From contig NZ_WVIC01000032.1 of assembly GCF_009939295.1 (NCBI RefSeq), forward strand, positions 1 to 49,700: 49,700 bases of DNA, written 5' to 3'. Under the pieces are notes generated by a model. The model was not told the origin of the DNA, did not search any database, and saw only the letters and a program-made list of their open reading frames with translations. Position numbers and translations under genes: made by a program. Shown one piece after another: positions 1-49,700 of this stretch (the stretch's first letter is position 1; each line of letters opens with the position of its first letter). The DNA comes from Petrachloros mirabilis ULC683 (GTDB taxonomy: Bacteria > Cyanobacteriota > Cyanobacteriia > Thermosynechococcales > Thermosynechococcaceae).

Positions 1-44
1 CTCATCCCGACGCTCCCCTTCGGGAGAGCGCGGGGCTTCCCGCC
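1..44. repeat. Palindromic REP-like repeat inside the coding sequence
   Basis: The first 40 or so bases hold a stem-loop (arms around CGCTCCCC and GGAGAGCG, loop TTCG) flanked by GGGCTTCCCG. Small palindromes with this look are dispersed in many cyanobacterial genomes. Here it lies within the reading frame of the binding-protein gene and keeps it open, so it adds an arginine-rich stretch. The far boundary is off the window. Confidence 0.5.
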
Positions 45-576
45 GATTAGCTAAGCCGCGCTGCCGCATCTGGTCGGCTAGATTTTGTTCATTGGTGGTG
101 CCGGTCTGGGTACAAATGGCGCGGCCTGTTAGGGACTCTAGGGACTGGAAGCCGCTGTCCCGGCGCACCATGATGCCTTGGCCGTCATAGAAGATAACGG
201 GTGCAAAATCCATGCCCACGGAGGAATCTCGGCTCAGGGTCCAGGTGGTGTTGCGGCTGAGCACATCGACTTCGCCGGTCTGTACGGCGGTGAAGCGTTC
301 GGCAGCATTGAGGGGGCGATAGTCTACTGCTTCTGGATCGTCAAAGAGGGCGGCTGCGATCGCACGACAAATATCGACATCTAACCCCGAGTATTCTCCC
401 TGAGGATTCAGAAAACTAAACCCAGGCAGTTCGCCGCTGATCCCACATCGCAAGCGTCCCCGCGCCAGAATGGTTTGTAAGCGACCCGACTCCTCGCCAG
501 TGGGTTGGGGGGGGCTGATGCAGCCACTCAGCAACAGGAGGCCAATGGGCAACAGTCTCAGCAGCCAAGGACGCAT
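1..576 (-). CDS. Amino-acid ABC transporter substrate-binding lipoprotein (5' part, runs off the window)
   Basis: The minus-strand ATG at 576 opens a frame still open at base 1, so only the first 192 residues are present. They start with a short hydrophobic signal ending in the lipobox LSGC (Cys19), so the protein is probably a lipid-anchored periplasmic receptor. The following region (LRCGISGELPGFSF, then GLDVDICRAIAAALF, then RPLNAAERFTAVQTGEVDVL) reads as a family 3 solute-binding protein, closest in feel to the general L-amino-acid receptors AapJ/BztA. These deliver amino acids to an inner-membrane permease; no permease genes lie in the window. The last 14 or so codons (EAPRSPEGERRDE) look unlike the family and coincide with a palindromic repeat at 1-44. 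Family call is confident; the substrate is inferred. Confidence 0.85.
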   Translation of the reverse strand, partial: MRPWLLRLLPIGLLLLSGCISPPQPTGEESGRLQTILARGRLRCGISGELPGFSFLNPQGEYSGLDVDICRAIAAALFDDPEAVDYRPLNAAERFTAVQTGEVDVLSRNTTWTLSRDSSVGMDFAPVIFYDGQGIMVRRDSGFQSLESLTGRAICTQTGTTNEQNLADQMRQRGLANRREAPRSPEGERRDE

Positions 577-838
577 AAGCAATTGTGAAAATAGGACTAT
601 CCTTTAGAATATCAAGATCCTGGATCCAAGGGCGGCGCTATCGCAGACAGGGGTTGATGCCCTCAAAGGCCACCTCCTCAATCTGAAACGGTACCCTTGT
701 ACCCTCGTCAGCAGACTGGAGTCACATTGGCTCAGCTAGGAACCCTGTGTCTATCTCCTCCAGGTTTGAGACAGGCCTCTGCTACTATCGAAACGTAGGA
801 GTGAATCGTCTGCCAGACCATGGCTTCAGAGAACTGTC

Positions 839-1729
839 ATGACTCAAGCCCAGTCCCGAGTCCCCCAAGTCGGCGATCCCGACTTTTTCCCAGCACCGCC
901 GTCCAATCTGCCCTACGACGACGGTGAACCCTTGGAAACGCCCCGCCATCGCTTCGCTATGAATGTGCTGATCGAGAGCCTTTATCACCACTGGCAGGAT
1001 CGCGATGACTATTTTGTCGGTGGCAACATGTTTCTGTACTACAGTGCCGACCAGGTTAAAAACAAAGACTTTCGAGGTCCCGATTTTTTTGCTGTACTGG
1101 GGGTTGAGCGCCAGCGCGATCGCAAATACTGGGCCATCTGGGAAGAAGGCGGCAAATACCCCGATGTGATTATTGAGCTGATGTCCGAGAGTACTGCCAG
1201 CATTGATCTGCGGGAGAAAAAACAGCTTTACGAGCGCACCTTTAAAACCACTGATTATTTTGTCTATGACCCCTACAATCCGCAATCGTTACAGGGATGG
1301 CACTTAGGCGCGGATCAGCAATATGAGGCCATTCCACCCAATGATCAAGGATGGCTCTGGAGCCCCAGTCTGGAACTCTGGCTGGGGATCTGGGCAGGCA
1401 AAATCTACCACGAATCTGCCCACTGGCTTCGCTTTTACGATGCCAGCGATAATTTGGTTCTGCTATCTAAAGAAGCAGCTCAGCAAGAAGCTGAGAGAGC
1501 CAAACAACAAGCCGCGCAAGCCCAGGAGCAAGCTACACAAGCCCAGGAGCAAGCTACACAAGCCCAACAAGAGGCTGAACAAGCCAAACAGCGAGCCGAA
1601 CAGGAGCGCCAGCGAGCCGAACAAGAATGCCAGCGAGCTGAACAAGAATGCCAGCGAGCCGAACAAGAATGCCAGCGAGCCGAGCGGCTGGCTTCCCAGC
1701 TCCGCGCTCTAGGCATCCCGCCCGAATAA
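839..1729 (+). CDS. Uma2 (DUF820) family endonuclease-like protein with heptad-repeat tail
   Basis: 296 residues from ATG 839. Residues about 30-195 carry the Uma2 restriction-endonuclease-like fold, common in large cyanobacterial paralogue families: an acidic PDFFAVLGV strand, then PDVIIELMSEST, a lysine pair (REKK) and TDYFVYDP. The biological role of this family is unknown. From about residue 215 the protein becomes a low-complexity, charged coiled coil (AQEQATQ then AEQECQR repeats) encoded by 21-bp tandem repeats, ending in RLASQLRALGIPPE, a common tail for the family. The gene converges on pgm with only 2 bp between stop codons. Repeat number is probably variable between strains (inference). 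Confidence 0.85.
   Translation: MTQAQSRVPQVGDPDFFPAPPSNLPYDDGEPLETPRHRFAMNVLIESLYHHWQDRDDYFVGGNMFLYYSADQVKNKDFRGPDFFAVLGVERQRDRKYWAIWEEGGKYPDVIIELMSESTASIDLREKKQLYERTFKTTDYFVYDPYNPQSLQGWHLGADQQYEAIPPNDQGWLWSPSLELWLGIWAGKIYHESAHWLRFYDASDNLVLLSKEAAQQEAERAKQQAAQAQEQATQAQEQATQAQQEAEQAKQRAEQERQRAEQECQRAEQECQRAEQECQRAERLASQLRALGIPPE
1521..1683 (+). repeat. 21-bp tandem repeats encoding coiled-coil heptads
   Basis: Two exact copies of a 21-bp unit (CCCAGGAGCAAGCTACACAA plus G) run from 1521 to 1562. From 1589 to about 1683 another 21-bp unit (CAGCGAGCCGAACAAGAATG plus C) repeats about 4.5 times with a few substitutions. Each unit encodes seven residues, so copy-number change would lengthen the coiled coil by whole heptads without a frameshift. 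Confidence 0.9.
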
Positions 1730-1731
1730 AC

Positions 1732-3399
<1,668 letters not shown>

Positions 3400-3534
3400 C
3401 TACCGCTCTTCTTGAATCTTTGGACATATTGCCAGCAACCGGTCGCCAATTTCTTTGGCTACCGTCTCTGAAAGATAGAATGATCACTATAAACGGGATT
3501 TCCCCACATTTTCTGAATCCTTGCCTTAAATACT

Positions 3535-3942
3535 ATGAAAACGCCTCGACTCCAGAGCCAAGACAAGGTTCTGAAAATTTTAAAGGTTTTGGACGCAGAG
3601 ATCTCGGCACAGGATCTATTCGTGGAACTGCGCAAAGCCGACCTACCCCTAGGTCTAGCCACAGTCTACCGAGCCTTAGAAGGGTTGAAGCTCACTGGCG
3701 TAGTGCAAGCACGCCTGCTCAACAGTGGCGAAACACTCTACAGCCTCAGTGAGCAAGATCGCCATCACTTTACCTGTCTTCAGTGTGGCACCTCCATTCC
3801 GTTGATGGATGGAAAGAACTGTCCCGTACATGCTCTTGAAGCCCAACTTCGGCAGACTGCCCAGTTTGAAATCTATTACCACACCCTGGAATTTTTTGGC
3901 CTGTGCTCCCCTTGCCAACTGCAACAGGCGAATTCGGACTGA
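3535..3942 (+). CDS. zur: Fur-family zinc-responsive repressor (Zur/FurB type)
   Basis: 135 residues. The winged helix ends in GLATVYRALEGLKLTGVV, the Fur DNA-recognition region. Two CxxC pairs (C81/C84 and C124/C127) form the structural zinc site of the C-terminal dimerisation domain, and C96 in NCPVH is a likely sensory-site ligand. The stretch YHTLEFFGLC matches cyanobacterial FurB/Zur rather than FurA or PerR. Zur represses zinc uptake and zinc-sparing genes when zinc is replete. The N-terminus is about ten residues shorter than many Fur proteins, but ATG 3535 fits the family start. No zinc-transporter genes are adjacent, so regulation is presumably in trans. Confidence 0.88.
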   Translation: MKTPRLQSQDKVLKILKVLDAEISAQDLFVELRKADLPLGLATVYRALEGLKLTGVVQARLLNSGETLYSLSEQDRHHFTCLQCGTSIPLMDGKNCPVHALEAQLRQTAQFEIYYHTLEFFGLCSPCQLQQANSD

Positions 3943-3947
3943 GCCTG

Positions 3948-4208
3948 CTATTTTTCCAATCGCACAGCATACCATTGCAAAAATTGATTAGGGCCAAGGT
4001 TCAGCTCACAACTAGTTTGCATCAGGTGCTGAGCTTGATCCATTGCCGTTGCCAAAAGCTGTAGATCGGGGGGTAGCTCATCCTGCATGGGCTCCAACAT
4101 CTGCACGAGCTTGGCCAATAATTCCTGGGGGGTTAAAAACTGCTCGGGCTGTTGCGACTCCAACACCACAAACATCTCGGTGTCAGAATACATCAGGGAA
4201 TCAGGCAT
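3948..4208 (-). CDS. crr7: CRR7 family protein (NDH-1-related, chlororespiratory reduction 7)
   Basis: An 86-residue soluble acidic protein beginning MPDSLMYSDTEMFVVLE and ending LGPNQFLQWYAVRLEK, which I recognise as the cyanobacterial CRR7 family. In Arabidopsis, CRR7 is needed for accumulation of the chloroplast NDH complex; the cyanobacterial homologue is presumed to act on NDH-1, less firmly established. An in-frame ATG lies five codons upstream (4223). I prefer 4208 because it gives the family N-terminus and has GAGG about ten bases before it. It follows ycf37 on the same strand after 32 bp, suggesting co-transcription. It converges on zur with 5 bp between stop codons. Confidence 0.8.
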   Translation of the reverse strand: MPDSLMYSDTEMFVVLESQQPEQFLTPQELLAKLVQMLEPMQDELPPDLQLLATAMDQAQHLMQTSCELNLGPNQFLQWYAVRLEK

Positions 4209-4240
4209 AGACGATAGCCTCATAACTACGATCTGGCCTT

Positions 4241-4777
4241 CTATGAGCGCGCTTCTACCACACGCTTGCGCAGAGATGTTGCCCGACGCTTGGCCGTGGG
4301 GTTATTAGCCTCTAGGGTTAGAACCTGTTCATAGGCTTCTAGTGCCTGATTCGTAAGGCTTTTGCGTTCGTAGGAATGACCTAGATTATTCAGAGCCGTG
4401 ACATAGTTTGGCTGCACTTTTAGAGATTCTTTATAATTGCGAATGGCCAAATCGTATTGCTCTTGGGTAAAGTAAGCGTATCCCAACGCATTGTAGATAG
4501 GCGCTAGGTTCTCCTCAGGCTCACCTTCCGCTGCTTTGAGTGCCTGCTGGAATTGCTTAATGGCTTGCACAGCCAAATTTTTAGTCAGGTAGATGCTACC
4601 CAGTTCAAAATGCTCTTGAGCCGTTCCTTTTTCGCGACTGAGCTTTTTTTGCAGCCGGGATAGGGTTGATTCGATTTTTCGGGTGCGAAGAACCTGAACC
4701 ACAATAAACCAACTCACCCCTGATAAGAGCAACAACAACAGCAGTAGATAGACAACGGGAAAAGAAGCAGTTTCCAT
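4241..4777 (-). CDS. ycf37: Ycf37, photosystem I assembly TPR protein
   Basis: 178 residues. One N-terminal membrane helix (residues about 8-30, VVYLLLLLLLLSGVSWFIVV) is followed by RKIESTLSRLQKKLSREKGTA, the conserved Ycf37 linker. Tetratricopeptide repeats follow, including LAPIYNALGYAYFTQEQYDL and YVTALNNLGHSYERKSLTNQ. In Synechocystis, Ycf37 is a thylakoid protein that helps assemble or stabilise photosystem I trimers. The TPR face likely lies on the cytoplasmic side. GGAG upstream of the ATG supports the start. It is the first gene of an apparent two-gene unit with crr7, pairing photosystem I assembly with an NDH-1-linked factor. Confidence 0.88.
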   Translation of the reverse strand: METASFPVVYLLLLLLLLSGVSWFIVVQVLRTRKIESTLSRLQKKLSREKGTAQEHFELGSIYLTKNLAVQAIKQFQQALKAAEGEPEENLAPIYNALGYAYFTQEQYDLAIRNYKESLKVQPNYVTALNNLGHSYERKSLTNQALEAYEQVLTLEANNPTAKRRATSLRKRVVEARS

Positions 4778-4999
4778 AGGGGTATTTCAATTTCTCCAGC
4801 ATTTCAGCCAATGGATGCCACAGAGTAGCCGCCAGATCTGCTTTCAGCCTATCAAAGAAGGGAACCCCTTGATTGGCCATCTGCATTGGCATCCTGAGCG
4901 CTCTACCTCAATTTTACGCCACACAAATTCGGGTGGAACTGGGGTTACTCCAGGTTCATGGCTCGGGGGGTGAGTCTCAGGAATTGGAGATCTTCGGCG

Positions 5000-6556
5000 T
5001 TATAAATCTTCCAGGCCAAGGAGTTGTTGATCGACGATGCGTAAGCGCTCTTGGACAATGGCCTCGGAAATAACCCGCTTGCGGAGGGCATCGGTTAGGG
5101 CACCTTTTTCGACCAGCAGTAACCGTCGTCGAATGGCGTCTAGCTTGGATCGGTCGCCTGCAAGGACCAGATGGGAGTCATGACGACGGTTATAGAGCTC
5201 TCTTAGAGCCTTTTCCGCTGTGGCAACCTGTACCTGATAGGCGGAGCGCATTTCTTCATAGATGGCTTTGGGCAAGATACCTGATTGCAACAGGCTTTCC
5301 AGTTCGCCCTGGGCGGCCTTGGCCGCGATCAGTTGGGCTTGGCGTTCTTCGACCTGCTGCTGTGGCTGGGATAACTGAGGCAGGTGCAATCGCTTCACCA
5401 GCCAGGGCAGACTGATCCCCTGCCCTAATAAGGAGAGCAGTACTGACCCAAACACTAGGGCAATCAATGTGCCTCGCTCTGGAATAAAGCTTGGCAAACT
5501 CAAGGCCAAGGCCATAGACAGTGATCCCTTGATGTTGCCGAGAAACAGAACATGCTGCCACGGCAATGGTACAGGGCGATCAACCCAGCGCAGCATCGCC
5601 AGCAGTGGATACACCGAGAGGGCGCGACCGACTTGGTAGGCTAACACCGCCAGCAATACAATCGGAAGGGTTTGCCAAAGGATGGTGGGGTTGATTTCCA
5701 GGCCAATCAGCAAAAAAATAAAGGTATTGACGCCAAAGCCAGCGTATTCCCAAAAGCTCAGCAGGGTGACTCGACTGGAGGCCGACAGTTGGCCTTGGGA
5801 GAGTCCACGATTGCCTACAATCAGACCAGCGACCACCACGGCCACGACCCCCGAGACTTGAAATTGCTGAGCGAGCTGATAGGCACCTAGAGCCAAGGCC
5901 ACGGTCAATAAAATGCTGCTGAGGGGGTCGTCCATCCGGGCAAAAAGGCCCGTACTTAAATAGCCCAGCACCAGACCAATCAGACTGCCGCCAATGATCA
6001 CCACCAACAGGTCTTGCAGACCCCCCAGCAGGCTTAATGAGCCACCAGCTGCAACTCTTAAAATCAGGCTAAAGAGCACTAGGGCAACCCCATCGTTAAA
6101 TAGGCTTTCGCCTTCAACGATGGTGGAGAGTCGTGAGGGCACCGGAATCTCTTTAAAGACCGCAATCACTGAAACGGTATCGGTGATGGCTAAGATTACT
6201 CCGGCTAGCAGGGCTGGAATCCAGGCTAGGCCAACGCCGATGTTTAATAAACAGGCTGTAATGGCGGCTGCGATCGCAACCCCTGGCCCCGCCAGAAGCA
6301 AAATGGGCTTCAGGGTACTGCGCAGGCGGCTGATGTCGGTATTGATAGCTGCCTCAAACAACAGAATGGGCAAGAACAAGTTCAAAATCAAAGCAGAGTC
6401 AATGCCAATCCGACGGGGCAAAAACTCAGCGACAGCTAAGCCAGCCAGCACTAGCCCAGTGACGTAAGGAACCCGGAACTGGCGCGAGAGAAGAGCAACC
6501 GCAGTAGCCACCAGCAACAAAATGATCAGTACGGTGACCAGTTGGGCAACGTCCAC
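5000..6556 (-). CDS. CPA1-type Na+/H+ antiporter (NhaP-like)
   Basis: 518 residues, with a GTG start at 6556 preceded by AAGAAGG. About 12 hydrophobic segments fill residues 1-400, and EGESLFNDGVALVLFSL contains the FND motif with the ion-binding aspartate of the CPA1 monovalent cation:proton antiporter family. The last 110 or so residues form a charged, helical cytoplasmic tail (HLPQLSQPQQQVEERQAQLI onward), likely regulatory. The protein should exchange Na+ (or K+) for protons across the plasma or thylakoid membrane and support pH and salt homeostasis. The ion cannot be told from sequence. No partner genes are adjacent. Confidence 0.9.
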   Translation of the reverse strand: MDVAQLVTVLIILLLVATAVALLSRQFRVPYVTGLVLAGLAVAEFLPRRIGIDSALILNLFLPILLFEAAINTDISRLRSTLKPILLLAGPGVAIAAAITACLLNIGVGLAWIPALLAGVILAITDTVSVIAVFKEIPVPSRLSTIVEGESLFNDGVALVLFSLILRVAAGGSLSLLGGLQDLLVVIIGGSLIGLVLGYLSTGLFARMDDPLSSILLTVALALGAYQLAQQFQVSGVVAVVVAGLIVGNRGLSQGQLSASSRVTLLSFWEYAGFGVNTFIFLLIGLEINPTILWQTLPIVLLAVLAYQVGRALSVYPLLAMLRWVDRPVPLPWQHVLFLGNIKGSLSMALALSLPSFIPERGTLIALVFGSVLLSLLGQGISLPWLVKRLHLPQLSQPQQQVEERQAQLIAAKAAQGELESLLQSGILPKAIYEEMRSAYQVQVATAEKALRELYNRRHDSHLVLAGDRSKLDAIRRRLLLVEKGALTDALRKRVISEAIVQERLRIVDQQLLGLEDL

Positions 6557-6618
6557 AGCCTTCTTATCTCAACTCAGCCCGCTCAGCATAGCGCATTCCT
6601 GAGGGGTCTGACGGGAGG

Positions 6619-6786
6619 CTAGACTCGTCGCATCAAGTGCCGGATGACATTGTCTTTGACCATGAGCTGTTGGAGCACCTCAATCAAAAATGTCTGCGCC
6701 TGCTCTTGATTCATGCGCCTGATTTGCTCTTCATAGACCTTGAGGTTGAACTTTTGCTCTAGGCTCAGTTCCAGTGGGATATCCAT
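6619..6786 (-). CDS. nblA: NblA, phycobilisome degradation adaptor
   Basis: A 55-residue protein, MDIPLELSLEQKFNLKVYEE followed by a second helix (NQEQAQTFLIEVLQQLMVK). The ELSLEQ opening and the two-helix pattern are those of NblA. NblA proteins bind phycobiliproteins and the Clp chaperone ClpC, and bring phycobilisomes to proteolysis during nutrient starvation. The open frame extends upstream to 6846, but I place the start at 6786: GGGGAG lies 6-7 bases before that ATG and the upstream codons do not look like NblA. A bilin lyase gene starts in the opposite direction 314 bp away. The C-terminus is short and basic (IRHLMRRV). Confidence 0.85.
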   Translation of the reverse strand: MDIPLELSLEQKFNLKVYEEQIRRMNQEQAQTFLIEVLQQLMVKDNVIRHLMRRV

Positions 6787-7100
6787 TTCTCGCTCCCCGA
6801 ACATAACATCGATAGATTGTCTACAGTCGCTAACCAACAACCCCATCTATCTGGTTTGAGGCAATCGATTACTCTCGATACTGCCCGCGGACTTAACCAC
6901 AAAGAACAAAGTTGAGGATGAAAGTTCGCTATTGTTAAATAAGTTAACACAATCTTGACAAAGTGCCTACCTAGTGGATCGGTGTTTATTGACTGGTCTG
7001 AGATACAGTAAGAGAGTCAGCCAAGGCTCTCAAGCTCACATCGGGTCTGGGTTCCAGAACCTTCAGAACGTCATTTCCATCCATATCATTTGAATTCATA
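6787..7100. promoter_or_regulatory. Divergent nblA / cpcS-type intergenic region
   Basis: 314 bp between two divergent phycobilisome genes, so it should carry both promoters. It is AT-rich around 6900-6960 and holds a short inverted repeat (GTTAA at 6934, TTAAC at 6944) followed by TTGACA at 6955-6960, which could be a -35 element toward the lyase, although no good -10 box follows at 17 bp. I looked for an NtcA site (GTA-N8-TAC) and did not find a clean one. Confidence 0.4.
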
Positions 7101-7709
7101 ATGGACGTTATTAGTTTTTTTAAGCAAAGTGCCGGGCGCTGGCGATCGCAGCGCACGACCCACCACTTGCCGTTCAAGCAAACCGAAATTGGCAACTCTG
7201 AAATCTGGGTTGAGGCGCTCGCTGCCGCAGACCCTAAAATCGTTGAAATTTGTCAGATCCACCAGGTTGACCCCATCCTGGCGGTAGGGGGTGCCTTTGT
7301 CGAGTGGAGTGGTAGCCTCTCCTGGGATCAATCTGAAGACGACAACCACAGCGGCTCTACGGTGTTTGCCCTGGTGCCTGATGCGGATGATCCCCAGCGA
7401 GGACAACTTCTGCGTGAACGGGGTTACGCAGAAGTGATGCCCGTAATTGGCCGCTACCAAATTGATGATGACAATGGCTTGGTGCTGACCACGGACTACG
7501 AAACCATGAGTTCGGTGGAGCGGTTCTGGTTTGTGAACCCTGATCTGCGCTGTCGCAGTAGTACGGTGAAGCGCTTTGGTGGCTTTAGTACGGCATCCTT
7601 CTGCACAGAATCGAGACTGGCAGGAACTGCGACATCCGAGGTGGAGCCCCCAGCTCTCGGACAAATTCCTCCCACAACGGAATGGTTCCATGGCGTTTTT
7701 GGGGGGTGA
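7101..7709 (+). CDS. cpcS: CpcS/CpeS-type phycobiliprotein chromophore lyase
   Basis: 202 residues. The opening MDVISFFKQSAGRWRSQRTT plus KGSTV-like HSGSTVFALVPD, RGYAEVMPVIGRYQ, ETMSSVERFWFVNPDLRCR and KRFGGFSTASFC match the S/U-type bilin lyases, beta-barrel (lipocalin-like) proteins that attach phycocyanobilin to Cys84-type sites of phycobiliproteins. CpcS, CpcU and CpcT-type paralogues exist, so the letter is provisional; the FGGFSTASF segment favours the CpcS group. The C-terminal 25 or so residues extend beyond the barrel. The next gene starts inside this one (20-bp overlap), suggesting translational coupling. It is divergent from nblA. Confidence 0.85.
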   Translation: MDVISFFKQSAGRWRSQRTTHHLPFKQTEIGNSEIWVEALAAADPKIVEICQIHQVDPILAVGGAFVEWSGSLSWDQSEDDNHSGSTVFALVPDADDPQRGQLLRERGYAEVMPVIGRYQIDDDNGLVLTTDYETMSSVERFWFVNPDLRCRSSTVKRFGGFSTASFCTESRLAGTATSEVEPPALGQIPPTTEWFHGVFGG

Positions 7710-8280
7710 GGCGCTCACGGGCTGCGATCGCGAGCATCAGGGACGAGCTTACTTACAATTTGTCGAACAACTCACCCCCGAGCCGCAAATCATCGAAACC
7801 TTTGCACAGAGCCACGAGCAAACTAAAATTTACGCCTGGATTGGTGCCTCCATTGATGCCATCAATCACCCTCTGCAAATGGCCCTAGCAGCCTGCCAGC
7901 AGTGCTTCCCTGCTGGAGAATGCCCTGAAGTTGCCGTCTACGCAGCCCCCTTCAAGGACAGCCTCGGATTTGACGGACTCTGCAATCTGTGGACTCATCC
8001 ATTCACCCTGCTTGTGGATGTGGGTCGGGTAGTTCCAGAAGACTGGCTGAAGCTGATTGTCCATGAGTATGCCCACGCCCACCTGGGACACCCTGGCCAT
8101 AGTCAGGACTATGGAGCAGTCCTAGCGCACCTGTGCCTAGGATTAGGGTTTCGTCCTCCCCCGAGTTCTTTAGATTCCCTGCACCACTGGCCTAATTACC
8201 GCAGAACCGATGACATCACTGCCCTTTGGCGCGGAATCGCCGGTTACCCCAGCAGACCCACGTTAAGATTTTGGCCTTGA
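7690..8280 (+). CDS. Putative zinc-dependent peptidase-like protein with HEYAH motif
   Basis: 196 residues from ATG 7690, overlapping the end of the lyase gene by 20 bp. The frame is open upstream to 7576, but those codons belong to the lyase. HEYAH at residues 125-129 is a HExxH zinc-binding motif inside a histidine-rich stretch, [13 protein letters not shown]. The surrounding [20 protein letters not shown] and the later [12 protein letters not shown] resemble minimal gluzincin-like or DUF2268-like predicted proteases. There is no signal peptide, so it should be cytoplasmic. I do not recognise a named family, and activity is inferred only from the motif. The 3' end overlaps the convergent glyQ by 37 bp. 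Confidence 0.7.
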
Positions 8281-9149
8281 GCAGTACCTAGAAGCGGAAA
8301 CCCCAGGGTCTCCCGTTGTTGCACATAGCACTGAGCGACCTGGCGAGCCAATTGCCGAATGCGAGCAATATATCGGGTGCGTTCAGTGACCGAAATAACG
8401 CCCCGGGCATCTAGAAGATTAAAGGTGTGTGAGCATTTTAAGACCTGATCAAAGGCTGGCAGTACCAGCTCTTGTTCCATAAGGCGTTGGGCTTCTTTCT
8501 CATGAATTTGAAACAGGGTGAATAGGGTATCTGGATCTGACGCTTGGAAATTATAGGTGGAATTTTCAATCTCCCCTTGTAAATGCACATCCCCGTAGGT
8601 GAGGGAGTCGTTCCAGTGAATGTCAAAAATAGAGTCTACGGCCTGAAGATACATCGTCAATCGCTCCAAGCCGTAGGTGATTTCGATGGAAACGGGGCGA
8701 CAGTCTAAGCCACCGCATTGCTGAAAATAGGTGAACTGGGTCACTTCCATGCCATCTAACCAGACTTCCCAGCCCACCCCCCAGGCACCGACCGCCGCAT
8801 CTTCCCAGTTGTCTTCCACAAAGCGGATGTCATGCTCTTCGGGATGAATGCCCAGAGCTTTCAAAGAGTCTAGGTAAAGGTCTTGAATCTCGTCTGGTGA
8901 GGGTTTAATTAAGACTTGGTACTGATAGTAGTGCTGCACTCGGTTGGGGTTTTGGCCATAGCGTCCGTCAGCAGGCCGACGACAGGGCTCTACGTAGGCC
9001 ACCGCCCAGGGTTCTGGTCCTAGCGCCCGCAGAAAGGTATGGGGGCTTTTAGTGCCTGCACCTTTTTCGGTGTCGTAGGGCTGCACAATCAGACAGCCGC
9101 GATCGCTCCAAAATTCGTTGAGCTTGGCAATGACAGACTGGAAGTTCAC
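8244..9149 (-). CDS. glyQ: Glycyl-tRNA synthetase alpha subunit
   Basis: 301 residues from GTG 9149. The family N-terminus [20 protein letters not shown] is followed by [37 protein letters not shown] and [13 protein letters not shown]. GlyQ forms a tetrameric enzyme with GlyS that charges tRNA-Gly; the beta-subunit gene is not in this window, as is usual in cyanobacteria where the two are unlinked. An alternative in-frame GTG at 9179 would add ten residues ([10 protein letters not shown]); the start at 9149 matches other GlyQ proteins better. The last 37 bp overlap the convergent metallopeptidase-like gene. Confidence 0.95.
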
Positions 9150-9211
9150 GGCAACCTGAGATTCGAGAAAAAACGGCACTTACTTAGTCTACTGGGTTCT
9201 TGGTTTCTGGC

Positions 9212-9760
9212 TTACTGCACCCCTCGCCGCAGTTGCTCTAGCCGTTGCTGAGCAGCAGGGTCTAAGGCATGGTGCAGCAGACCCCCGCTCCGCTTCTGCC
9301 TACGGGCTTTTTGCCGCTGAATGCGGGTGGTGACCAATTCCGTTTCCGCCCATAGTTTGTGTGCTGACATCCATTCTGCACCATAGCCAATAACGGTGAG
9401 CGTTTGGGCGCGATCCGAGGTGGCCACAATGACTCGATAGGACTGATCCAGAGCCATTTTACGAGTTCGGGCACAGAATATTTCAATGTGGGTATCTGCC
9501 GTTTGACCAAAGGGCGTGTAGTAGACCTGAAGGGTTTCCGTAATCACCTCACCATGCCCAATGGTTTTCTGGTAGTGGGCATCGAAAACCAAGTGAGTTT
9601 GATAGCCTTGAAAAGCACTATAGTTGGACAATACCTCAATTAAATGGTTCCGAGCCGCTTCTAGACCATGGCGATCCCGTAGGCGCTTCAGATGCGTCCA
9701 AGCGCCAATAATGTTGTAACCATCCACCAGTAGGGTGATGGATTGGGCAGGAGCGGCCAT
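9212..9760 (-). CDS. NYN-domain (YacP/Rae1-like) ribonuclease
   Basis: 182 residues. LLVDGYNIIGAW near the N-terminus is the NYN/PIN-like active-site strand, with later acidic positions (LVFDAH, ADTHIEIF, VATSDRAQT) typical of the YacP family. Bacillus Rae1, a member, is a ribosome-associated endoribonuclease that cleaves mRNA. The basic tail (RIQRQKARRQKRSG) could bind RNA. It lies upstream of glyQ on the same strand with 62 bp between, so the two might be co-transcribed. RNA cleavage by this protein is inferred from the family. Confidence 0.85.
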   Translation of the reverse strand: MAAPAQSITLLVDGYNIIGAWTHLKRLRDRHGLEAARNHLIEVLSNYSAFQGYQTHLVFDAHYQKTIGHGEVITETLQVYYTPFGQTADTHIEIFCARTRKMALDQSYRVIVATSDRAQTLTVIGYGAEWMSAHKLWAETELVTTRIQRQKARRQKRSGGLLHHALDPAAQQRLEQLRRGVQ

Positions 9761-10215
9761 AGCAGTACAAAAAATGTAACAAAGGCTTAATTAACTCATT
9801 GTGGCATGTTCTCGCCGCTCTCGTGGAGGATGGCCAGACTGGGGGTGAACGAAATTTTACGCGGGATGTTTGTACTACTAAACGGCAGGGCAATGCTTTT
9901 GACGCTTCAAATAGGCGGGTTGAAAGGTTTCTAACGCCTTGCACCCGCCCCCTACATCCCCCATTCTGGGGGACTTAAGAGTGATCAAAGCCCCCCAGAA
10001 TGGGGGGTTGGGGGGCGAATGCAGAGCATGGGAAGGCTTTAATGACAGCCTCATAAGTAATCAAGATCCCGCGCTTTTTTTCGTTCATCCGCCAGACTGG
10101 GGATTCTGTCATGAAAATTTTGAGGGGCTGTAATCCTTAAAATTTAACCCTCACAAACTTTTTGGTACTGAGCTATTCTTCATGACAGACTACTTAGGGG
10201 CAGGGATGTAAATCT
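9761..10215. other. Gene-free region upstream of the LpxB-like gene
   Basis: 455 bp without a convincing gene. It contains the palindromic element at 9912-10052; the remainder is unremarkable AT-rich sequence that should hold the divergent promoters for the NYN gene and the LpxB-like gene. Open frames here are short and read through the palindrome. Confidence 0.6.
9912..10052. repeat. Palindromic intergenic element, copy 1
   Basis: About 141 bp. The core is two inverted G/C runs (CATTCTGGGGG and CCCCCCAGAATGGGGGG) around a short AT-rich spacer, with outer arms CACCCGCCCCCTACATCC and GGTTGGGGGGCGAATG. The left end (TTGAAAGGTTTCTAAC) and right end (GACAGCCTC) reappear in reverse complement in the copy at 24852, showing a defined unit rather than random G-tracts. 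Confidence 0.8.
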
Positions 10216-11583
10216 GTGGGTGCATCGGCCAGCAAACCATTAGATTGTGGCTCAGCCCCTCTGGATGTTGTCATTTTGACCAATGGTCCTGGGGAGCTGA
10301 TGACCTGGGTGACACCTGTGGTCACGGCGTTACGCAGGCAATGGTCTGCGGATCAAGCAGTACGAATTTCAGTGATTTTAGCACCTTGTGCCCACGCGAG
10401 TGGGCAGGAGGCCACCGTTGCCCGTCGGCTTCCGGTTGATCGGGTCCAAGAGGCCAGTCACTTTGGAGCCTTTTTGTTGTGGGGCAAAACAGCACAATCT
10501 TGGCAGTGGCATTCCCAAGGGATTGTGTTGTTTCTGGGGGGAGATCAGTTTGCTGCGGTCATAATTGGCAAACGCTTGGGATACGCCATTGTGACCTATG
10601 CTGAGCGCTCAGTGCGATGGCTGCGCTGGATTGATCACTGTGGGGTAGTCAGTGAAGCCTTGCGGCAGCAAGTCACGCCCCGCTTGCGCCATAAGGTGAC
10701 GGTGGTGGGCGATTTAATGGTAGAGGCACAAGGTCAACCCCAGACTCCGGGGCTTGCCAATCTAAACGAGGCTTCAACCGCGCCACTGGTGGGACTGTTA
10801 CCAGGGTCTAAGCCGCTCAAGCTGAGGCTGGGGGTGCCCCTGATGCTCGCGATCGCAGATCAGCTCCGGGCGCAGTGTTCTGAAATTAAGTTTGTGATTC
10901 CTCTAGCCCCAACGGTTTCCTTAGAAGCGTTGGCGGCCTACGCAAATCCAGCCAATCCTCTTCTACCAGAAACCAGTTCCACTGCCCAACTGGGCGAGTC
11001 TGGGTCAGGTCTTCCAGCTCTGGTAACGGCTCAGGGCACTGAAATTCCGATCTGGACAGCAACACCTGCCCATGATCTGCTGGCACGCTGTCGGCTGTGC
11101 TTGACGACGGTCGGTGCGAATACAGCGGAGCTGGCCGCTTTAGGGGTGCCAATGATGGTCTTGTTGCCGACCCAATATCTGGATGCCCTGGGAGTTTGGG
11201 ATGGCCTCCTAGGGCTGCTGACAAGGTTGCCGGGGTTGGGCAAGGGGTTGAAGGCGGGGCTTAATTGGCTGTTGCTCCAGCGGGGGCTGGGGTTCACAGC
11301 GTGGCCGAATATTTGGGCGGAGCGTGAAATTGTGCCGGAATTCGTTGGGCCTCTCCAGCCTCAGACTGTGGCATTGGCGGCCTTAGCACTGCTCAATGAT
11401 CCAGAGCGCCTGAGGCAGATTCGCACCGATTTGAGTCAAGTGCGGGGGCAGCCAGGAGCCGCCCAACGGTTGGTGGATGTGATGGCGTCAGTGCTCCCAG
11501 CTGAAGCACCCTCACTCTCTGGACTTGCCATCTCGACGACCCAGGGCATAGACGCCCCCTCCAATCACAGCAATCAGACCTAA
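10216..11583 (+). CDS. LpxB-related glycosyltransferase (lipid-A-disaccharide synthase-like)
   Basis: 455 residues from GTG 10216, preceded by GGGGCAGGG. The N-terminal LDVVILTNGPGELMTWVTPVV is the GT19/LpxB-like opening, and the C-terminal half has GLLPGSKPLKL, a nucleotide-sugar binding loop, and CRLCLTTVGANTAELAALGV. Many cyanobacteria have both a true LpxB and this related protein; it has no proven substrate. It is probably a GT-B glycosyltransferase at the inner membrane acting in envelope glycolipid synthesis. It is longer than E. coli LpxB (382 residues). The 3' end overlaps the convergent membrane-protein gene by 72 bp. Confidence 0.75.
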   Translation: MGASASKPLDCGSAPLDVVILTNGPGELMTWVTPVVTALRRQWSADQAVRISVILAPCAHASGQEATVARRLPVDRVQEASHFGAFLLWGKTAQSWQWHSQGIVLFLGGDQFAAVIIGKRLGYAIVTYAERSVRWLRWIDHCGVVSEALRQQVTPRLRHKVTVVGDLMVEAQGQPQTPGLANLNEASTAPLVGLLPGSKPLKLRLGVPLMLAIADQLRAQCSEIKFVIPLAPTVSLEALAAYANPANPLLPETSSTAQLGESGSGLPALVTAQGTEIPIWTATPAHDLLARCRLCLTTVGANTAELAALGVPMMVLLPTQYLDALGVWDGLLGLLTRLPGLGKGLKAGLNWLLLQRGLGFTAWPNIWAEREIVPEFVGPLQPQTVALAALALLNDPERLRQIRTDLSQVRGQPGAAQRLVDVMASVLPAEAPSLSGLAISTTQGIDAPSNHSNQT

Positions 11584-11901
11584 GCTGATGCCCCAGCTTT
11601 TGGTGCCAAAGCTGATCACAGACAGGTAATAACACAGTGCCCCCATCACCAAAAAGGGAGAAATACTGAAGATCGAAGCCCAGAAAGCATTTTGAGCCTC
11701 TCGGCCAGGACGGCTTTTCTCAAATTCTTCGGCAGAGAGGTATAGAGAGCGCTCGGCAAAGTCAAACCAGCGACAGCATTGATCAATCAACCAATGACTT
11801 AGGGGCAAGAACCCCAGATATAAGCCGGTTGCCCATAACCCAGTGCCTGCGATCGCAACTGAATCAATCTCAAAAGAAAACGGAAAGATTTCCACTTGCA
11901 T
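11512..11901 (-). CDS. Conserved-looking membrane protein of unknown function
   Basis: 129 residues from ATG 11901. Three hydrophobic segments are seen: about residues 15-37, 80-105 and 108-125, with a charged loop between (FDFAERSLYLSAEEFEKSRP). The open frame extends to a TTG at 11964, and a GTG at 11916 has AAGGAG about 11 bases upstream, so the start is uncertain by up to 21 codons. I do not recognise a family. The 3' end overlaps the convergent LpxB-like gene by 72 bp, which limits both C-termini. It ends in GRRDGKSRE, a basic cytoplasmic tail. Confidence 0.6.
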   Translation of the reverse strand: MQVEIFPFSFEIDSVAIAGTGLWATGLYLGFLPLSHWLIDQCCRWFDFAERSLYLSAEEFEKSRPGREAQNAFWASIFSISPFLVMGALCYYLSVISFGTKSWGISLGLIAVIGGGVYALGRRDGKSRE

Positions 11902-12098
11902 GGCATTTGCGCCCACGATTGACGCAGCTCCTTCGTTACTTCTCCCCAAGGTAATGCCAAGCAAGTATTTTTAGCTACTTCCTCAATAACCTTTAACTCA
12001 AGTGAGACTGCCGAATAACGAGCAGCTCACGCCTTTGAGTGTCCTGCAACGAATAAAACCACGCATACCAATTTCAAGATGGCCGAGCAGGGCATGGG

Positions 12099-13097
12099 TC
12101 ATGGCTCTAGGCCAAGCTCTCGCTTGAGGAGTTCGATGGAATGGGGGTCGATGTAGCTCTCACAGCCAATCACTTGGGGAGGACGAATTAACTGCTCAGC
12201 ATCGGCTGCGATCGCAGCTTTGACAGTTTGATAGCTGACTTGATCACAGATAATCGTCCGAGCTTGTCGAATCATGGCTCGTAGGCGGGCTTTATCGTGA
12301 CACTGTGCCGTCAGCAAATAAATGCTGTCACCCCGCAGGCTGTAAATAATCACCTCCGCCAAGCCCAAGGTTTCAGAGCTGAGGCTGACCAACCCTAAGC
12401 GGCTCCCTTCGGGTAGCGTCTTGACTAGCTCTAGTTCCTTACTGTAGCTGTAGATATCAATGGGAACAATGCGAAAAGCCGTTGGATTGGCCTGCTCAGG
12501 CTTGTAGGTTTTGAGAATCGCTTCGGCCTGACTGGCAAAGAAGCGGACCGTAACGATGGTCGCAGCCTGCCGAGTGGTTAACACAGACTCTAGCTCTTCG
12601 AGAAAGACCAGCTCAATGGGGGCAGACAGCGCCTTTTGCAGCTCCTGAACCATAATTTCTCCTGCCCCTAGATCATGTTGAGGCACGGTCACCCACACCT
12701 GGGAGCTGGCGTGTAATCGTTTGGTCGTTGCCAACAACAGCGCATCTCGCACTTCCGCCAGACTGTAACCCTGATGTAGCAGTTCTTCAAGATGAACTTC
12801 CACTTGCTCTGCCAAGGAAAGGGGAGAAGGCTCAGGGGGGTGGAGGGGTTCTTGCTCCAAGGCTCGAACATAAATGCCAGATCCCACCTGAGCTTCCACC
12901 AGACCCAAAGCCTCTAGGCGCTCGTAAACCTTGCTAATGGTGTTGCGGTGCAACCCAGTCTGCATCGCCAGTTGGCGGGTGCTGGGAAGGCGGTGTCCAG
13001 GCGTCAGTTGACCCGATGCGATCGCAAAGCAAATTTGCCCCAAGAGCTGAGTTGAGGCCGGAATTTCACTGTCCGGTTGAATGTTGAACTGGACCAT
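12099..13097 (-). CDS. plmA: PlmA, GntR-family (YtrA-type) regulator
   Basis: 332 residues. Residues about 1-75 are a GntR winged helix (GQLTPGHRLPSTRQLAMQTG then HRNTISKVYERLEALGLVEA). The remainder is a cyanobacteria-specific C-terminal domain, including YIDPHSIELLKRELGLEP. The opening MVQFNIQPDSEIPASTQL is that of cyanobacterial PlmA, first described for plasmid maintenance in Anabaena and later found to bind the PipX-PII complex, tying it to nitrogen and carbon signalling. The gene diverges from a dienelactone hydrolase gene with 116 bp between, which may be a target (inference). Confidence 0.88.
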   Translation of the reverse strand: MVQFNIQPDSEIPASTQLLGQICFAIASGQLTPGHRLPSTRQLAMQTGLHRNTISKVYERLEALGLVEAQVGSGIYVRALEQEPLHPPEPSPLSLAEQVEVHLEELLHQGYSLAEVRDALLLATTKRLHASSQVWVTVPQHDLGAGEIMVQELQKALSAPIELVFLEELESVLTTRQAATIVTVRFFASQAEAILKTYKPEQANPTAFRIVPIDIYSYSKELELVKTLPEGSRLGLVSLSSETLGLAEVIIYSLRGDSIYLLTAQCHDKARLRAMIRQARTIICDQVSYQTVKAAIAADAEQLIRPPQVIGCESYIDPHSIELLKRELGLEP

Positions 13098-13213
13098 AGA
13101 GGGTCATAGAGAAAAAGTGGCGCAGCTTGCCCCTCTATCATAGGAGACGCCAGACCTCCAGGAGACGCAGCCTGGGGAAGTCGCTCACCCTGTGCAGCAG
13201 AGGATGTTTTGCC

Positions 13214-13948
13214 ATGACCCCCATTCACACTCAGTCGGTTCAAGTCATGAACGCAGACTTGGCCATCGACGCCTACTTGGCTCAACCCAGTGCCGCCGGT
13301 TCCTACCCGGTCATTTTGGTGTGTCAAGAAATTTTTGGAGTCAATTCCCATATTCGAGCCGTCACCGAACGCATTGCCCAGGAAGGCTATGTGGCAATTG
13401 CCCCTGCTCTATACCAGCGCACCGCCCCCAATTTTGAAATTGGGTACACCGAAGCTGAAGTTGCCCTCGGTCGCAGCCATAAAAGCCAAACCACCGCTGC
13501 CCAACTCCTGTCCGACTTGCAAGCTACCCTCGATTACGCTCAGCGCTTACCCAACGTCGTTCCCGACTCAGCCGGAGTCATTGGCTTTTGCTTTGGGGGG
13601 CATGTCGCCTATCTGGCCGCCACCCTGCCTAAAATCGAAGCCACCGCTTCTTTCTATGGCGCAGGGATTGCCACCTTTACCCCAGGAGGCGGTGCCCCCA
13701 CCCTCAGCCAGACCCCTAACATTCAAGGGACGATCTACCTCTTCTTTGGCGACCATGACCCACTGATTCCCGCCGCTGAAGTGCAAGAAATCACAGCTAC
13801 ATTGGCACGTCTCGGCACCGATCACCGCGTATTTCACTACCCTGCAAGCCATGGGTTTTTCTGCGATCAGCGGGCGAGCTATCAAGCCGCAGCCGCAGCC
13901 AATGCCTGGGAACAGGTTCTGGAGCTCTTTGGCCACCTCAAGCCCTAG
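13214..13948 (+). CDS. Dienelactone hydrolase family protein
   Basis: 244 residues from ATG 13214; an open frame further upstream to 13127 is arginine-rich and not family-like. The alpha/beta hydrolase has the DLH triad: Cys126 in GFCFGGH, Asp182 in GDHDPLIP and His213 in ASHGFF, plus Glu39 in VCQEIFG, which in DLH interacts with the cysteine. True DLH opens dienelactone in chloro-aromatic degradation, but cyanobacterial homologues are of unknown substrate. No signal peptide. It converges on rne with a 4-bp overlap (13945-13948). Confidence 0.9.
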   Translation: MTPIHTQSVQVMNADLAIDAYLAQPSAAGSYPVILVCQEIFGVNSHIRAVTERIAQEGYVAIAPALYQRTAPNFEIGYTEAEVALGRSHKSQTTAAQLLSDLQATLDYAQRLPNVVPDSAGVIGFCFGGHVAYLAATLPKIEATASFYGAGIATFTPGGGAPTLSQTPNIQGTIYLFFGDHDPLIPAAEVQEITATLARLGTDHRVFHYPASHGFFCDQRASYQAAAAANAWEQVLELFGHLKP

Positions 13949-15963
13949 CCATCAGTTTCTAGAGAGAGCTGCTCGGAATCTTGGGCGGCTGAAGAGCGGC
14001 GACGACGACGACGATTGGGGGCTGGGTGGGTTGCCACTTCCGGGGGTGAGGCTTGAGTCTCTGGCTCGGGCTCGTCCAGCTCAGAGAGGGGTTCAGCCTC
14101 TGAAGCAATCGGTGTCTCTACCGGTGTCTCTACCGGTGTCTCTGCTGACTCACTAGGTGGCTGCAAGTCAACAGGGGCATCGGTCAAAGACGCAGATCCA
14201 ACCGCGCTACCATTGTCTTCATGGGGCAGCACAATATTTAAAACCACTGACTTGGGTCGCTTCACCGCCTCGGCGTGCAAAACGAGGGGAGAAATCCCTA
14301 GAAATGCATACACTGCTTGCTCTTCAGCAGACATGGCCACCGTCACAACCTCGGGCAACGTCACATCCCGCGATCGCAGGCTATCCGCCAGCTTCGGCTT
14401 TTCGCCTGAATCGGGAATGACTCGCCGTCGAGGCGTATCATTAGACTCCGGTTCGGGCAAAGCAGGACTCTGCTCTTTGCCATTCTTACGGAGAAACTTG
14501 GGGGGCACCGTTTCCTTAGCCGTGGGCTCCCCGACCCGAGGACGGCGACGGCGGCGGTTTCCACGCTCTTGATAATCTGGGTGATTGGTTAAGTCCAGTT
14601 CCTGCAAATCCTCTGAAGGATCCAAGCCGAGTGGGGCTCGAAAAGTAGATGCTACGGTAGCGGCTGGGCGACTACCAACAGACTCTCGGGCGGGTACTCG
14701 CTCCACTGCCTCCCCAGCAGGATCTGCATCTCCAGGGAGATGTACCAAATGGCCGAGTCCCCCACAGGTAGGGCAGGAACGACCAAACAGTTCGTAAATA
14801 TTTTGACCCTGACGCTTGCGGGTGAGTTCAACCAAACCCAACTCAGAGAGTTGGGCAATTTGGGGTCGAGACTTATCTGCTTTCAGAGCCTTATTGAAAT
14901 GCTCCAAAACCTGGAGCTGATCACGACGGGAATCCATATCAATGAAGTCCACAATGATCACCCCCGCGATGTTGCGAAGTCGGAGTTGGCGGGCAATTTC
15001 GGTGGCCGCCTCACAGTTAGTCCACAACACCGTTTCTCGGGCGGTGGCTGAACGAGTAAAAGACCCCGAGTTCACATCAATCACCGTGAGTGCCTCGGTA
15101 CGCTCAATGATGATGTATCCACCAGAAGGCAAATCCACTCGTGGTTTCAGCGCTTCGCGGATCACCGCATTAACCCGGAAATACTCCAGAATCGAAGAGG
15201 CTCCTTGGTGCTGATCAACCAAAACCCCAGGGGGCAGCTTGTTGGCATTCCAACTCATCAGATTTTGCTTAACCCGCTTCACCCCCGTCACAGAATCGGC
15301 AACAATCCGATTCACATCGGCACTGTAGACATCCCGCAGCACCCGCTGCACAAAATCATCATCCCGATTGAGCAAGGCGGGGGCTCGGGTTGAAGTGGCC
15401 TGCTGCTGAATCGATTCCCACTGACGTTGCAGGAGTTCTAAGTCTTCTAGAATCGCCTCTTCCGCCACGTCTTCCGCTTCGGTTCGCACCAGGAGTCCCA
15501 TACCCGCAGGCTTAATCAGAATCCCCAACGCCCGCAATCGACTACGTTCCTCTTCATTGCGGATCCGCCGCGATAGATTCACACCTCGCCCCGAAGGCAT
15601 GAGCACCAGGTATCGCCCTGGCAGCGAGACATTGCCAGTCAGCCGAGGTCCTTTGTTGCCGGTGGGTTCTTTCATCACCTGCACCAGCACCTTCTGCTGG
15701 GGAGCCAGCAGTTCTGTAATGGCTCCCGCAGACCGCTTTAAGCGCAGTGGCCCTAGGTCACTAACGTGAATGAATCCATTTTTTTCACTATCGCCAATAT
15801 TGACAAAAGCAGCATCAATTCCTGGGAGCACATTTTCGACCACCCCAAGATAAATATCACTGACTTGATGACTGCCTGTGGCAACAATAAGCTCTTGAAT
15901 TTGATCTTCGGCAAACACCGCAGCAATACGATGTTGCTCGGCAATAATAATCTGCTTTGGCAT
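13945..15963 (-). CDS. rne: Ribonuclease E/G family endoribonuclease
   Basis: 672 residues. The N-terminal catalytic half has the embedded S1 domain (residues about 35-110, IYLGVVENVLPGIDAAFVNI), the 5' sensor and RNase H-like regions, the DNase I-like metal site GVIIVDFIDMDSRRDQ, and the Zn-link cysteines in RSCPTCGGLGH. The C-terminal third is disordered, proline/acidic rich with ETPVETPVETP repeats, and ends with an arginine run, RRRRRRSSAAQ. In cyanobacteria a short basic C-terminal motif recruits polynucleotide phosphorylase. RNase E initiates mRNA decay and rRNA/tRNA processing. It is unusually distant (over 560 bp) from its upstream neighbour, suggesting a long leader. Confidence 0.95.
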   Translation of the reverse strand: MPKQIIIAEQHRIAAVFAEDQIQELIVATGSHQVSDIYLGVVENVLPGIDAAFVNIGDSEKNGFIHVSDLGPLRLKRSAGAITELLAPQQKVLVQVMKEPTGNKGPRLTGNVSLPGRYLVLMPSGRGVNLSRRIRNEEERSRLRALGILIKPAGMGLLVRTEAEDVAEEAILEDLELLQRQWESIQQQATSTRAPALLNRDDDFVQRVLRDVYSADVNRIVADSVTGVKRVKQNLMSWNANKLPPGVLVDQHQGASSILEYFRVNAVIREALKPRVDLPSGGYIIIERTEALTVIDVNSGSFTRSATARETVLWTNCEAATEIARQLRLRNIAGVIIVDFIDMDSRRDQLQVLEHFNKALKADKSRPQIAQLSELGLVELTRKRQGQNIYELFGRSCPTCGGLGHLVHLPGDADPAGEAVERVPARESVGSRPAATVASTFRAPLGLDPSEDLQELDLTNHPDYQERGNRRRRRPRVGEPTAKETVPPKFLRKNGKEQSPALPEPESNDTPRRRVIPDSGEKPKLADSLRSRDVTLPEVVTVAMSAEEQAVYAFLGISPLVLHAEAVKRPKSVVLNIVLPHEDNGSAVGSASLTDAPVDLQPPSESAETPVETPVETPIASEAEPLSELDEPEPETQASPPEVATHPAPNRRRRRRSSAAQDSEQLSLETDG

Positions 15964-16524
15964 GCAATTTCCTCAGACAAATTCAGCCACCTTGCCAGCA
16001 CACATTAGATGCGAGACAGTGAGGCTGAATGCGAACGGTAAGTTATACGTTAAATCGTGAATCCGCAAGGGATATGTCATTATTCAGGATTGTTTAGGGA
16101 AGCTCACTAGAGCTGCTCTCAGATCTAAAATCACCACACTTGCCCTCAGATCGGTCAAGGATGATGACTTTCACGGCGTTCTAAACCAGATGACCTTCGG
16201 CACAATGATAGGGTTGATGAAAACCGCTTATGAGACTAGGTGGAGCTAGACTCTTTCACCAAACCGTAAGGACATAAATTAAGGGAATAAACCGACAGAA
16301 ACCGTTGACTTTCAAGAGCCACGTCAGCACCCAACGAAGGCGGTGGAGAAAAACTTCCTGACCAGAAACAAGACCTCTAGTTTCTCCACTGCATTGGTGA
16401 AGGGCAGCCGACTTACAAGAATGGGCTCAAACAGCAACAGCTCACAGCCATTAACTGGATGCAACAGCTTCTATTGGCAAGCATTATAGCGCAAACCCTT
16501 CCCCGTTGCTATCTGATCTTGCCG
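15964..16524 (-). promoter_or_regulatory. Long leader / upstream region of rne
   Basis: 561 bp between rne and the TetR gene, both on the minus strand, with no convincing gene. It contains a strong inverted repeat (GTGGAGAAA at 16343-16351, TTTCTCCAC at 16381-16389, each extended by AACT/AGTT with a 2-nt bulge). AT-rich stretches lie closer to the gene. E. coli rne autoregulates through a structured 361-nt leader; a similar role here is inference from position, length and structure. No poly-T follows the hairpin, so it is not a typical terminator. Confidence 0.5.
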
Positions 16525-17190
16525 TTAAATGCTTGCCGCTTGGGGGGACTGATGGGTAATGACCAGATCGGTGATGGCGTTAATCAGCCGCTCTGGCTCC
16601 ATGGGCACAATTTCCTGGCCATGAAGCATTTCTTGAATTTGGACGAAATAAACCACGGCTCCGATGATAATGCGCGCGGTCGCTTCCGGATCGGCAATAT
16701 TCAACTGGGGGTGCTTAGCCAAATATTGGCTCATCAACTCAATTCCGGGTTTGGAGAGATTCTGCACAAAAATTTGAGCCAACTTTGGAAAGCGTCCCGA
16801 TTCTCCAATGATCAGCCGGATGAAGGCCAGGTGTTCCGGATCGCACAGCACATGCTGGAGTGCATTGGTAATGAGCTGGGGCAGAGAATGGCGTGGCTCC
16901 TCGTGCCAGCAGTCTAGGGTGGTGAGGTGGAGAAATTTTTGCTGAGCCAGTCGCTTGACTAAAGCTTCAAAGAGCCCCTCCTTGTCACCAAAGTGGCTGT
17001 AGACCGTGGCTTTAGACACCCCAGCGGCGGCGGCAACGCGATCCATGCTCGTGGCGGCATACCCATGAGTCAAAAACTCTTGCATTGCGCCTTCTAGGAT
17101 TTGTACCGCTTTATCGATGGGTTCGGTTGCAGGCAGTTCAGTCAAGGCTTGTAAATATCCAAAGCAGAGGGAGAGATAATTGACTGACAA
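16525..17190 (-). CDS. TetR/AcrR family transcriptional regulator
   Basis: Up to 221 residues. The helix-turn-helix is clear: AMQEFLTHGYAATSMDRVAA, then GVSKATVYSHFGDKEGLFEA. The C-terminal ligand domain (residues about 100-215) is helical, with CDPEHLAFIRLIIGESGRFP typical of AcrR C-terminal subfamilies. The start is uncertain: the first in-frame codon at 17190 is TTG and no ATG occurs before the DNA-binding domain, so a TTG or GTG start is needed. No neighbouring efflux genes point to a target; upstream DNA holds a palindromic element. The effector is unknown. Confidence 0.85.
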   Translation of the reverse strand: MSVNYLSLCFGYLQALTELPATEPIDKAVQILEGAMQEFLTHGYAATSMDRVAAAAGVSKATVYSHFGDKEGLFEALVKRLAQQKFLHLTTLDCWHEEPRHSLPQLITNALQHVLCDPEHLAFIRLIIGESGRFPKLAQIFVQNLSKPGIELMSQYLAKHPQLNIADPEATARIIIGAVVYFVQIQEMLHGQEIVPMEPERLINAITDLVITHQSPQAASI

Positions 17191-17235
17191 AACTTCTCAG
17201 CCAAAACCCTAGAAGCCCTCATCCCAGGGACTACG

Positions 17236-17400
17236 GTGTACACACATCTCTAGATAAACCCATTCCACCCTGCATTAGCCCCCCGACCCCCCAAGTTTGG
17301 GGGGAGATCAACAAAAACTGGGACTATATTCCCCTCCAAATTGGGGGGCTAGGGGGGCGAGCGCAAAGATTTTGAATCTTTTCAAGACTTGTGTGTACAC
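17236..17400. repeat. Palindromic intergenic element, copy 2, with exact 11-bp terminal inverted repeats
   Basis: 165 bp. Outer arms GTGTACACACA (17236-17246) and TGTGTGTACAC (17390-17400) are exact inverses. Inside lie CCCCCCGACCCCCCAAG and GGGGGGCTAGGGGGGC arms around an AT-rich spacer (GATCAACAAAAACTGGG). Sequence after it (17406-17433) resembles the CTCTGGGAGAGGG-type repeat seen at 42905. It lies in the 308-bp gap between the TetR gene and the ABC-F gene, downstream of the latter's neighbourhood. Confidence 0.75.
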
Positions 17401-17498
17401 GGTAGGCTCTCTGGGAGAGGGGTTGGGGGTGAGGACTGCTAGACTTTTGTCGGTCAATCAGGGGGGAGTGTAATGTATCTCCCTTAGTGTAGACAATC

Positions 17499-19217
17499 TT
17501 AAGACTTGGCCTTGGCCTGTTTTTTCTGGGTTTGTTGCTTGGCGCGCTTAGCCGCCTCTTTGGCTACCTTTTCGGCGGCTAGCTGGGCTTGGCGTACCTG
17601 AGCTTTTTCTTGGGCTAGTTTTTCTAGGTAGTAGGCGTAGTCGCCTGGGTAGACCTTGAGCTCGCCATCGCGAATTTCGACAATTTTGTTGGCCACTTGA
17701 CCAATAAAATACCGGTCATGGGAGACAATCACGACGCTGCCATCGTAGTTTTGTAAGGCTTCTTCCAGCATTTCTTTGGCCGGAATGTCAAGATGATTGG
17801 TGGGCTCATCTAAGATCAGCAGGTTGACTGGGCGCAGCAGCATTTTAGCCAAGGCGAGGCGGGCTTTTTCCCCTCCGCTGAGGGCAGCAACGGTTTTGAA
17901 AACTGTGTCGCCACTGAATAAAAATCGCCCTAGCAGGGTGCGCACCTCTTCGTTTTTCCAATCGGGCACTTCGTCGTGGATGGTTTCTAGGACGGTTTTG
18001 CTGAGATCTAAAGCCTCGGCTTGATTTTGCTCAAAGTAGCCAGGAATAACATTATGCGCCCCTAGCTGAATACTGCCGTCATCGGGGGACTCCATGCCCA
18101 TGAGCAGGTGCAGCAGGGTGGACTTACCGGCTCCGTTGGGACCGAGAATGGCGATGCGATCGCCGCGTTCTAGCAGTAAGTTGGCACCCAGGAATAAAAT
18201 CTGATCCCCATAGGTTTTGACCAGATCTTTGACGATAATCACCTCTCGACCACTACGGGGAGCCTCGGGAAAGTGAAATTTGAGGGTGCGGAGGCTGCCG
18301 GTGGGGGCTTCAATTCGCTCAACTTTTTCAAGTTGCTTTTCCCGGCTTTTGGCCTGGGTGCTGCGGGTGGCGCTGGCTCGGAAGCGGTCAATGTAAGCCT
18401 GTTGCTTTTCGATTGCTTTTTGCTGCTGCTCGTAGGCGCTGAGTTGGGCGGTTTGCAACTCGGCTTTTTGCTGGAGGTAAGCGGAGTAGTTGCCCAGGTA
18501 GGTGGTCGAGATTCCCCGCTCTGTCTCGACAATTTTGGTGCAGAGGCGGTCAAGGAAGGCTCGGTCATGGGAGACAATCACCATGGGGGTGGTGAGTCCT
18601 TTGAGATAGGTTTCTAACCACTCGATGGTTTCGAGGTCGAGGTGGTTGGTGGGTTCGTCTAAGAGTAGTAAATCGGGGGCTTGCAGCAAGATTTTGCCTA
18701 AGCTCATCCGCATCTGCCAACCCCCGCTGAAGGCGCTGACGAGGCGATCGCCATCTTCGCTGTCAAAGCCCATTTCGGGAAGAATTTTTTCAATGCGAGC
18801 CTCTAGGCCATAGCCATCTAGGGCTTCAAATTGACGCTGAAGCCGATCGAGCTTGTGGATGAGGGGGTCGAGGGTGTCTGGGTCGGCGGTTTGCATCTGG
18901 TGCTGAATGTGGTGAAGCGCCTGATGAACTTGGTTGGCCTCGGTGAACACGGTCCAAAATTCTTCGCGCACGGTGCGGGTGGGGTCAACCTCAAATTCTT
19001 GGGTGAGGTAGGCGATGTGCAAACTGCTGGGACGAATGATTTCACCTGTGGTGGGTTCGGTTTCTCCGGCAATGATTTTGAGCTGAGTGGATTTACCTGC
19101 CCCATTGACCCCAACTAGGCCGACCCGCTCTCCTGGTTTGACTTCCCAATTGATGTCTTTGAGGACTTCTCCGGTGGGGTAAATTTTGCTGATGTGTTCG
19201 AGGCGCAGCATGGGCAC
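17499..19217 (-). CDS. ABC-F family ATPase (ribosome-associated type)
   Basis: 572 residues with two complete ABC domains and no membrane segments. Domain 1 has Walker A GVNGAGKST (36-44), signature SGGWQMRMSLG and Walker B LLLLDEPTNHLD. A charged helical linker (ABC_tran_Xtn; YLQQKAELQTAQLSAYEQQQ) follows. Domain 2 has GPNGAGKST, LSGGEKARLALAK and LLILDEPTNHLD. The C-terminus is a lysine/alanine-rich coil. ABC-F proteins bind the ribosomal E site and adjust translation or resist antibiotics; the subgroup here looks Uup/YdiF-like. The first two in-frame ATGs (19217, 19211) are nearly equivalent starts. Confidence 0.92.
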   Translation of the reverse strand: MPMLRLEHISKIYPTGEVLKDINWEVKPGERVGLVGVNGAGKSTQLKIIAGETEPTTGEIIRPSSLHIAYLTQEFEVDPTRTVREEFWTVFTEANQVHQALHHIQHQMQTADPDTLDPLIHKLDRLQRQFEALDGYGLEARIEKILPEMGFDSEDGDRLVSAFSGGWQMRMSLGKILLQAPDLLLLDEPTNHLDLETIEWLETYLKGLTTPMVIVSHDRAFLDRLCTKIVETERGISTTYLGNYSAYLQQKAELQTAQLSAYEQQQKAIEKQQAYIDRFRASATRSTQAKSREKQLEKVERIEAPTGSLRTLKFHFPEAPRSGREVIIVKDLVKTYGDQILFLGANLLLERGDRIAILGPNGAGKSTLLHLLMGMESPDDGSIQLGAHNVIPGYFEQNQAEALDLSKTVLETIHDEVPDWKNEEVRTLLGRFLFSGDTVFKTVAALSGGEKARLALAKMLLRPVNLLILDEPTNHLDIPAKEMLEEALQNYDGSVVIVSHDRYFIGQVANKIVEIRDGELKVYPGDYAYYLEKLAQEKAQVRQAQLAAEKVAKEAAKRAKQQTQKKQAKAKS

Positions 19218-19317
19218 TCCATTGAGGATAGGTGAACAGACTCCAGCACTGACGTCTAGGGTAAGGGCACAAGTTGCAATAAAAGTTCATTATAGGGGAC
19301 AGATGAGGCCGACCGGG

Positions 19318-19767
19318 CTAGGACTGTCGCAGGTGACTGACCAGTGCCTGGAGTCCTAGGCCGTAGCTTTGCGCCCCGAAGCCACTAATTTGTCCGAGAA
19401 CGACGGCAGCAATGTAGGAATGATGGCGAAAGGTTTCCCGGCGGTAGATGTTGCTGAGGTGGACTTCGACTGTGGGAAGGTTGACGGCTGCGATCGCATC
19501 TCGAATAGCAACGCTGGTATGGGTATAGGCTGCGGCATTGATCAAAATTCCCTGATGGGTCGGTGGCGCTTGCTGAATGGCATCCACCAGTTCCCCTTCA
19601 TGGTTAGACTGAAATGCCACAAGACTGACCTGGAGTGTTTGAGCCAGGTCAGTCAGTTGGGCGTTTATTTGGGCTAAGGTTAAGGTTCCATAAATTCCTG
19701 GCTCTCGTACCCCTAGGAGGTTGAGGTTAGGGCCATGAAGAGCCAGAACACTGAGGCGATTCACCAA
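19318..19767 (-). CDS. aroQ: 3-Dehydroquinate dehydratase, type II
   Basis: 149 residues, standard for the dodecameric type II enzyme that dehydrates 3-dehydroquinate to 3-dehydroshikimate in the shikimate pathway. [20 protein letters not shown] carries the catalytic Tyr26 on its mobile loop. [30 protein letters not shown] and [17 protein letters not shown] supply the asparagine, histidine and arginine residues of the active site. The start is TTG 19767 or the next codon GTG 19764. A 43-residue gene ends 19 bp upstream on the same strand, so the two are likely co-transcribed. Confidence 0.95.
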
Positions 19768-19786
19768 GTTTTTAGCTCAGCCAAAT

Positions 19787-19918
19787 TTAGCAGTTACGAT
19801 CTCGGACAGGAATCGGAATTGGCTCTAACTCTGGCTCCGCATCAGGTCCTAGGAGTACTTCAATGAGCTTACGCGCTAGATCTTTGAGCTGATCAAGTAC
19901 TTTTTCTAAGTAGTCCAT
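19787..19918 (-). CDS. Small acidic/proline-tailed protein (43 residues) upstream of aroQ
   Basis: An ATG at 19918 with AAGGAG about 11 bases upstream opens a 43-residue frame ending in TAA at 19787. The first 24 residues form an amphipathic helix (MDYLEKVLDQLKDLARKLIE), followed by a turn LLGPDAEPELEP and a hydrophobic tail PIPIPVRDRNC. I believe similar short proteins ending in an EPIPIPV-like motif occur in other cyanobacteria, but this is recollection. No function is known to me. The 19-bp spacing to aroQ suggests an operon. A single C-terminal cysteine is notable. Confidence 0.7.
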   Translation of the reverse strand: MDYLEKVLDQLKDLARKLIEVLLGPDAEPELEPIPIPVRDRNC

Positions 19919-20155
19919 TGAGCCAGGTGCTCCTTGATGTAACGTCTCGCGCTTAGATCTCTTAGGCTGTGATTAGCCGCAGTTCTCCTAAGTCAACGTG
20001 AACCGCGAAGAATAGAGATTTGTAAGCGGTGGGGTTAATTATTAATAACTTAGCATAATTTCCGAAATCGATGATCCCACTGGGGATGAAATCTCTATAA
20101 AGACAATCTAAAGAGCGCTGAGGCATTGACCAAAACTAGGTTTGGGGGATCCGAT

Positions 20156-21421
20156 TCAGCCTTGAGCCCTTGCGCTCAACAAACTGCGACGGACTGTGTC
20201 TAGAGCGGTTAAAACTGTGACCAGGCGAATCCAGTCGCGCCCTCGGTGGGCTCCAAACTCACACTTGAGGCTCTGCACTCCATCCGGCCCGGCTAGACCA
20301 ATATAGACCAGTCCTACGGGTTTCTCTGGGGTGCCCCCCTCTGGTCCGGCGATGCCCGTGGTGCTCAGGCCCCAAGTGGTGTGAAGGCGCGATCGCACCC
20401 CCACAGCCATTTGCTCTGCGACAGCAGCACTGACGGCACCCTCCAGCGCCAGAGTTTGGGGTTCAACCCCCAACAAGGCTTGCTTGAGCGAGTTGTCGTA
20501 GGCCACAATTCCCCCTAAAAAGTAAGCAGAGCTACCAGGCGTAACCGTAATCTGGTGGCCAATCCCCCCCCCTGTGCAGGACTCTGCCACCGCCAAAGTC
20601 TGCCCTTGCTCACCCAGCAATGCTCCCACCACACTGGCTAAAGTTTCGTCATCACACCCATAGTAATGAATCCCACAGATGGCTTTGATCTGCGCCACAA
20701 CCGGATCTATCCAGGTAGCAGCCTCCGCCTGCGAGGCCGCAACCGTAGACACGCGCAGTCGCACCTCTCCTTCTCCGGCATAGGGGGCAACGGTAGGGCG
20801 AGTTAAATCCAGAAAAGGAGCCACCTTTTCGGCCAAGACAGATTCCGGAATACCCCAAAATCGCAAGACCTGGCTGTAAATCGGCTGCTGTCCATACCCC
20901 TGGCTAATCAAATAGGGAACCGCAGTTTCCTGCCACATGCGATGCATTTCTCGCGGGACACCGGGAAACGTCAGTATTGTCAAGCCTTCACGGGGATGCC
21001 AAATCAGGCCAGGGGCACTGCCCGTTGGGTTAGGTAAAATGGCAGCTCCTCTCGGTAAAAGAGCCTGTTTACGGTTACTTTCACTGGGTGGAAGGCCACG
21101 ATGGGCAAACTTTTGGGTAATATCAGCCCAAATTTCAGGTCGCTCGACTAAAGGAGCGTCAAAAAAATCGGCCAAGACAGCGGTGGTCAGATCATCTGGA
21201 GTGGGCCCTAGTCCCCCAGTAAATATGAGCAATCCAGACCGCTGACAAGCCACGGCAATTGCCCGCTTCATGCGGACAGGATTGTCTCCCACCACGGTCT
21301 GGTAATAGTGGGGAATCCCCAGGCGAGCCAGTTCCTGAGCTAAAAATTGAGCATTGCGGTTGAGGATTTCTCCTAGCAGGAGTTCGGTGCCTACACAGAT
21401 AATTTCGGCGCTTGGTGCCAT
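20156..21421 (-). CDS. cinA: CinA family protein (nicotinamide mononucleotide deamidase-type)
   Basis: 421 residues with the two-domain CinA layout. Residues 1-170 form a MoeA/MogA-like domain (AEIICVGTELLLGEILNRNA, then FTGGLGPTPDDLTTAV). The C-terminal domain (about 255-415) is the amidase, with AESCTGGGIGHQ, SSAYFLGGIVAYDN and TGIAGPEGGTPEKPVGLVY. Characterised CinA enzymes deamidate NMN in pyridine nucleotide recycling, and some also hydrolyse ADP-ribose. AAGGGAAC precedes the ATG. It sits 49 bp downstream of the WecA/MraY-type gene on the same strand, a pairing I have seen in other cyanobacteria. Confidence 0.93.
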   Translation of the reverse strand: MAPSAEIICVGTELLLGEILNRNAQFLAQELARLGIPHYYQTVVGDNPVRMKRAIAVACQRSGLLIFTGGLGPTPDDLTTAVLADFFDAPLVERPEIWADITQKFAHRGLPPSESNRKQALLPRGAAILPNPTGSAPGLIWHPREGLTILTFPGVPREMHRMWQETAVPYLISQGYGQQPIYSQVLRFWGIPESVLAEKVAPFLDLTRPTVAPYAGEGEVRLRVSTVAASQAEAATWIDPVVAQIKAICGIHYYGCDDETLASVVGALLGEQGQTLAVAESCTGGGIGHQITVTPGSSAYFLGGIVAYDNSLKQALLGVEPQTLALEGAVSAAVAEQMAVGVRSRLHTTWGLSTTGIAGPEGGTPEKPVGLVYIGLAGPDGVQSLKCEFGAHRGRDWIRLVTVLTALDTVRRSLLSARAQG

Positions 21422-21470
21422 GGTGGTTCCCTTCTGCCCTTGGCGTCAAATTGACCTGATCACGGGCTGA

Positions 21471-22520
21471 TTAGCTTTCGGAGCGGGATGTCCGAATGCG
21501 CTGCCAAGCTTGCCAGGACGCATAGATCAGCAGTAAGGTGGCTCCTCCCGCATAGGCTTGCCCCCCCGGCAAACCGGCAACTGTGATGGCCAAGCTTCCC
21601 ACCCAGAAGGCAAGGGCATAGATAAAGAGTACAATCCGCCGCTGCGACAGCCCCGCCTGGAGCAAGCGATGGTGCAAGTGGCGCTTATCTGCTGCAAAGG
21701 GAGATTTTCCGCGCCGGAGTCGATCCAGAATGACGGTGGAGGTATCAACAATGGGAACCGCCAAAATCACAAAGGGCAGCACCACGGCGACGGTGGTTAC
21801 ACTCTTCACCATACCGACGACCCCAATGCCAGCCAGGGTAAAGCCCATGAAATAGGCTCCACCATCTCCCATAAAGATTTGAGCCGGGTTGAAGTTATAG
21901 CGTAAAAAGCCTAAAGCCCCGCCAGCGACTGCCGCAGCAAGCAACGCCGGCACAGGTTGATTCATAAATAAGCTCACAACCAGCATGATGATGGCTGCAA
22001 TGCCAGAAATTCCTGCGGCCAGACCATCTAGGCCATCCATAAAATTGATGGCATTGGTCATGCCCACCAGCCAAAGCAGGGTGATCGGCAGGCTCAGCCA
22101 GCCTAGATACACCAATCCATGAAAGGGGATGGTAAAAAACTCGATCTGAACGCCCATTGCCCAAGCCAAAGAGGCCACCCCAATTTGCATCAACAGTCGG
22201 GAGCCCGAAGATAGGGTAAAGAGATCGTCCATAAGCCCAATCAAAAAGAAGAGTGCTCCCCCCAGGGTCACACCCAAAATTTCATAGGCTGAGGTTTGGG
22301 GCAAATGCCTAAAAGCTCCCAAAATCCAAGCCAGCAGCAGCGCAACCCCATAGCCAGCAAAAATGGAAACGCCTCCCAATCGCACCATGGGTCGTTTGTG
22401 AACTTTGCGCGGATTGGGTAGGTCAACATAGCCGCTTTTGAGGGCGACGGCTTTGACGACGGGAGTACTCCACAGCACCACGAGGGCAGCAACAATGAAG
22501 GCAACCAGATGATAGGGCAT
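21471..22520 (-). CDS. Undecaprenyl-phosphate N-acetylhexosaminyl-1-phosphate transferase (WecA/MraY family)
   Basis: 349 residues, about ten transmembrane helices. The aspartate-rich motif LIGLMDDLFTLSSG, the catalytic NAINFMDGLDGLAAG and MGDGGAYFMGF identify the polyprenyl-phosphate hexosamine-1-phosphate transferase family. The DKRHLHHRLLQAGLSQR loop is the WecA/TagO-type histidine signature rather than that of MraY. It should start O-antigen, exopolysaccharide or wall-linked glycan synthesis on undecaprenyl phosphate at the inner membrane. The sugar (GlcNAc or other) is not readable. It probably leads an operon with cinA. Confidence 0.88.
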   Translation of the reverse strand: MPYHLVAFIVAALVVLWSTPVVKAVALKSGYVDLPNPRKVHKRPMVRLGGVSIFAGYGVALLLAWILGAFRHLPQTSAYEILGVTLGGALFFLIGLMDDLFTLSSGSRLLMQIGVASLAWAMGVQIEFFTIPFHGLVYLGWLSLPITLLWLVGMTNAINFMDGLDGLAAGISGIAAIIMLVVSLFMNQPVPALLAAAVAGGALGFLRYNFNPAQIFMGDGGAYFMGFTLAGIGVVGMVKSVTTVAVVLPFVILAVPIVDTSTVILDRLRRGKSPFAADKRHLHHRLLQAGLSQRRIVLFIYALAFWVGSLAITVAGLPGGQAYAGGATLLLIYASWQAWQRIRTSRSES

Positions 22521-22770
22521 CTGAGTGACCCAAAATTTAGAACAGGTTTTTCACATAATCATGGTGAGTCTACACCAGACCTTGACAAACTGCTAGCTTT
22601 TTTCTCGATTGCTACCCTCAATGCTGGCGCTGTGGGTAAGCCCTGTTCTCAACTGAATGCGCTGCCTCCTTGGGGTTTGCACACCTCAGCGTGAAACCAG
22701 ACTGCCGTAGAATGCTAAAGTGGCTCAGCGCCATTTTTGATATAAGGGTGACTCAATCTGGAGTTTCAGC

Positions 22771-23181
22771 ATGAATGAGCAAGCCATTCCGACCCTGGCC
22801 CGTTTGTTGCTGGCTGGTATTTTTGTCCGAGCTGGCGTCAGTCATGCCATGGATTTACCTGGAATGCAGCAGGCAATTAGCGCCAAAGGATTTCCCAGTG
22901 AACTGGCGTTGGTGGCTGCGATCGCAGCCACGATTATCCTATTACTAGGGGGCACATCATTGCTGTTGGGGCTACGTGTTCGTTGGGGAGCCATTGCCCT
23001 GATTATTTTTTTGATTCCCACCACGCTCCTTTTCCATGGCAATGTTTTGGATAGTAGCGAAGGCACTCAATTTTTGAAAAACATTGGCTTAATTGGGGGG
23101 CTTTTGCTGCTCTGGTATAGCGGGCCGGGTCTATTGAGCATTGATGGCCCCCGCCAACGTTCTTGGTTTGGCAAGTGGTAA
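22771..23181 (+). CDS. DoxX family membrane protein
   Basis: 136 residues, four hydrophobic helices. The start MNEQAIPTLARLLLAGIFVR, then GVSHAMDLPGMQQAISAKGF, is typical of the DoxX/SURF4-like family. These small inner-membrane proteins are mostly uncharacterised; some take part in thiol or redox stress responses. The interior helix AAIAATIILLLGGTSLLLGL and the RWGAIALIIFLIPTTLLFH helix carry the family's conserved pattern. It stands alone, with ATATAAG about 35 bp upstream as a possible -10 region. Confidence 0.85.
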   Translation: MNEQAIPTLARLLLAGIFVRAGVSHAMDLPGMQQAISAKGFPSELALVAAIAATIILLLGGTSLLLGLRVRWGAIALIIFLIPTTLLFHGNVLDSSEGTQFLKNIGLIGGLLLLWYSGPGLLSIDGPRQRSWFGKW

Positions 23182-23278
23182 ATTATTGAATAGTGAAGTC
23201 CCTGGCAACGCCTTGACTTCAAGCCCCCGTGCTGAAGCGCCCTGAGCGTAGAGTTACCCTGGGAAATCCTCCAACACT

Positions 23279-24019
23279 ATGGCTCCTCGACCGGATCAAC
23301 CGTTTTCCATGCCCATCCTCTCGCCGCCACTGCCCGCGACCGTGGCGTTTAATCGCCCCAGTCCGCCCCCAAGGCTAGTGGTAGAATCGAGCCCCCCTTC
23401 ACAGCGACCTCGGACTCGAAAAAGACAGAACCTTCGACCACCCCTGGCGCTACGCCGCCATCCTGGATTGTATGGCGGTTTGCTGTTGCTCATTTTACCC
23501 ATTCTGATTTGGGGCTGGCAGCTCTGGGTGCCACTGGGAGTGGGGGGCATTACCGCAGGCTGGGTTTACCAACAGCGAGGGTTCTGGCTGACCGGTGTCA
23601 CCGCCCCCCCCACCGCCGAGCAACGACTGTCTTGGGCGATCGGCACGGGTGGCTTGATTACCTTTGTGCTCTACAGCGCCCTCCAAATTTGGCAAACGGT
23701 GCACAGTTTTTGGCTGGCAGTGCTCATGGTGGTGCAGACCCTAGCCATCAGCTTGCTGTTAACCCGTGACTGGACGGCTTCATCTAGTTCCTCCCCACTA
23801 GACAAGACTTTGGCGGATTTAGCCCACCCTTCAGCCCTACAGCGTCTTTTAGCCATTCGGCAGGTAGGGCGTTGGGCTAAGTCCTCACAGCGGCAAACCC
23901 TCTCGGACTGCTTGCAGTTGCTCTTGCAACAAGAATCCGAGCCTTTGGTGCGTCAGGCCGCCTGGAAGGCACTCCAGGAGCTAGACAGCTTAGCAATCCA
24001 GTCTTCTCAGCAGCGATAA
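23279..24019 (+). CDS. Membrane protein with C-terminal HEAT-like (armadillo-type) repeat
   Basis: 246 residues. The first 60 are proline/arginine rich and probably disordered (SPPLPATVAFNRPSPPPRLV). Hydrophobic segments follow at about 66-90, 115-135 and 145-160, then a helical segment (LADLAHPSALQRLLAIRQVG, later SEPLVRQAAWKALQELDSLA) resembling a HEAT/armadillo repeat. The function is unknown. The stop is 2 bp from the thyX ATG, so the two are very probably co-transcribed. Similar cyanobacterial proteins are usually labelled armadillo-type fold-containing. Confidence 0.7.
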   Translation: MAPRPDQPFSMPILSPPLPATVAFNRPSPPPRLVVESSPPSQRPRTRKRQNLRPPLALRRHPGLYGGLLLLILPILIWGWQLWVPLGVGGITAGWVYQQRGFWLTGVTAPPTAEQRLSWAIGTGGLITFVLYSALQIWQTVHSFWLAVLMVVQTLAISLLLTRDWTASSSSSPLDKTLADLAHPSALQRLLAIRQVGRWAKSSQRQTLSDCLQLLLQQESEPLVRQAAWKALQELDSLAIQSSQQR

Positions 24020-24021
24020 CC

Positions 24022-24735
24022 ATGGCAGCCATTTTAGATCCGCTCAAAGACGGCAAGAGCTGCTTGGAGCTGTTGGCACATCTAGGCAGCGATCTAGATG
24101 TAGTGAATGATGCTAGGGCTAGCTTTGGCAAGCAGGCGCAAGTGTTAACTGAAAAAGACACGAAGCTGATTCGCTATTTAATTGAGCACCAACACACTAG
24201 CCCTTTTCGGGGTGTGGTGTTTAAGTTCAAAGTCAAAGCCCCCCTATTTGTGTGCCGCCAGTGGTGGAAGCATGTCATTGCCAGCAATCACAACGACGAG
24301 CAGTTGGGATGGAATGAAAAAAGCCTGCGGTACGTGGCTATCGCCGATGCCAATGAGTTTTACATCCCAGATATATTTCGGCAGCAGTCTCCCAATAATA
24401 AGCAGGCTACCCTTGGCGCTTTGGCCGGGGCTGAGGCAGAAACAGCCAGAACCATTTATGAGGCTCAGTGCGAAGCCAGCTATGCTGCTTATCAGCAGCT
24501 TTTAGCTTTAGGGGTCGGACGAGAGCAGGCTCGTGGCGTGTTAGTCCCCAGTGTGTATACCTCTTGGGTGTGGACTGTTTCACTGCACGCGCTGTTGCAT
24601 TTCATTGCCCTGCGTCAGGGAGAGGGCGCACAACAAGAGATTGCCGCCTATGCTGAGGCGATTTTGCACCTCATTGCCCCCATTGTGCCGGTGACCCTTC
24701 AGGCTTGGCAGGGAATTGCCCTGCAACAATTTTAG
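24022..24735 (+). CDS. thyX: FAD-dependent thymidylate synthase
   Basis: 237 residues. ThyX methylates dUMP using methylene-tetrahydrofolate with FAD and NADPH. RGVVFKFKVKAPLFVCRQWW followed by KH...NEKSLRY carries the ThyX motif between residues 79 and 104. The family consensus RHR-x7-S begins with RHR, whereas here it is RQW followed by WKH, as in a cyanobacterial/phage-like subgroup. Serine and arginine near SLRY and the C-terminal HFIALRQGEGAQQEI remain. No thyA is visible. It begins 2 bp after the HEAT-like gene and is followed by a terminator-like hairpin 7 bp past its stop. Confidence 0.9.
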   Translation: MAAILDPLKDGKSCLELLAHLGSDLDVVNDARASFGKQAQVLTEKDTKLIRYLIEHQHTSPFRGVVFKFKVKAPLFVCRQWWKHVIASNHNDEQLGWNEKSLRYVAIADANEFYIPDIFRQQSPNNKQATLGALAGAEAETARTIYEAQCEASYAAYQQLLALGVGREQARGVLVPSVYTSWVWTVSLHALLHFIALRQGEGAQQEIAAYAEAILHLIAPIVPVTLQAWQGIALQQF

Positions 24736-24741
24736 CTGACT

Positions 24742-24769
24742 CAAAACTGACCGATTCGGTGCAGTTTTG
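24742..24769 (+). terminator. Hairpin just after thyX
   Basis: Exact 8-bp arms CAAAACTG and CAGTTTTG with inner pairs ACCG/CGGT make a stable stem-loop beginning 7 bp after the thyX stop. A short TTTTGGTTG follows rather than a long T run, so it may be a terminator or a 3' stabilising structure. It is symmetrical enough to act on either strand. Confidence 0.55.
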
Positions 24770-24851
24770 GTTGTACACCCGCCCCACTCGGGTCACGAGT
24801 TATCCGTGAAGTCTGACTATTCTGACTATTTGAAGCCCCTACCTCGCCTGA

Positions 24852-24984
24852 GAGGCTGTCTTTGAAAGTCTTGCTCTACATTCGCCCCCAGCCCCCCAAT
24901 TTGGAGGGTTCTGAACTCAAAGTCCCCCAGAATGGGGGATGTAGGGGGCGGGTGCAAGGAGTTAGAAACCTTTCAAACCGCCTC
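24852..24984. repeat. Palindromic intergenic element, copy 3
   Basis: About 133 bp within the 336-bp gap between thyX and the PAP/fibrillin gene. It is the inverse orientation of copy 1: the segment from CCCCCAGAATGGGGGATG through GGGCGGGTGCAAGG to GTTAGAAACCTTTCAAAC is the reverse complement of the left half of copy 1 with few differences, and GAGGCTGTCTTTGAAAG at the left is the inverse of copy 1's right end. Confidence 0.8.
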
Positions 24985-25071
24985 TGAGCAGGGGGAGGTT
25001 CTTGGCAACTCAGAGATGGCACAATATCAACGTCAGGTCTTAACCCCCATCTACACTGGATACTCATCCCC

Positions 25072-25662
25072 ATGATTGGCAAAGCTGAGCTACTAGAGGT
25101 CATCGCTGGCACAAACCGGGGTCTGCTGGCAGGAGATCGCGATCGCACCGCCATTTTAGCGGCCATTGCCCAACTCGAAGACCGGAACCCCACTCAGCGC
25201 CCCCTAGAATCTGAGTGGCTAGAGGGCGACTGGCGGTTGTTGTATACCTCCAGCCAAGACCTTTTGGGCTTGGGTCGGCTTCCAGGGGTACGCCTGGGGC
25301 AAATCTATCAATGCGTGCGACTAGATGAGGCCAAAATTTATAACATTGCTGAATTAGAAGGAATTCCTGGCTTAGAAAGTATTGTCAGCGTTGCGGCTCG
25401 GATTACGCCCCAGTCAGAGCAGCGAGTGCAGGTGCGCTTTGAGCGCTCAGTGATTGGCTTGCAGCGTTTGCTTCCCTACCGATCCCCTGGGGGATTGATT
25501 GCCACCTTGCAATCTGGAAATCCCCGTTTTGCCCTAGACTTCACAATTGATGCCCAGCGGCAACAGGGATGGCTAGATATTACCTACCTGGATGCCAATC
25601 TGCGTCTGGGGCGCGGCAACGAAGGTAGCGTATTTGTATTGGCAAAGGTCAAATCCCTTTAA
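25072..25662 (+). CDS. PAP/fibrillin family plastoglobulin-like protein
   Basis: 196 residues. The family core is visible: LEDRNPTQRPLESEWLEGDW then RLLYTSSQDLL, GLGRLPGVRLGQIYQCVR, and the C-terminal WLDITYLDANLRLGRGNEGS followed by VFVLAKV. Plastid fibrillins/plastoglobulins bind lipids and are linked to photoprotection and carotenoid or prenylquinone storage; cyanobacterial members associate with thylakoids. No signal or membrane segment. The glycosyltransferase gene follows after 24 bp, suggesting a two-gene unit. Confidence 0.9.
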   Translation: MIGKAELLEVIAGTNRGLLAGDRDRTAILAAIAQLEDRNPTQRPLESEWLEGDWRLLYTSSQDLLGLGRLPGVRLGQIYQCVRLDEAKIYNIAELEGIPGLESIVSVAARITPQSEQRVQVRFERSVIGLQRLLPYRSPGGLIATLQSGNPRFALDFTIDAQRQQGWLDITYLDANLRLGRGNEGSVFVLAKVKSL

Positions 25663-25686
25663 CCCAACTGTTCCACTCTGAGAGCG

Positions 25687-26769
25687 ATGATGCCTCGTCC
25701 CACCCTCTACGTGGCCATTACCAATCATGGGTTTGGCCATGCCACCCGCACGGCTGCCCTGCTGGCTGAAATTCAACACCAATGTCCAGATATTTTGTTG
25801 ATTTTAGTCACTAGCGCCCCGCGCTGGTTGCTAGAGTCTTATTTGCCTGGAGATTTTATCTATCGTCCCCACACCCTGGATGTTGGTGTCATTCAGCCAG
25901 ATAGCCTCACCCTCAATCGGGAGGCCACCCGTCAAAAGCTGCAAGAAATTCGCGATCGCGAAGCGCAGATCATAGCTGCTGAAGTAGACTTCATTCGCCT
26001 GAATCGCGTGCAATTGGTGCTGGCAGACATTCCCCCCCTAGCCGCTAAAATTGCCCAGGCTGCTGGCGTTCCCTGCTGGATGGTCAGTAACTTTGGCTGG
26101 GATCTGATCTATAGGCAATGGGGGGAAGCGTTTGCCGACATCGTGAACTGGGTGCAAGACTGTTTTCAAAGCTGCGATCGCCTTTTTCGTTTACCCCTCC
26201 ATGAACCCATGGAAATCTTTGCCCAGATAACCGATGTCGGTCTCACGGGTGCTTCCCCTCGCTTTACCCCAGAGCAAATCAGGTCAAGCTTTTCTCTTCA
26301 TGTCGATCCTGCCCAGACGGTATTACTGACCTTTGGGGGGCTGGGGTTAGCTAAACTACCCTATGACCAACTGGCTCAATTCTCAGGCTGGCAGTTCATC
26401 ACCTTTGACCCCAAAGCCCCCGAAGTGCTGCCTAATCTGCTCAAAGTTCAAGATCGCGCCTATCGTCCGGTGGACTTTATGCCCCTGTGTGGTCGTGTTG
26501 TCAGTAAACCGGGCTATGGTACCTTTGCTGAAGCCCTCCGTCAGCAAACCCCAATTGTGACGCTCCCCAGAGACGGTTTTGCCGAAGCCCAGTACCTACT
26601 AGACGGCCTCAAAAAATATAGCACCCATCAGATCTTGCCCCCGGATGCTTTCACCACAGCTCCTTGGCAGTTTCTGCACCAGCCCTTGCAGCCTCCTCAG
26701 TCAGAACAGCCCCTAGGGACAGATGGCAACCAGACCATTGCCGCAGCTGTGATTGCAGCACTCACCTGA
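25687..26769 (+). CDS. GT-B fold glycosyltransferase-like protein
   Basis: 360 residues. The N-terminus YVAITNHGFGHATRTAALLA is the glycine/histidine loop of UDP-sugar transferases related to MGT/MurG and to the N-terminal domain of plant L-arabinokinase. The C-terminal domain has LLTFGGLG, a DFMPLCGRVVSKPGYGTFAE nucleotide-binding motif and EALRQQTPIVTLPRDGFAEA. It looks cytoplasmic or peripheral. Donor and acceptor sugars cannot be deduced. The initial codons are ATG ATG (25687, 25690). It is probably co-transcribed with the PAP/fibrillin gene. Confidence 0.8.
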   Translation: MMPRPTLYVAITNHGFGHATRTAALLAEIQHQCPDILLILVTSAPRWLLESYLPGDFIYRPHTLDVGVIQPDSLTLNREATRQKLQEIRDREAQIIAAEVDFIRLNRVQLVLADIPPLAAKIAQAAGVPCWMVSNFGWDLIYRQWGEAFADIVNWVQDCFQSCDRLFRLPLHEPMEIFAQITDVGLTGASPRFTPEQIRSSFSLHVDPAQTVLLTFGGLGLAKLPYDQLAQFSGWQFITFDPKAPEVLPNLLKVQDRAYRPVDFMPLCGRVVSKPGYGTFAEALRQQTPIVTLPRDGFAEAQYLLDGLKKYSTHQILPPDAFTTAPWQFLHQPLQPPQSEQPLGTDGNQTIAAAVIAALT

Positions 26770-26899
26770 AAACCTCAGCCCACCAAAAGCGTCAAAGCTC
26801 TCAACCCTAAGCAATTGTTACGTATTCCACGGCACACCTAAGACCTGCTTCACAATGAAAGGATAAAGGTGCAGATGTATTGAGTAGCGGAAACCCCCC

Positions 26900-27583
26900 A
26901 TGGCTTACGTTTGTGAATTTGGCTCAGGGCAAAGAGTCTACCTCGACAATCAGGGTACTCAAACCCTGGTGACGACCTATAGCGGCAGCCCCGGCCAGCA
27001 ACAGCAGTCCAGCAGCGGCTTTCAGACCGGAGCCTGGACAGCCCCACCGGAAGCCTATCACTCGTCCCAAGGGCTAACACTCAAGGTGAATACGAGCCAG
27101 GGTGCGCACTATATCCAGGTGCAAGGAGGCAGTATGCAGGTCGTCAGTAGTCAGGCTACGGGTGGCGCCCAGCAGATGCAAATGCATACCGCAGCCATGC
27201 CAACCTCCCCCACCATGCAGCCGATGCAGCCGATGCAACCGATGTCCTTTTCCAATCCCTCGTCAGAAACCCCTGCCCCCAAACCGTCTGGTTCCGAACC
27301 GATGCAACCGATGCAATCCATGCAGCCGATGCAGCCCATGGAACCGATGCAGCCGATGCGAATGGGCAACATGGAGATGAATCTCAACAATCCGATGGAA
27401 ATGCGGATGGGGAATATGCACATGCGCATGGGTGACTCCCCCCAAATGAACCAGCCCCCTCAGTCGCCCCCATCTCAGTCAGCCCAAGCTGCTCAAGCTA
27501 ACCGGCGCTTTTGCAGCCAGTGTGGTGCCGCAGTGGAACCAACCGATCGCTTCTGTGCGAGTTGTGGCCATCAGCTCCATTAG
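26900..27583 (+). CDS. Methionine-rich protein with C-terminal zinc ribbon
   Basis: 227 residues. Residues 1-85 form a beta-rich domain (MAYVCEFGSGQRVYLDNQGT then QTLVTTYSGSPGQQQQSS) that I believe is conserved in cyanobacteria. Residues about 88-180 are low complexity, with about 24 methionines in about 95 residues, mostly as MQP, MEP, RMGNM and MHMRM motifs. The end (residues 202-227) is a zinc ribbon with C205, C208, C219 and C222 (FCSQCG and FCASCG). No signal peptide, so it is probably cytoplasmic. Metal binding, possibly copper through the methionines, is inference. It converges on a small gene of the ilvB unit, 12 bp away. Confidence 0.75.
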   Translation: MAYVCEFGSGQRVYLDNQGTQTLVTTYSGSPGQQQQSSSGFQTGAWTAPPEAYHSSQGLTLKVNTSQGAHYIQVQGGSMQVVSSQATGGAQQMQMHTAAMPTSPTMQPMQPMQPMSFSNPSSETPAPKPSGSEPMQPMQSMQPMQPMEPMQPMRMGNMEMNLNNPMEMRMGNMHMRMGDSPQMNQPPQSPPSQSAQAAQANRRFCSQCGAAVEPTDRFCASCGHQLH

Positions 27584-27595
27584 GGCAGTGTCCTA

Positions 27596-28039
27596 TCAGG
27601 CCAGGTAAGGGGGGGGCTGGATTTGTTGTTGCACAAGCCGCTGTAGACCTTGACGGGGAACTTCTACTCCATTTTGAGGCTGATGGCTTTGCTCTTGAAA
27701 AATAATGCTATCAACCGCATCTAGTGCCAGCAGTTGAAAGAGTAGTTGAATGACGGGAACAGCAACCGCAACCAACCCTACCGTCTTGCTGGCTTGGGTG
27801 GCATCCACCAACTGGGCGTAGGCATAGATAACGGTCTTCTGTTGGGAAGGATCCTGGCGATGTTGGAGGGTGGTGATCTGCCAGTTTTGCTGTAGGGTTT
27901 GCAGAATATAGTACTGGGGAAATTTGAGTGTTTGCGCCACCTGCAACAGAGCAGGTGAAATTTTTAAGACGGCCTGGGGCGTTTGGCCGTCTTGGGGTGC
28001 TTCACGAATGAGAGTTTGAATTTGTGCCTGTAAATCCAT
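27596..28039 (-). CDS. Hypothetical protein co-transcribed with ilvB
   Basis: 147 residues. It starts MDLQAQIQTLIREAPQDGQT, with an alpha/beta-looking region (QAVLKISPALLQVAQTLKFP, then QYYILQTLQQNWQITTLQHR) and a hydrophobic stretch VGLVAVAVPVIQLLFQLLAL at about 85-105 that could be membrane-inserted. The C-terminus is glutamine/proline rich. I do not recognise a family. Its ATG is 3 bp after the ilvB stop, so translation is probably coupled. It is not the acetolactate synthase regulatory subunit: no ACT domain is visible. Confidence 0.65.
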   Translation of the reverse strand: MDLQAQIQTLIREAPQDGQTPQAVLKISPALLQVAQTLKFPQYYILQTLQQNWQITTLQHRQDPSQQKTVIYAYAQLVDATQASKTVGLVAVAVPVIQLLFQLLALDAVDSIIFQEQSHQPQNGVEVPRQGLQRLVQQQIQPPPYLA

Positions 28040-28042
28040 ACC

Positions 28043-29848
28043 CTAGAGCTTGGTTCCACATTCGGGGCAGAAATTATGGCTGGCGATGGTTTTAGCGCCG
28101 CAGTTGCTGCAATAAATGAGCTCAGCAGCTCGCTCTAGCTTTTCTTGCTCAGCCAAGCCCAACATCTGGGCATTACTCTTGCCTGGTGCCACCATGGGAT
28201 AGCAGTTTTCGTTGCGAGTCACATGGGCGTCCACAAGTACCGGGCCATCGTGGGCTAGCATTTCGGCAATCACTCCAGGCAGGTCGGTGCGATCGCGCAC
28301 CATCATGCCTTTGACGCCAAACGCCTCCGCCAGCTTCACAAAGTTAGGCATCCCCACTTCCATATTGGAGTGAGAATAGCGCTCACCATAGAATGCCTCC
28401 TGCCATTGGCGCACCATCCCCTGCCAGAAATTATTGATAATCACCGTTTTGAGATTGATCCCATACTGAGCCAGGGTTGCCAACTCTTGCAGGTTCATTT
28501 GGAAACTGGCATCCCCGCTGATACAAATCACGGGCTTTTCCCCAACGGCCACCTTTGCCCCCATGGCCGCGGGCAAGCCAAACCCCATGGTGCCCAATCC
28601 GGCACTAGAAATCCAGCGACGAGGCCCATTTTTGAGAAATTGAGCTGACCACATCTGGTGTTGACCCACATCGGTGGCGTAGTAGGCATCCGGGGCTTGC
28701 TTGCCGATCTCCACAATTACCTCTTGGGGCGATAGCTGTCCCATAGGGCAGGGTACCGTCAAGGGATAGTCTTGTCGCCAGCGCTGAATTCGGGTCAGCC
28801 ATTCTTGGGTGCAACTGGGGGTAGCTCCTGCTGCTCGGGCCAATGCCAGCAACTCAAGCAGCACGGGTCTGACGCTACCCACGATGGGCACCTCAGGGGC
28901 GCGATTTTTACCCACTTCAGCCGGATCAATATCAATGTGAATGACCTTGGCTCGGGATGCAAATTCATCTAGCTTACCCGTGACCCGGTCATCAAAGCGC
29001 GCACCCACCGCAATTAACAAATCGCACTCACTCACGGCAAAATTGGCGTAAGCCGTACCGTGCATACCTAGCATCCCCAGAGCCAGGGGATGATATTCAT
29101 CAAAAGCCCCTTTGCCCATTAAGGTCGTGGTGACTGGAATCTCGAACCACTCAGCCAATACCTTTAATTCTTCATGGGCTCCTGCTGTGACGGCACCACC
29201 GCCCACGTACAGCAACGGAGACTGGGCAGCTTGAATCAAGGAAAGCGCCTGCTGAATTTGGCGGGGGTTTCCCTTGACTGTGGGTTTGTAGCCTAGCAGG
29301 CGAATGTCCCCTGGTTCAACAGGGCTGTAGTCAAATTCTTCTAGCCCTACATCCTTGGGCACGTCAATCAGCACCGGGCCAGGCCGACCCGTACTGGCAA
29401 TGTAGAAGGCTTCGGCCACAGTTCGAGCCATGTCTTGGGGGCTGCGCACGACGTAAGAGTGCTTGACAATCGGCAGGGTAATGCCAAAAATGTCAGTTTC
29501 TTGAAAGGCGTCACTGCCAATGGCCGCTCGGGATACCTGCCCTGTAATCACCACCATGGGGATAGAGTCCATGTGGGCGGTAGCAATCCCTGTGACCAGA
29601 TTGGTGGCTCCAGGGCCGGAGGTGCCAAAGCAAACGCCCACCTCACCGGTGGCTCGGGCATAGCCATCGGCAGCATGAGCGGCTCCTTGTTCGTGGCGTA
29701 CCAGAATATGCTGGATCCCGCCTTGGGCTTCAGCTCGATACAGTTCATCATAAATTGGCAGAATTGCCCCACCTGGGTAGCCGAAAAGATGCTTGACCCC
29801 ATGGCGTTTCAAGCTATCAATTAAGGCAAAAGCTCCGGTTGCACGCAC
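28043..29848 (-). CDS. ilvB: Acetolactate synthase large subunit with C-terminal zinc ribbon
   Basis: 601 residues. Catalyses the first step of valine/leucine/isoleucine synthesis (acetolactate from pyruvate) with ThDP, FAD and Mg2+. Seen: catalytic Glu53 in [14 protein letters not shown], the ThDP loop GDASF at 445-449 (GDGSF in most homologues), [11 protein letters not shown], and Trp482 in MVRQWQE of the herbicide-binding site. The last 25 residues hold a treble-clef-like zinc ribbon, CSNCG (C580, C583) and CPECG (C594, C597), which is absent from E. coli and plant enzymes. A small gene follows by 3 bp. Confidence 0.95.
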
Positions 29849-29905
29849 GGCAGACCTCTCAGACCGACACCCGTTGGATACAGAAACTGACGGAAAATCG
29901 CAAAC

Positions 29906-30036
29906 TATAGCAATCCTAAATGATTTGTGAATTTATAGATCTGGCATGACCCTTTGTTCCCCTGGGTAAGAGGAAGTGGCGACAGCCGGGGGGCATGGAG
30001 GGTACTTGTATTCACAATTGATTCAGGATGACCCTA
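29906..30036. mobile_element. MITE-like element upstream of ilvB
   Basis: Two inverted ends about 27 bp long, TATAGCAATCCTAAATGATT (from 29906) and ATTGATTCAGGATGACCCTA (through 30036), match each other with roughly 80 percent identity in reverse complement. They flank about 75 bp without a gene. This terminal motif, TAGGATTGCTATA, is one I associate with short non-autonomous elements in cyanobacteria. It lies in the 347-bp gap between ilvB and the MFS gene and may contribute promoter sequence. Confidence 0.55.
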
Positions 30037-30195
30037 TTTCCGCAATTAGTCTTTTAGTGTAATCCTTGATACGAAGCTCTGTCGAGACAAATTTTGGGAT
30101 GCGCTGCCTTGGATCTACCTAATCTCGTGGGATCAGCCCGTTGGGTGTTAACAAACATTGACTTCCTATACCCTGGTTCCGGACATCGACTGGCG

Positions 30196-31446
30196 CTAGG
30201 CAGCTTTTTTTAGGGCTTGTCGGGTGCTGCGCCAAGCCCATGTCCCGGACAGGATCACAATTAACCCCATGGAAACCAGCACGGTTCGCAAGCCGATGGT
30301 GTCGGCCAACAGACCCGCGATCGCTAGGGGTAAACTCAGGGCGATGTTGACCATGTTGTTTTGAAATCCGAATACTTTACCGCGCACGTCAGAGGGAGTC
30401 TCTCGCTGAATCAAGGTTTGCATGGGGACACCCACTAAGGCCGCCCCCCAGCCCAGCAACACACTTAAGAGCAGCCCCAGCCAGAGTTGCTCCACGAAGG
30501 AGAACCACAACAAAACAATTCCCATAATCACAAAGCCCACCAGGGATAGGGGCCAATGACTGAGCCGATCGCCCCATTGCCCTAGAAAAGCCGCCCCTAG
30601 AATTAGACCCACCCCGGCTGCGGCCAGTAGAAATCCAAACTGTTCGGGTCTCAGGCCAATTTCTTCGGCTAGGCCAATAGTCAGCACTGCTAATGCCGCA
30701 AACACACAGTAAAGCACGGTCAGTTGTACCATGGCATTACTAATCAGGCGGTTGCTCTGAAGGTATTTGAACCCTAACTGCAAATCTTGCCAGGGATGGA
30801 GCGAGACGGTATGGGCTCTGGCCTGTTCGGTCATGGGTAAAAGCATGAGCACCATGGCTGCGGCGACATAAATTCCCCCGACCAGCAGTTCACGATTATA
30901 CTGGCCGACCCAGCTATTGGCCCAACTGAGTAGGGGCTCCCCAATGGCAAACCCAACGACCAGTGACCCCATCATGGTGGTGGTAAACAAGGCGTTGGCG
31001 GTCATCAGGTTTTGGGGTTTCACCAAGATGGAAATGGCAGACTGCTCGGCTGGCGCAAAAAACTGGGTCAGAATGGATTCTAAAAAGGCGATTAGCAGCA
31101 GTAGGGCAAAGGCACGAGGTAACAGGGGAATCATCAGCACCAAGAGCCCCCGACCCAAGTTTGTGATCCAAAGGATCTGTTTTTTAGACCAGCGATCGAC
31201 AAAAATGCCAGCCGCAGACCCAAACAGCACTGCGGGAAGGGTGTTGGCAATCATGACCGCTGAGCGCATGGAATTGGCAAACACTTGGGGGGTGGGATAA
31301 TTGACCACCAGGGCAATCAAGAGGACAAAAAAGATTTTGTCCCCGATCTGCGAAATAATTTGTCCGCTCCATAGGGTGACGAAGGCTCGATTCTGCATCA
31401 AGCCTCGAAAGCCGTCGCTGGCGGGGTGCTGCTCTAGATGAGACAT
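30196..31446 (-). CDS. Major facilitator superfamily transporter
   Basis: 416 residues from ATG 31446 (MSHLEQHPASDGFRGLMQNR); an upstream extension to 31560 is possible but not family-like. Twelve hydrophobic helices are predicted, with the MFS loop DRWSKKQILWITNLGRG between helices 2 and 3 and RETPSDVRGKVFGFQNNMVN between 8 and 9 or so. This subgroup (MFS_3, enterobactin exporter-like) often exports small molecules or drugs. No biosynthetic genes are adjacent and the substrate is unknown. The last bases encode KKAA, with a T-rich hairpin-free 3' side. Confidence 0.88.
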   Translation of the reverse strand: MSHLEQHPASDGFRGLMQNRAFVTLWSGQIISQIGDKIFFVLLIALVVNYPTPQVFANSMRSAVMIANTLPAVLFGSAAGIFVDRWSKKQILWITNLGRGLLVLMIPLLPRAFALLLLIAFLESILTQFFAPAEQSAISILVKPQNLMTANALFTTTMMGSLVVGFAIGEPLLSWANSWVGQYNRELLVGGIYVAAAMVLMLLPMTEQARAHTVSLHPWQDLQLGFKYLQSNRLISNAMVQLTVLYCVFAALAVLTIGLAEEIGLRPEQFGFLLAAAGVGLILGAAFLGQWGDRLSHWPLSLVGFVIMGIVLLWFSFVEQLWLGLLLSVLLGWGAALVGVPMQTLIQRETPSDVRGKVFGFQNNMVNIALSLPLAIAGLLADTIGLRTVLVSMGLIVILSGTWAWRSTRQALKKAA

Positions 31447-31572
31447 AAACTCAGATTGAGCTGTATTAAAATGAGCGTCTTGAACCCAGATCACACCGAA
31501 GAATGACCACAGCCAGTATCTCATAAGACTTTGTAGCGCAGCCCTCCAAAGCCCACTCAAGTAAAAAACTCA

Positions 31573-31725
31573 GAGGCCGTCTGAAAAGCCTAATTCATCC
31601 CTGCATTAGCCCCCCCGACCCCCCAAAATTGGGGGGAGAAAGCCAAAAACTCTGCTCATTCCCCCCCAATTTTGGGGGGCTAGGGGGGCAAGTGCAAGGT
31701 CTAAGCAACTTCTCAGACAAGCTCT
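31573..31725. repeat. Palindromic intergenic element, copy 4
   Basis: About 153 bp between the MFS gene and lrtA/hpf. Arms: GACCCCCCAAAATTGGGGGG and CCCCCCAATTTTGGGGGG around AGAAAGCCAAAAACTCTGC, with outer GCATTAGCCCCCCC and GGCTAGGGGGGCAAGTGC. The ends GAGGCCGTCTGAAAAG and CTTCTCAGACAAGCTCTC are imperfect inverses. The left end matches the right end of copy 5 almost perfectly in reverse complement. Confidence 0.85.
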
Positions 31726-31827
31726 CAGGAAAGCCGTAATGCTTCCCTGAGCCAAAAATGGAGGGAAGATAGACTCAAACTTGTCTAGTGCTTCCCTCAA
31801 ACGAGGGGTTTAGGTGGCTGGGTTGAT

Positions 31828-32469
31828 TTAGCTTTGCCCGGTGGAGACAGGCTTCGAGGTGGTGTTTGATTGGGCAGTTTCATGACCATTCAAGGTGGCG
31901 TTGCGCGGCTGAATCACGCCATAGCCGCCGTGATTGCGCTCATAGATGACGTTGATTTGCCCCGTTTCTACGTTGTTGAAGACGTAGAAGTCATGATCAA
32001 CCAAGTCTAACTGCTCTAGGGCATCGCGAATGGTCATCGGCGGCATGGCGAAGTACTTACAACGCACCACATCTTCGGGCAGTTCGGGGGCGCGGTTGGC
32101 GGTCAAATCACCCACCAAGGGTTGGGTCTCTTGTTCTGTGGGTGCGCTAAGAGGACGGTTTACAGGCTTGCTTTGGCGCTTTTCCTTATATTTGCGGAGC
32201 TGTCGGGCAATTTTGTCGGCAACTAGGTCAATGCTTGCGTAGAGGTTCTCGCTGCTCTCTTCGGCTCGAATCACCGAACCATTGACAAATAAGGTGACTT
32301 CTGCGGTTTGATTGGTGGTAATGCGGGGGTTGCGGGCGACCGAAAGATGCACGTCGATTTCGGTCGTTAGGTTTTGGTAATGATTGGCAGCTTTTTCGAT
32401 TTTCTGATGTACATACTCACGAATGGCGTCCGTAATTTCAATGTTGCGACCATGAATCACAAGCTTCAT
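31828..32469 (-). CDS. hpf: Ribosome hibernation promoting factor, long form (LrtA)
   Basis: 213 residues, the long HPF type. Residues 1-100 are the ribosome-binding domain ([20 protein letters not shown], then [20 protein letters not shown]). A linker precedes the C-terminal dimerisation domain (about 135-195, [20 protein letters not shown] then [20 protein letters not shown]). It pairs 70S ribosomes into 100S dimers in the dark or stationary phase. In cyanobacteria the gene is called lrtA because its mRNA accumulates in darkness, controlled by a leader. A 146-bp divergent region with lipB should hold the promoter. Confidence 0.95.
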
Positions 32470-32615
32470 ACGGTTTGCCTCCCCTTAATCCAATGTTACT
32501 TTCACCCTAGCACCTTGTATCCCTCACGACAGCGGCCTAAAGATTGTCTTTAATATGTGTAGCATCCTTTCACGATTCTTAAACGCTTTTGAGTTGTTTT
32601 TCTGGGTAATTTCGC

Positions 32616-33338
32616 TTGTTTTTGCCAGAATATGCTGCTAATGAACCTGAAAATTTATGCCCTCGTCCCTGTGATCTCTGGAACTGGGGAGTGACGCCCT
32701 ATGCAGTGGCGTGGCAATGGCAGCAACAGCAGTTGCGCGATCGCATCTCCAATCCTGAGTTACCGGATGCGCTGTTGCTCGTTGAGCACCCCCCGGTCTA
32801 TACCCTAGGACAGGGGGCAGATGCAGCCTATCTGCGATTTGATCCAGCTCAGTCTCCTTGGGAGGTGCATCGGGTTGAGCGCGGGGGCGAAGTGACCTAT
32901 CACTATCCCGGCCAGGTGGTGGGTTACCCAATCTTAAATTTGCGGCGGTATCGACCGGATTTGCACTGGTATCTGCGCCAGCTTGAGGAAGTGGTGATTC
33001 GCACCCTGGCCAATCTGGGTCTTGCTGGGGAACGGATTGCCGGACTCACTGGCGTTTGGGTTGACGGGTATAAGGTGGCTGCGATGGGGATAAAGGTGAG
33101 CCGCTGGATTACCATGCATGGCTTTGCCTTAAATGTCTGGCCTGATCCCGAGGGGTTTGCCCGAATTGTGCCCTGTGGGCTGGAAGGGCAACCCGTGGGC
33201 TGGGTGGCGCAGTGGCAACCGGAGGTAAGTTTGGCAAGGGTGCGATCGCACCTCAAGCACCACTTTGCCGCCGTCTTTGGAGTCACCTGGACAGAGACAG
33301 CGACGGTGGGTTCAGCCCCATGGCAATCACCTGAGTAA
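32616..33338 (+). CDS. lipB: Octanoyltransferase LipB
   Basis: 240 residues, from TTG 32616 as no in-frame ATG occurs earlier in the conserved part. Transfers octanoyl from acyl carrier protein to lipoyl domains. The [12 protein letters not shown] motif is at 89-100, YKVAAMGIK includes the active-site lysine at 153, and the catalytic Cys187 lies in [13 protein letters not shown]-like [11 protein letters not shown] is also present. It is divergent from lrtA/hpf. The exact start is uncertain: TTG 32622 is equally possible. Confidence 0.93.
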
Positions 33339-33351
33339 TCACCATGGGGCT
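33314..33351 (+). terminator. Hairpin across the lipB stop codon
   Basis: Exact 10-bp arms AGCCCCATGG (33314-33323) and CCATGGGGCT (33342-33351) with an 18-nt loop that includes the TAA stop of lipB. No T run follows, so a role in termination is uncertain; the position could also protect the mRNA 3' end. Confidence 0.45.
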
Positions 33352-33373
33352 TGGGGTCAGGGGAGGCGAGGGG

Positions 33374-33700
33374 CTAAAACCCTGAATGGGTATCAACCGC
33401 TGGCCCATTTAGCCCCCCTAGACTGGGGTTGATCTGTTGGACTTGAAGGCGCTGATTCTGGACTCGGGGCTGAATCTGCTTATCTAACTGGAGGCTATGG
33501 GGTGGGCAAGATAAGCATACCGGGTCAGGAATCGGCTTAATGGGACCTACTGGGGTTTTGCGTAGGGGAAAGCCCAGTGGGCTGTTACAAGCCTCTGGGT
33601 AATCTGGATGAGGGGTACAGGCTTGAGCTGGGGTGCTAGCCAGAATCGGGACACTGATCAGGCCCAGCAGACCGAAAAAGCACAAGTGAGAGAGTTTCAT
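33374..33700 (-). CDS. Small secreted cysteine-containing protein
   Basis: 108 residues. An N-terminal signal peptide (residues about 1-27, ending TPAQA) is followed by a mature part with four cysteines (28, 38, 62, 65; CTPHPDYPEACNSP and VCLSCPP) and proline-rich spacing. The C-terminal half (RVQNQRLQVQQINPSLGGLN) has low complexity. The cysteines could form disulfides in the periplasm. I do not recognise a family. The start ATG lies 123 bp from the ABC ATPase gene on the same strand. Confidence 0.6.
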   Translation of the reverse strand: MKLSHLCFFGLLGLISVPILASTPAQACTPHPDYPEACNSPLGFPLRKTPVGPIKPIPDPVCLSCPPHSLQLDKQIQPRVQNQRLQVQQINPSLGGLNGPAVDTHSGF

Positions 33701-33823
33701 CAGACCGCTCCTATAAGCTGAATAGATGCACTATCACAGCTTTGGCGACGGGAAGCAGTGATTTCTCTCCTTTTGCATCCGTGATGATTTTGCAAAAATT
33801 GAGTGTCTGAGATCAACGAGTGG

Positions 33824-35104
33824 CTAGGGAGAAGTTGGCACAGAAGTCCGCAGGGGTTGTAGCGCTTCTCCTGTCTGGGGGTCAAATAAATGAATCGTCT
33901 CAGGATTCAGCGACAGCCCCAAAGGATCGGCGATGGAGACGCGCAACGTGGGGGCAACCCGAATATTGAATCGAGGGGCAGGCTCGTCTAGATCGGCCAA
34001 GGCAACGGTTACATAGGTTTCGTGCCCTAGGGCCTCAATGAGTTCAACTTGTACCCTTAGGTGGCGCTCAGACTCAGCCACTACCTGAACATGCTCGGGA
34101 CGCACACCTAGGGTGAGGCTCTGTCCCTGATAGGGGGCTAAAACCTGATGCCAACCTTCAGCCAAGCAGAGTTGAAAGTGGGGGTGCCATAAGACCCTGG
34201 GACTTTTGACCTGGACGGTGAGGAAATTCATCGGTGGGGAGCCAATAAAGGCAGCCACAAATTGGTTGGCTGGACGGTCATACAGCTCCAGCGGAGCAGC
34301 AATCTGCTGAATTTGCCCGCCATTCATCACGGCAATGCGATCGCCCATGGTCATGGCTTCAGTTTGGTCGTGGGTGACATAGATAGTCGTTGTCCCTAAC
34401 TGTCGCTGGAGTTTGACAATCTGGGCGCGAGTCTGCGATCGCAGCTTGGCATCCAAATTCGAGAGCGGCTCATCCATCAAAAATACCTGGGGATTGCGGG
34501 CCATGGCTCGTCCCAGAGCCACTCGCTGCTTTTGCCCCCCCGAGAGTTGCTTGGGCAGCCGCCCCAGCAGAGGCTCTAACTCCAGCATTTGAGCCACCTC
34601 GCTGACCCGTTGGGCAATCCGGCGCTCCTGCACCGACTGATAGCGCATAGCTTTGGGGAAGGGACGGGTGACAGCCACCTCTAGCGCAGCCAACTGCCGT
34701 TGCAGGCGCTGCACTGGTGACTCGAAACCAGACTGGGTTCGCCGCAGCCCAAAGGCGAGATTGTCGTAGACCGTCATGTGTGGATACAGCGCATAGCTTT
34801 GGAAAACCATGGCGCAGTCCCTTGCCTTAGGAGGCAAGTCATTGACCTTGCGATCGCCCACCCAAATATTGCCACCCGTCAGAGTTTCCAAGCCCGCAAT
34901 CAGCCGCAGCAGCGTACTTTTGCCACAGCCCGAAGGCCCCACCAAAACCATAAATTCGCCATCGGCAATGGTGAGATTGATGCGGCGCAGCACACTGGCC
35001 GACTGAGCCGTAGCCCCCAGCTTCTCATCTTCATCGGCTTGGCGTGATTGAGACTGCTGAGCCGGAAAACTCTTGTATATGTCTTCTAAAACAACCTGAG
35101 CCAC
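33824..35104 (-). CDS. Orphan sugar-type ABC ATPase (MalK/UgpC-like)
   Basis: 426 residues. Walker A GPSGCGKST is at 56-64, the Q-loop FQSYALYPHMTVYDNLAFGL at 101-120, signature LSGGQKQRVALGRAMA at 187-202, Walker B LMDEPLSNLDA at 209-219, and the C-terminal regulatory (TOBE) domain at about 290-410. Two insertions are unusual for MalK: about 20 residues (17-37, QSQSRQADEDEKLGATAQSA) before the first Walker motif, and about 30 residues (123-160, basic) before the signature. No permease or binding-protein genes are nearby, so partners are encoded elsewhere. Confidence 0.88.
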   Translation of the reverse strand: MAQVVLEDIYKSFPAQQSQSRQADEDEKLGATAQSASVLRRINLTIADGEFMVLVGPSGCGKSTLLRLIAGLETLTGGNIWVGDRKVNDLPPKARDCAMVFQSYALYPHMTVYDNLAFGLRRTQSGFESPVQRLQRQLAALEVAVTRPFPKAMRYQSVQERRIAQRVSEVAQMLELEPLLGRLPKQLSGGQKQRVALGRAMARNPQVFLMDEPLSNLDAKLRSQTRAQIVKLQRQLGTTTIYVTHDQTEAMTMGDRIAVMNGGQIQQIAAPLELYDRPANQFVAAFIGSPPMNFLTVQVKSPRVLWHPHFQLCLAEGWHQVLAPYQGQSLTLGVRPEHVQVVAESERHLRVQVELIEALGHETYVTVALADLDEPAPRFNIRVAPTLRVSIADPLGLSLNPETIHLFDPQTGEALQPLRTSVPTSP

Positions 35105-35268
35105 AGTCGATCAGCATCACCCTAAAAATTGTCTTCAGCCTATCAAGAATTGTCACCGGACTCTAGCAGTCGGTGAATACAGTCTGTCAGCCCCCATCCT
35201 CCCAGTATGCTAGAGAAGCCAACTTGCCGCCCGCCATTTATCCTGTCTACGCCCCATATAAACGCCCC

Positions 35269-35682
35269 ATGTCAGCACCCCATGTCAACGGCCTGCTTGA
35301 AGCCCTGAAGCAAGACTATCAAGACTTTCCCAAAAATCAAACCTACAGCCTCTATGCCGCCGATGTGCAATTTCGAGATCCCCTCAACGCCTTTCAGGGG
35401 GTCGAGCCTTATCAGCGCATGATTGCCTTTATTGAGCGCTGGTTTATGAACGTTTCCATGGATCTCCATGACATTCGCCAAGAGGATAACCAGATTTTGA
35501 CCCAATGGACGCTGTCTTGGCAGGCTCCCCTGCCTTGGCGACCCCACATCGCCATTTCTGGGCGCAGTGAGTTAACGTTGAATGCCCAGGGGCTCATCCA
35601 GTCCCATATTGACTATTGGAATTGCTCTCGCTGGCAGGTGATCAAGCAACTGTTCGGGTCAGGGGAACGCGGTCACTCTTGA
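35269..35682 (+). CDS. DUF2358 family protein
   Basis: 137 residues from ATG 35269; a GTG at 35173 would add 32 less conserved residues. SLYAADVQFRDPLNAFQGVE then PYQRMIAFIERWFMNVSMDL and the tryptophan-rich TQWTLSWQAPLPWRPHIAIS form the SnoaL/NTF2-like DUF2358 domain of cyanobacteria and chloroplasts. Function is unknown; NTF2-like cups often bind small hydrophobic ligands. The gene stands between a divergent ABC ATPase gene and a downstream DUF4079 gene on the same strand. Confidence 0.8.
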   Translation: MSAPHVNGLLEALKQDYQDFPKNQTYSLYAADVQFRDPLNAFQGVEPYQRMIAFIERWFMNVSMDLHDIRQEDNQILTQWTLSWQAPLPWRPHIAISGRSELTLNAQGLIQSHIDYWNCSRWQVIKQLFGSGERGHS

Positions 35683-35784
35683 TGCTCCTAGGGATGGATA
35701 GACCGTGGGGCTTGCCATCTAAGCGCTAAGATCATGAACGTCTGATGTTCTCCATCTATCCTTATTTATCCTTCGAGGCACCGC

Positions 35785-36222
35785 TTGGATCTGCCCACCT
35801 TTCTCTGGCTCTGGAAAATTGCCGCCTGGTCTATGGGGCTAGCTTGGTGCGCCTATGCACTATTGGCGACATCAGGACTCTGGCTCCGGAGAACTCGGCG
35901 GGGCGGGGGACAGCGACCTCCTTGGTTGCAGTGGATACACTATAGTACGGGACTTGTTCTAGTGTTGTTGGTGTTACTGCTCTTGGCCATTGGAATTATC
36001 GGAACCCTTGGACACTATGGAAGCCTGGGACACTCCTGGCACCTGGCCGCCGGTGGATGGGTCGTAGTGCTAGTTCTGACTTCTGCGGCCAGTGCCACCC
36101 AAATTGGGAGGCAAAATCCCTGGGCACGCCGTTTCCATGTGAGCGTTAATATCACGTTGCTAGGAACCTTGATTTGGGTTTCGGGATCGGGTTGGGCGGT
36201 CGTCCAAAAATATTTGCCATAA
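35785..36222 (+). CDS. DUF4079 family membrane protein
   Basis: 145 residues from a TTG at 35785. Four hydrophobic helices, with signature stretches LPTFLWLWKIAAWSMGLAW, HYSTGLVLVLLVLLLLAIGI then GTLGHYGSLGHSWH and a terminal WVSGSGWAVVQKYLP. Histidines placed in helices could bind heme (inference). The DUF4079 family is found in cyanobacteria and plastids and has no assigned role. The downstream MscS gene starts 18 bp later, so the pair is likely co-transcribed. Confidence 0.8.
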   Translation: MDLPTFLWLWKIAAWSMGLAWCAYALLATSGLWLRRTRRGGGQRPPWLQWIHYSTGLVLVLLVLLLLAIGIIGTLGHYGSLGHSWHLAAGGWVVVLVLTSAASATQIGRQNPWARRFHVSVNITLLGTLIWVSGSGWAVVQKYLP

Positions 36223-36239
36223 GGCAGTGGAGCAACCGC

Positions 36240-38039
36240 GTGAACCTGGTTAGTGGAGCAACAATCCCGTTGGCAGTGATTCCCACTGAGTCAACCAATT
36301 GGCTGGTGATTACAGGGTTGTCAGTCCTATCTGTGGCGCTCATTTTGACAGTCGCCTGGGGAGCAGACTGGCTCCTAGATCGCCTCTTTGAGAAACTGCA
36401 ATCCTGGGGTAGTAAGTCCCTAGCGTCCAGCTACAGATCCTGGTTTGAATTAGGTCGCAGCTTTCTGAAATTTGGGCTGCGGTTGGGCGTTTGGATCCTA
36501 GCTGGTTACGTGATCTTGCTGCGCGTGCCGATTTTGCAGCCAGTGGCCACTTGGTTCACCCAAGGACTCAGAACTATTCCCACCGAGTTGGGCATCATGT
36601 CTCGGGCACCACTGTTTACCCTAGGCCGTAATCGGATCTCCCTAGGGACACTGATTTTATTTTTAGTTGCCGCCCTGCTCATATTTCTGTCGGCGGGTTT
36701 ATTGAGTCAATGGCTGAAGCGGCGCATCTTGGTTCGCATTAACGCCGATCGCGGTACCCAAGAAGCCATTGCTGCCATCATTGGCTACACCCTGGCCCTG
36801 ATTGGGCTATTGGTCTTACTCCAAAGCCTAGGACTCGACTTGAGTTCTCTGGCTGTGTTTGCAGGGGTAATTGGCTTGGGCATTGGGTTTAGCCTTCAGC
36901 AATTAGCCAGTCACTTTGTCAGCGGCATTACCCTGTTGTTTGAGCAGCAGTTGCGAGTGGGAGATTTTATCGATATCGAGGGGGTACTGGGCACCATTGA
37001 GCGAATTTCGATTCGCTCAACCATTGTGCGAACCCAAGATCGTCGCTTTGTGATTGTGCCCAATCATCTCTTTTTTGAGCAAAAGGTCATTAACTGGAGT
37101 TATCAAACCCCTGAGTCTCGAATTCATTTGCCTGTGAATGTTGCCTACGGTAGCGACACCGTTTTGGTGACTGAAACCCTCTTGTCGGCAGCTCGCATGG
37201 ATCCTAGAGTCTTGCGTTATCCCACCCCCCAGGTGTGGTTTAAGCGCTTTGGAGAAAGCGCCTATGAGTTTGAGCTGTTGGTATGGATCAATCAACCCCC
37301 AGAGTTTGAACCGATTAAAAGCGCTCTTTACTTTTTGATTGAGCAGGAGTTACATCAACGGGGGATTGAAGTTCCCTTTCCCCAACGTGATTTGCATCTG
37401 CGCAATCCTGAGATGCTGCAATCGATGGGGCTGGTTGGGCAGCACCGGGATGCATCCCTCAACTCAGATGCCGTGCTGAGTACCACGGGTGAGACGCCTA
37501 CTCAAAAACCAACGCTGGCGGCCAAGGGGATGCCCAACAGTAAAACGCTCCGGGTCTTGTTGCGGCAAGTGAGTTATTTTGAGAAGTGTACCAATGCCCA
37601 ACTGCGAGTGCTCATTGAGCAAGGCTATCGCAAGTTTCTGGCTACAGGGCAGATAGTTTGTCGAGAGCAGGAGCCTGGGGAGTCGTTTTACATCATTTTG
37701 ACTGGACAGGTAGAAGTGGTATCAGAAAAGCTCGGTCAGGCGATTGCGATACTCAGTGACGGCAACTTTTTTGGTGAGATTTCGCTGTTGACAGGAGCAC
37801 CGCGCTCGGCAACGGTACGGACTATCACCGATACCATTTTGTTTGTGGTGGATCGCAGTGCCTTGCAATTGTTACTCAAAAATCATCAAGGGTTAGCCGA
37901 AGAAATTGCCCGGGCACTCTGTCAACGTCAACAGGTGTTGCAGGAGTTGGGGCTATTTAACCCCAATGCTCTGGATCGCAGTGATGACGCTCCCTTTATC
38001 TGGATTCGACGTCGACTCCAGACGTTGTTTGGAATTTAG
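36240..38039 (+). CDS. MscS mechanosensitive channel with C-terminal cyclic-nucleotide-binding domain
   Basis: 599 residues from GTG 36240 with GGAG seven bases upstream; a TTG at 36174 inside the previous gene is less likely. Several N-terminal helices lead to the pore helix and beta domain (GLGIGFSLQQLASHFVSGIT, then VGDFIDIEGVLGTIERISIR and VIVPNHLFFEQKVINWS). Residues about 430-540 are a cyclic-nucleotide-binding domain whose phosphate cassette GEISLLTGAPRSATV has the conserved Glu and Arg for nucleotide contact. This suggests cAMP/cGMP-gated osmotic release. MscS proteins fused to such domains are known in cyanobacteria. Confidence 0.88.
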   Translation: MNLVSGATIPLAVIPTESTNWLVITGLSVLSVALILTVAWGADWLLDRLFEKLQSWGSKSLASSYRSWFELGRSFLKFGLRLGVWILAGYVILLRVPILQPVATWFTQGLRTIPTELGIMSRAPLFTLGRNRISLGTLILFLVAALLIFLSAGLLSQWLKRRILVRINADRGTQEAIAAIIGYTLALIGLLVLLQSLGLDLSSLAVFAGVIGLGIGFSLQQLASHFVSGITLLFEQQLRVGDFIDIEGVLGTIERISIRSTIVRTQDRRFVIVPNHLFFEQKVINWSYQTPESRIHLPVNVAYGSDTVLVTETLLSAARMDPRVLRYPTPQVWFKRFGESAYEFELLVWINQPPEFEPIKSALYFLIEQELHQRGIEVPFPQRDLHLRNPEMLQSMGLVGQHRDASLNSDAVLSTTGETPTQKPTLAAKGMPNSKTLRVLLRQVSYFEKCTNAQLRVLIEQGYRKFLATGQIVCREQEPGESFYIILTGQVEVVSEKLGQAIAILSDGNFFGEISLLTGAPRSATVRTITDTILFVVDRSALQLLLKNHQGLAEEIARALCQRQQVLQELGLFNPNALDRSDDAPFIWIRRRLQTLFGI

Positions 38040-38185
38040 TCAGAGTCTGGTAGGGGGAGCTATGCGGTTGTCAGGGGTAGCTGAGTCGAGGATAGTAACA
38101 ACTCACGGGTCAACTCTGTTCGCTTTGAGGTGTTCAGGTTAGAGTAAAGCAATCGGCGGTATCAGGTGATGTCGGAGAGTTAAGT

Positions 38186-40300
38186 GTGGCCACGGCAGAG
38201 CAGGAGCAAAGGCAGCGCTTTCGTCATTTGTTAATCATTGACGATGCTGAGGGTCGACGAACCATCTCTTTAGAGGCGGCTACCTATTCCATTGGGCGAG
38301 ATACGACCAACTCCGTCGTGCTCCATTCCAAGATGGTGTCTCGCCAACATGCCTTGTTGTTGCGGGTGACCGCTCCAGATTCTTTTGCCTATCTCTTTCG
38401 GATTGTGGATGGAGACTTACAGGGCAAGCGCAGCACCAACGGCATGATTGTAAATGGCAGACGCCTGTTTTCCCATGATTTAAAACATGGGGATGTGATT
38501 ATCTTTGGTGGAGATGTTAAGGCGAAGTATTATGCTGTTTCTGATCTGTCAGATGCTGATTTTGATCGGTTTTGTGAGGCATCAGACTTATCTACGATTT
38601 TGTCTAACTCAGTGAATCCCTTTCAGACTTTGGTGCCTACGGACGATGCGCTCCAGAGCATGAGCGAGGCGTCTTTGGTGCGGCTGGCATCGTTTCCGGA
38701 GCTGACCCCAAATCCGATTCTGGAGATTGATTTATGTGGTACGGTTACCTACTTGAATCCATCGGCGGTGTTAAATTTTCCTGACCTGGAAGAACTGGGG
38801 CTCAATCACCCCATGCTGGAAGGACTGTTGTCGATGATTCAATCGGGAACATCGGTTCATGCCCATAAGAGCTTTTTTGCCCGTGAGGTTGAAATTGGCG
38901 AGAAGGTCTTTGAGCAATCAGTTCACTACATTCATGAAAGTGATTTGGTGCGCAGCTATGTGATTGATATTACGGAGCGTAAGCGCGCCGAAGAGCAATT
39001 GCGGCATCAGGCGCAGCGCGAAGCAATTATCAACCGGATTGTCCAGGCGATGCGGGTCACTATGGTCACGGCTGAGGTATTGAATACCACGGTGAGTTTA
39101 ATGGTGGAAGCGTTGGGGGCAACCCACTGCATCATTGTGCAAATGAGTGCTGAGGGAGAGTTGACCAATCAATACTGCAGCGAAGGTGCGAGTGGTCGTG
39201 AGGATTTGCTTCAGGGCAACACGGCTTTTTTACGCTACTGTCAAGCCCAACTCCAGGCGGGACAACAGGTGGTATTAGCAGATATGGACAGCGCAATGGA
39301 TTTAGATGTGGCGGCTATTGCTCGCCATTGTGGCTTACAGGCGCTGATGATGACCCCTTTGATTTATCTACAAACCTATCTGGGGAGCATCAGTCTCTAT
39401 CAGTCTGAAAGTAATGCCCGGGGATGGAGTGAAGATGATCTGGAGCTGGTGCGTACCATTGCCAATCAATGTGCGATCGCCATTCACCAGGCGCAGCTTT
39501 ACCAGCGGGTGCAAGATCTCAATGCTGATTTAGAGCAACAGGTGCAAGATCGAACGGCTCAATTGCGTCAAAAAATGAAAGAGCTAGAGCGTTTGAACAG
39601 TCTCAAGGATGACTTTCTGAGTACGGTTTCCCATGAGCTGCGTACACCAATGTCCAATATTAAGATGGCCATTCATATGCTGGGGCAGTTTCCCTTGGGA
39701 GAAAAGCAGCAGCGGTATCTCAAAATTTTGGCAGTGGAGTGCGATCGCGAAACCGAACTGATCAATGATTTACTAGATTTGCAACGCTTAGAGGCAGGAG
39801 GCAACCCTGTTACGGTAGAGCGGCTGTTGCTGCAAGACTGGTTGCCTGGGGTGTTGGAGCCTTTTCGGGCGCGGCTCAAAGATCGTCAGCAGCACTTGGA
39901 GGTGTCCTACGATTCAGAGGTGGTTGCCATTGAAACTTCACGGGTGAGTCTAGAGCGGGTATTGGCCGAGTTGTTAAACAATGCCTGCAAATACACCGCC
40001 AAAGGGGGTAAAGTCCACTTTGAAGTGCAAGGAATCATGCAACCCGAGCCCCGAATTTGTTTTCGAGTCACCAACCAGGCAGAAATTGCCAGTCACGAGC
40101 TACCGCGAATTTTTGATAAGTTCTACCGGGTGCCCCACGCCGATCCTTGGAAGCAGGGGGGAACCGGGCTAGGGTTGGCACTGGTGAAAAAGCTGGTGGA
40201 GCAACTCTCAGGAGAGATTAGCGTCGACAGTAGCGACGGCGCAACCACCTTTATTGTTTCGATGCCGCCCCTGATGCCCACAGCACCTGCTCTGTATTGA
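38186..40300 (+). CDS. FHA-PAS-GAF hybrid-sensor histidine kinase
   Basis: 704 residues from GTG 38186. In order: FHA domain (about 25-115; SIGRDTTNSVVLHSKMVSRQ and KRSTNGMIVNGRRLFSHDLK), a PAS-like domain ending in the SYVIDITERKRAEEQL linker (about 165-268), GAF (about 285-430), then a coiled-coil dimer region with phospho-accepting His483 in STVSHELRTPM, and an HATPase domain (NNACKYTAKGG, GTGLGLALVKKL). FHA domains read phospho-threonine, so the kinase may be tied to a Ser/Thr kinase. No transmembrane segment and no response regulator next to it. Its ligand is unknown. Confidence 0.92.
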   Translation: MATAEQEQRQRFRHLLIIDDAEGRRTISLEAATYSIGRDTTNSVVLHSKMVSRQHALLLRVTAPDSFAYLFRIVDGDLQGKRSTNGMIVNGRRLFSHDLKHGDVIIFGGDVKAKYYAVSDLSDADFDRFCEASDLSTILSNSVNPFQTLVPTDDALQSMSEASLVRLASFPELTPNPILEIDLCGTVTYLNPSAVLNFPDLEELGLNHPMLEGLLSMIQSGTSVHAHKSFFAREVEIGEKVFEQSVHYIHESDLVRSYVIDITERKRAEEQLRHQAQREAIINRIVQAMRVTMVTAEVLNTTVSLMVEALGATHCIIVQMSAEGELTNQYCSEGASGREDLLQGNTAFLRYCQAQLQAGQQVVLADMDSAMDLDVAAIARHCGLQALMMTPLIYLQTYLGSISLYQSESNARGWSEDDLELVRTIANQCAIAIHQAQLYQRVQDLNADLEQQVQDRTAQLRQKMKELERLNSLKDDFLSTVSHELRTPMSNIKMAIHMLGQFPLGEKQQRYLKILAVECDRETELINDLLDLQRLEAGGNPVTVERLLLQDWLPGVLEPFRARLKDRQQHLEVSYDSEVVAIETSRVSLERVLAELLNNACKYTAKGGKVHFEVQGIMQPEPRICFRVTNQAEIASHELPRIFDKFYRVPHADPWKQGGTGLGLALVKKLVEQLSGEISVDSSDGATTFIVSMPPLMPTAPALY

Positions 40301-40318
40301 AGACTCACTGAAGACCTC

Positions 40319-41962
40319 GTGAATCAAGACTTTCCCCAGCAATCCGAGATCGTTACGTCGATGCTGAGTCCACTCGCAGGTGATGTGCTGACGCAGTTGT
40401 GTCGGATGGATCAACGCTGGTTTGACTGGCGGCATCAGCCTCCGCAAAAGCCGACTGTGATCACCGCTGAAACCTCCCCACTCACGACTGTCGATTGGGA
40501 TGTGGTGGTGTGTGGGGGCACCTTAGGAATTTTTATGGCGGCAGCCCTGGCTCAGCGGGGGTGGCGGGTGGCACTCCTGGAGCGGGGCATTCTGTGCGGG
40601 CGCGACCAGGAATGGAATATTTCCCGGTCGGAGCTCCAGAGTTTGGTGGCGTTGGAGTTACTGTCTGTTGAGGAACTAGAAGGTGCGATCGCCTCTGAAT
40701 TTAACCCCAACCGAATTCAATTTCATCAGGGAGAAGCCCTTTGGGTTAAAGATGTCCTCAACATTGGCGTCGATCCCGTCACCCTGTTAGAGACACTCAA
40801 GCAGCGATTTTTAGCAGCCGGTGGTACCCTCCTAGAGCAGGCCCCCTTTCAGGGAGCCAGCATCCATCCCAATGGCGTTCAAGTCCATGGCTCTCAAGTC
40901 CATGGCTCTCAAGTCGTTCCCCCCCTGACCACCCGCCTGCTCATAGATGCCATGGGTCACTTTTCCCCCATAGTGGCTCAGGCTCGCCAAGGCGAACAGC
41001 CTGATGGCATCTGCCTCGTGGTCGGCACCTGCGCTCAGGGCATTCCTCGGGGAGATCAAGGGGACTTGATGGTGTCCTTTACCCCATTGAGCAACCACTG
41101 CCAATACTTCTGGGAAGCCTTTCCAGCCCGAGCAGGGCGCACCACCTATTTGTTTACCTATGTCGATTTGCACCCCCAAAGGCCCAGCCTTAGGGATCTG
41201 ATGGCCGACTACTTTGACTTGCTACCAGAGTATCAAGGGGTTTCCCTGAGCGATATTCAGATTCAGCGAGCCCTGTTTGGTGTTTTTCCCAGCTATCGCC
41301 GCAGCCCGCTACAATTTCCCTGGTCACGAATGGTTCCTATCGGAGATAGCAGCGGCAGTCAATCGCCCCTCAGCTTTGGCGGTTTTGGGGCAATGATTCG
41401 CCACTTGCCCCGGCTGATCACAGGCATTCACGAGGCACTGGATTGCGACACCCTAACGCAGGCTGACTTGGCCTGTCTACAACCGTACCAGCCGAATTTA
41501 TCGGTGACTTGGCTGTTTCAAAAAGCCATGCGGGCTGAGGTTGGTCAATCCCTAGCACCCAACCAAATCAATCATCTGCTCACCACCATTTTTGCCACGA
41601 TGACCACTGCGGGTGAAGGCGTGCTCCAATCTTTCTTACGCGATGTGGTGCAGTTTCCAGCCCTAACCCAAACCTTACTCCAGGTAACTCTACAACATCC
41701 CCACTTGATTCCCACTATTTTGACGCAGGTGGGGGGTCGCGCCTTAGCCACATGGCTGCCTCACTATGTGGGGTTAGGTCTATATCAGGGACTAGACCGC
41801 CTCAGCACCCACTTGCCGGCTAGTGCCCTTCTCTCTCCACAAGCTCAATATCGTTGGCACCGCTGGCGAGAGGCTTGGCAGTTTGGCTCTGGTCAAGACA
41901 GCGAGCCATCCTATGGCGATCCTTTACTCCTTCCGTCACGGCAACGAACAGATGCATCATAA
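40319..41962 (+). CDS. cruP: CruA/CruP-type lycopene cyclase-like flavoprotein
   Basis: 547 residues from GTG 40319. The FAD loop is VVVCGGTLGIFMAAALAQRG followed by ALLERG, and NISRSELQSLV after a tryptophan is the WNISRxEL motif of CruA/CruP. The length and the C-terminal half (IGDSSGSQSPLSFGGFGAMI) are nearer CruP, which in cyanobacteria and plants is not a cyclase but lowers oxidative stress. A true cyclase role is therefore less likely but not excluded. The gene lies 18 bp after the sensor kinase gene and may share its transcript. It contains a 15-bp tandem repeat (QVHGSQVHGSQV) near 40880. Confidence 0.7.
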   Translation: MNQDFPQQSEIVTSMLSPLAGDVLTQLCRMDQRWFDWRHQPPQKPTVITAETSPLTTVDWDVVVCGGTLGIFMAAALAQRGWRVALLERGILCGRDQEWNISRSELQSLVALELLSVEELEGAIASEFNPNRIQFHQGEALWVKDVLNIGVDPVTLLETLKQRFLAAGGTLLEQAPFQGASIHPNGVQVHGSQVHGSQVVPPLTTRLLIDAMGHFSPIVAQARQGEQPDGICLVVGTCAQGIPRGDQGDLMVSFTPLSNHCQYFWEAFPARAGRTTYLFTYVDLHPQRPSLRDLMADYFDLLPEYQGVSLSDIQIQRALFGVFPSYRRSPLQFPWSRMVPIGDSSGSQSPLSFGGFGAMIRHLPRLITGIHEALDCDTLTQADLACLQPYQPNLSVTWLFQKAMRAEVGQSLAPNQINHLLTTIFATMTTAGEGVLQSFLRDVVQFPALTQTLLQVTLQHPHLIPTILTQVGGRALATWLPHYVGLGLYQGLDRLSTHLPASALLSPQAQYRWHRWREAWQFGSGQDSEPSYGDPLLLPSRQRTDAS

Positions 41963-42548
41963 TTCTCCTGTTCTTTTCTTGATTGAGGGTCAAACAAAAA
42001 GTTTGTCAACCCCCCTAGGTTGGCCTTATGGCTCTCATTTATGTAACAGAATGGTAGGCCATCCCAGTCCTGTAAAATTCGTTCAGTCACATTTCTCATG
42101 CCAAATAACAACGCTTTGAGCAAGAAGGGGTGATGTTCGTATTGTTGATCTTTATACGCTTATCCTTAATTTAAAGTCTATTTACCTTGATCCCTAGCAA
42201 AAAACAGTGGCCATAAGCCTGTCAAGAGCTTGTTGGCCTTTGTTTTCTGAAATTGATCATGATGTTTCTTTGGATTTGTCAACACTAGTTTACATAATTC
42301 TAAAAAAAACCTTAATTCCATTTTTCGAGGCTATAGGGATCAATTCAATACGGAGTAAGGCTTCAAGCAGACCAGGGGGATCAAATCAATGGGGACAATC
42401 CGCCTAATATTGGGTCATGAGAAACAAACAAGCAGGATTAGTTTTATAAGTTTCCCACAAAAAGATTTACATTGCTTCACAAATGAACCGGTGTCACTCA
42501 TCAGAAATGCTGAAGATTGAGATAACACCACGCTCTCTATAGATACGT
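41963..42548. other. AT-rich gene-poor region
   Basis: 586 bp with no convincing gene and clearly lower GC than its flanks. A minus-strand open frame (about 41911-42139) reads YEHHPFLLKALLFGMRN and then FCYINESHKANLGG, protein-like but unmatched to any family I know and overlapping the CruP 3' end; it may be a decayed gene fragment. No long inverted repeats were noticed apart from short T and A runs near 42300. Confidence 0.45.
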
Positions 42549-42797
42549 ATGATAGACATGCAAGGGTCACATTGCCGATTTTGCCAACATTACTGTCCTG
42601 TCGGGCGACGCGGGGGCGAGTGTCAGCGCTTAGATGTACCAGTCAAAGGTCAGTGGAGCGCTTGTTCCCTAATGATGCCTAGCTTTGCCCCCTCCTGGGA
42701 AATGCCTGAAAATGTGATTCCCATGCCAGTACATGCCTTGCCCTTTGAGTACGAGATCGCCGTTCGAGAGCGAGAGCAAGATCTGGTGGTGGCTTAG
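42549..42797 (+). CDS. Small cysteine-rich cyanobacterial protein
   Basis: 82 residues. Five cysteines cluster in the first 40 (C9, C12, C16, C25, C39) in CRFCQHYCPVGRRGGECQRL with a following VPVKGQWSACSL and PPSFAPSWE-like PSFAPSWE. I recall this pattern in other cyanobacteria as a conserved hypothetical, which suggests a metal or iron-sulfur site. The start is ATG 42549, with an ATG four codons later as alternative. No neighbour on the strand gives a context. A clear terminator follows at 42828. Confidence 0.7.
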   Translation: MIDMQGSHCRFCQHYCPVGRRGGECQRLDVPVKGQWSACSLMMPSFAPSWEMPENVIPMPVHALPFEYEIAVREREQDLVVA

Positions 42798-42827
42798 TTT
42801 GATAGAGCTTGAAAGGATTCTCACAAG

Positions 42828-42853
42828 GCTGGGTCTGGTGATCCAGCTTTTTT
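42828..42853 (+). terminator. Rho-independent terminator after the cysteine-rich protein
   Basis: Stem GCTGGGTC/GATCCAGC with a TGGT loop is followed at once by six T residues. One G-T wobble pair is the only imperfection. Orientation and position, 31 bp after the stop at 42797, fit a factor-independent terminator of the plus-strand gene. Confidence 0.85.
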
Positions 42854-42887
42854 GAAGGCAATCCTGTTGGGTGTATCTCACTTTCGT

Positions 42888-42942
42888 AGCCCTCACCCTA
42901 AATCCCTCTCCCGCTCTGGGAGAGGGATTTAGGGTGAGGGCT
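42888..42942. repeat. Perfect palindrome with 25-bp arms
   Basis: Arms at 42888-42912 and 42918-42942 are exact inverses around a 5-bp loop (GCTCT). The arm starts AGCCCTCACCCTAAATCCCT. A weaker inverted repeat (CCCCTTC... GAAGGGG) follows at about 42943-42969. The core CTCTCCCGCTCTGGGAG also appears at 49630-49650, and related sequence at 17406-17433, so this is a dispersed repeat. Confidence 0.9.
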
Positions 42943-42978
42943 CCCCTTCCCCCTTTTTGGGAGAAGGGGCTGGGGGAT

Positions 42979-43145
42979 GAGGGACAACTTGCAAAACTGG
43001 GATACCCCCCCCTAGCCCCCCCTCGCGCAGCGTGCCCGCAGGGCGTAATTCTGGGGGGAAATGATCAGAGCTTTTGACCTTCTCCCCCCAATTTTGGGGG
43101 GCGGGGGGCTAATGCAGGGATGAATGAGGCTTTTCAGACGGCCTC
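42979..43145. repeat. Palindromic intergenic element, copy 5, ending at the menB stop codon
   Basis: About 167 bp. Arms CCCCCCCCTAGCCCCCC and GGGGGGCGGGGGGCTAATG, with an interior TCTCCCCCCAATTTTGGGGG. A short foreign palindrome (GCGCAGCGTGCCCGCAGGGC, 43025-43045 or so) interrupts the left half. The right end AGGCTTTTCAGACGGCCTC is nearly identical to the left end of copy 4. Its terminal base supplies the G of the menB TAG stop. Confidence 0.85.
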
Positions 43146-43978
43146 TAAGGACGCCAGGGAAATTGTCTAAAATTAGGGGCTCGTTTTTCGAGGAAGGCAT
43201 TTTTGCCTTCTGCACTTTCTTCGTTCATGTAGTAAAGCAGAGTGGCATTGCCAGCAAGCTCTTGAATCCCGGCTTGGCCGTCACAGTCTGCGTTGAAGGC
43301 GGCTTTAAGACAGCGAATTGCCAGGGGACTTTTTTCTAGAATCTCTTGCGCCCAGCGAATTCCCTCAGCTTCTAAGGCATCCACCGGAACGATACAGTTG
43401 ATCAGTCCCATTTCCAGGGCTTGCTGGGCATTGTATTGCCGACATAAATACCAAATTTCACGCGCTTTTTTTTGACCTACGACTCGGGCGAGATAGCTTG
43501 CTCCAAAGCCACCGTCAAAACTGCCCACCTTGGGGCCTGTTTGACCAAAAATGGCATTTTCTGCTGCCAGGGTCAGATCACACAGCAGGTGCAGTACATG
43601 ACCCCCGCCAATGGCATAGCCTGCAACTAGGGCAATCACTACTTTAGGAATGGTTCGGATCAGTCGTTGCAGGTCTAACACATTCAATCGGGGGATTCCC
43701 CCCTCGTCGATATAGCCTGCGTGCCCCCGAATACTTTGGTCTCCCCCGGAACAAAAGGCATATTTGCCATCAGTGTGGGGGCCAGCGCCAGTGAATAAAA
43801 TCACCCCAATCCGAGGATCTTCTCGGGCATCTACAAAGGCTTCGTAGAGCTCAACAACGGTTTGCGGACGAAAGGCATTGCGCTTGTGGGGGCGATTGAT
43901 GGTGATTTTAGCAATCCCATCGGTTTTGTGATACAGAATATCTTCATAGGAATGGACGGCTTGCCACACAACGGCCAT
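43145..43978 (-). CDS. menB: 1,4-Dihydroxy-2-naphthoyl-CoA synthase
   Basis: 277 residues. A crotonase-fold enzyme that cyclises O-succinylbenzoyl-CoA to 1,4-dihydroxy-2-naphthoyl-CoA in phylloquinone (vitamin K1) synthesis, which supplies photosystem I. Seen: [48 protein letters not shown] and [20 protein letters not shown]. The last residues [12 protein letters not shown] are the family end. Other men genes are not nearby. The stop TAG borrows its third base from a palindromic element, so this insertion left the protein intact. Confidence 0.96.
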
Positions 43979-44186
43979 GACAATGTTCCTGTACTAGTAG
44001 TCTGTCAGCTTTGATTTGAGGAATAGATTGAGCCAGAGAAGAAGAATGGAGTTAAATTTTGAGGGTCTGCGACCCCTCAAGATTTTCCTGACGGAACACT
44101 AGAGTGTTGAGTTGGCTCAGTGGTGCCCAGAAAGCAAGATGAGCAAAAGCGCTATAGTGGCTCCGGATCATTCTAGTTTATGATGG

Positions 44187-44375
44187 ATGCAAAATTTTGC
44201 GGAGTATCTGTGTGCCTACTGTGGTGAACCCAACACCACCTTTGTGGATGTCTCAGGAGGCACTAACCAGTCCTATGTTGAAGATTGCCAGGTCTGCTGC
44301 CGTCCAAATCTGCTGTTCGTTGCCATGGACTGGGAAACGGAGTCTATTAGCATTACGACTGACTATCAAGAGTAA
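44187..44375 (+). CDS. CPXCG-motif cysteine-rich small protein
   Basis: 62 residues from ATG 44187. Cysteines at 9, 12 and 34, 37, 38 (CAYCGEP and EDCQVCCRPN) form a zinc-ribbon-like pair pattern of the CPXCG family, here CAYC rather than CPYC. These small proteins occur in many proteobacteria and cyanobacteria with no known role. The end DWETESISITTDYQE is acidic and typical. It converges on the VOC-like gene 9 bp away. Confidence 0.85.
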   Translation: MQNFAEYLCAYCGEPNTTFVDVSGGTNQSYVEDCQVCCRPNLLFVAMDWETESISITTDYQE

Positions 44376-44384
44376 ACTCGCTCC

Positions 44385-44972
44385 CTAGTTGGAGACTTCA
44401 CTAAATTCAATCACCTCTCCGGCATAGGTTTTAGCTAGGAAGTTGAGGGGCGTGTCTCGGCGAATTTTATATTTGACGTAGCGGGTTTGAATCCGGGAGA
44501 GGATTTGATCGAGGCAATCGTGATCAAAGCTGACGTGACGCTGGCGATTTTTTTCGCCAATGCTGGCTCCGGGAATGATATGCAACTGTACATTTTTCTT
44601 GAGCTGGTACCAGAGTCCATCTGCTGCTCCCATGTTTCGGGTGGCGGTCGTGCCTAAGCCAGCCCCCATGTAAATTGGGTCTACGCCAGAAAGACCTAAG
44701 GTTTGTTCGTAGTTGTAGTAATAGTGTAGGGGAACTTCAGCGACCGAGAGTTGTAGGTCAGATTCAAAAAACTGACGGGCAATGTCGAGATCTGACACCA
44801 TCAGCGTGTAGACTTTAGGGGCACTGGAGAGAAACATCCACATGGCTCCGGCGTAGGCAACCAACAGCATCACCATGACCCCTTGGGTTGAAAATAAGCC
44901 ATCTAGGGGCAGGAGAGGCCAAAAGGCGGCAGTGGTCATGCTCTCAGGGATTAAGGTAATTAAGGGAGTCAT
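44385..44972 (-). CDS. Membrane-anchored VOC (glyoxalase-like) domain protein
   Basis: 195 residues from ATG 44972; ATG 44939 is also possible. One N-terminal membrane helix at about residues 28-50 (GVMVMLLVAYAGAMWMFLSS) precedes a soluble part with VSDLDIARQFFESDLQLSVA, a typical glyoxalase/VOC opening, and later RHVSFDHDCLDQILSRIQTR. I believe similar proteins are conserved in cyanobacteria, with no assigned substrate. It diverges from ruvC by 106 bp. Confidence 0.7.
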   Translation of the reverse strand: MTPLITLIPESMTTAAFWPLLPLDGLFSTQGVMVMLLVAYAGAMWMFLSSAPKVYTLMVSDLDIARQFFESDLQLSVAEVPLHYYYNYEQTLGLSGVDPIYMGAGLGTTATRNMGAADGLWYQLKKNVQLHIIPGASIGEKNRQRHVSFDHDCLDQILSRIQTRYVKYKIRRDTPLNFLAKTYAGEVIEFSEVSN

Positions 44973-45078
44973 GGTCGGTTCGATGCGATCGCAGAATGGT
45001 TAAGAGTCTAAACATTGCGTCTCACTGAGGTCAACATGGAGCAGGATAACCACCAGTGCTTCCATTCATTATAGAGAG

Positions 45079-45567
45079 ATGACCCAGACAATTTTGGGAC
45101 TTGACCCAGGACTAGCCTCTCTAGGGTTTGGCAGTATCAGGGTTGAGCCACACAGTTCTTCGACTGAAGCTCAGCTCGATGAGTTTGGCATCATTCAAAC
45201 AGCAGCAGGCACAGAGGTAGGTCAACGCCTGCAAACGATTTATGACGATCTGCATCATCTGATTCAAACGCTCCAGCCTCAACTCGTGGCCATTGAGAAG
45301 CTATTTTTTTATCGGATGGGCAATACGATTTTAGTGGCTCAGGCACGGGGGGTCATTATGCTGGTGCTGGCGCAGCATCAGCTACCGTTCATAGAGTTTA
45401 CCCCAGCTCAGATTAAGCAAGCCCTCACCGGCCATGGCAATGCCACTAAACATGAGGTGCAGCAAGCGGTTGCCCGAGAGTTACAACTGAGCCAGATTCC
45501 TAAGCCCGATGATGCAGCCGATGCGATCGCAGTAGCATTAACGGCCTGGTTTCGACAGCCAGAATGA
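45079..45567 (+). CDS. ruvC: Holliday junction resolvase RuvC
   Basis: 162 residues. RuvC cleaves four-way junctions together with RuvAB in recombinational repair. The four acidic catalytic residues are all in place: Asp9 in [12 protein letters not shown], Glu73 in [14 protein letters not shown], and Asp145 and Asp148 in [13 protein letters not shown]. Cyanobacterial ruvC genes are normally unlinked to ruvA and ruvB, as here. The start ATG is the natural one, and the C-terminus (TAWFRQPE) ends 14 bp before the broken Uma2 region. Confidence 0.96.
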
Positions 45568-45581
45568 TCAACCAGGATACC

Positions 45582-46303
45582 TTAAGTACTGATTTGAGGG
45601 TGGAGAGAGTCATGAGGAATGGGGAATATTAGTGGATCAACTGTTGACGCAGGGTTCGGAGCGCAACACCAGTCCCCTGAGTGGCAGCAGTAGTCTGGCT
45701 CAATGCCACCTGCTTCGGGAATATCCATCGTAATGGGGGTAAAGGCTTCGTAGTTGCGGTTTTCACTATCCAGAAGCGCTTCAACAATTCTGGCCAAGAG
45801 ATGGGCTTCCCGACCATGGCGAGGCAGAGGACTGATCAGGAGAATTTCTCCATCACGAAACTTAATACGGGGGATGGAGGCATCCCCTCGGCTATCGCGC
45901 AAGGTGCATTGACGCTCTCCCAGCAACCCTGACGGGTATGCAGCGAGATTCTTGACTCATCGACTCTTAACTAGATTGAGTTGCCCCAAACCCCGTCAGA
46001 CCGTCTCTGCAAGCATTTTGTTTTAACGTCCACGATGCGCCCCACCGCAGACAAAGGGAGCACCACTTCCTTTGTTAATCACGTTTCTGCTCTCGGATAA
46101 AAACCCTGCAAGGCTCGTCAGCGTGTGCTTTCCCATTATATCGGATTGCTCCCTTTGGTCGCTCATCGCCTCACCACCCCCTAACCGCAAGCGGTATAGG
46201 CGGAGCACTGCGATGATTCCTGGTAGTCTTGCCAGGTTCCGGGCATGCGCATCATGCTCCCAGGGGGGAGATGGATTTTTTCGCGGGAAATCACAGCATA
46301 CAT
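45582..46303 (-). pseudogene. Uma2 family gene broken by an insertion and 3' decay
   Basis: From ATG 46303 the minus strand reads MYAVISREKIHLPPGSMMRM then PGTWQDYQ, the usual opening of cyanobacterial Uma2 (DUF820) proteins; the frame then hits foreign sequence and a stop. Family sequence resumes at about 45908 with RGDASIPRIKFRDGEILLIS then PLPRHGREAHLLARIVEALL and PITMDIPEAGGIEPDYC, after which the expected FYIDNW-type continuation is lost (CHSGDWCCAPNPAST). So one gene was split by about 311 bp and its 3' half has been deleted or frameshifted. Confidence 0.75.
45909..46219 (-). mobile_element. Insert in the Uma2 gene; possible IS200/IS605-type right-end remnant with structured RNA
   Basis: 311 bp lie between the two Uma2 halves. 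The end nearest the 3' half reads GAATCTCGCTGC, an imperfect hairpin (45917-45947, ACCC/GGGT top), then GGGAGAGCGTCAA, close to the GAATCCCCGC...GGGGAGTGTCAA ends of IS200/IS605 elements in cyanobacteria. Another stem with 10-bp arms (46051-46075) lies inside. No transposase is readable, so this is a remnant or a non-autonomous element. A TnpB-guide-type RNA is possible but speculative. Confidence 0.4.
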
Positions 46304-46376
46304 AAGGCAACCTAGAACGAAGGTTTTGGGAACCCATCGGCAACAGGCATCCTAAGCATTCCCAACTTTGGATATT

Positions 46377-47090
46377 TTAGAAATTTTGGGGATGACGAAT
46401 CAGGTTTAGAAATTCTTCGCGCGTCTTCTGGTCTTCGCGAAACACCCCCAGCATCGAGCTGGTCACTGTCCAAGAGCCTGGCTTTTGCACCCCCCGCATG
46501 ACCATACACATGTGGCTGGCCTCCATGACTACAGCCACGCCATGGGGTTCGAGGACTTCTTGCACTGCCTCGGCAATCTGCCGGGTCAGGCGTTCCTGAA
46601 CTTGGAGGCGACGGGAGTACATTTCCACAATACGAGCTAGTTTGCTGAGGCCAATGACTTTTTGATTGGGAATATAGGCCACATGGGCTTTGCCAATAAA
46701 GGGCAGCATGTGATGTTCGCAGAGGCTAAAGGCGTTGATGTCTCGCACCAAGACCATTTCATCGTGGCCTTCATCAAAAATAGCCCCATTCACCAAATCT
46801 TCTAGGGACTGTTGATAGCCACTGGTGAGAAAGCGCATGGCCTCAGCAACCCGTTTAGGTGTCTTGAGAAGCCCTTCTCGCTCTGGATCTTCACCCACGC
46901 CGACCAGCAGGGTTTCTACGGCCTGCATCATTTCTTCGTGGGTGACTTCATGCCGAGGTTGAGCCTCAAACCCATCGGGATGGGGGGTCTTCAGACTGCG
47001 ATCGGGTCGTGTCTCTTTGACTGGTAGTGATCCGTTGGCAGAGACGCCTAAGTTGTCGGCAAAACGATTGGAAGCAGTGGTCATCTGCAA
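46377..47090 (-). CDS. folE: GTP cyclohydrolase I
   Basis: 237 residues. Converts GTP to 7,8-dihydroneopterin triphosphate, the first step in folate and pterin synthesis. Zinc ligands are Cys124 and His127 in [19 protein letters not shown] and Cys195 in SHMCMVMRG. The preceding 50 residues are a variable extension. It follows an SDR gene by 42 bp on the same strand, with TAGGAG about 12 bases before the ATG, so they form a likely operon; a pterin-related reductase role for the SDR is tempting but unproved. Confidence 0.96.
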
Positions 47091-47132
47091 TCAAACTCCT
47101 AACAAAAATAAAAAAAGCAGTAAACAACGGGC

Positions 47133-47858
47133 TTAGAAGGTACCGCCATGGGGCATTAAGACTAACTCTTCAATCACCGCTGTGGGGGGCATTTGCACCA
47201 TTTGCACCAGTGTCTGTGCCACGATCTCTGGGGTGAGCATGGCAGAGCGGTCAAAGTCGGCCTGGACGGTGTCGCTGTCCCACAGGGAGGTATTGACCGA
47301 GCCTGGACAGAGGGCCATCACCCGAATGCCGTCGGCTCGGACTTCTTGAGCCAGGGTCTGGGTCAGTGCCATCAAGCCAAACTTGCTGGCACAATAGGCT
47401 CCCCACTGGGAAAAGGCTTGCCGTCCGGCGACAGAGCTGACGTTAATAATGGTGCCAAACTGGCGGGTTTTCATGCCAGGTAAGACCCCTTGAATACATT
47501 GAAAGGGACTGGTGAGGTTGAGATTGAGCACCGCCTGCCAATCGGTCAGGGGGGTTTCCAAGAGGGGGGCTGTATAGCCCATGCCCGCATTGTTGATCAA
47601 GAGGTCAATGGGCCCTAGGGTTTCATCTAGGTGCTGAAATTTGTCTGCGATCGCATCCACTGCTGCTAGATCCAACTGCACCGATTCCGCCCTTCCTCCT
47701 TGGGCTTCGATGTCTTGCTGAGCAGCCTCTAAATCAGCCTGAGACCGGCCTACCAAAACCACCTTCAGACCTATTTGAGCCAGTGCCAGTGCAGTTGCCC
47801 TGCCAATGCCCCGAGTCGCCCCAGTGACTAGGGCACACTGATGAAGTTGAGAAGTCAT
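47133..47858 (-). CDS. Short-chain dehydrogenase/reductase
   Basis: 241 residues with the classical SDR layout: TGATRGIG cofactor loop (12-19), NNAGMG (89-94), catalytic Ser141/142, Tyr155 and Lys159 (YCASK). Arg38 in VGRSQ after strand 2 suggests NADP(H) preference. The sequence resembles FabG-like 3-oxoacyl reductases but without clear ACP-binding residues. It is first in a pair with folE. The substrate could be a ketone, a pterin or a fatty acyl group; sequence alone does not settle it. Confidence 0.9.
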   Translation of the reverse strand: MTSQLHQCALVTGATRGIGRATALALAQIGLKVVLVGRSQADLEAAQQDIEAQGGRAESVQLDLAAVDAIADKFQHLDETLGPIDLLINNAGMGYTAPLLETPLTDWQAVLNLNLTSPFQCIQGVLPGMKTRQFGTIINVSSVAGRQAFSQWGAYCASKFGLMALTQTLAQEVRADGIRVMALCPGSVNTSLWDSDTVQADFDRSAMLTPEIVAQTLVQMVQMPPTAVIEELVLMPHGGTF

Positions 47859-48041
47859 TCAAAGTTCCGAAAAGACTGCGTCAGATTTGAGCAACTGAAA
47901 TGCGTAAGGATTTTGTGACTACCCATACAGTTGTCTGATCGTTGACCCATGGGATCATAGCAGCCTGGCATCGATGCCCAGCCGAGCCGAGGGAAATCAA
48001 CGACGAAAACAGTACGGTAAAGTCAGATATGCTGGATCTAT

Positions 48042-48059
48042 TGTAAACAATTGTTAACA
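48042..48059. promoter_or_regulatory. Near-perfect palindrome TGTAAACAATTGTTAACA
   Basis: An 18-bp palindrome, 8 of 9 half-site positions matching, in the AT-rich 396-bp gap between the SDR and GT4 genes. It is the type of site a dimeric regulator might bind, about 180 bp upstream of the SDR start. No regulator is assigned. Confidence 0.35.
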
Positions 48060-48079
48060 AAAATGGATCGTCTCTGAAG

Positions 48080-48250
48080 ATGCCCGAGCAGCAGCAGAGT
48101 CTCAGGCATAAGATCGTGCAGTTGTCACCAATGTGGCTCCACTTCTGGATCTTATCGAAAATCGGTCGTCCATTTTCACCCTTCTACCGTTGGCTCTCGC
48201 ATCCGTCAGATCGAGCGCCTTTTTTTGACCTGCGATCGCCCCACTCCTGA
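48080..48250 (+). CDS. Possible 56-residue protein
   Basis: ATG 48080 opens a 56-residue frame (MPEQQQSLRHKIVQLSPMWL then HFWILSKIGRPFSPFYRWLS) ending TGA at 48250, 4 bp from the convergent GT4 stop. The residues look protein-like (basic, aromatic) but the ribosome site is weak (TCTGAAG directly before the ATG) and I know no homologue. It fills the otherwise gene-free 47859-48254 gap. Confidence 0.3.
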   Translation: MPEQQQSLRHKIVQLSPMWLHFWILSKIGRPFSPFYRWLSHPSDRAPFFDLRSPHS

Positions 48251-48254
48251 GCCC

Positions 48255-49478
48255 CTACGCCGCATAGGGCACAGAACGATCCACCATCAGGGTTTGGAAC
48301 ATCCTGTCAAACTGCTCGGCAACGGCCTGCCATTGTAGATTCGGCTGGGTGGCATTGCGATAGGCCCCCCTTGCCAAGAGATCCCAGAGAGGCGGGGCAC
48401 TGTAGAGCCGCTGGAGTGCCTGGGCAATGTCTTCCGGCGACACCTCCCGTAGGGTCAACGGTAGGGTACGAGACGGAGCCAACTTGGTTTCCAGCATCAG
48501 TGCCGCCCCCGGCCACAATTCCTGGCAAGCGCTGTGGTAGGGCACCACCTGTGCCGCCCCCGTTGCCCCATGTTCAAAGCTGACCAACCCCCATCCTTCC
48601 CCCATCGACGAATTCAGCCCAACGTCACAGGCATTGTAGATAAGGTTGAGTTCCGCATCGGACACCACAGGGTGGGATCTACCTTGGGTGGTACAGATTA
48701 ACCGAGACTGAATCCCGTACTGCTTCGCCAGACCCATCACATTCACGCCCTGATCCATCAGCCCCATGTGGAGGTACAGCTTTACGGTGTCAGGCTTATC
48801 CACCGCAAACAGGCTAAACCCCTTCAGAGTCAGATCGATGCGCTTTCGGCTCTGATTGCGATTGCCGTTGAATACGATAAAGGCATTGTCTAACTCCGGC
48901 TGTGTGGGAAACAGCCTGGTTCTGGCGATTTGCCTTGCCGTCTTGAAGTCAGCATGGTAGGGATAAAACCGTTCTGTATCAACGCCGTGGGGGATGACGG
49001 CCAGGGCGGGCGGTGTCAGGTTGCGTCCGTTTTGGCTCAGTTGGGCAAATGCCTGGGACACCTCCTGGCGGGCAAATTCGGTATAGACCACCAAAAGGGA
49101 CAACTCTGCCAACGTCTCTAGATAGGGATAGGGTTTTAGCTCACCATCCAGGGGGCAATAGGCCACCAAAGGGATGTGGCTTGCAGATTGGCGAAAGAGG
49201 CGGACATAGCGCGGCACGTCCCACAATTCTGCCACCAGCAGGATAAAATCCGGCTGAACGGCTTCTACAAGCTGGGGCAGTTGCTGTTCGCCAAAGCGGT
49301 CTGTGGGGATTTGGTTGGCATAGACGTGCCAAGGCCACTGGGTGTTGCCCGTACAGGTCATTTCAAACTGATGAACGTCATAGATGTGGCACAGACGCTG
49401 GAGCAGACTTTGTAAAACCCGTCCAAATCCAAATCCTTCCCTGGCATAGCCGATCGCCAAAATGCGCTGGTTTTCCAT
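48255..49478 (-). CDS. GT4-type glycosyltransferase
   Basis: 407 residues, GT-B fold. The N-terminus RILAIGYAREGFGFGRVLQS, an AVIPHGVDTERFYPYHADF segment, FNGNRNQSRKRIDLTLKGF and the donor-binding SSMGEGWGLVSFEHGATGAA place it in the retaining GT4 (glycosyl transferases group 1) family. These act in the cytoplasm or at the membrane to build glycolipids, exopolysaccharides or glycosylated proteins. No linked polysaccharide cluster is present in the window, so the substrate is unknown. Confidence 0.87.
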   Translation of the reverse strand: MENQRILAIGYAREGFGFGRVLQSLLQRLCHIYDVHQFEMTCTGNTQWPWHVYANQIPTDRFGEQQLPQLVEAVQPDFILLVAELWDVPRYVRLFRQSASHIPLVAYCPLDGELKPYPYLETLAELSLLVVYTEFARQEVSQAFAQLSQNGRNLTPPALAVIPHGVDTERFYPYHADFKTARQIARTRLFPTQPELDNAFIVFNGNRNQSRKRIDLTLKGFSLFAVDKPDTVKLYLHMGLMDQGVNVMGLAKQYGIQSRLICTTQGRSHPVVSDAELNLIYNACDVGLNSSMGEGWGLVSFEHGATGAAQVVPYHSACQELWPGAALMLETKLAPSRTLPLTLREVSPEDIAQALQRLYSAPPLWDLLARGAYRNATQPNLQWQAVAEQFDRMFQTLMVDRSVPYAA

Positions 49479-49700
49479 AATTTCAGGCTCCCTAATTTCC
49501 GTCTAACGTTTTCGTGATCAAGGCTGAGATGTATAGTTCGCCAACCCATCAAACCCATTTCCCACATCCTCTGACCCTGCCTCTCCCAAGGGGAGCAAAA
49601 GAATAAGAGTGGATATAAACTCCGACTCCCCTCTCCCGCTCTGGGAGCTAATCCTGTAGGGGTTTGGAAACAGCCGCCGCGCCCTGCTTGACAAAGAAGA
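49479..49700. other. Region upstream of the GT4 gene to the window edge
   Basis: 222 bp without a gene I can support. It includes CCCCTCTCCCGCTCTGGGAG (about 49630-49650), which matches the core of the palindrome at 42888, so another member of that repeat family lies here. Confidence 0.5.

Follow-up and report, generated by a model that had tools for sequence, protein, structure and literature searches.

MetZR, a methionine-rich zinc-ribbon protein of cyanobacteria associated with Anbu and amidoligase genes

In the 49,700-nucleotide stretch of Petrachloros mirabilis ULC683 DNA that was analysed (contig NZ_WVIC01000032.1, positions 1 to 49,700; hereafter the window), the forward strand carries an open reading frame for a methionine-rich protein, for which we coin the label MetZR. 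The protein opens with an all-beta N-terminal domain (N-domain), continues with an (M-x-P)n tract of variable length and a conserved Met core, and ends in a zinc ribbon; a DNA search finds one copy of it in this genome. Its features are as follows:

26900..27583, + strand: MetZR open reading frame, 227 aa including the stop
26900..27190, + strand: N-terminal all-beta domain, residues 1-97; predicted by AlphaFold2 with a mean pLDDT of 88.3 and a pTM of 0.77 when folded alone
26993..27004, + strand: GQQQ motif, residues 32-35; present in 74/74 rows of alignment A3 and in 30/31 proteins of the whole-protein-search set (both defined below)
27215..27244, + strand: M-Q-P repeat tract 1, residues 106-115; a period-9 repeat in Tandem Repeats Finder, ATGCAGCCG, 3.3 copies
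27296..27358, + strand: M-x-P repeat tract 2, residues 133-153; a period-9 tandem repeat (Tandem Repeats Finder array at 27297-27359, AACCGATGC, 7 copies)
27356..27433, + strand: conserved Met core, residues 153-178, evident from column conservation; two MxMG[N/D]MxM units at 27356 and 27401
27509..27577, + strand: C-terminal zinc ribbon, residues 204-226; Pfam Zn_Ribbon_1 (PF13240), E 2e-7

The original prediction had described about 24 methionines in about 95 residues; the count is exactly 24 in the 96 residues 88-183 (27160-27450), the next most frequent residues being Pro (17) and Gln (12), and at a 2% Met background the binomial P is ~1e-19. Each of the motifs that it had listed (MQP, MEP, MRMGN and MHMRM) is present in the translation, and its view that the stretch is encoded by repeats agrees with the period-9 arrays in the DNA. 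The zinc ribbon, which it had also named, scores 31 bits in Pfam, where the cut-off is 25, and contains two CxxC knuckles. Family searches gave no match between MetZR and an enzyme family. A zinc-ribbon-like C-terminal tail (YCSNCG...FCPECG) is also seen in a neighbouring ORF on the minus strand (28043-29848), which we take to be acetolactate-synthase-like, such a tail being unusual for that enzyme.

The N-terminal domain is conserved, as had been proposed, and it stands outside the Pfam families: in the window protein it matches none at E <= 0.1, and across the N-domains of 67 members any one family was matched in at most two (best E 0.008). A Foldseek search with the N-domain model returned no match at E <= 0.001. 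Middling structural similarity was seen to paired beta-propeller blades, including those of the two-blade lectins RSL and BambL (two four-stranded blades), with which the domain aligns over 78-79 residues at a VIA Z of 6.3-7.1 and an rmsd of 3.0-3.1, values that lie within the background range. In the predicted model the Met core is of low confidence, with a pLDDT of about 50-59. From the alternation of residues alone, we infer that its MxMG[N/D]MxM units would form beta hairpins, and we word this conditionally because the structure model is unsure in that region.

MetZR is conserved in cyanobacteria and almost confined to them. A whole-protein search of 292 genomes of the phylum identified homologues in 32, in keeping with its earlier description as an uncharacterised conserved protein with a zinc ribbon. 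The N-domain by itself, used as query, matched 34 genomes; two of the matches, in G291 (E 0.002) and G177 (E 0.008), are antisense to a longer ORF at sites with no N-domain-like ORF and were therefore rejected as chance, which leaves the same 32 carriers. Within this sample the N-domain never occurs apart from the rest of the protein. The whole-protein-search set used for residue counts comprises 31 of the 32 carriers (30 loci plus G070, with G135 left out). A GTDB search gave 125 relatives; we retained 80 of them with flanks of up to 6 kb on either side, which make 81 loci together with the window. Alignment A3 contains 74 rows, namely the window and 73 of the 80 loci after L079 and L128 (truncated or split) and five near-copies had been dropped; alignment A4 contains 67. 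Because the GTDB loci were picked with Met-rich peptide patterns, Met counts in A3 are inflated, and the whole-protein-search set is therefore given alongside.

Several individual occurrences of the gene were also recorded. Genome G308, of the same family as the window's genome, has three MetZR loci with six matches on contigs C83, C88 and C160, and in genus g2 MetZR was found in none of about 12 genomes listed. Two plasmid copies are present in Acaryochloris sp. Moss Beach (L067 on pMB05 and L068 on pMB07), both of which follow a gene for nearly the same hypothetical protein (about 171-178 aa). The copy at L105 (JAAUUT010000003.1), labelled Candidatus Gracilibacteria, groups with Hydrococcus on the MetZR tree, and the taxon label is probably a binning error.

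Judged from the alignments, the methionine content of MetZR is under selection. Between the N-domain and the ribbon, all 31 carriers examined (of 32) have 7-25 Met, and the weakest of them, L013, has kept its PM repeats and lost the Met core; orthologues lacking the repeats altogether, which the original prediction had regarded as a sign of neutral expansion, were not seen when the comparison was run. In 11 core columns of the whole-protein-search set, Met fills 296 of the 325 non-gap cells, with L/I/F in 23 and other residues in 6, while in the hydrophobic N-domain columns of the same 31 proteins V, I and L interchange; this difference leaves room for a thioether-dependent metal or redox role. 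The core columns of A3 hold 734 Met in 784 cells, at loci chosen by their Met patterns. The exact Met-core pattern was matched 35 times in 20 of the 292 genomes, always within MetZR-family genes, and a control pattern gave 0 matches. In bacterial amyloid signalling the same motif recurs in a partner receptor or effector; an exact shared motif of that kind was considered and rejected, since none of the 35 core matches falls in a partner gene.

The repeat tract varies in length, from 2 to 13 (M-x-P)n units with a median of 6 among 74 relatives, and its middle residue is restricted. In A3, Q, E or K occupies x in 391 of 474 units; the whole-protein-search set gives 129 of 157, with E:D at 26:0 and K:R at 17:1, and the corresponding ratios for the N-domain (A3) are 218:114 and 88:170. 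As D and R lie one base from E and K codons, mutation alone would fail to explain the restriction. The share of Q among A3 units is 65/165 at loci linked to transglutaminase-like (TG) genes, 8/51 at ATP-grasp-linked loci and 104/258 at unlinked loci, raw counts that establish no tie between repeat type and enzyme class.

The recurrent context of MetZR is an Anbu/amidoligase gene set rather than copper or oxidative-stress genes. MetZR lies within 6 kb of genes for circularly permuted ATP-grasp (CP-ATP-grasp), Alpha-E, TG/DUF2126 or Anbu proteins at 35 of the 81 loci and is unlinked at the other 46; among the 45 loci with full 6-kb flanks, 22 are linked and 23 unlinked. In the phylum sample, 10 of the 32 carriers have MetZR within 6 kb of an Alpha-E, DUF2126 or PF00227 gene (the three surveyed there), and the two counts overlap in that some organisms, e.g. 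L102/G060, are in both. With overlapping ORFs excluded, the commonest neighbour clusters are transglutaminase-like (24 loci), CP-ATP-grasp (16) and Alpha-E (12), and Pfam matches on the neighbours checked were CP_ATPgrasp_2, Alpha-E, Bact_transglu_N with Transglut_core, and DUF2126. Further clusters, in 11 and 7 loci, are presumably WD40/TPR repeat and AcsF-like proteins, respectively; the AcsF-like gene lies 160-1179 bp upstream at L089, L096, L123, L129, L143, L145 and L147, in two lineages and in differing orientations. The linked loci show three arrangements: TG/DUF2126 downstream (19), ATP-grasp divergent (12) and ATP-grasp co-directional downstream (4). On the MetZR tree, which is built from few columns and leaves many forks open, the starred branches force at least five changes between the linked and unlinked states.

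All five genes stand together at L137, where TG, Alpha-E and ATP-grasp share one strand and divergent MetZR is followed 9 bp downstream by Anbu. The latter was identified by phmmer against solved Anbu chains (best E 1.7e-81); an NCBIfam look-up for Anbu gave archaeal proteasome matches below cut-off only. Genes matching PF00227 adjoin MetZR in five genomes (G070, G172, G058, G083 and G060), with the ORFs inspected at G172, G058, G070 and L102. This PF00227 survey is soft both ways: the model is weak and cannot tell Anbu from HslV, and the fragmentary match in G127 and the sub-cut-off match in G133 were counted. In the window's genome, MetZR (contig C49) is unlinked to the partner genes, which comprise an ATP-grasp/Alpha-E/TG operon on C19, DUF2126 on C14 and PF00227 on C34 and C48.

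Co-occurrence was assessed across 139 genomes of the class by Fisher tests that ignore relatedness. Alpha-E is present in 31 of the 32 MetZR carriers and 44 of the 107 non-carriers (P 2.5e-9), PF00227, with its weak model, in 25/32 and 14/107 (P 8e-12), and DUF2126 in 7/32 and 3/107 (P 1.4e-3); among Alpha-E genomes alone, the DUF2126 association has a P of 0.05. The sole carrier without Alpha-E (G131) lacks CP-ATP-grasp as well. Five families (f6, f11, f14, f15 and f23) contain carriers alongside genomes that lack the two genes; in these, 15 genomes have both genes, 11 neither, 5 Alpha-E only and 0 MetZR only. Family f19, with Alpha-E in 28 of its 35 genomes, has no MetZR. With 44 genomes containing Alpha-E and no MetZR, MetZR is optional.

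We consider MetZR very probably an accessory member of a cyanobacterial Anbu/amidoligase system, which would comprise a circularly permuted ATP-grasp, Alpha-E, the proteasome relative Anbu and a transglutaminase-like protein that occurs by itself or in fusion with the putative amidoligase DUF2126, or else gives way to the latter. The computational basis of this reading is the linkage, the co-occurrence, the domain layout, the retention of Met and the restriction of x mostly to Gln/Glu/Lys. Its role within the system is a more tentative matter: that of a substrate or scaffold is conceivable and open to real doubt, and the explanation as a whole, an accessory acting as substrate or scaffold, comes close to an even call. 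Transglutaminase and amidoligase chemistry acts on Gln, Glu and Lys side chains. The N-domain and zinc ribbon would anchor MetZR in the system, the repeats may offer evenly spaced Gln/Glu/Lys side chains to be transamidated, deamidated or joined by amide ligation, the Met core could serve as a docking or self-assembly element, and Anbu would trim or degrade bound or modified material. The accessible text of PMC6265872 gives GQQQLG as a known TG2 donor peptide, and the fit of the GQQQ motif and the M-x-P residues to TG/amidoligase chemistry is suggestive only. Two points run counter to the substrate reading, namely that the window protein has zero Lys in its M-x-P units and that a polyproline-type helix could equally favour Gln/Glu/Lys. 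Against the explanation as a whole stand the unlinked copies, that of the window's genome among them, the exception G131 and the optional nature of MetZR. In Yersinia, moreover, the Anbu operon proteins gave neither a specific complex nor peptidase activity (PMC6376114), and the 2017 structure paper considers peptide synthesis a less probable role for Anbu than degradation (PMC5666114).

A bolder version would make MetZR the dedicated substrate or carrier of a proteasome-linked protein modification, with a Pup-like logic put together from unrelated parts around an ancestral proteasome subunit. The TG-like and DUF2126/ATP-grasp enzymes would then deamidate or ligate the repeats, Anbu would process the product, and the Met core could make MetZR redox-responsive. 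We regard this as unlikely.

Other explanations share part of this evidence. MetZR might be an adaptor, itself unmodified, whose flexible Met-rich region would recognise segments that are unfolded, oxidised or of membrane type and deliver them to the ligases or Anbu. Met-rich parts of SRP54 and ubiquilin, which bind such segments, provide the model. Linkage and co-occurrence are identical under the adaptor and substrate readings, and a repeat number that varies between 2 and 13 suits a flexible arm; however, the core is more than simply greasy, its sequence being fixed down to the G-[N/D] turns and the Arg, and the restriction of x to Gln/Glu/Lys is left unexplained. We rate an adaptor as somewhat unlikely. 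The retention of Met itself, and not of any hydrophobic residue, also fits a switch in which reversible Met oxidation would alter MetZR assembly and tune the linked enzymes, by analogy with the Met-redox assembly proposed for Met-rich prion-like domains of the ataxin-2 type. At the Verrucomicrobiota-labelled locus L121 (5962-9131), a diverged MetZR lies beside RES-domain, Ferric_reduct, Oxidored_molyb and AhpC/TSA genes, and the Oxidored_molyb and Ferric_reduct neighbours are presumably MsrP/MsrQ-like, which speaks for such a switch. A motif scan of the 81 loci, however, gave just L121 and one MsrB-like ORF 4.5 kb away, and we hold the switch to be quite unlikely.

The metal or redox protein envisaged by the original prediction is upheld in part: Met is kept as Met (296/325), but the neighbourhoods of the 81 loci do not point to copper or oxidative stress. 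Binding or storage of Cu(I)/Ag(I), with MxxM and MxM coordinating the soft metals, would agree with the conservation of Met and with the very high density of both motifs. The ORFs flanking the 81 loci contain no P-type ATPase motif (DKTGT), however, the Pfam matches up to E 1 include no DUF305, and the N-terminus is polar and, by eye, shows no obvious signal for export, unlike that of the exported CopM; a role of this kind appears very unlikely. If the protein had an unrelated function and its repeats had expanded neutrally, M-x-P tracts of 2-13 units and a DNA repeat that is near-perfect in places would be accounted for. Such an expansion is extremely improbable, because the N-domain search finds the same 32 genomes and the Met-rich middle is kept in all 31 carriers examined, with a non-repetitive core in most; for the Met core itself, conservation rules it out.

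The literature covered, some of it as excerpts and with Iyer et al. 2009 outside its scope, yielded no Met-rich cyanobacterial zinc-ribbon protein and no such Anbu partner. CopM of Synechocystis, as far as the accessible text describes it, combines a pair of DUF305 domains with a signal peptide and is encoded in a copMRS operon (PMC4335983). Being a Met-rich cyanobacterial protein is the trait that it has in common with MetZR, which shows no DUF305 match (Pfam to E 1), no evident export signal by eye and no copMRS operon; with the gene context described here, a Met-rich family is shifted from the default copper-binding guess. MetZR resembles the Met-rich domains of ataxin-2/Pbp1 in being Met-dense and of low complexity, and a comparable assembly may be possible, the likeness being one of analogy and not of homology. 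A further analogy may be drawn with Pup/PafA/Dop, as MetZR too bears Gln/Glu, would be flexible and has a putative amidoligase and a relative of the proteasome as neighbours. Pup has a C-terminal GGQ/GGE, whereas MetZR ends in a zinc ribbon without such a tail. In one arrangement (the 19 loci with TG/DUF2126 downstream), the DUF2126 putative amidoligase fused to transglutaminase is the direct downstream neighbour of MetZR; MetZR itself is a non-enzyme by any family match.

The Anbu operon itself is described, in the accessible portion of PMC6376114, as four genes encoding ATP-grasp, Alpha-E, transglutaminase-like and Anbu proteins, and the same text offers tagging, peptide-synthesis and degradation hypotheses for its role, none of them confirmed. 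Finding the substrates and interactors of Anbu is named a key task in the excerpted part of PMC5666114, and a small conserved protein with repeated Gln/Glu/Lys beside Anbu or the ligases bears on the substrate question. MetZR, a gene beyond the described four and absent in many Alpha-E genomes, is both linked to and co-occurring with the genes of this operon, and it provides a concrete candidate, testable by mass spectrometry, for the substrate or adaptor that the Anbu system still lacks.
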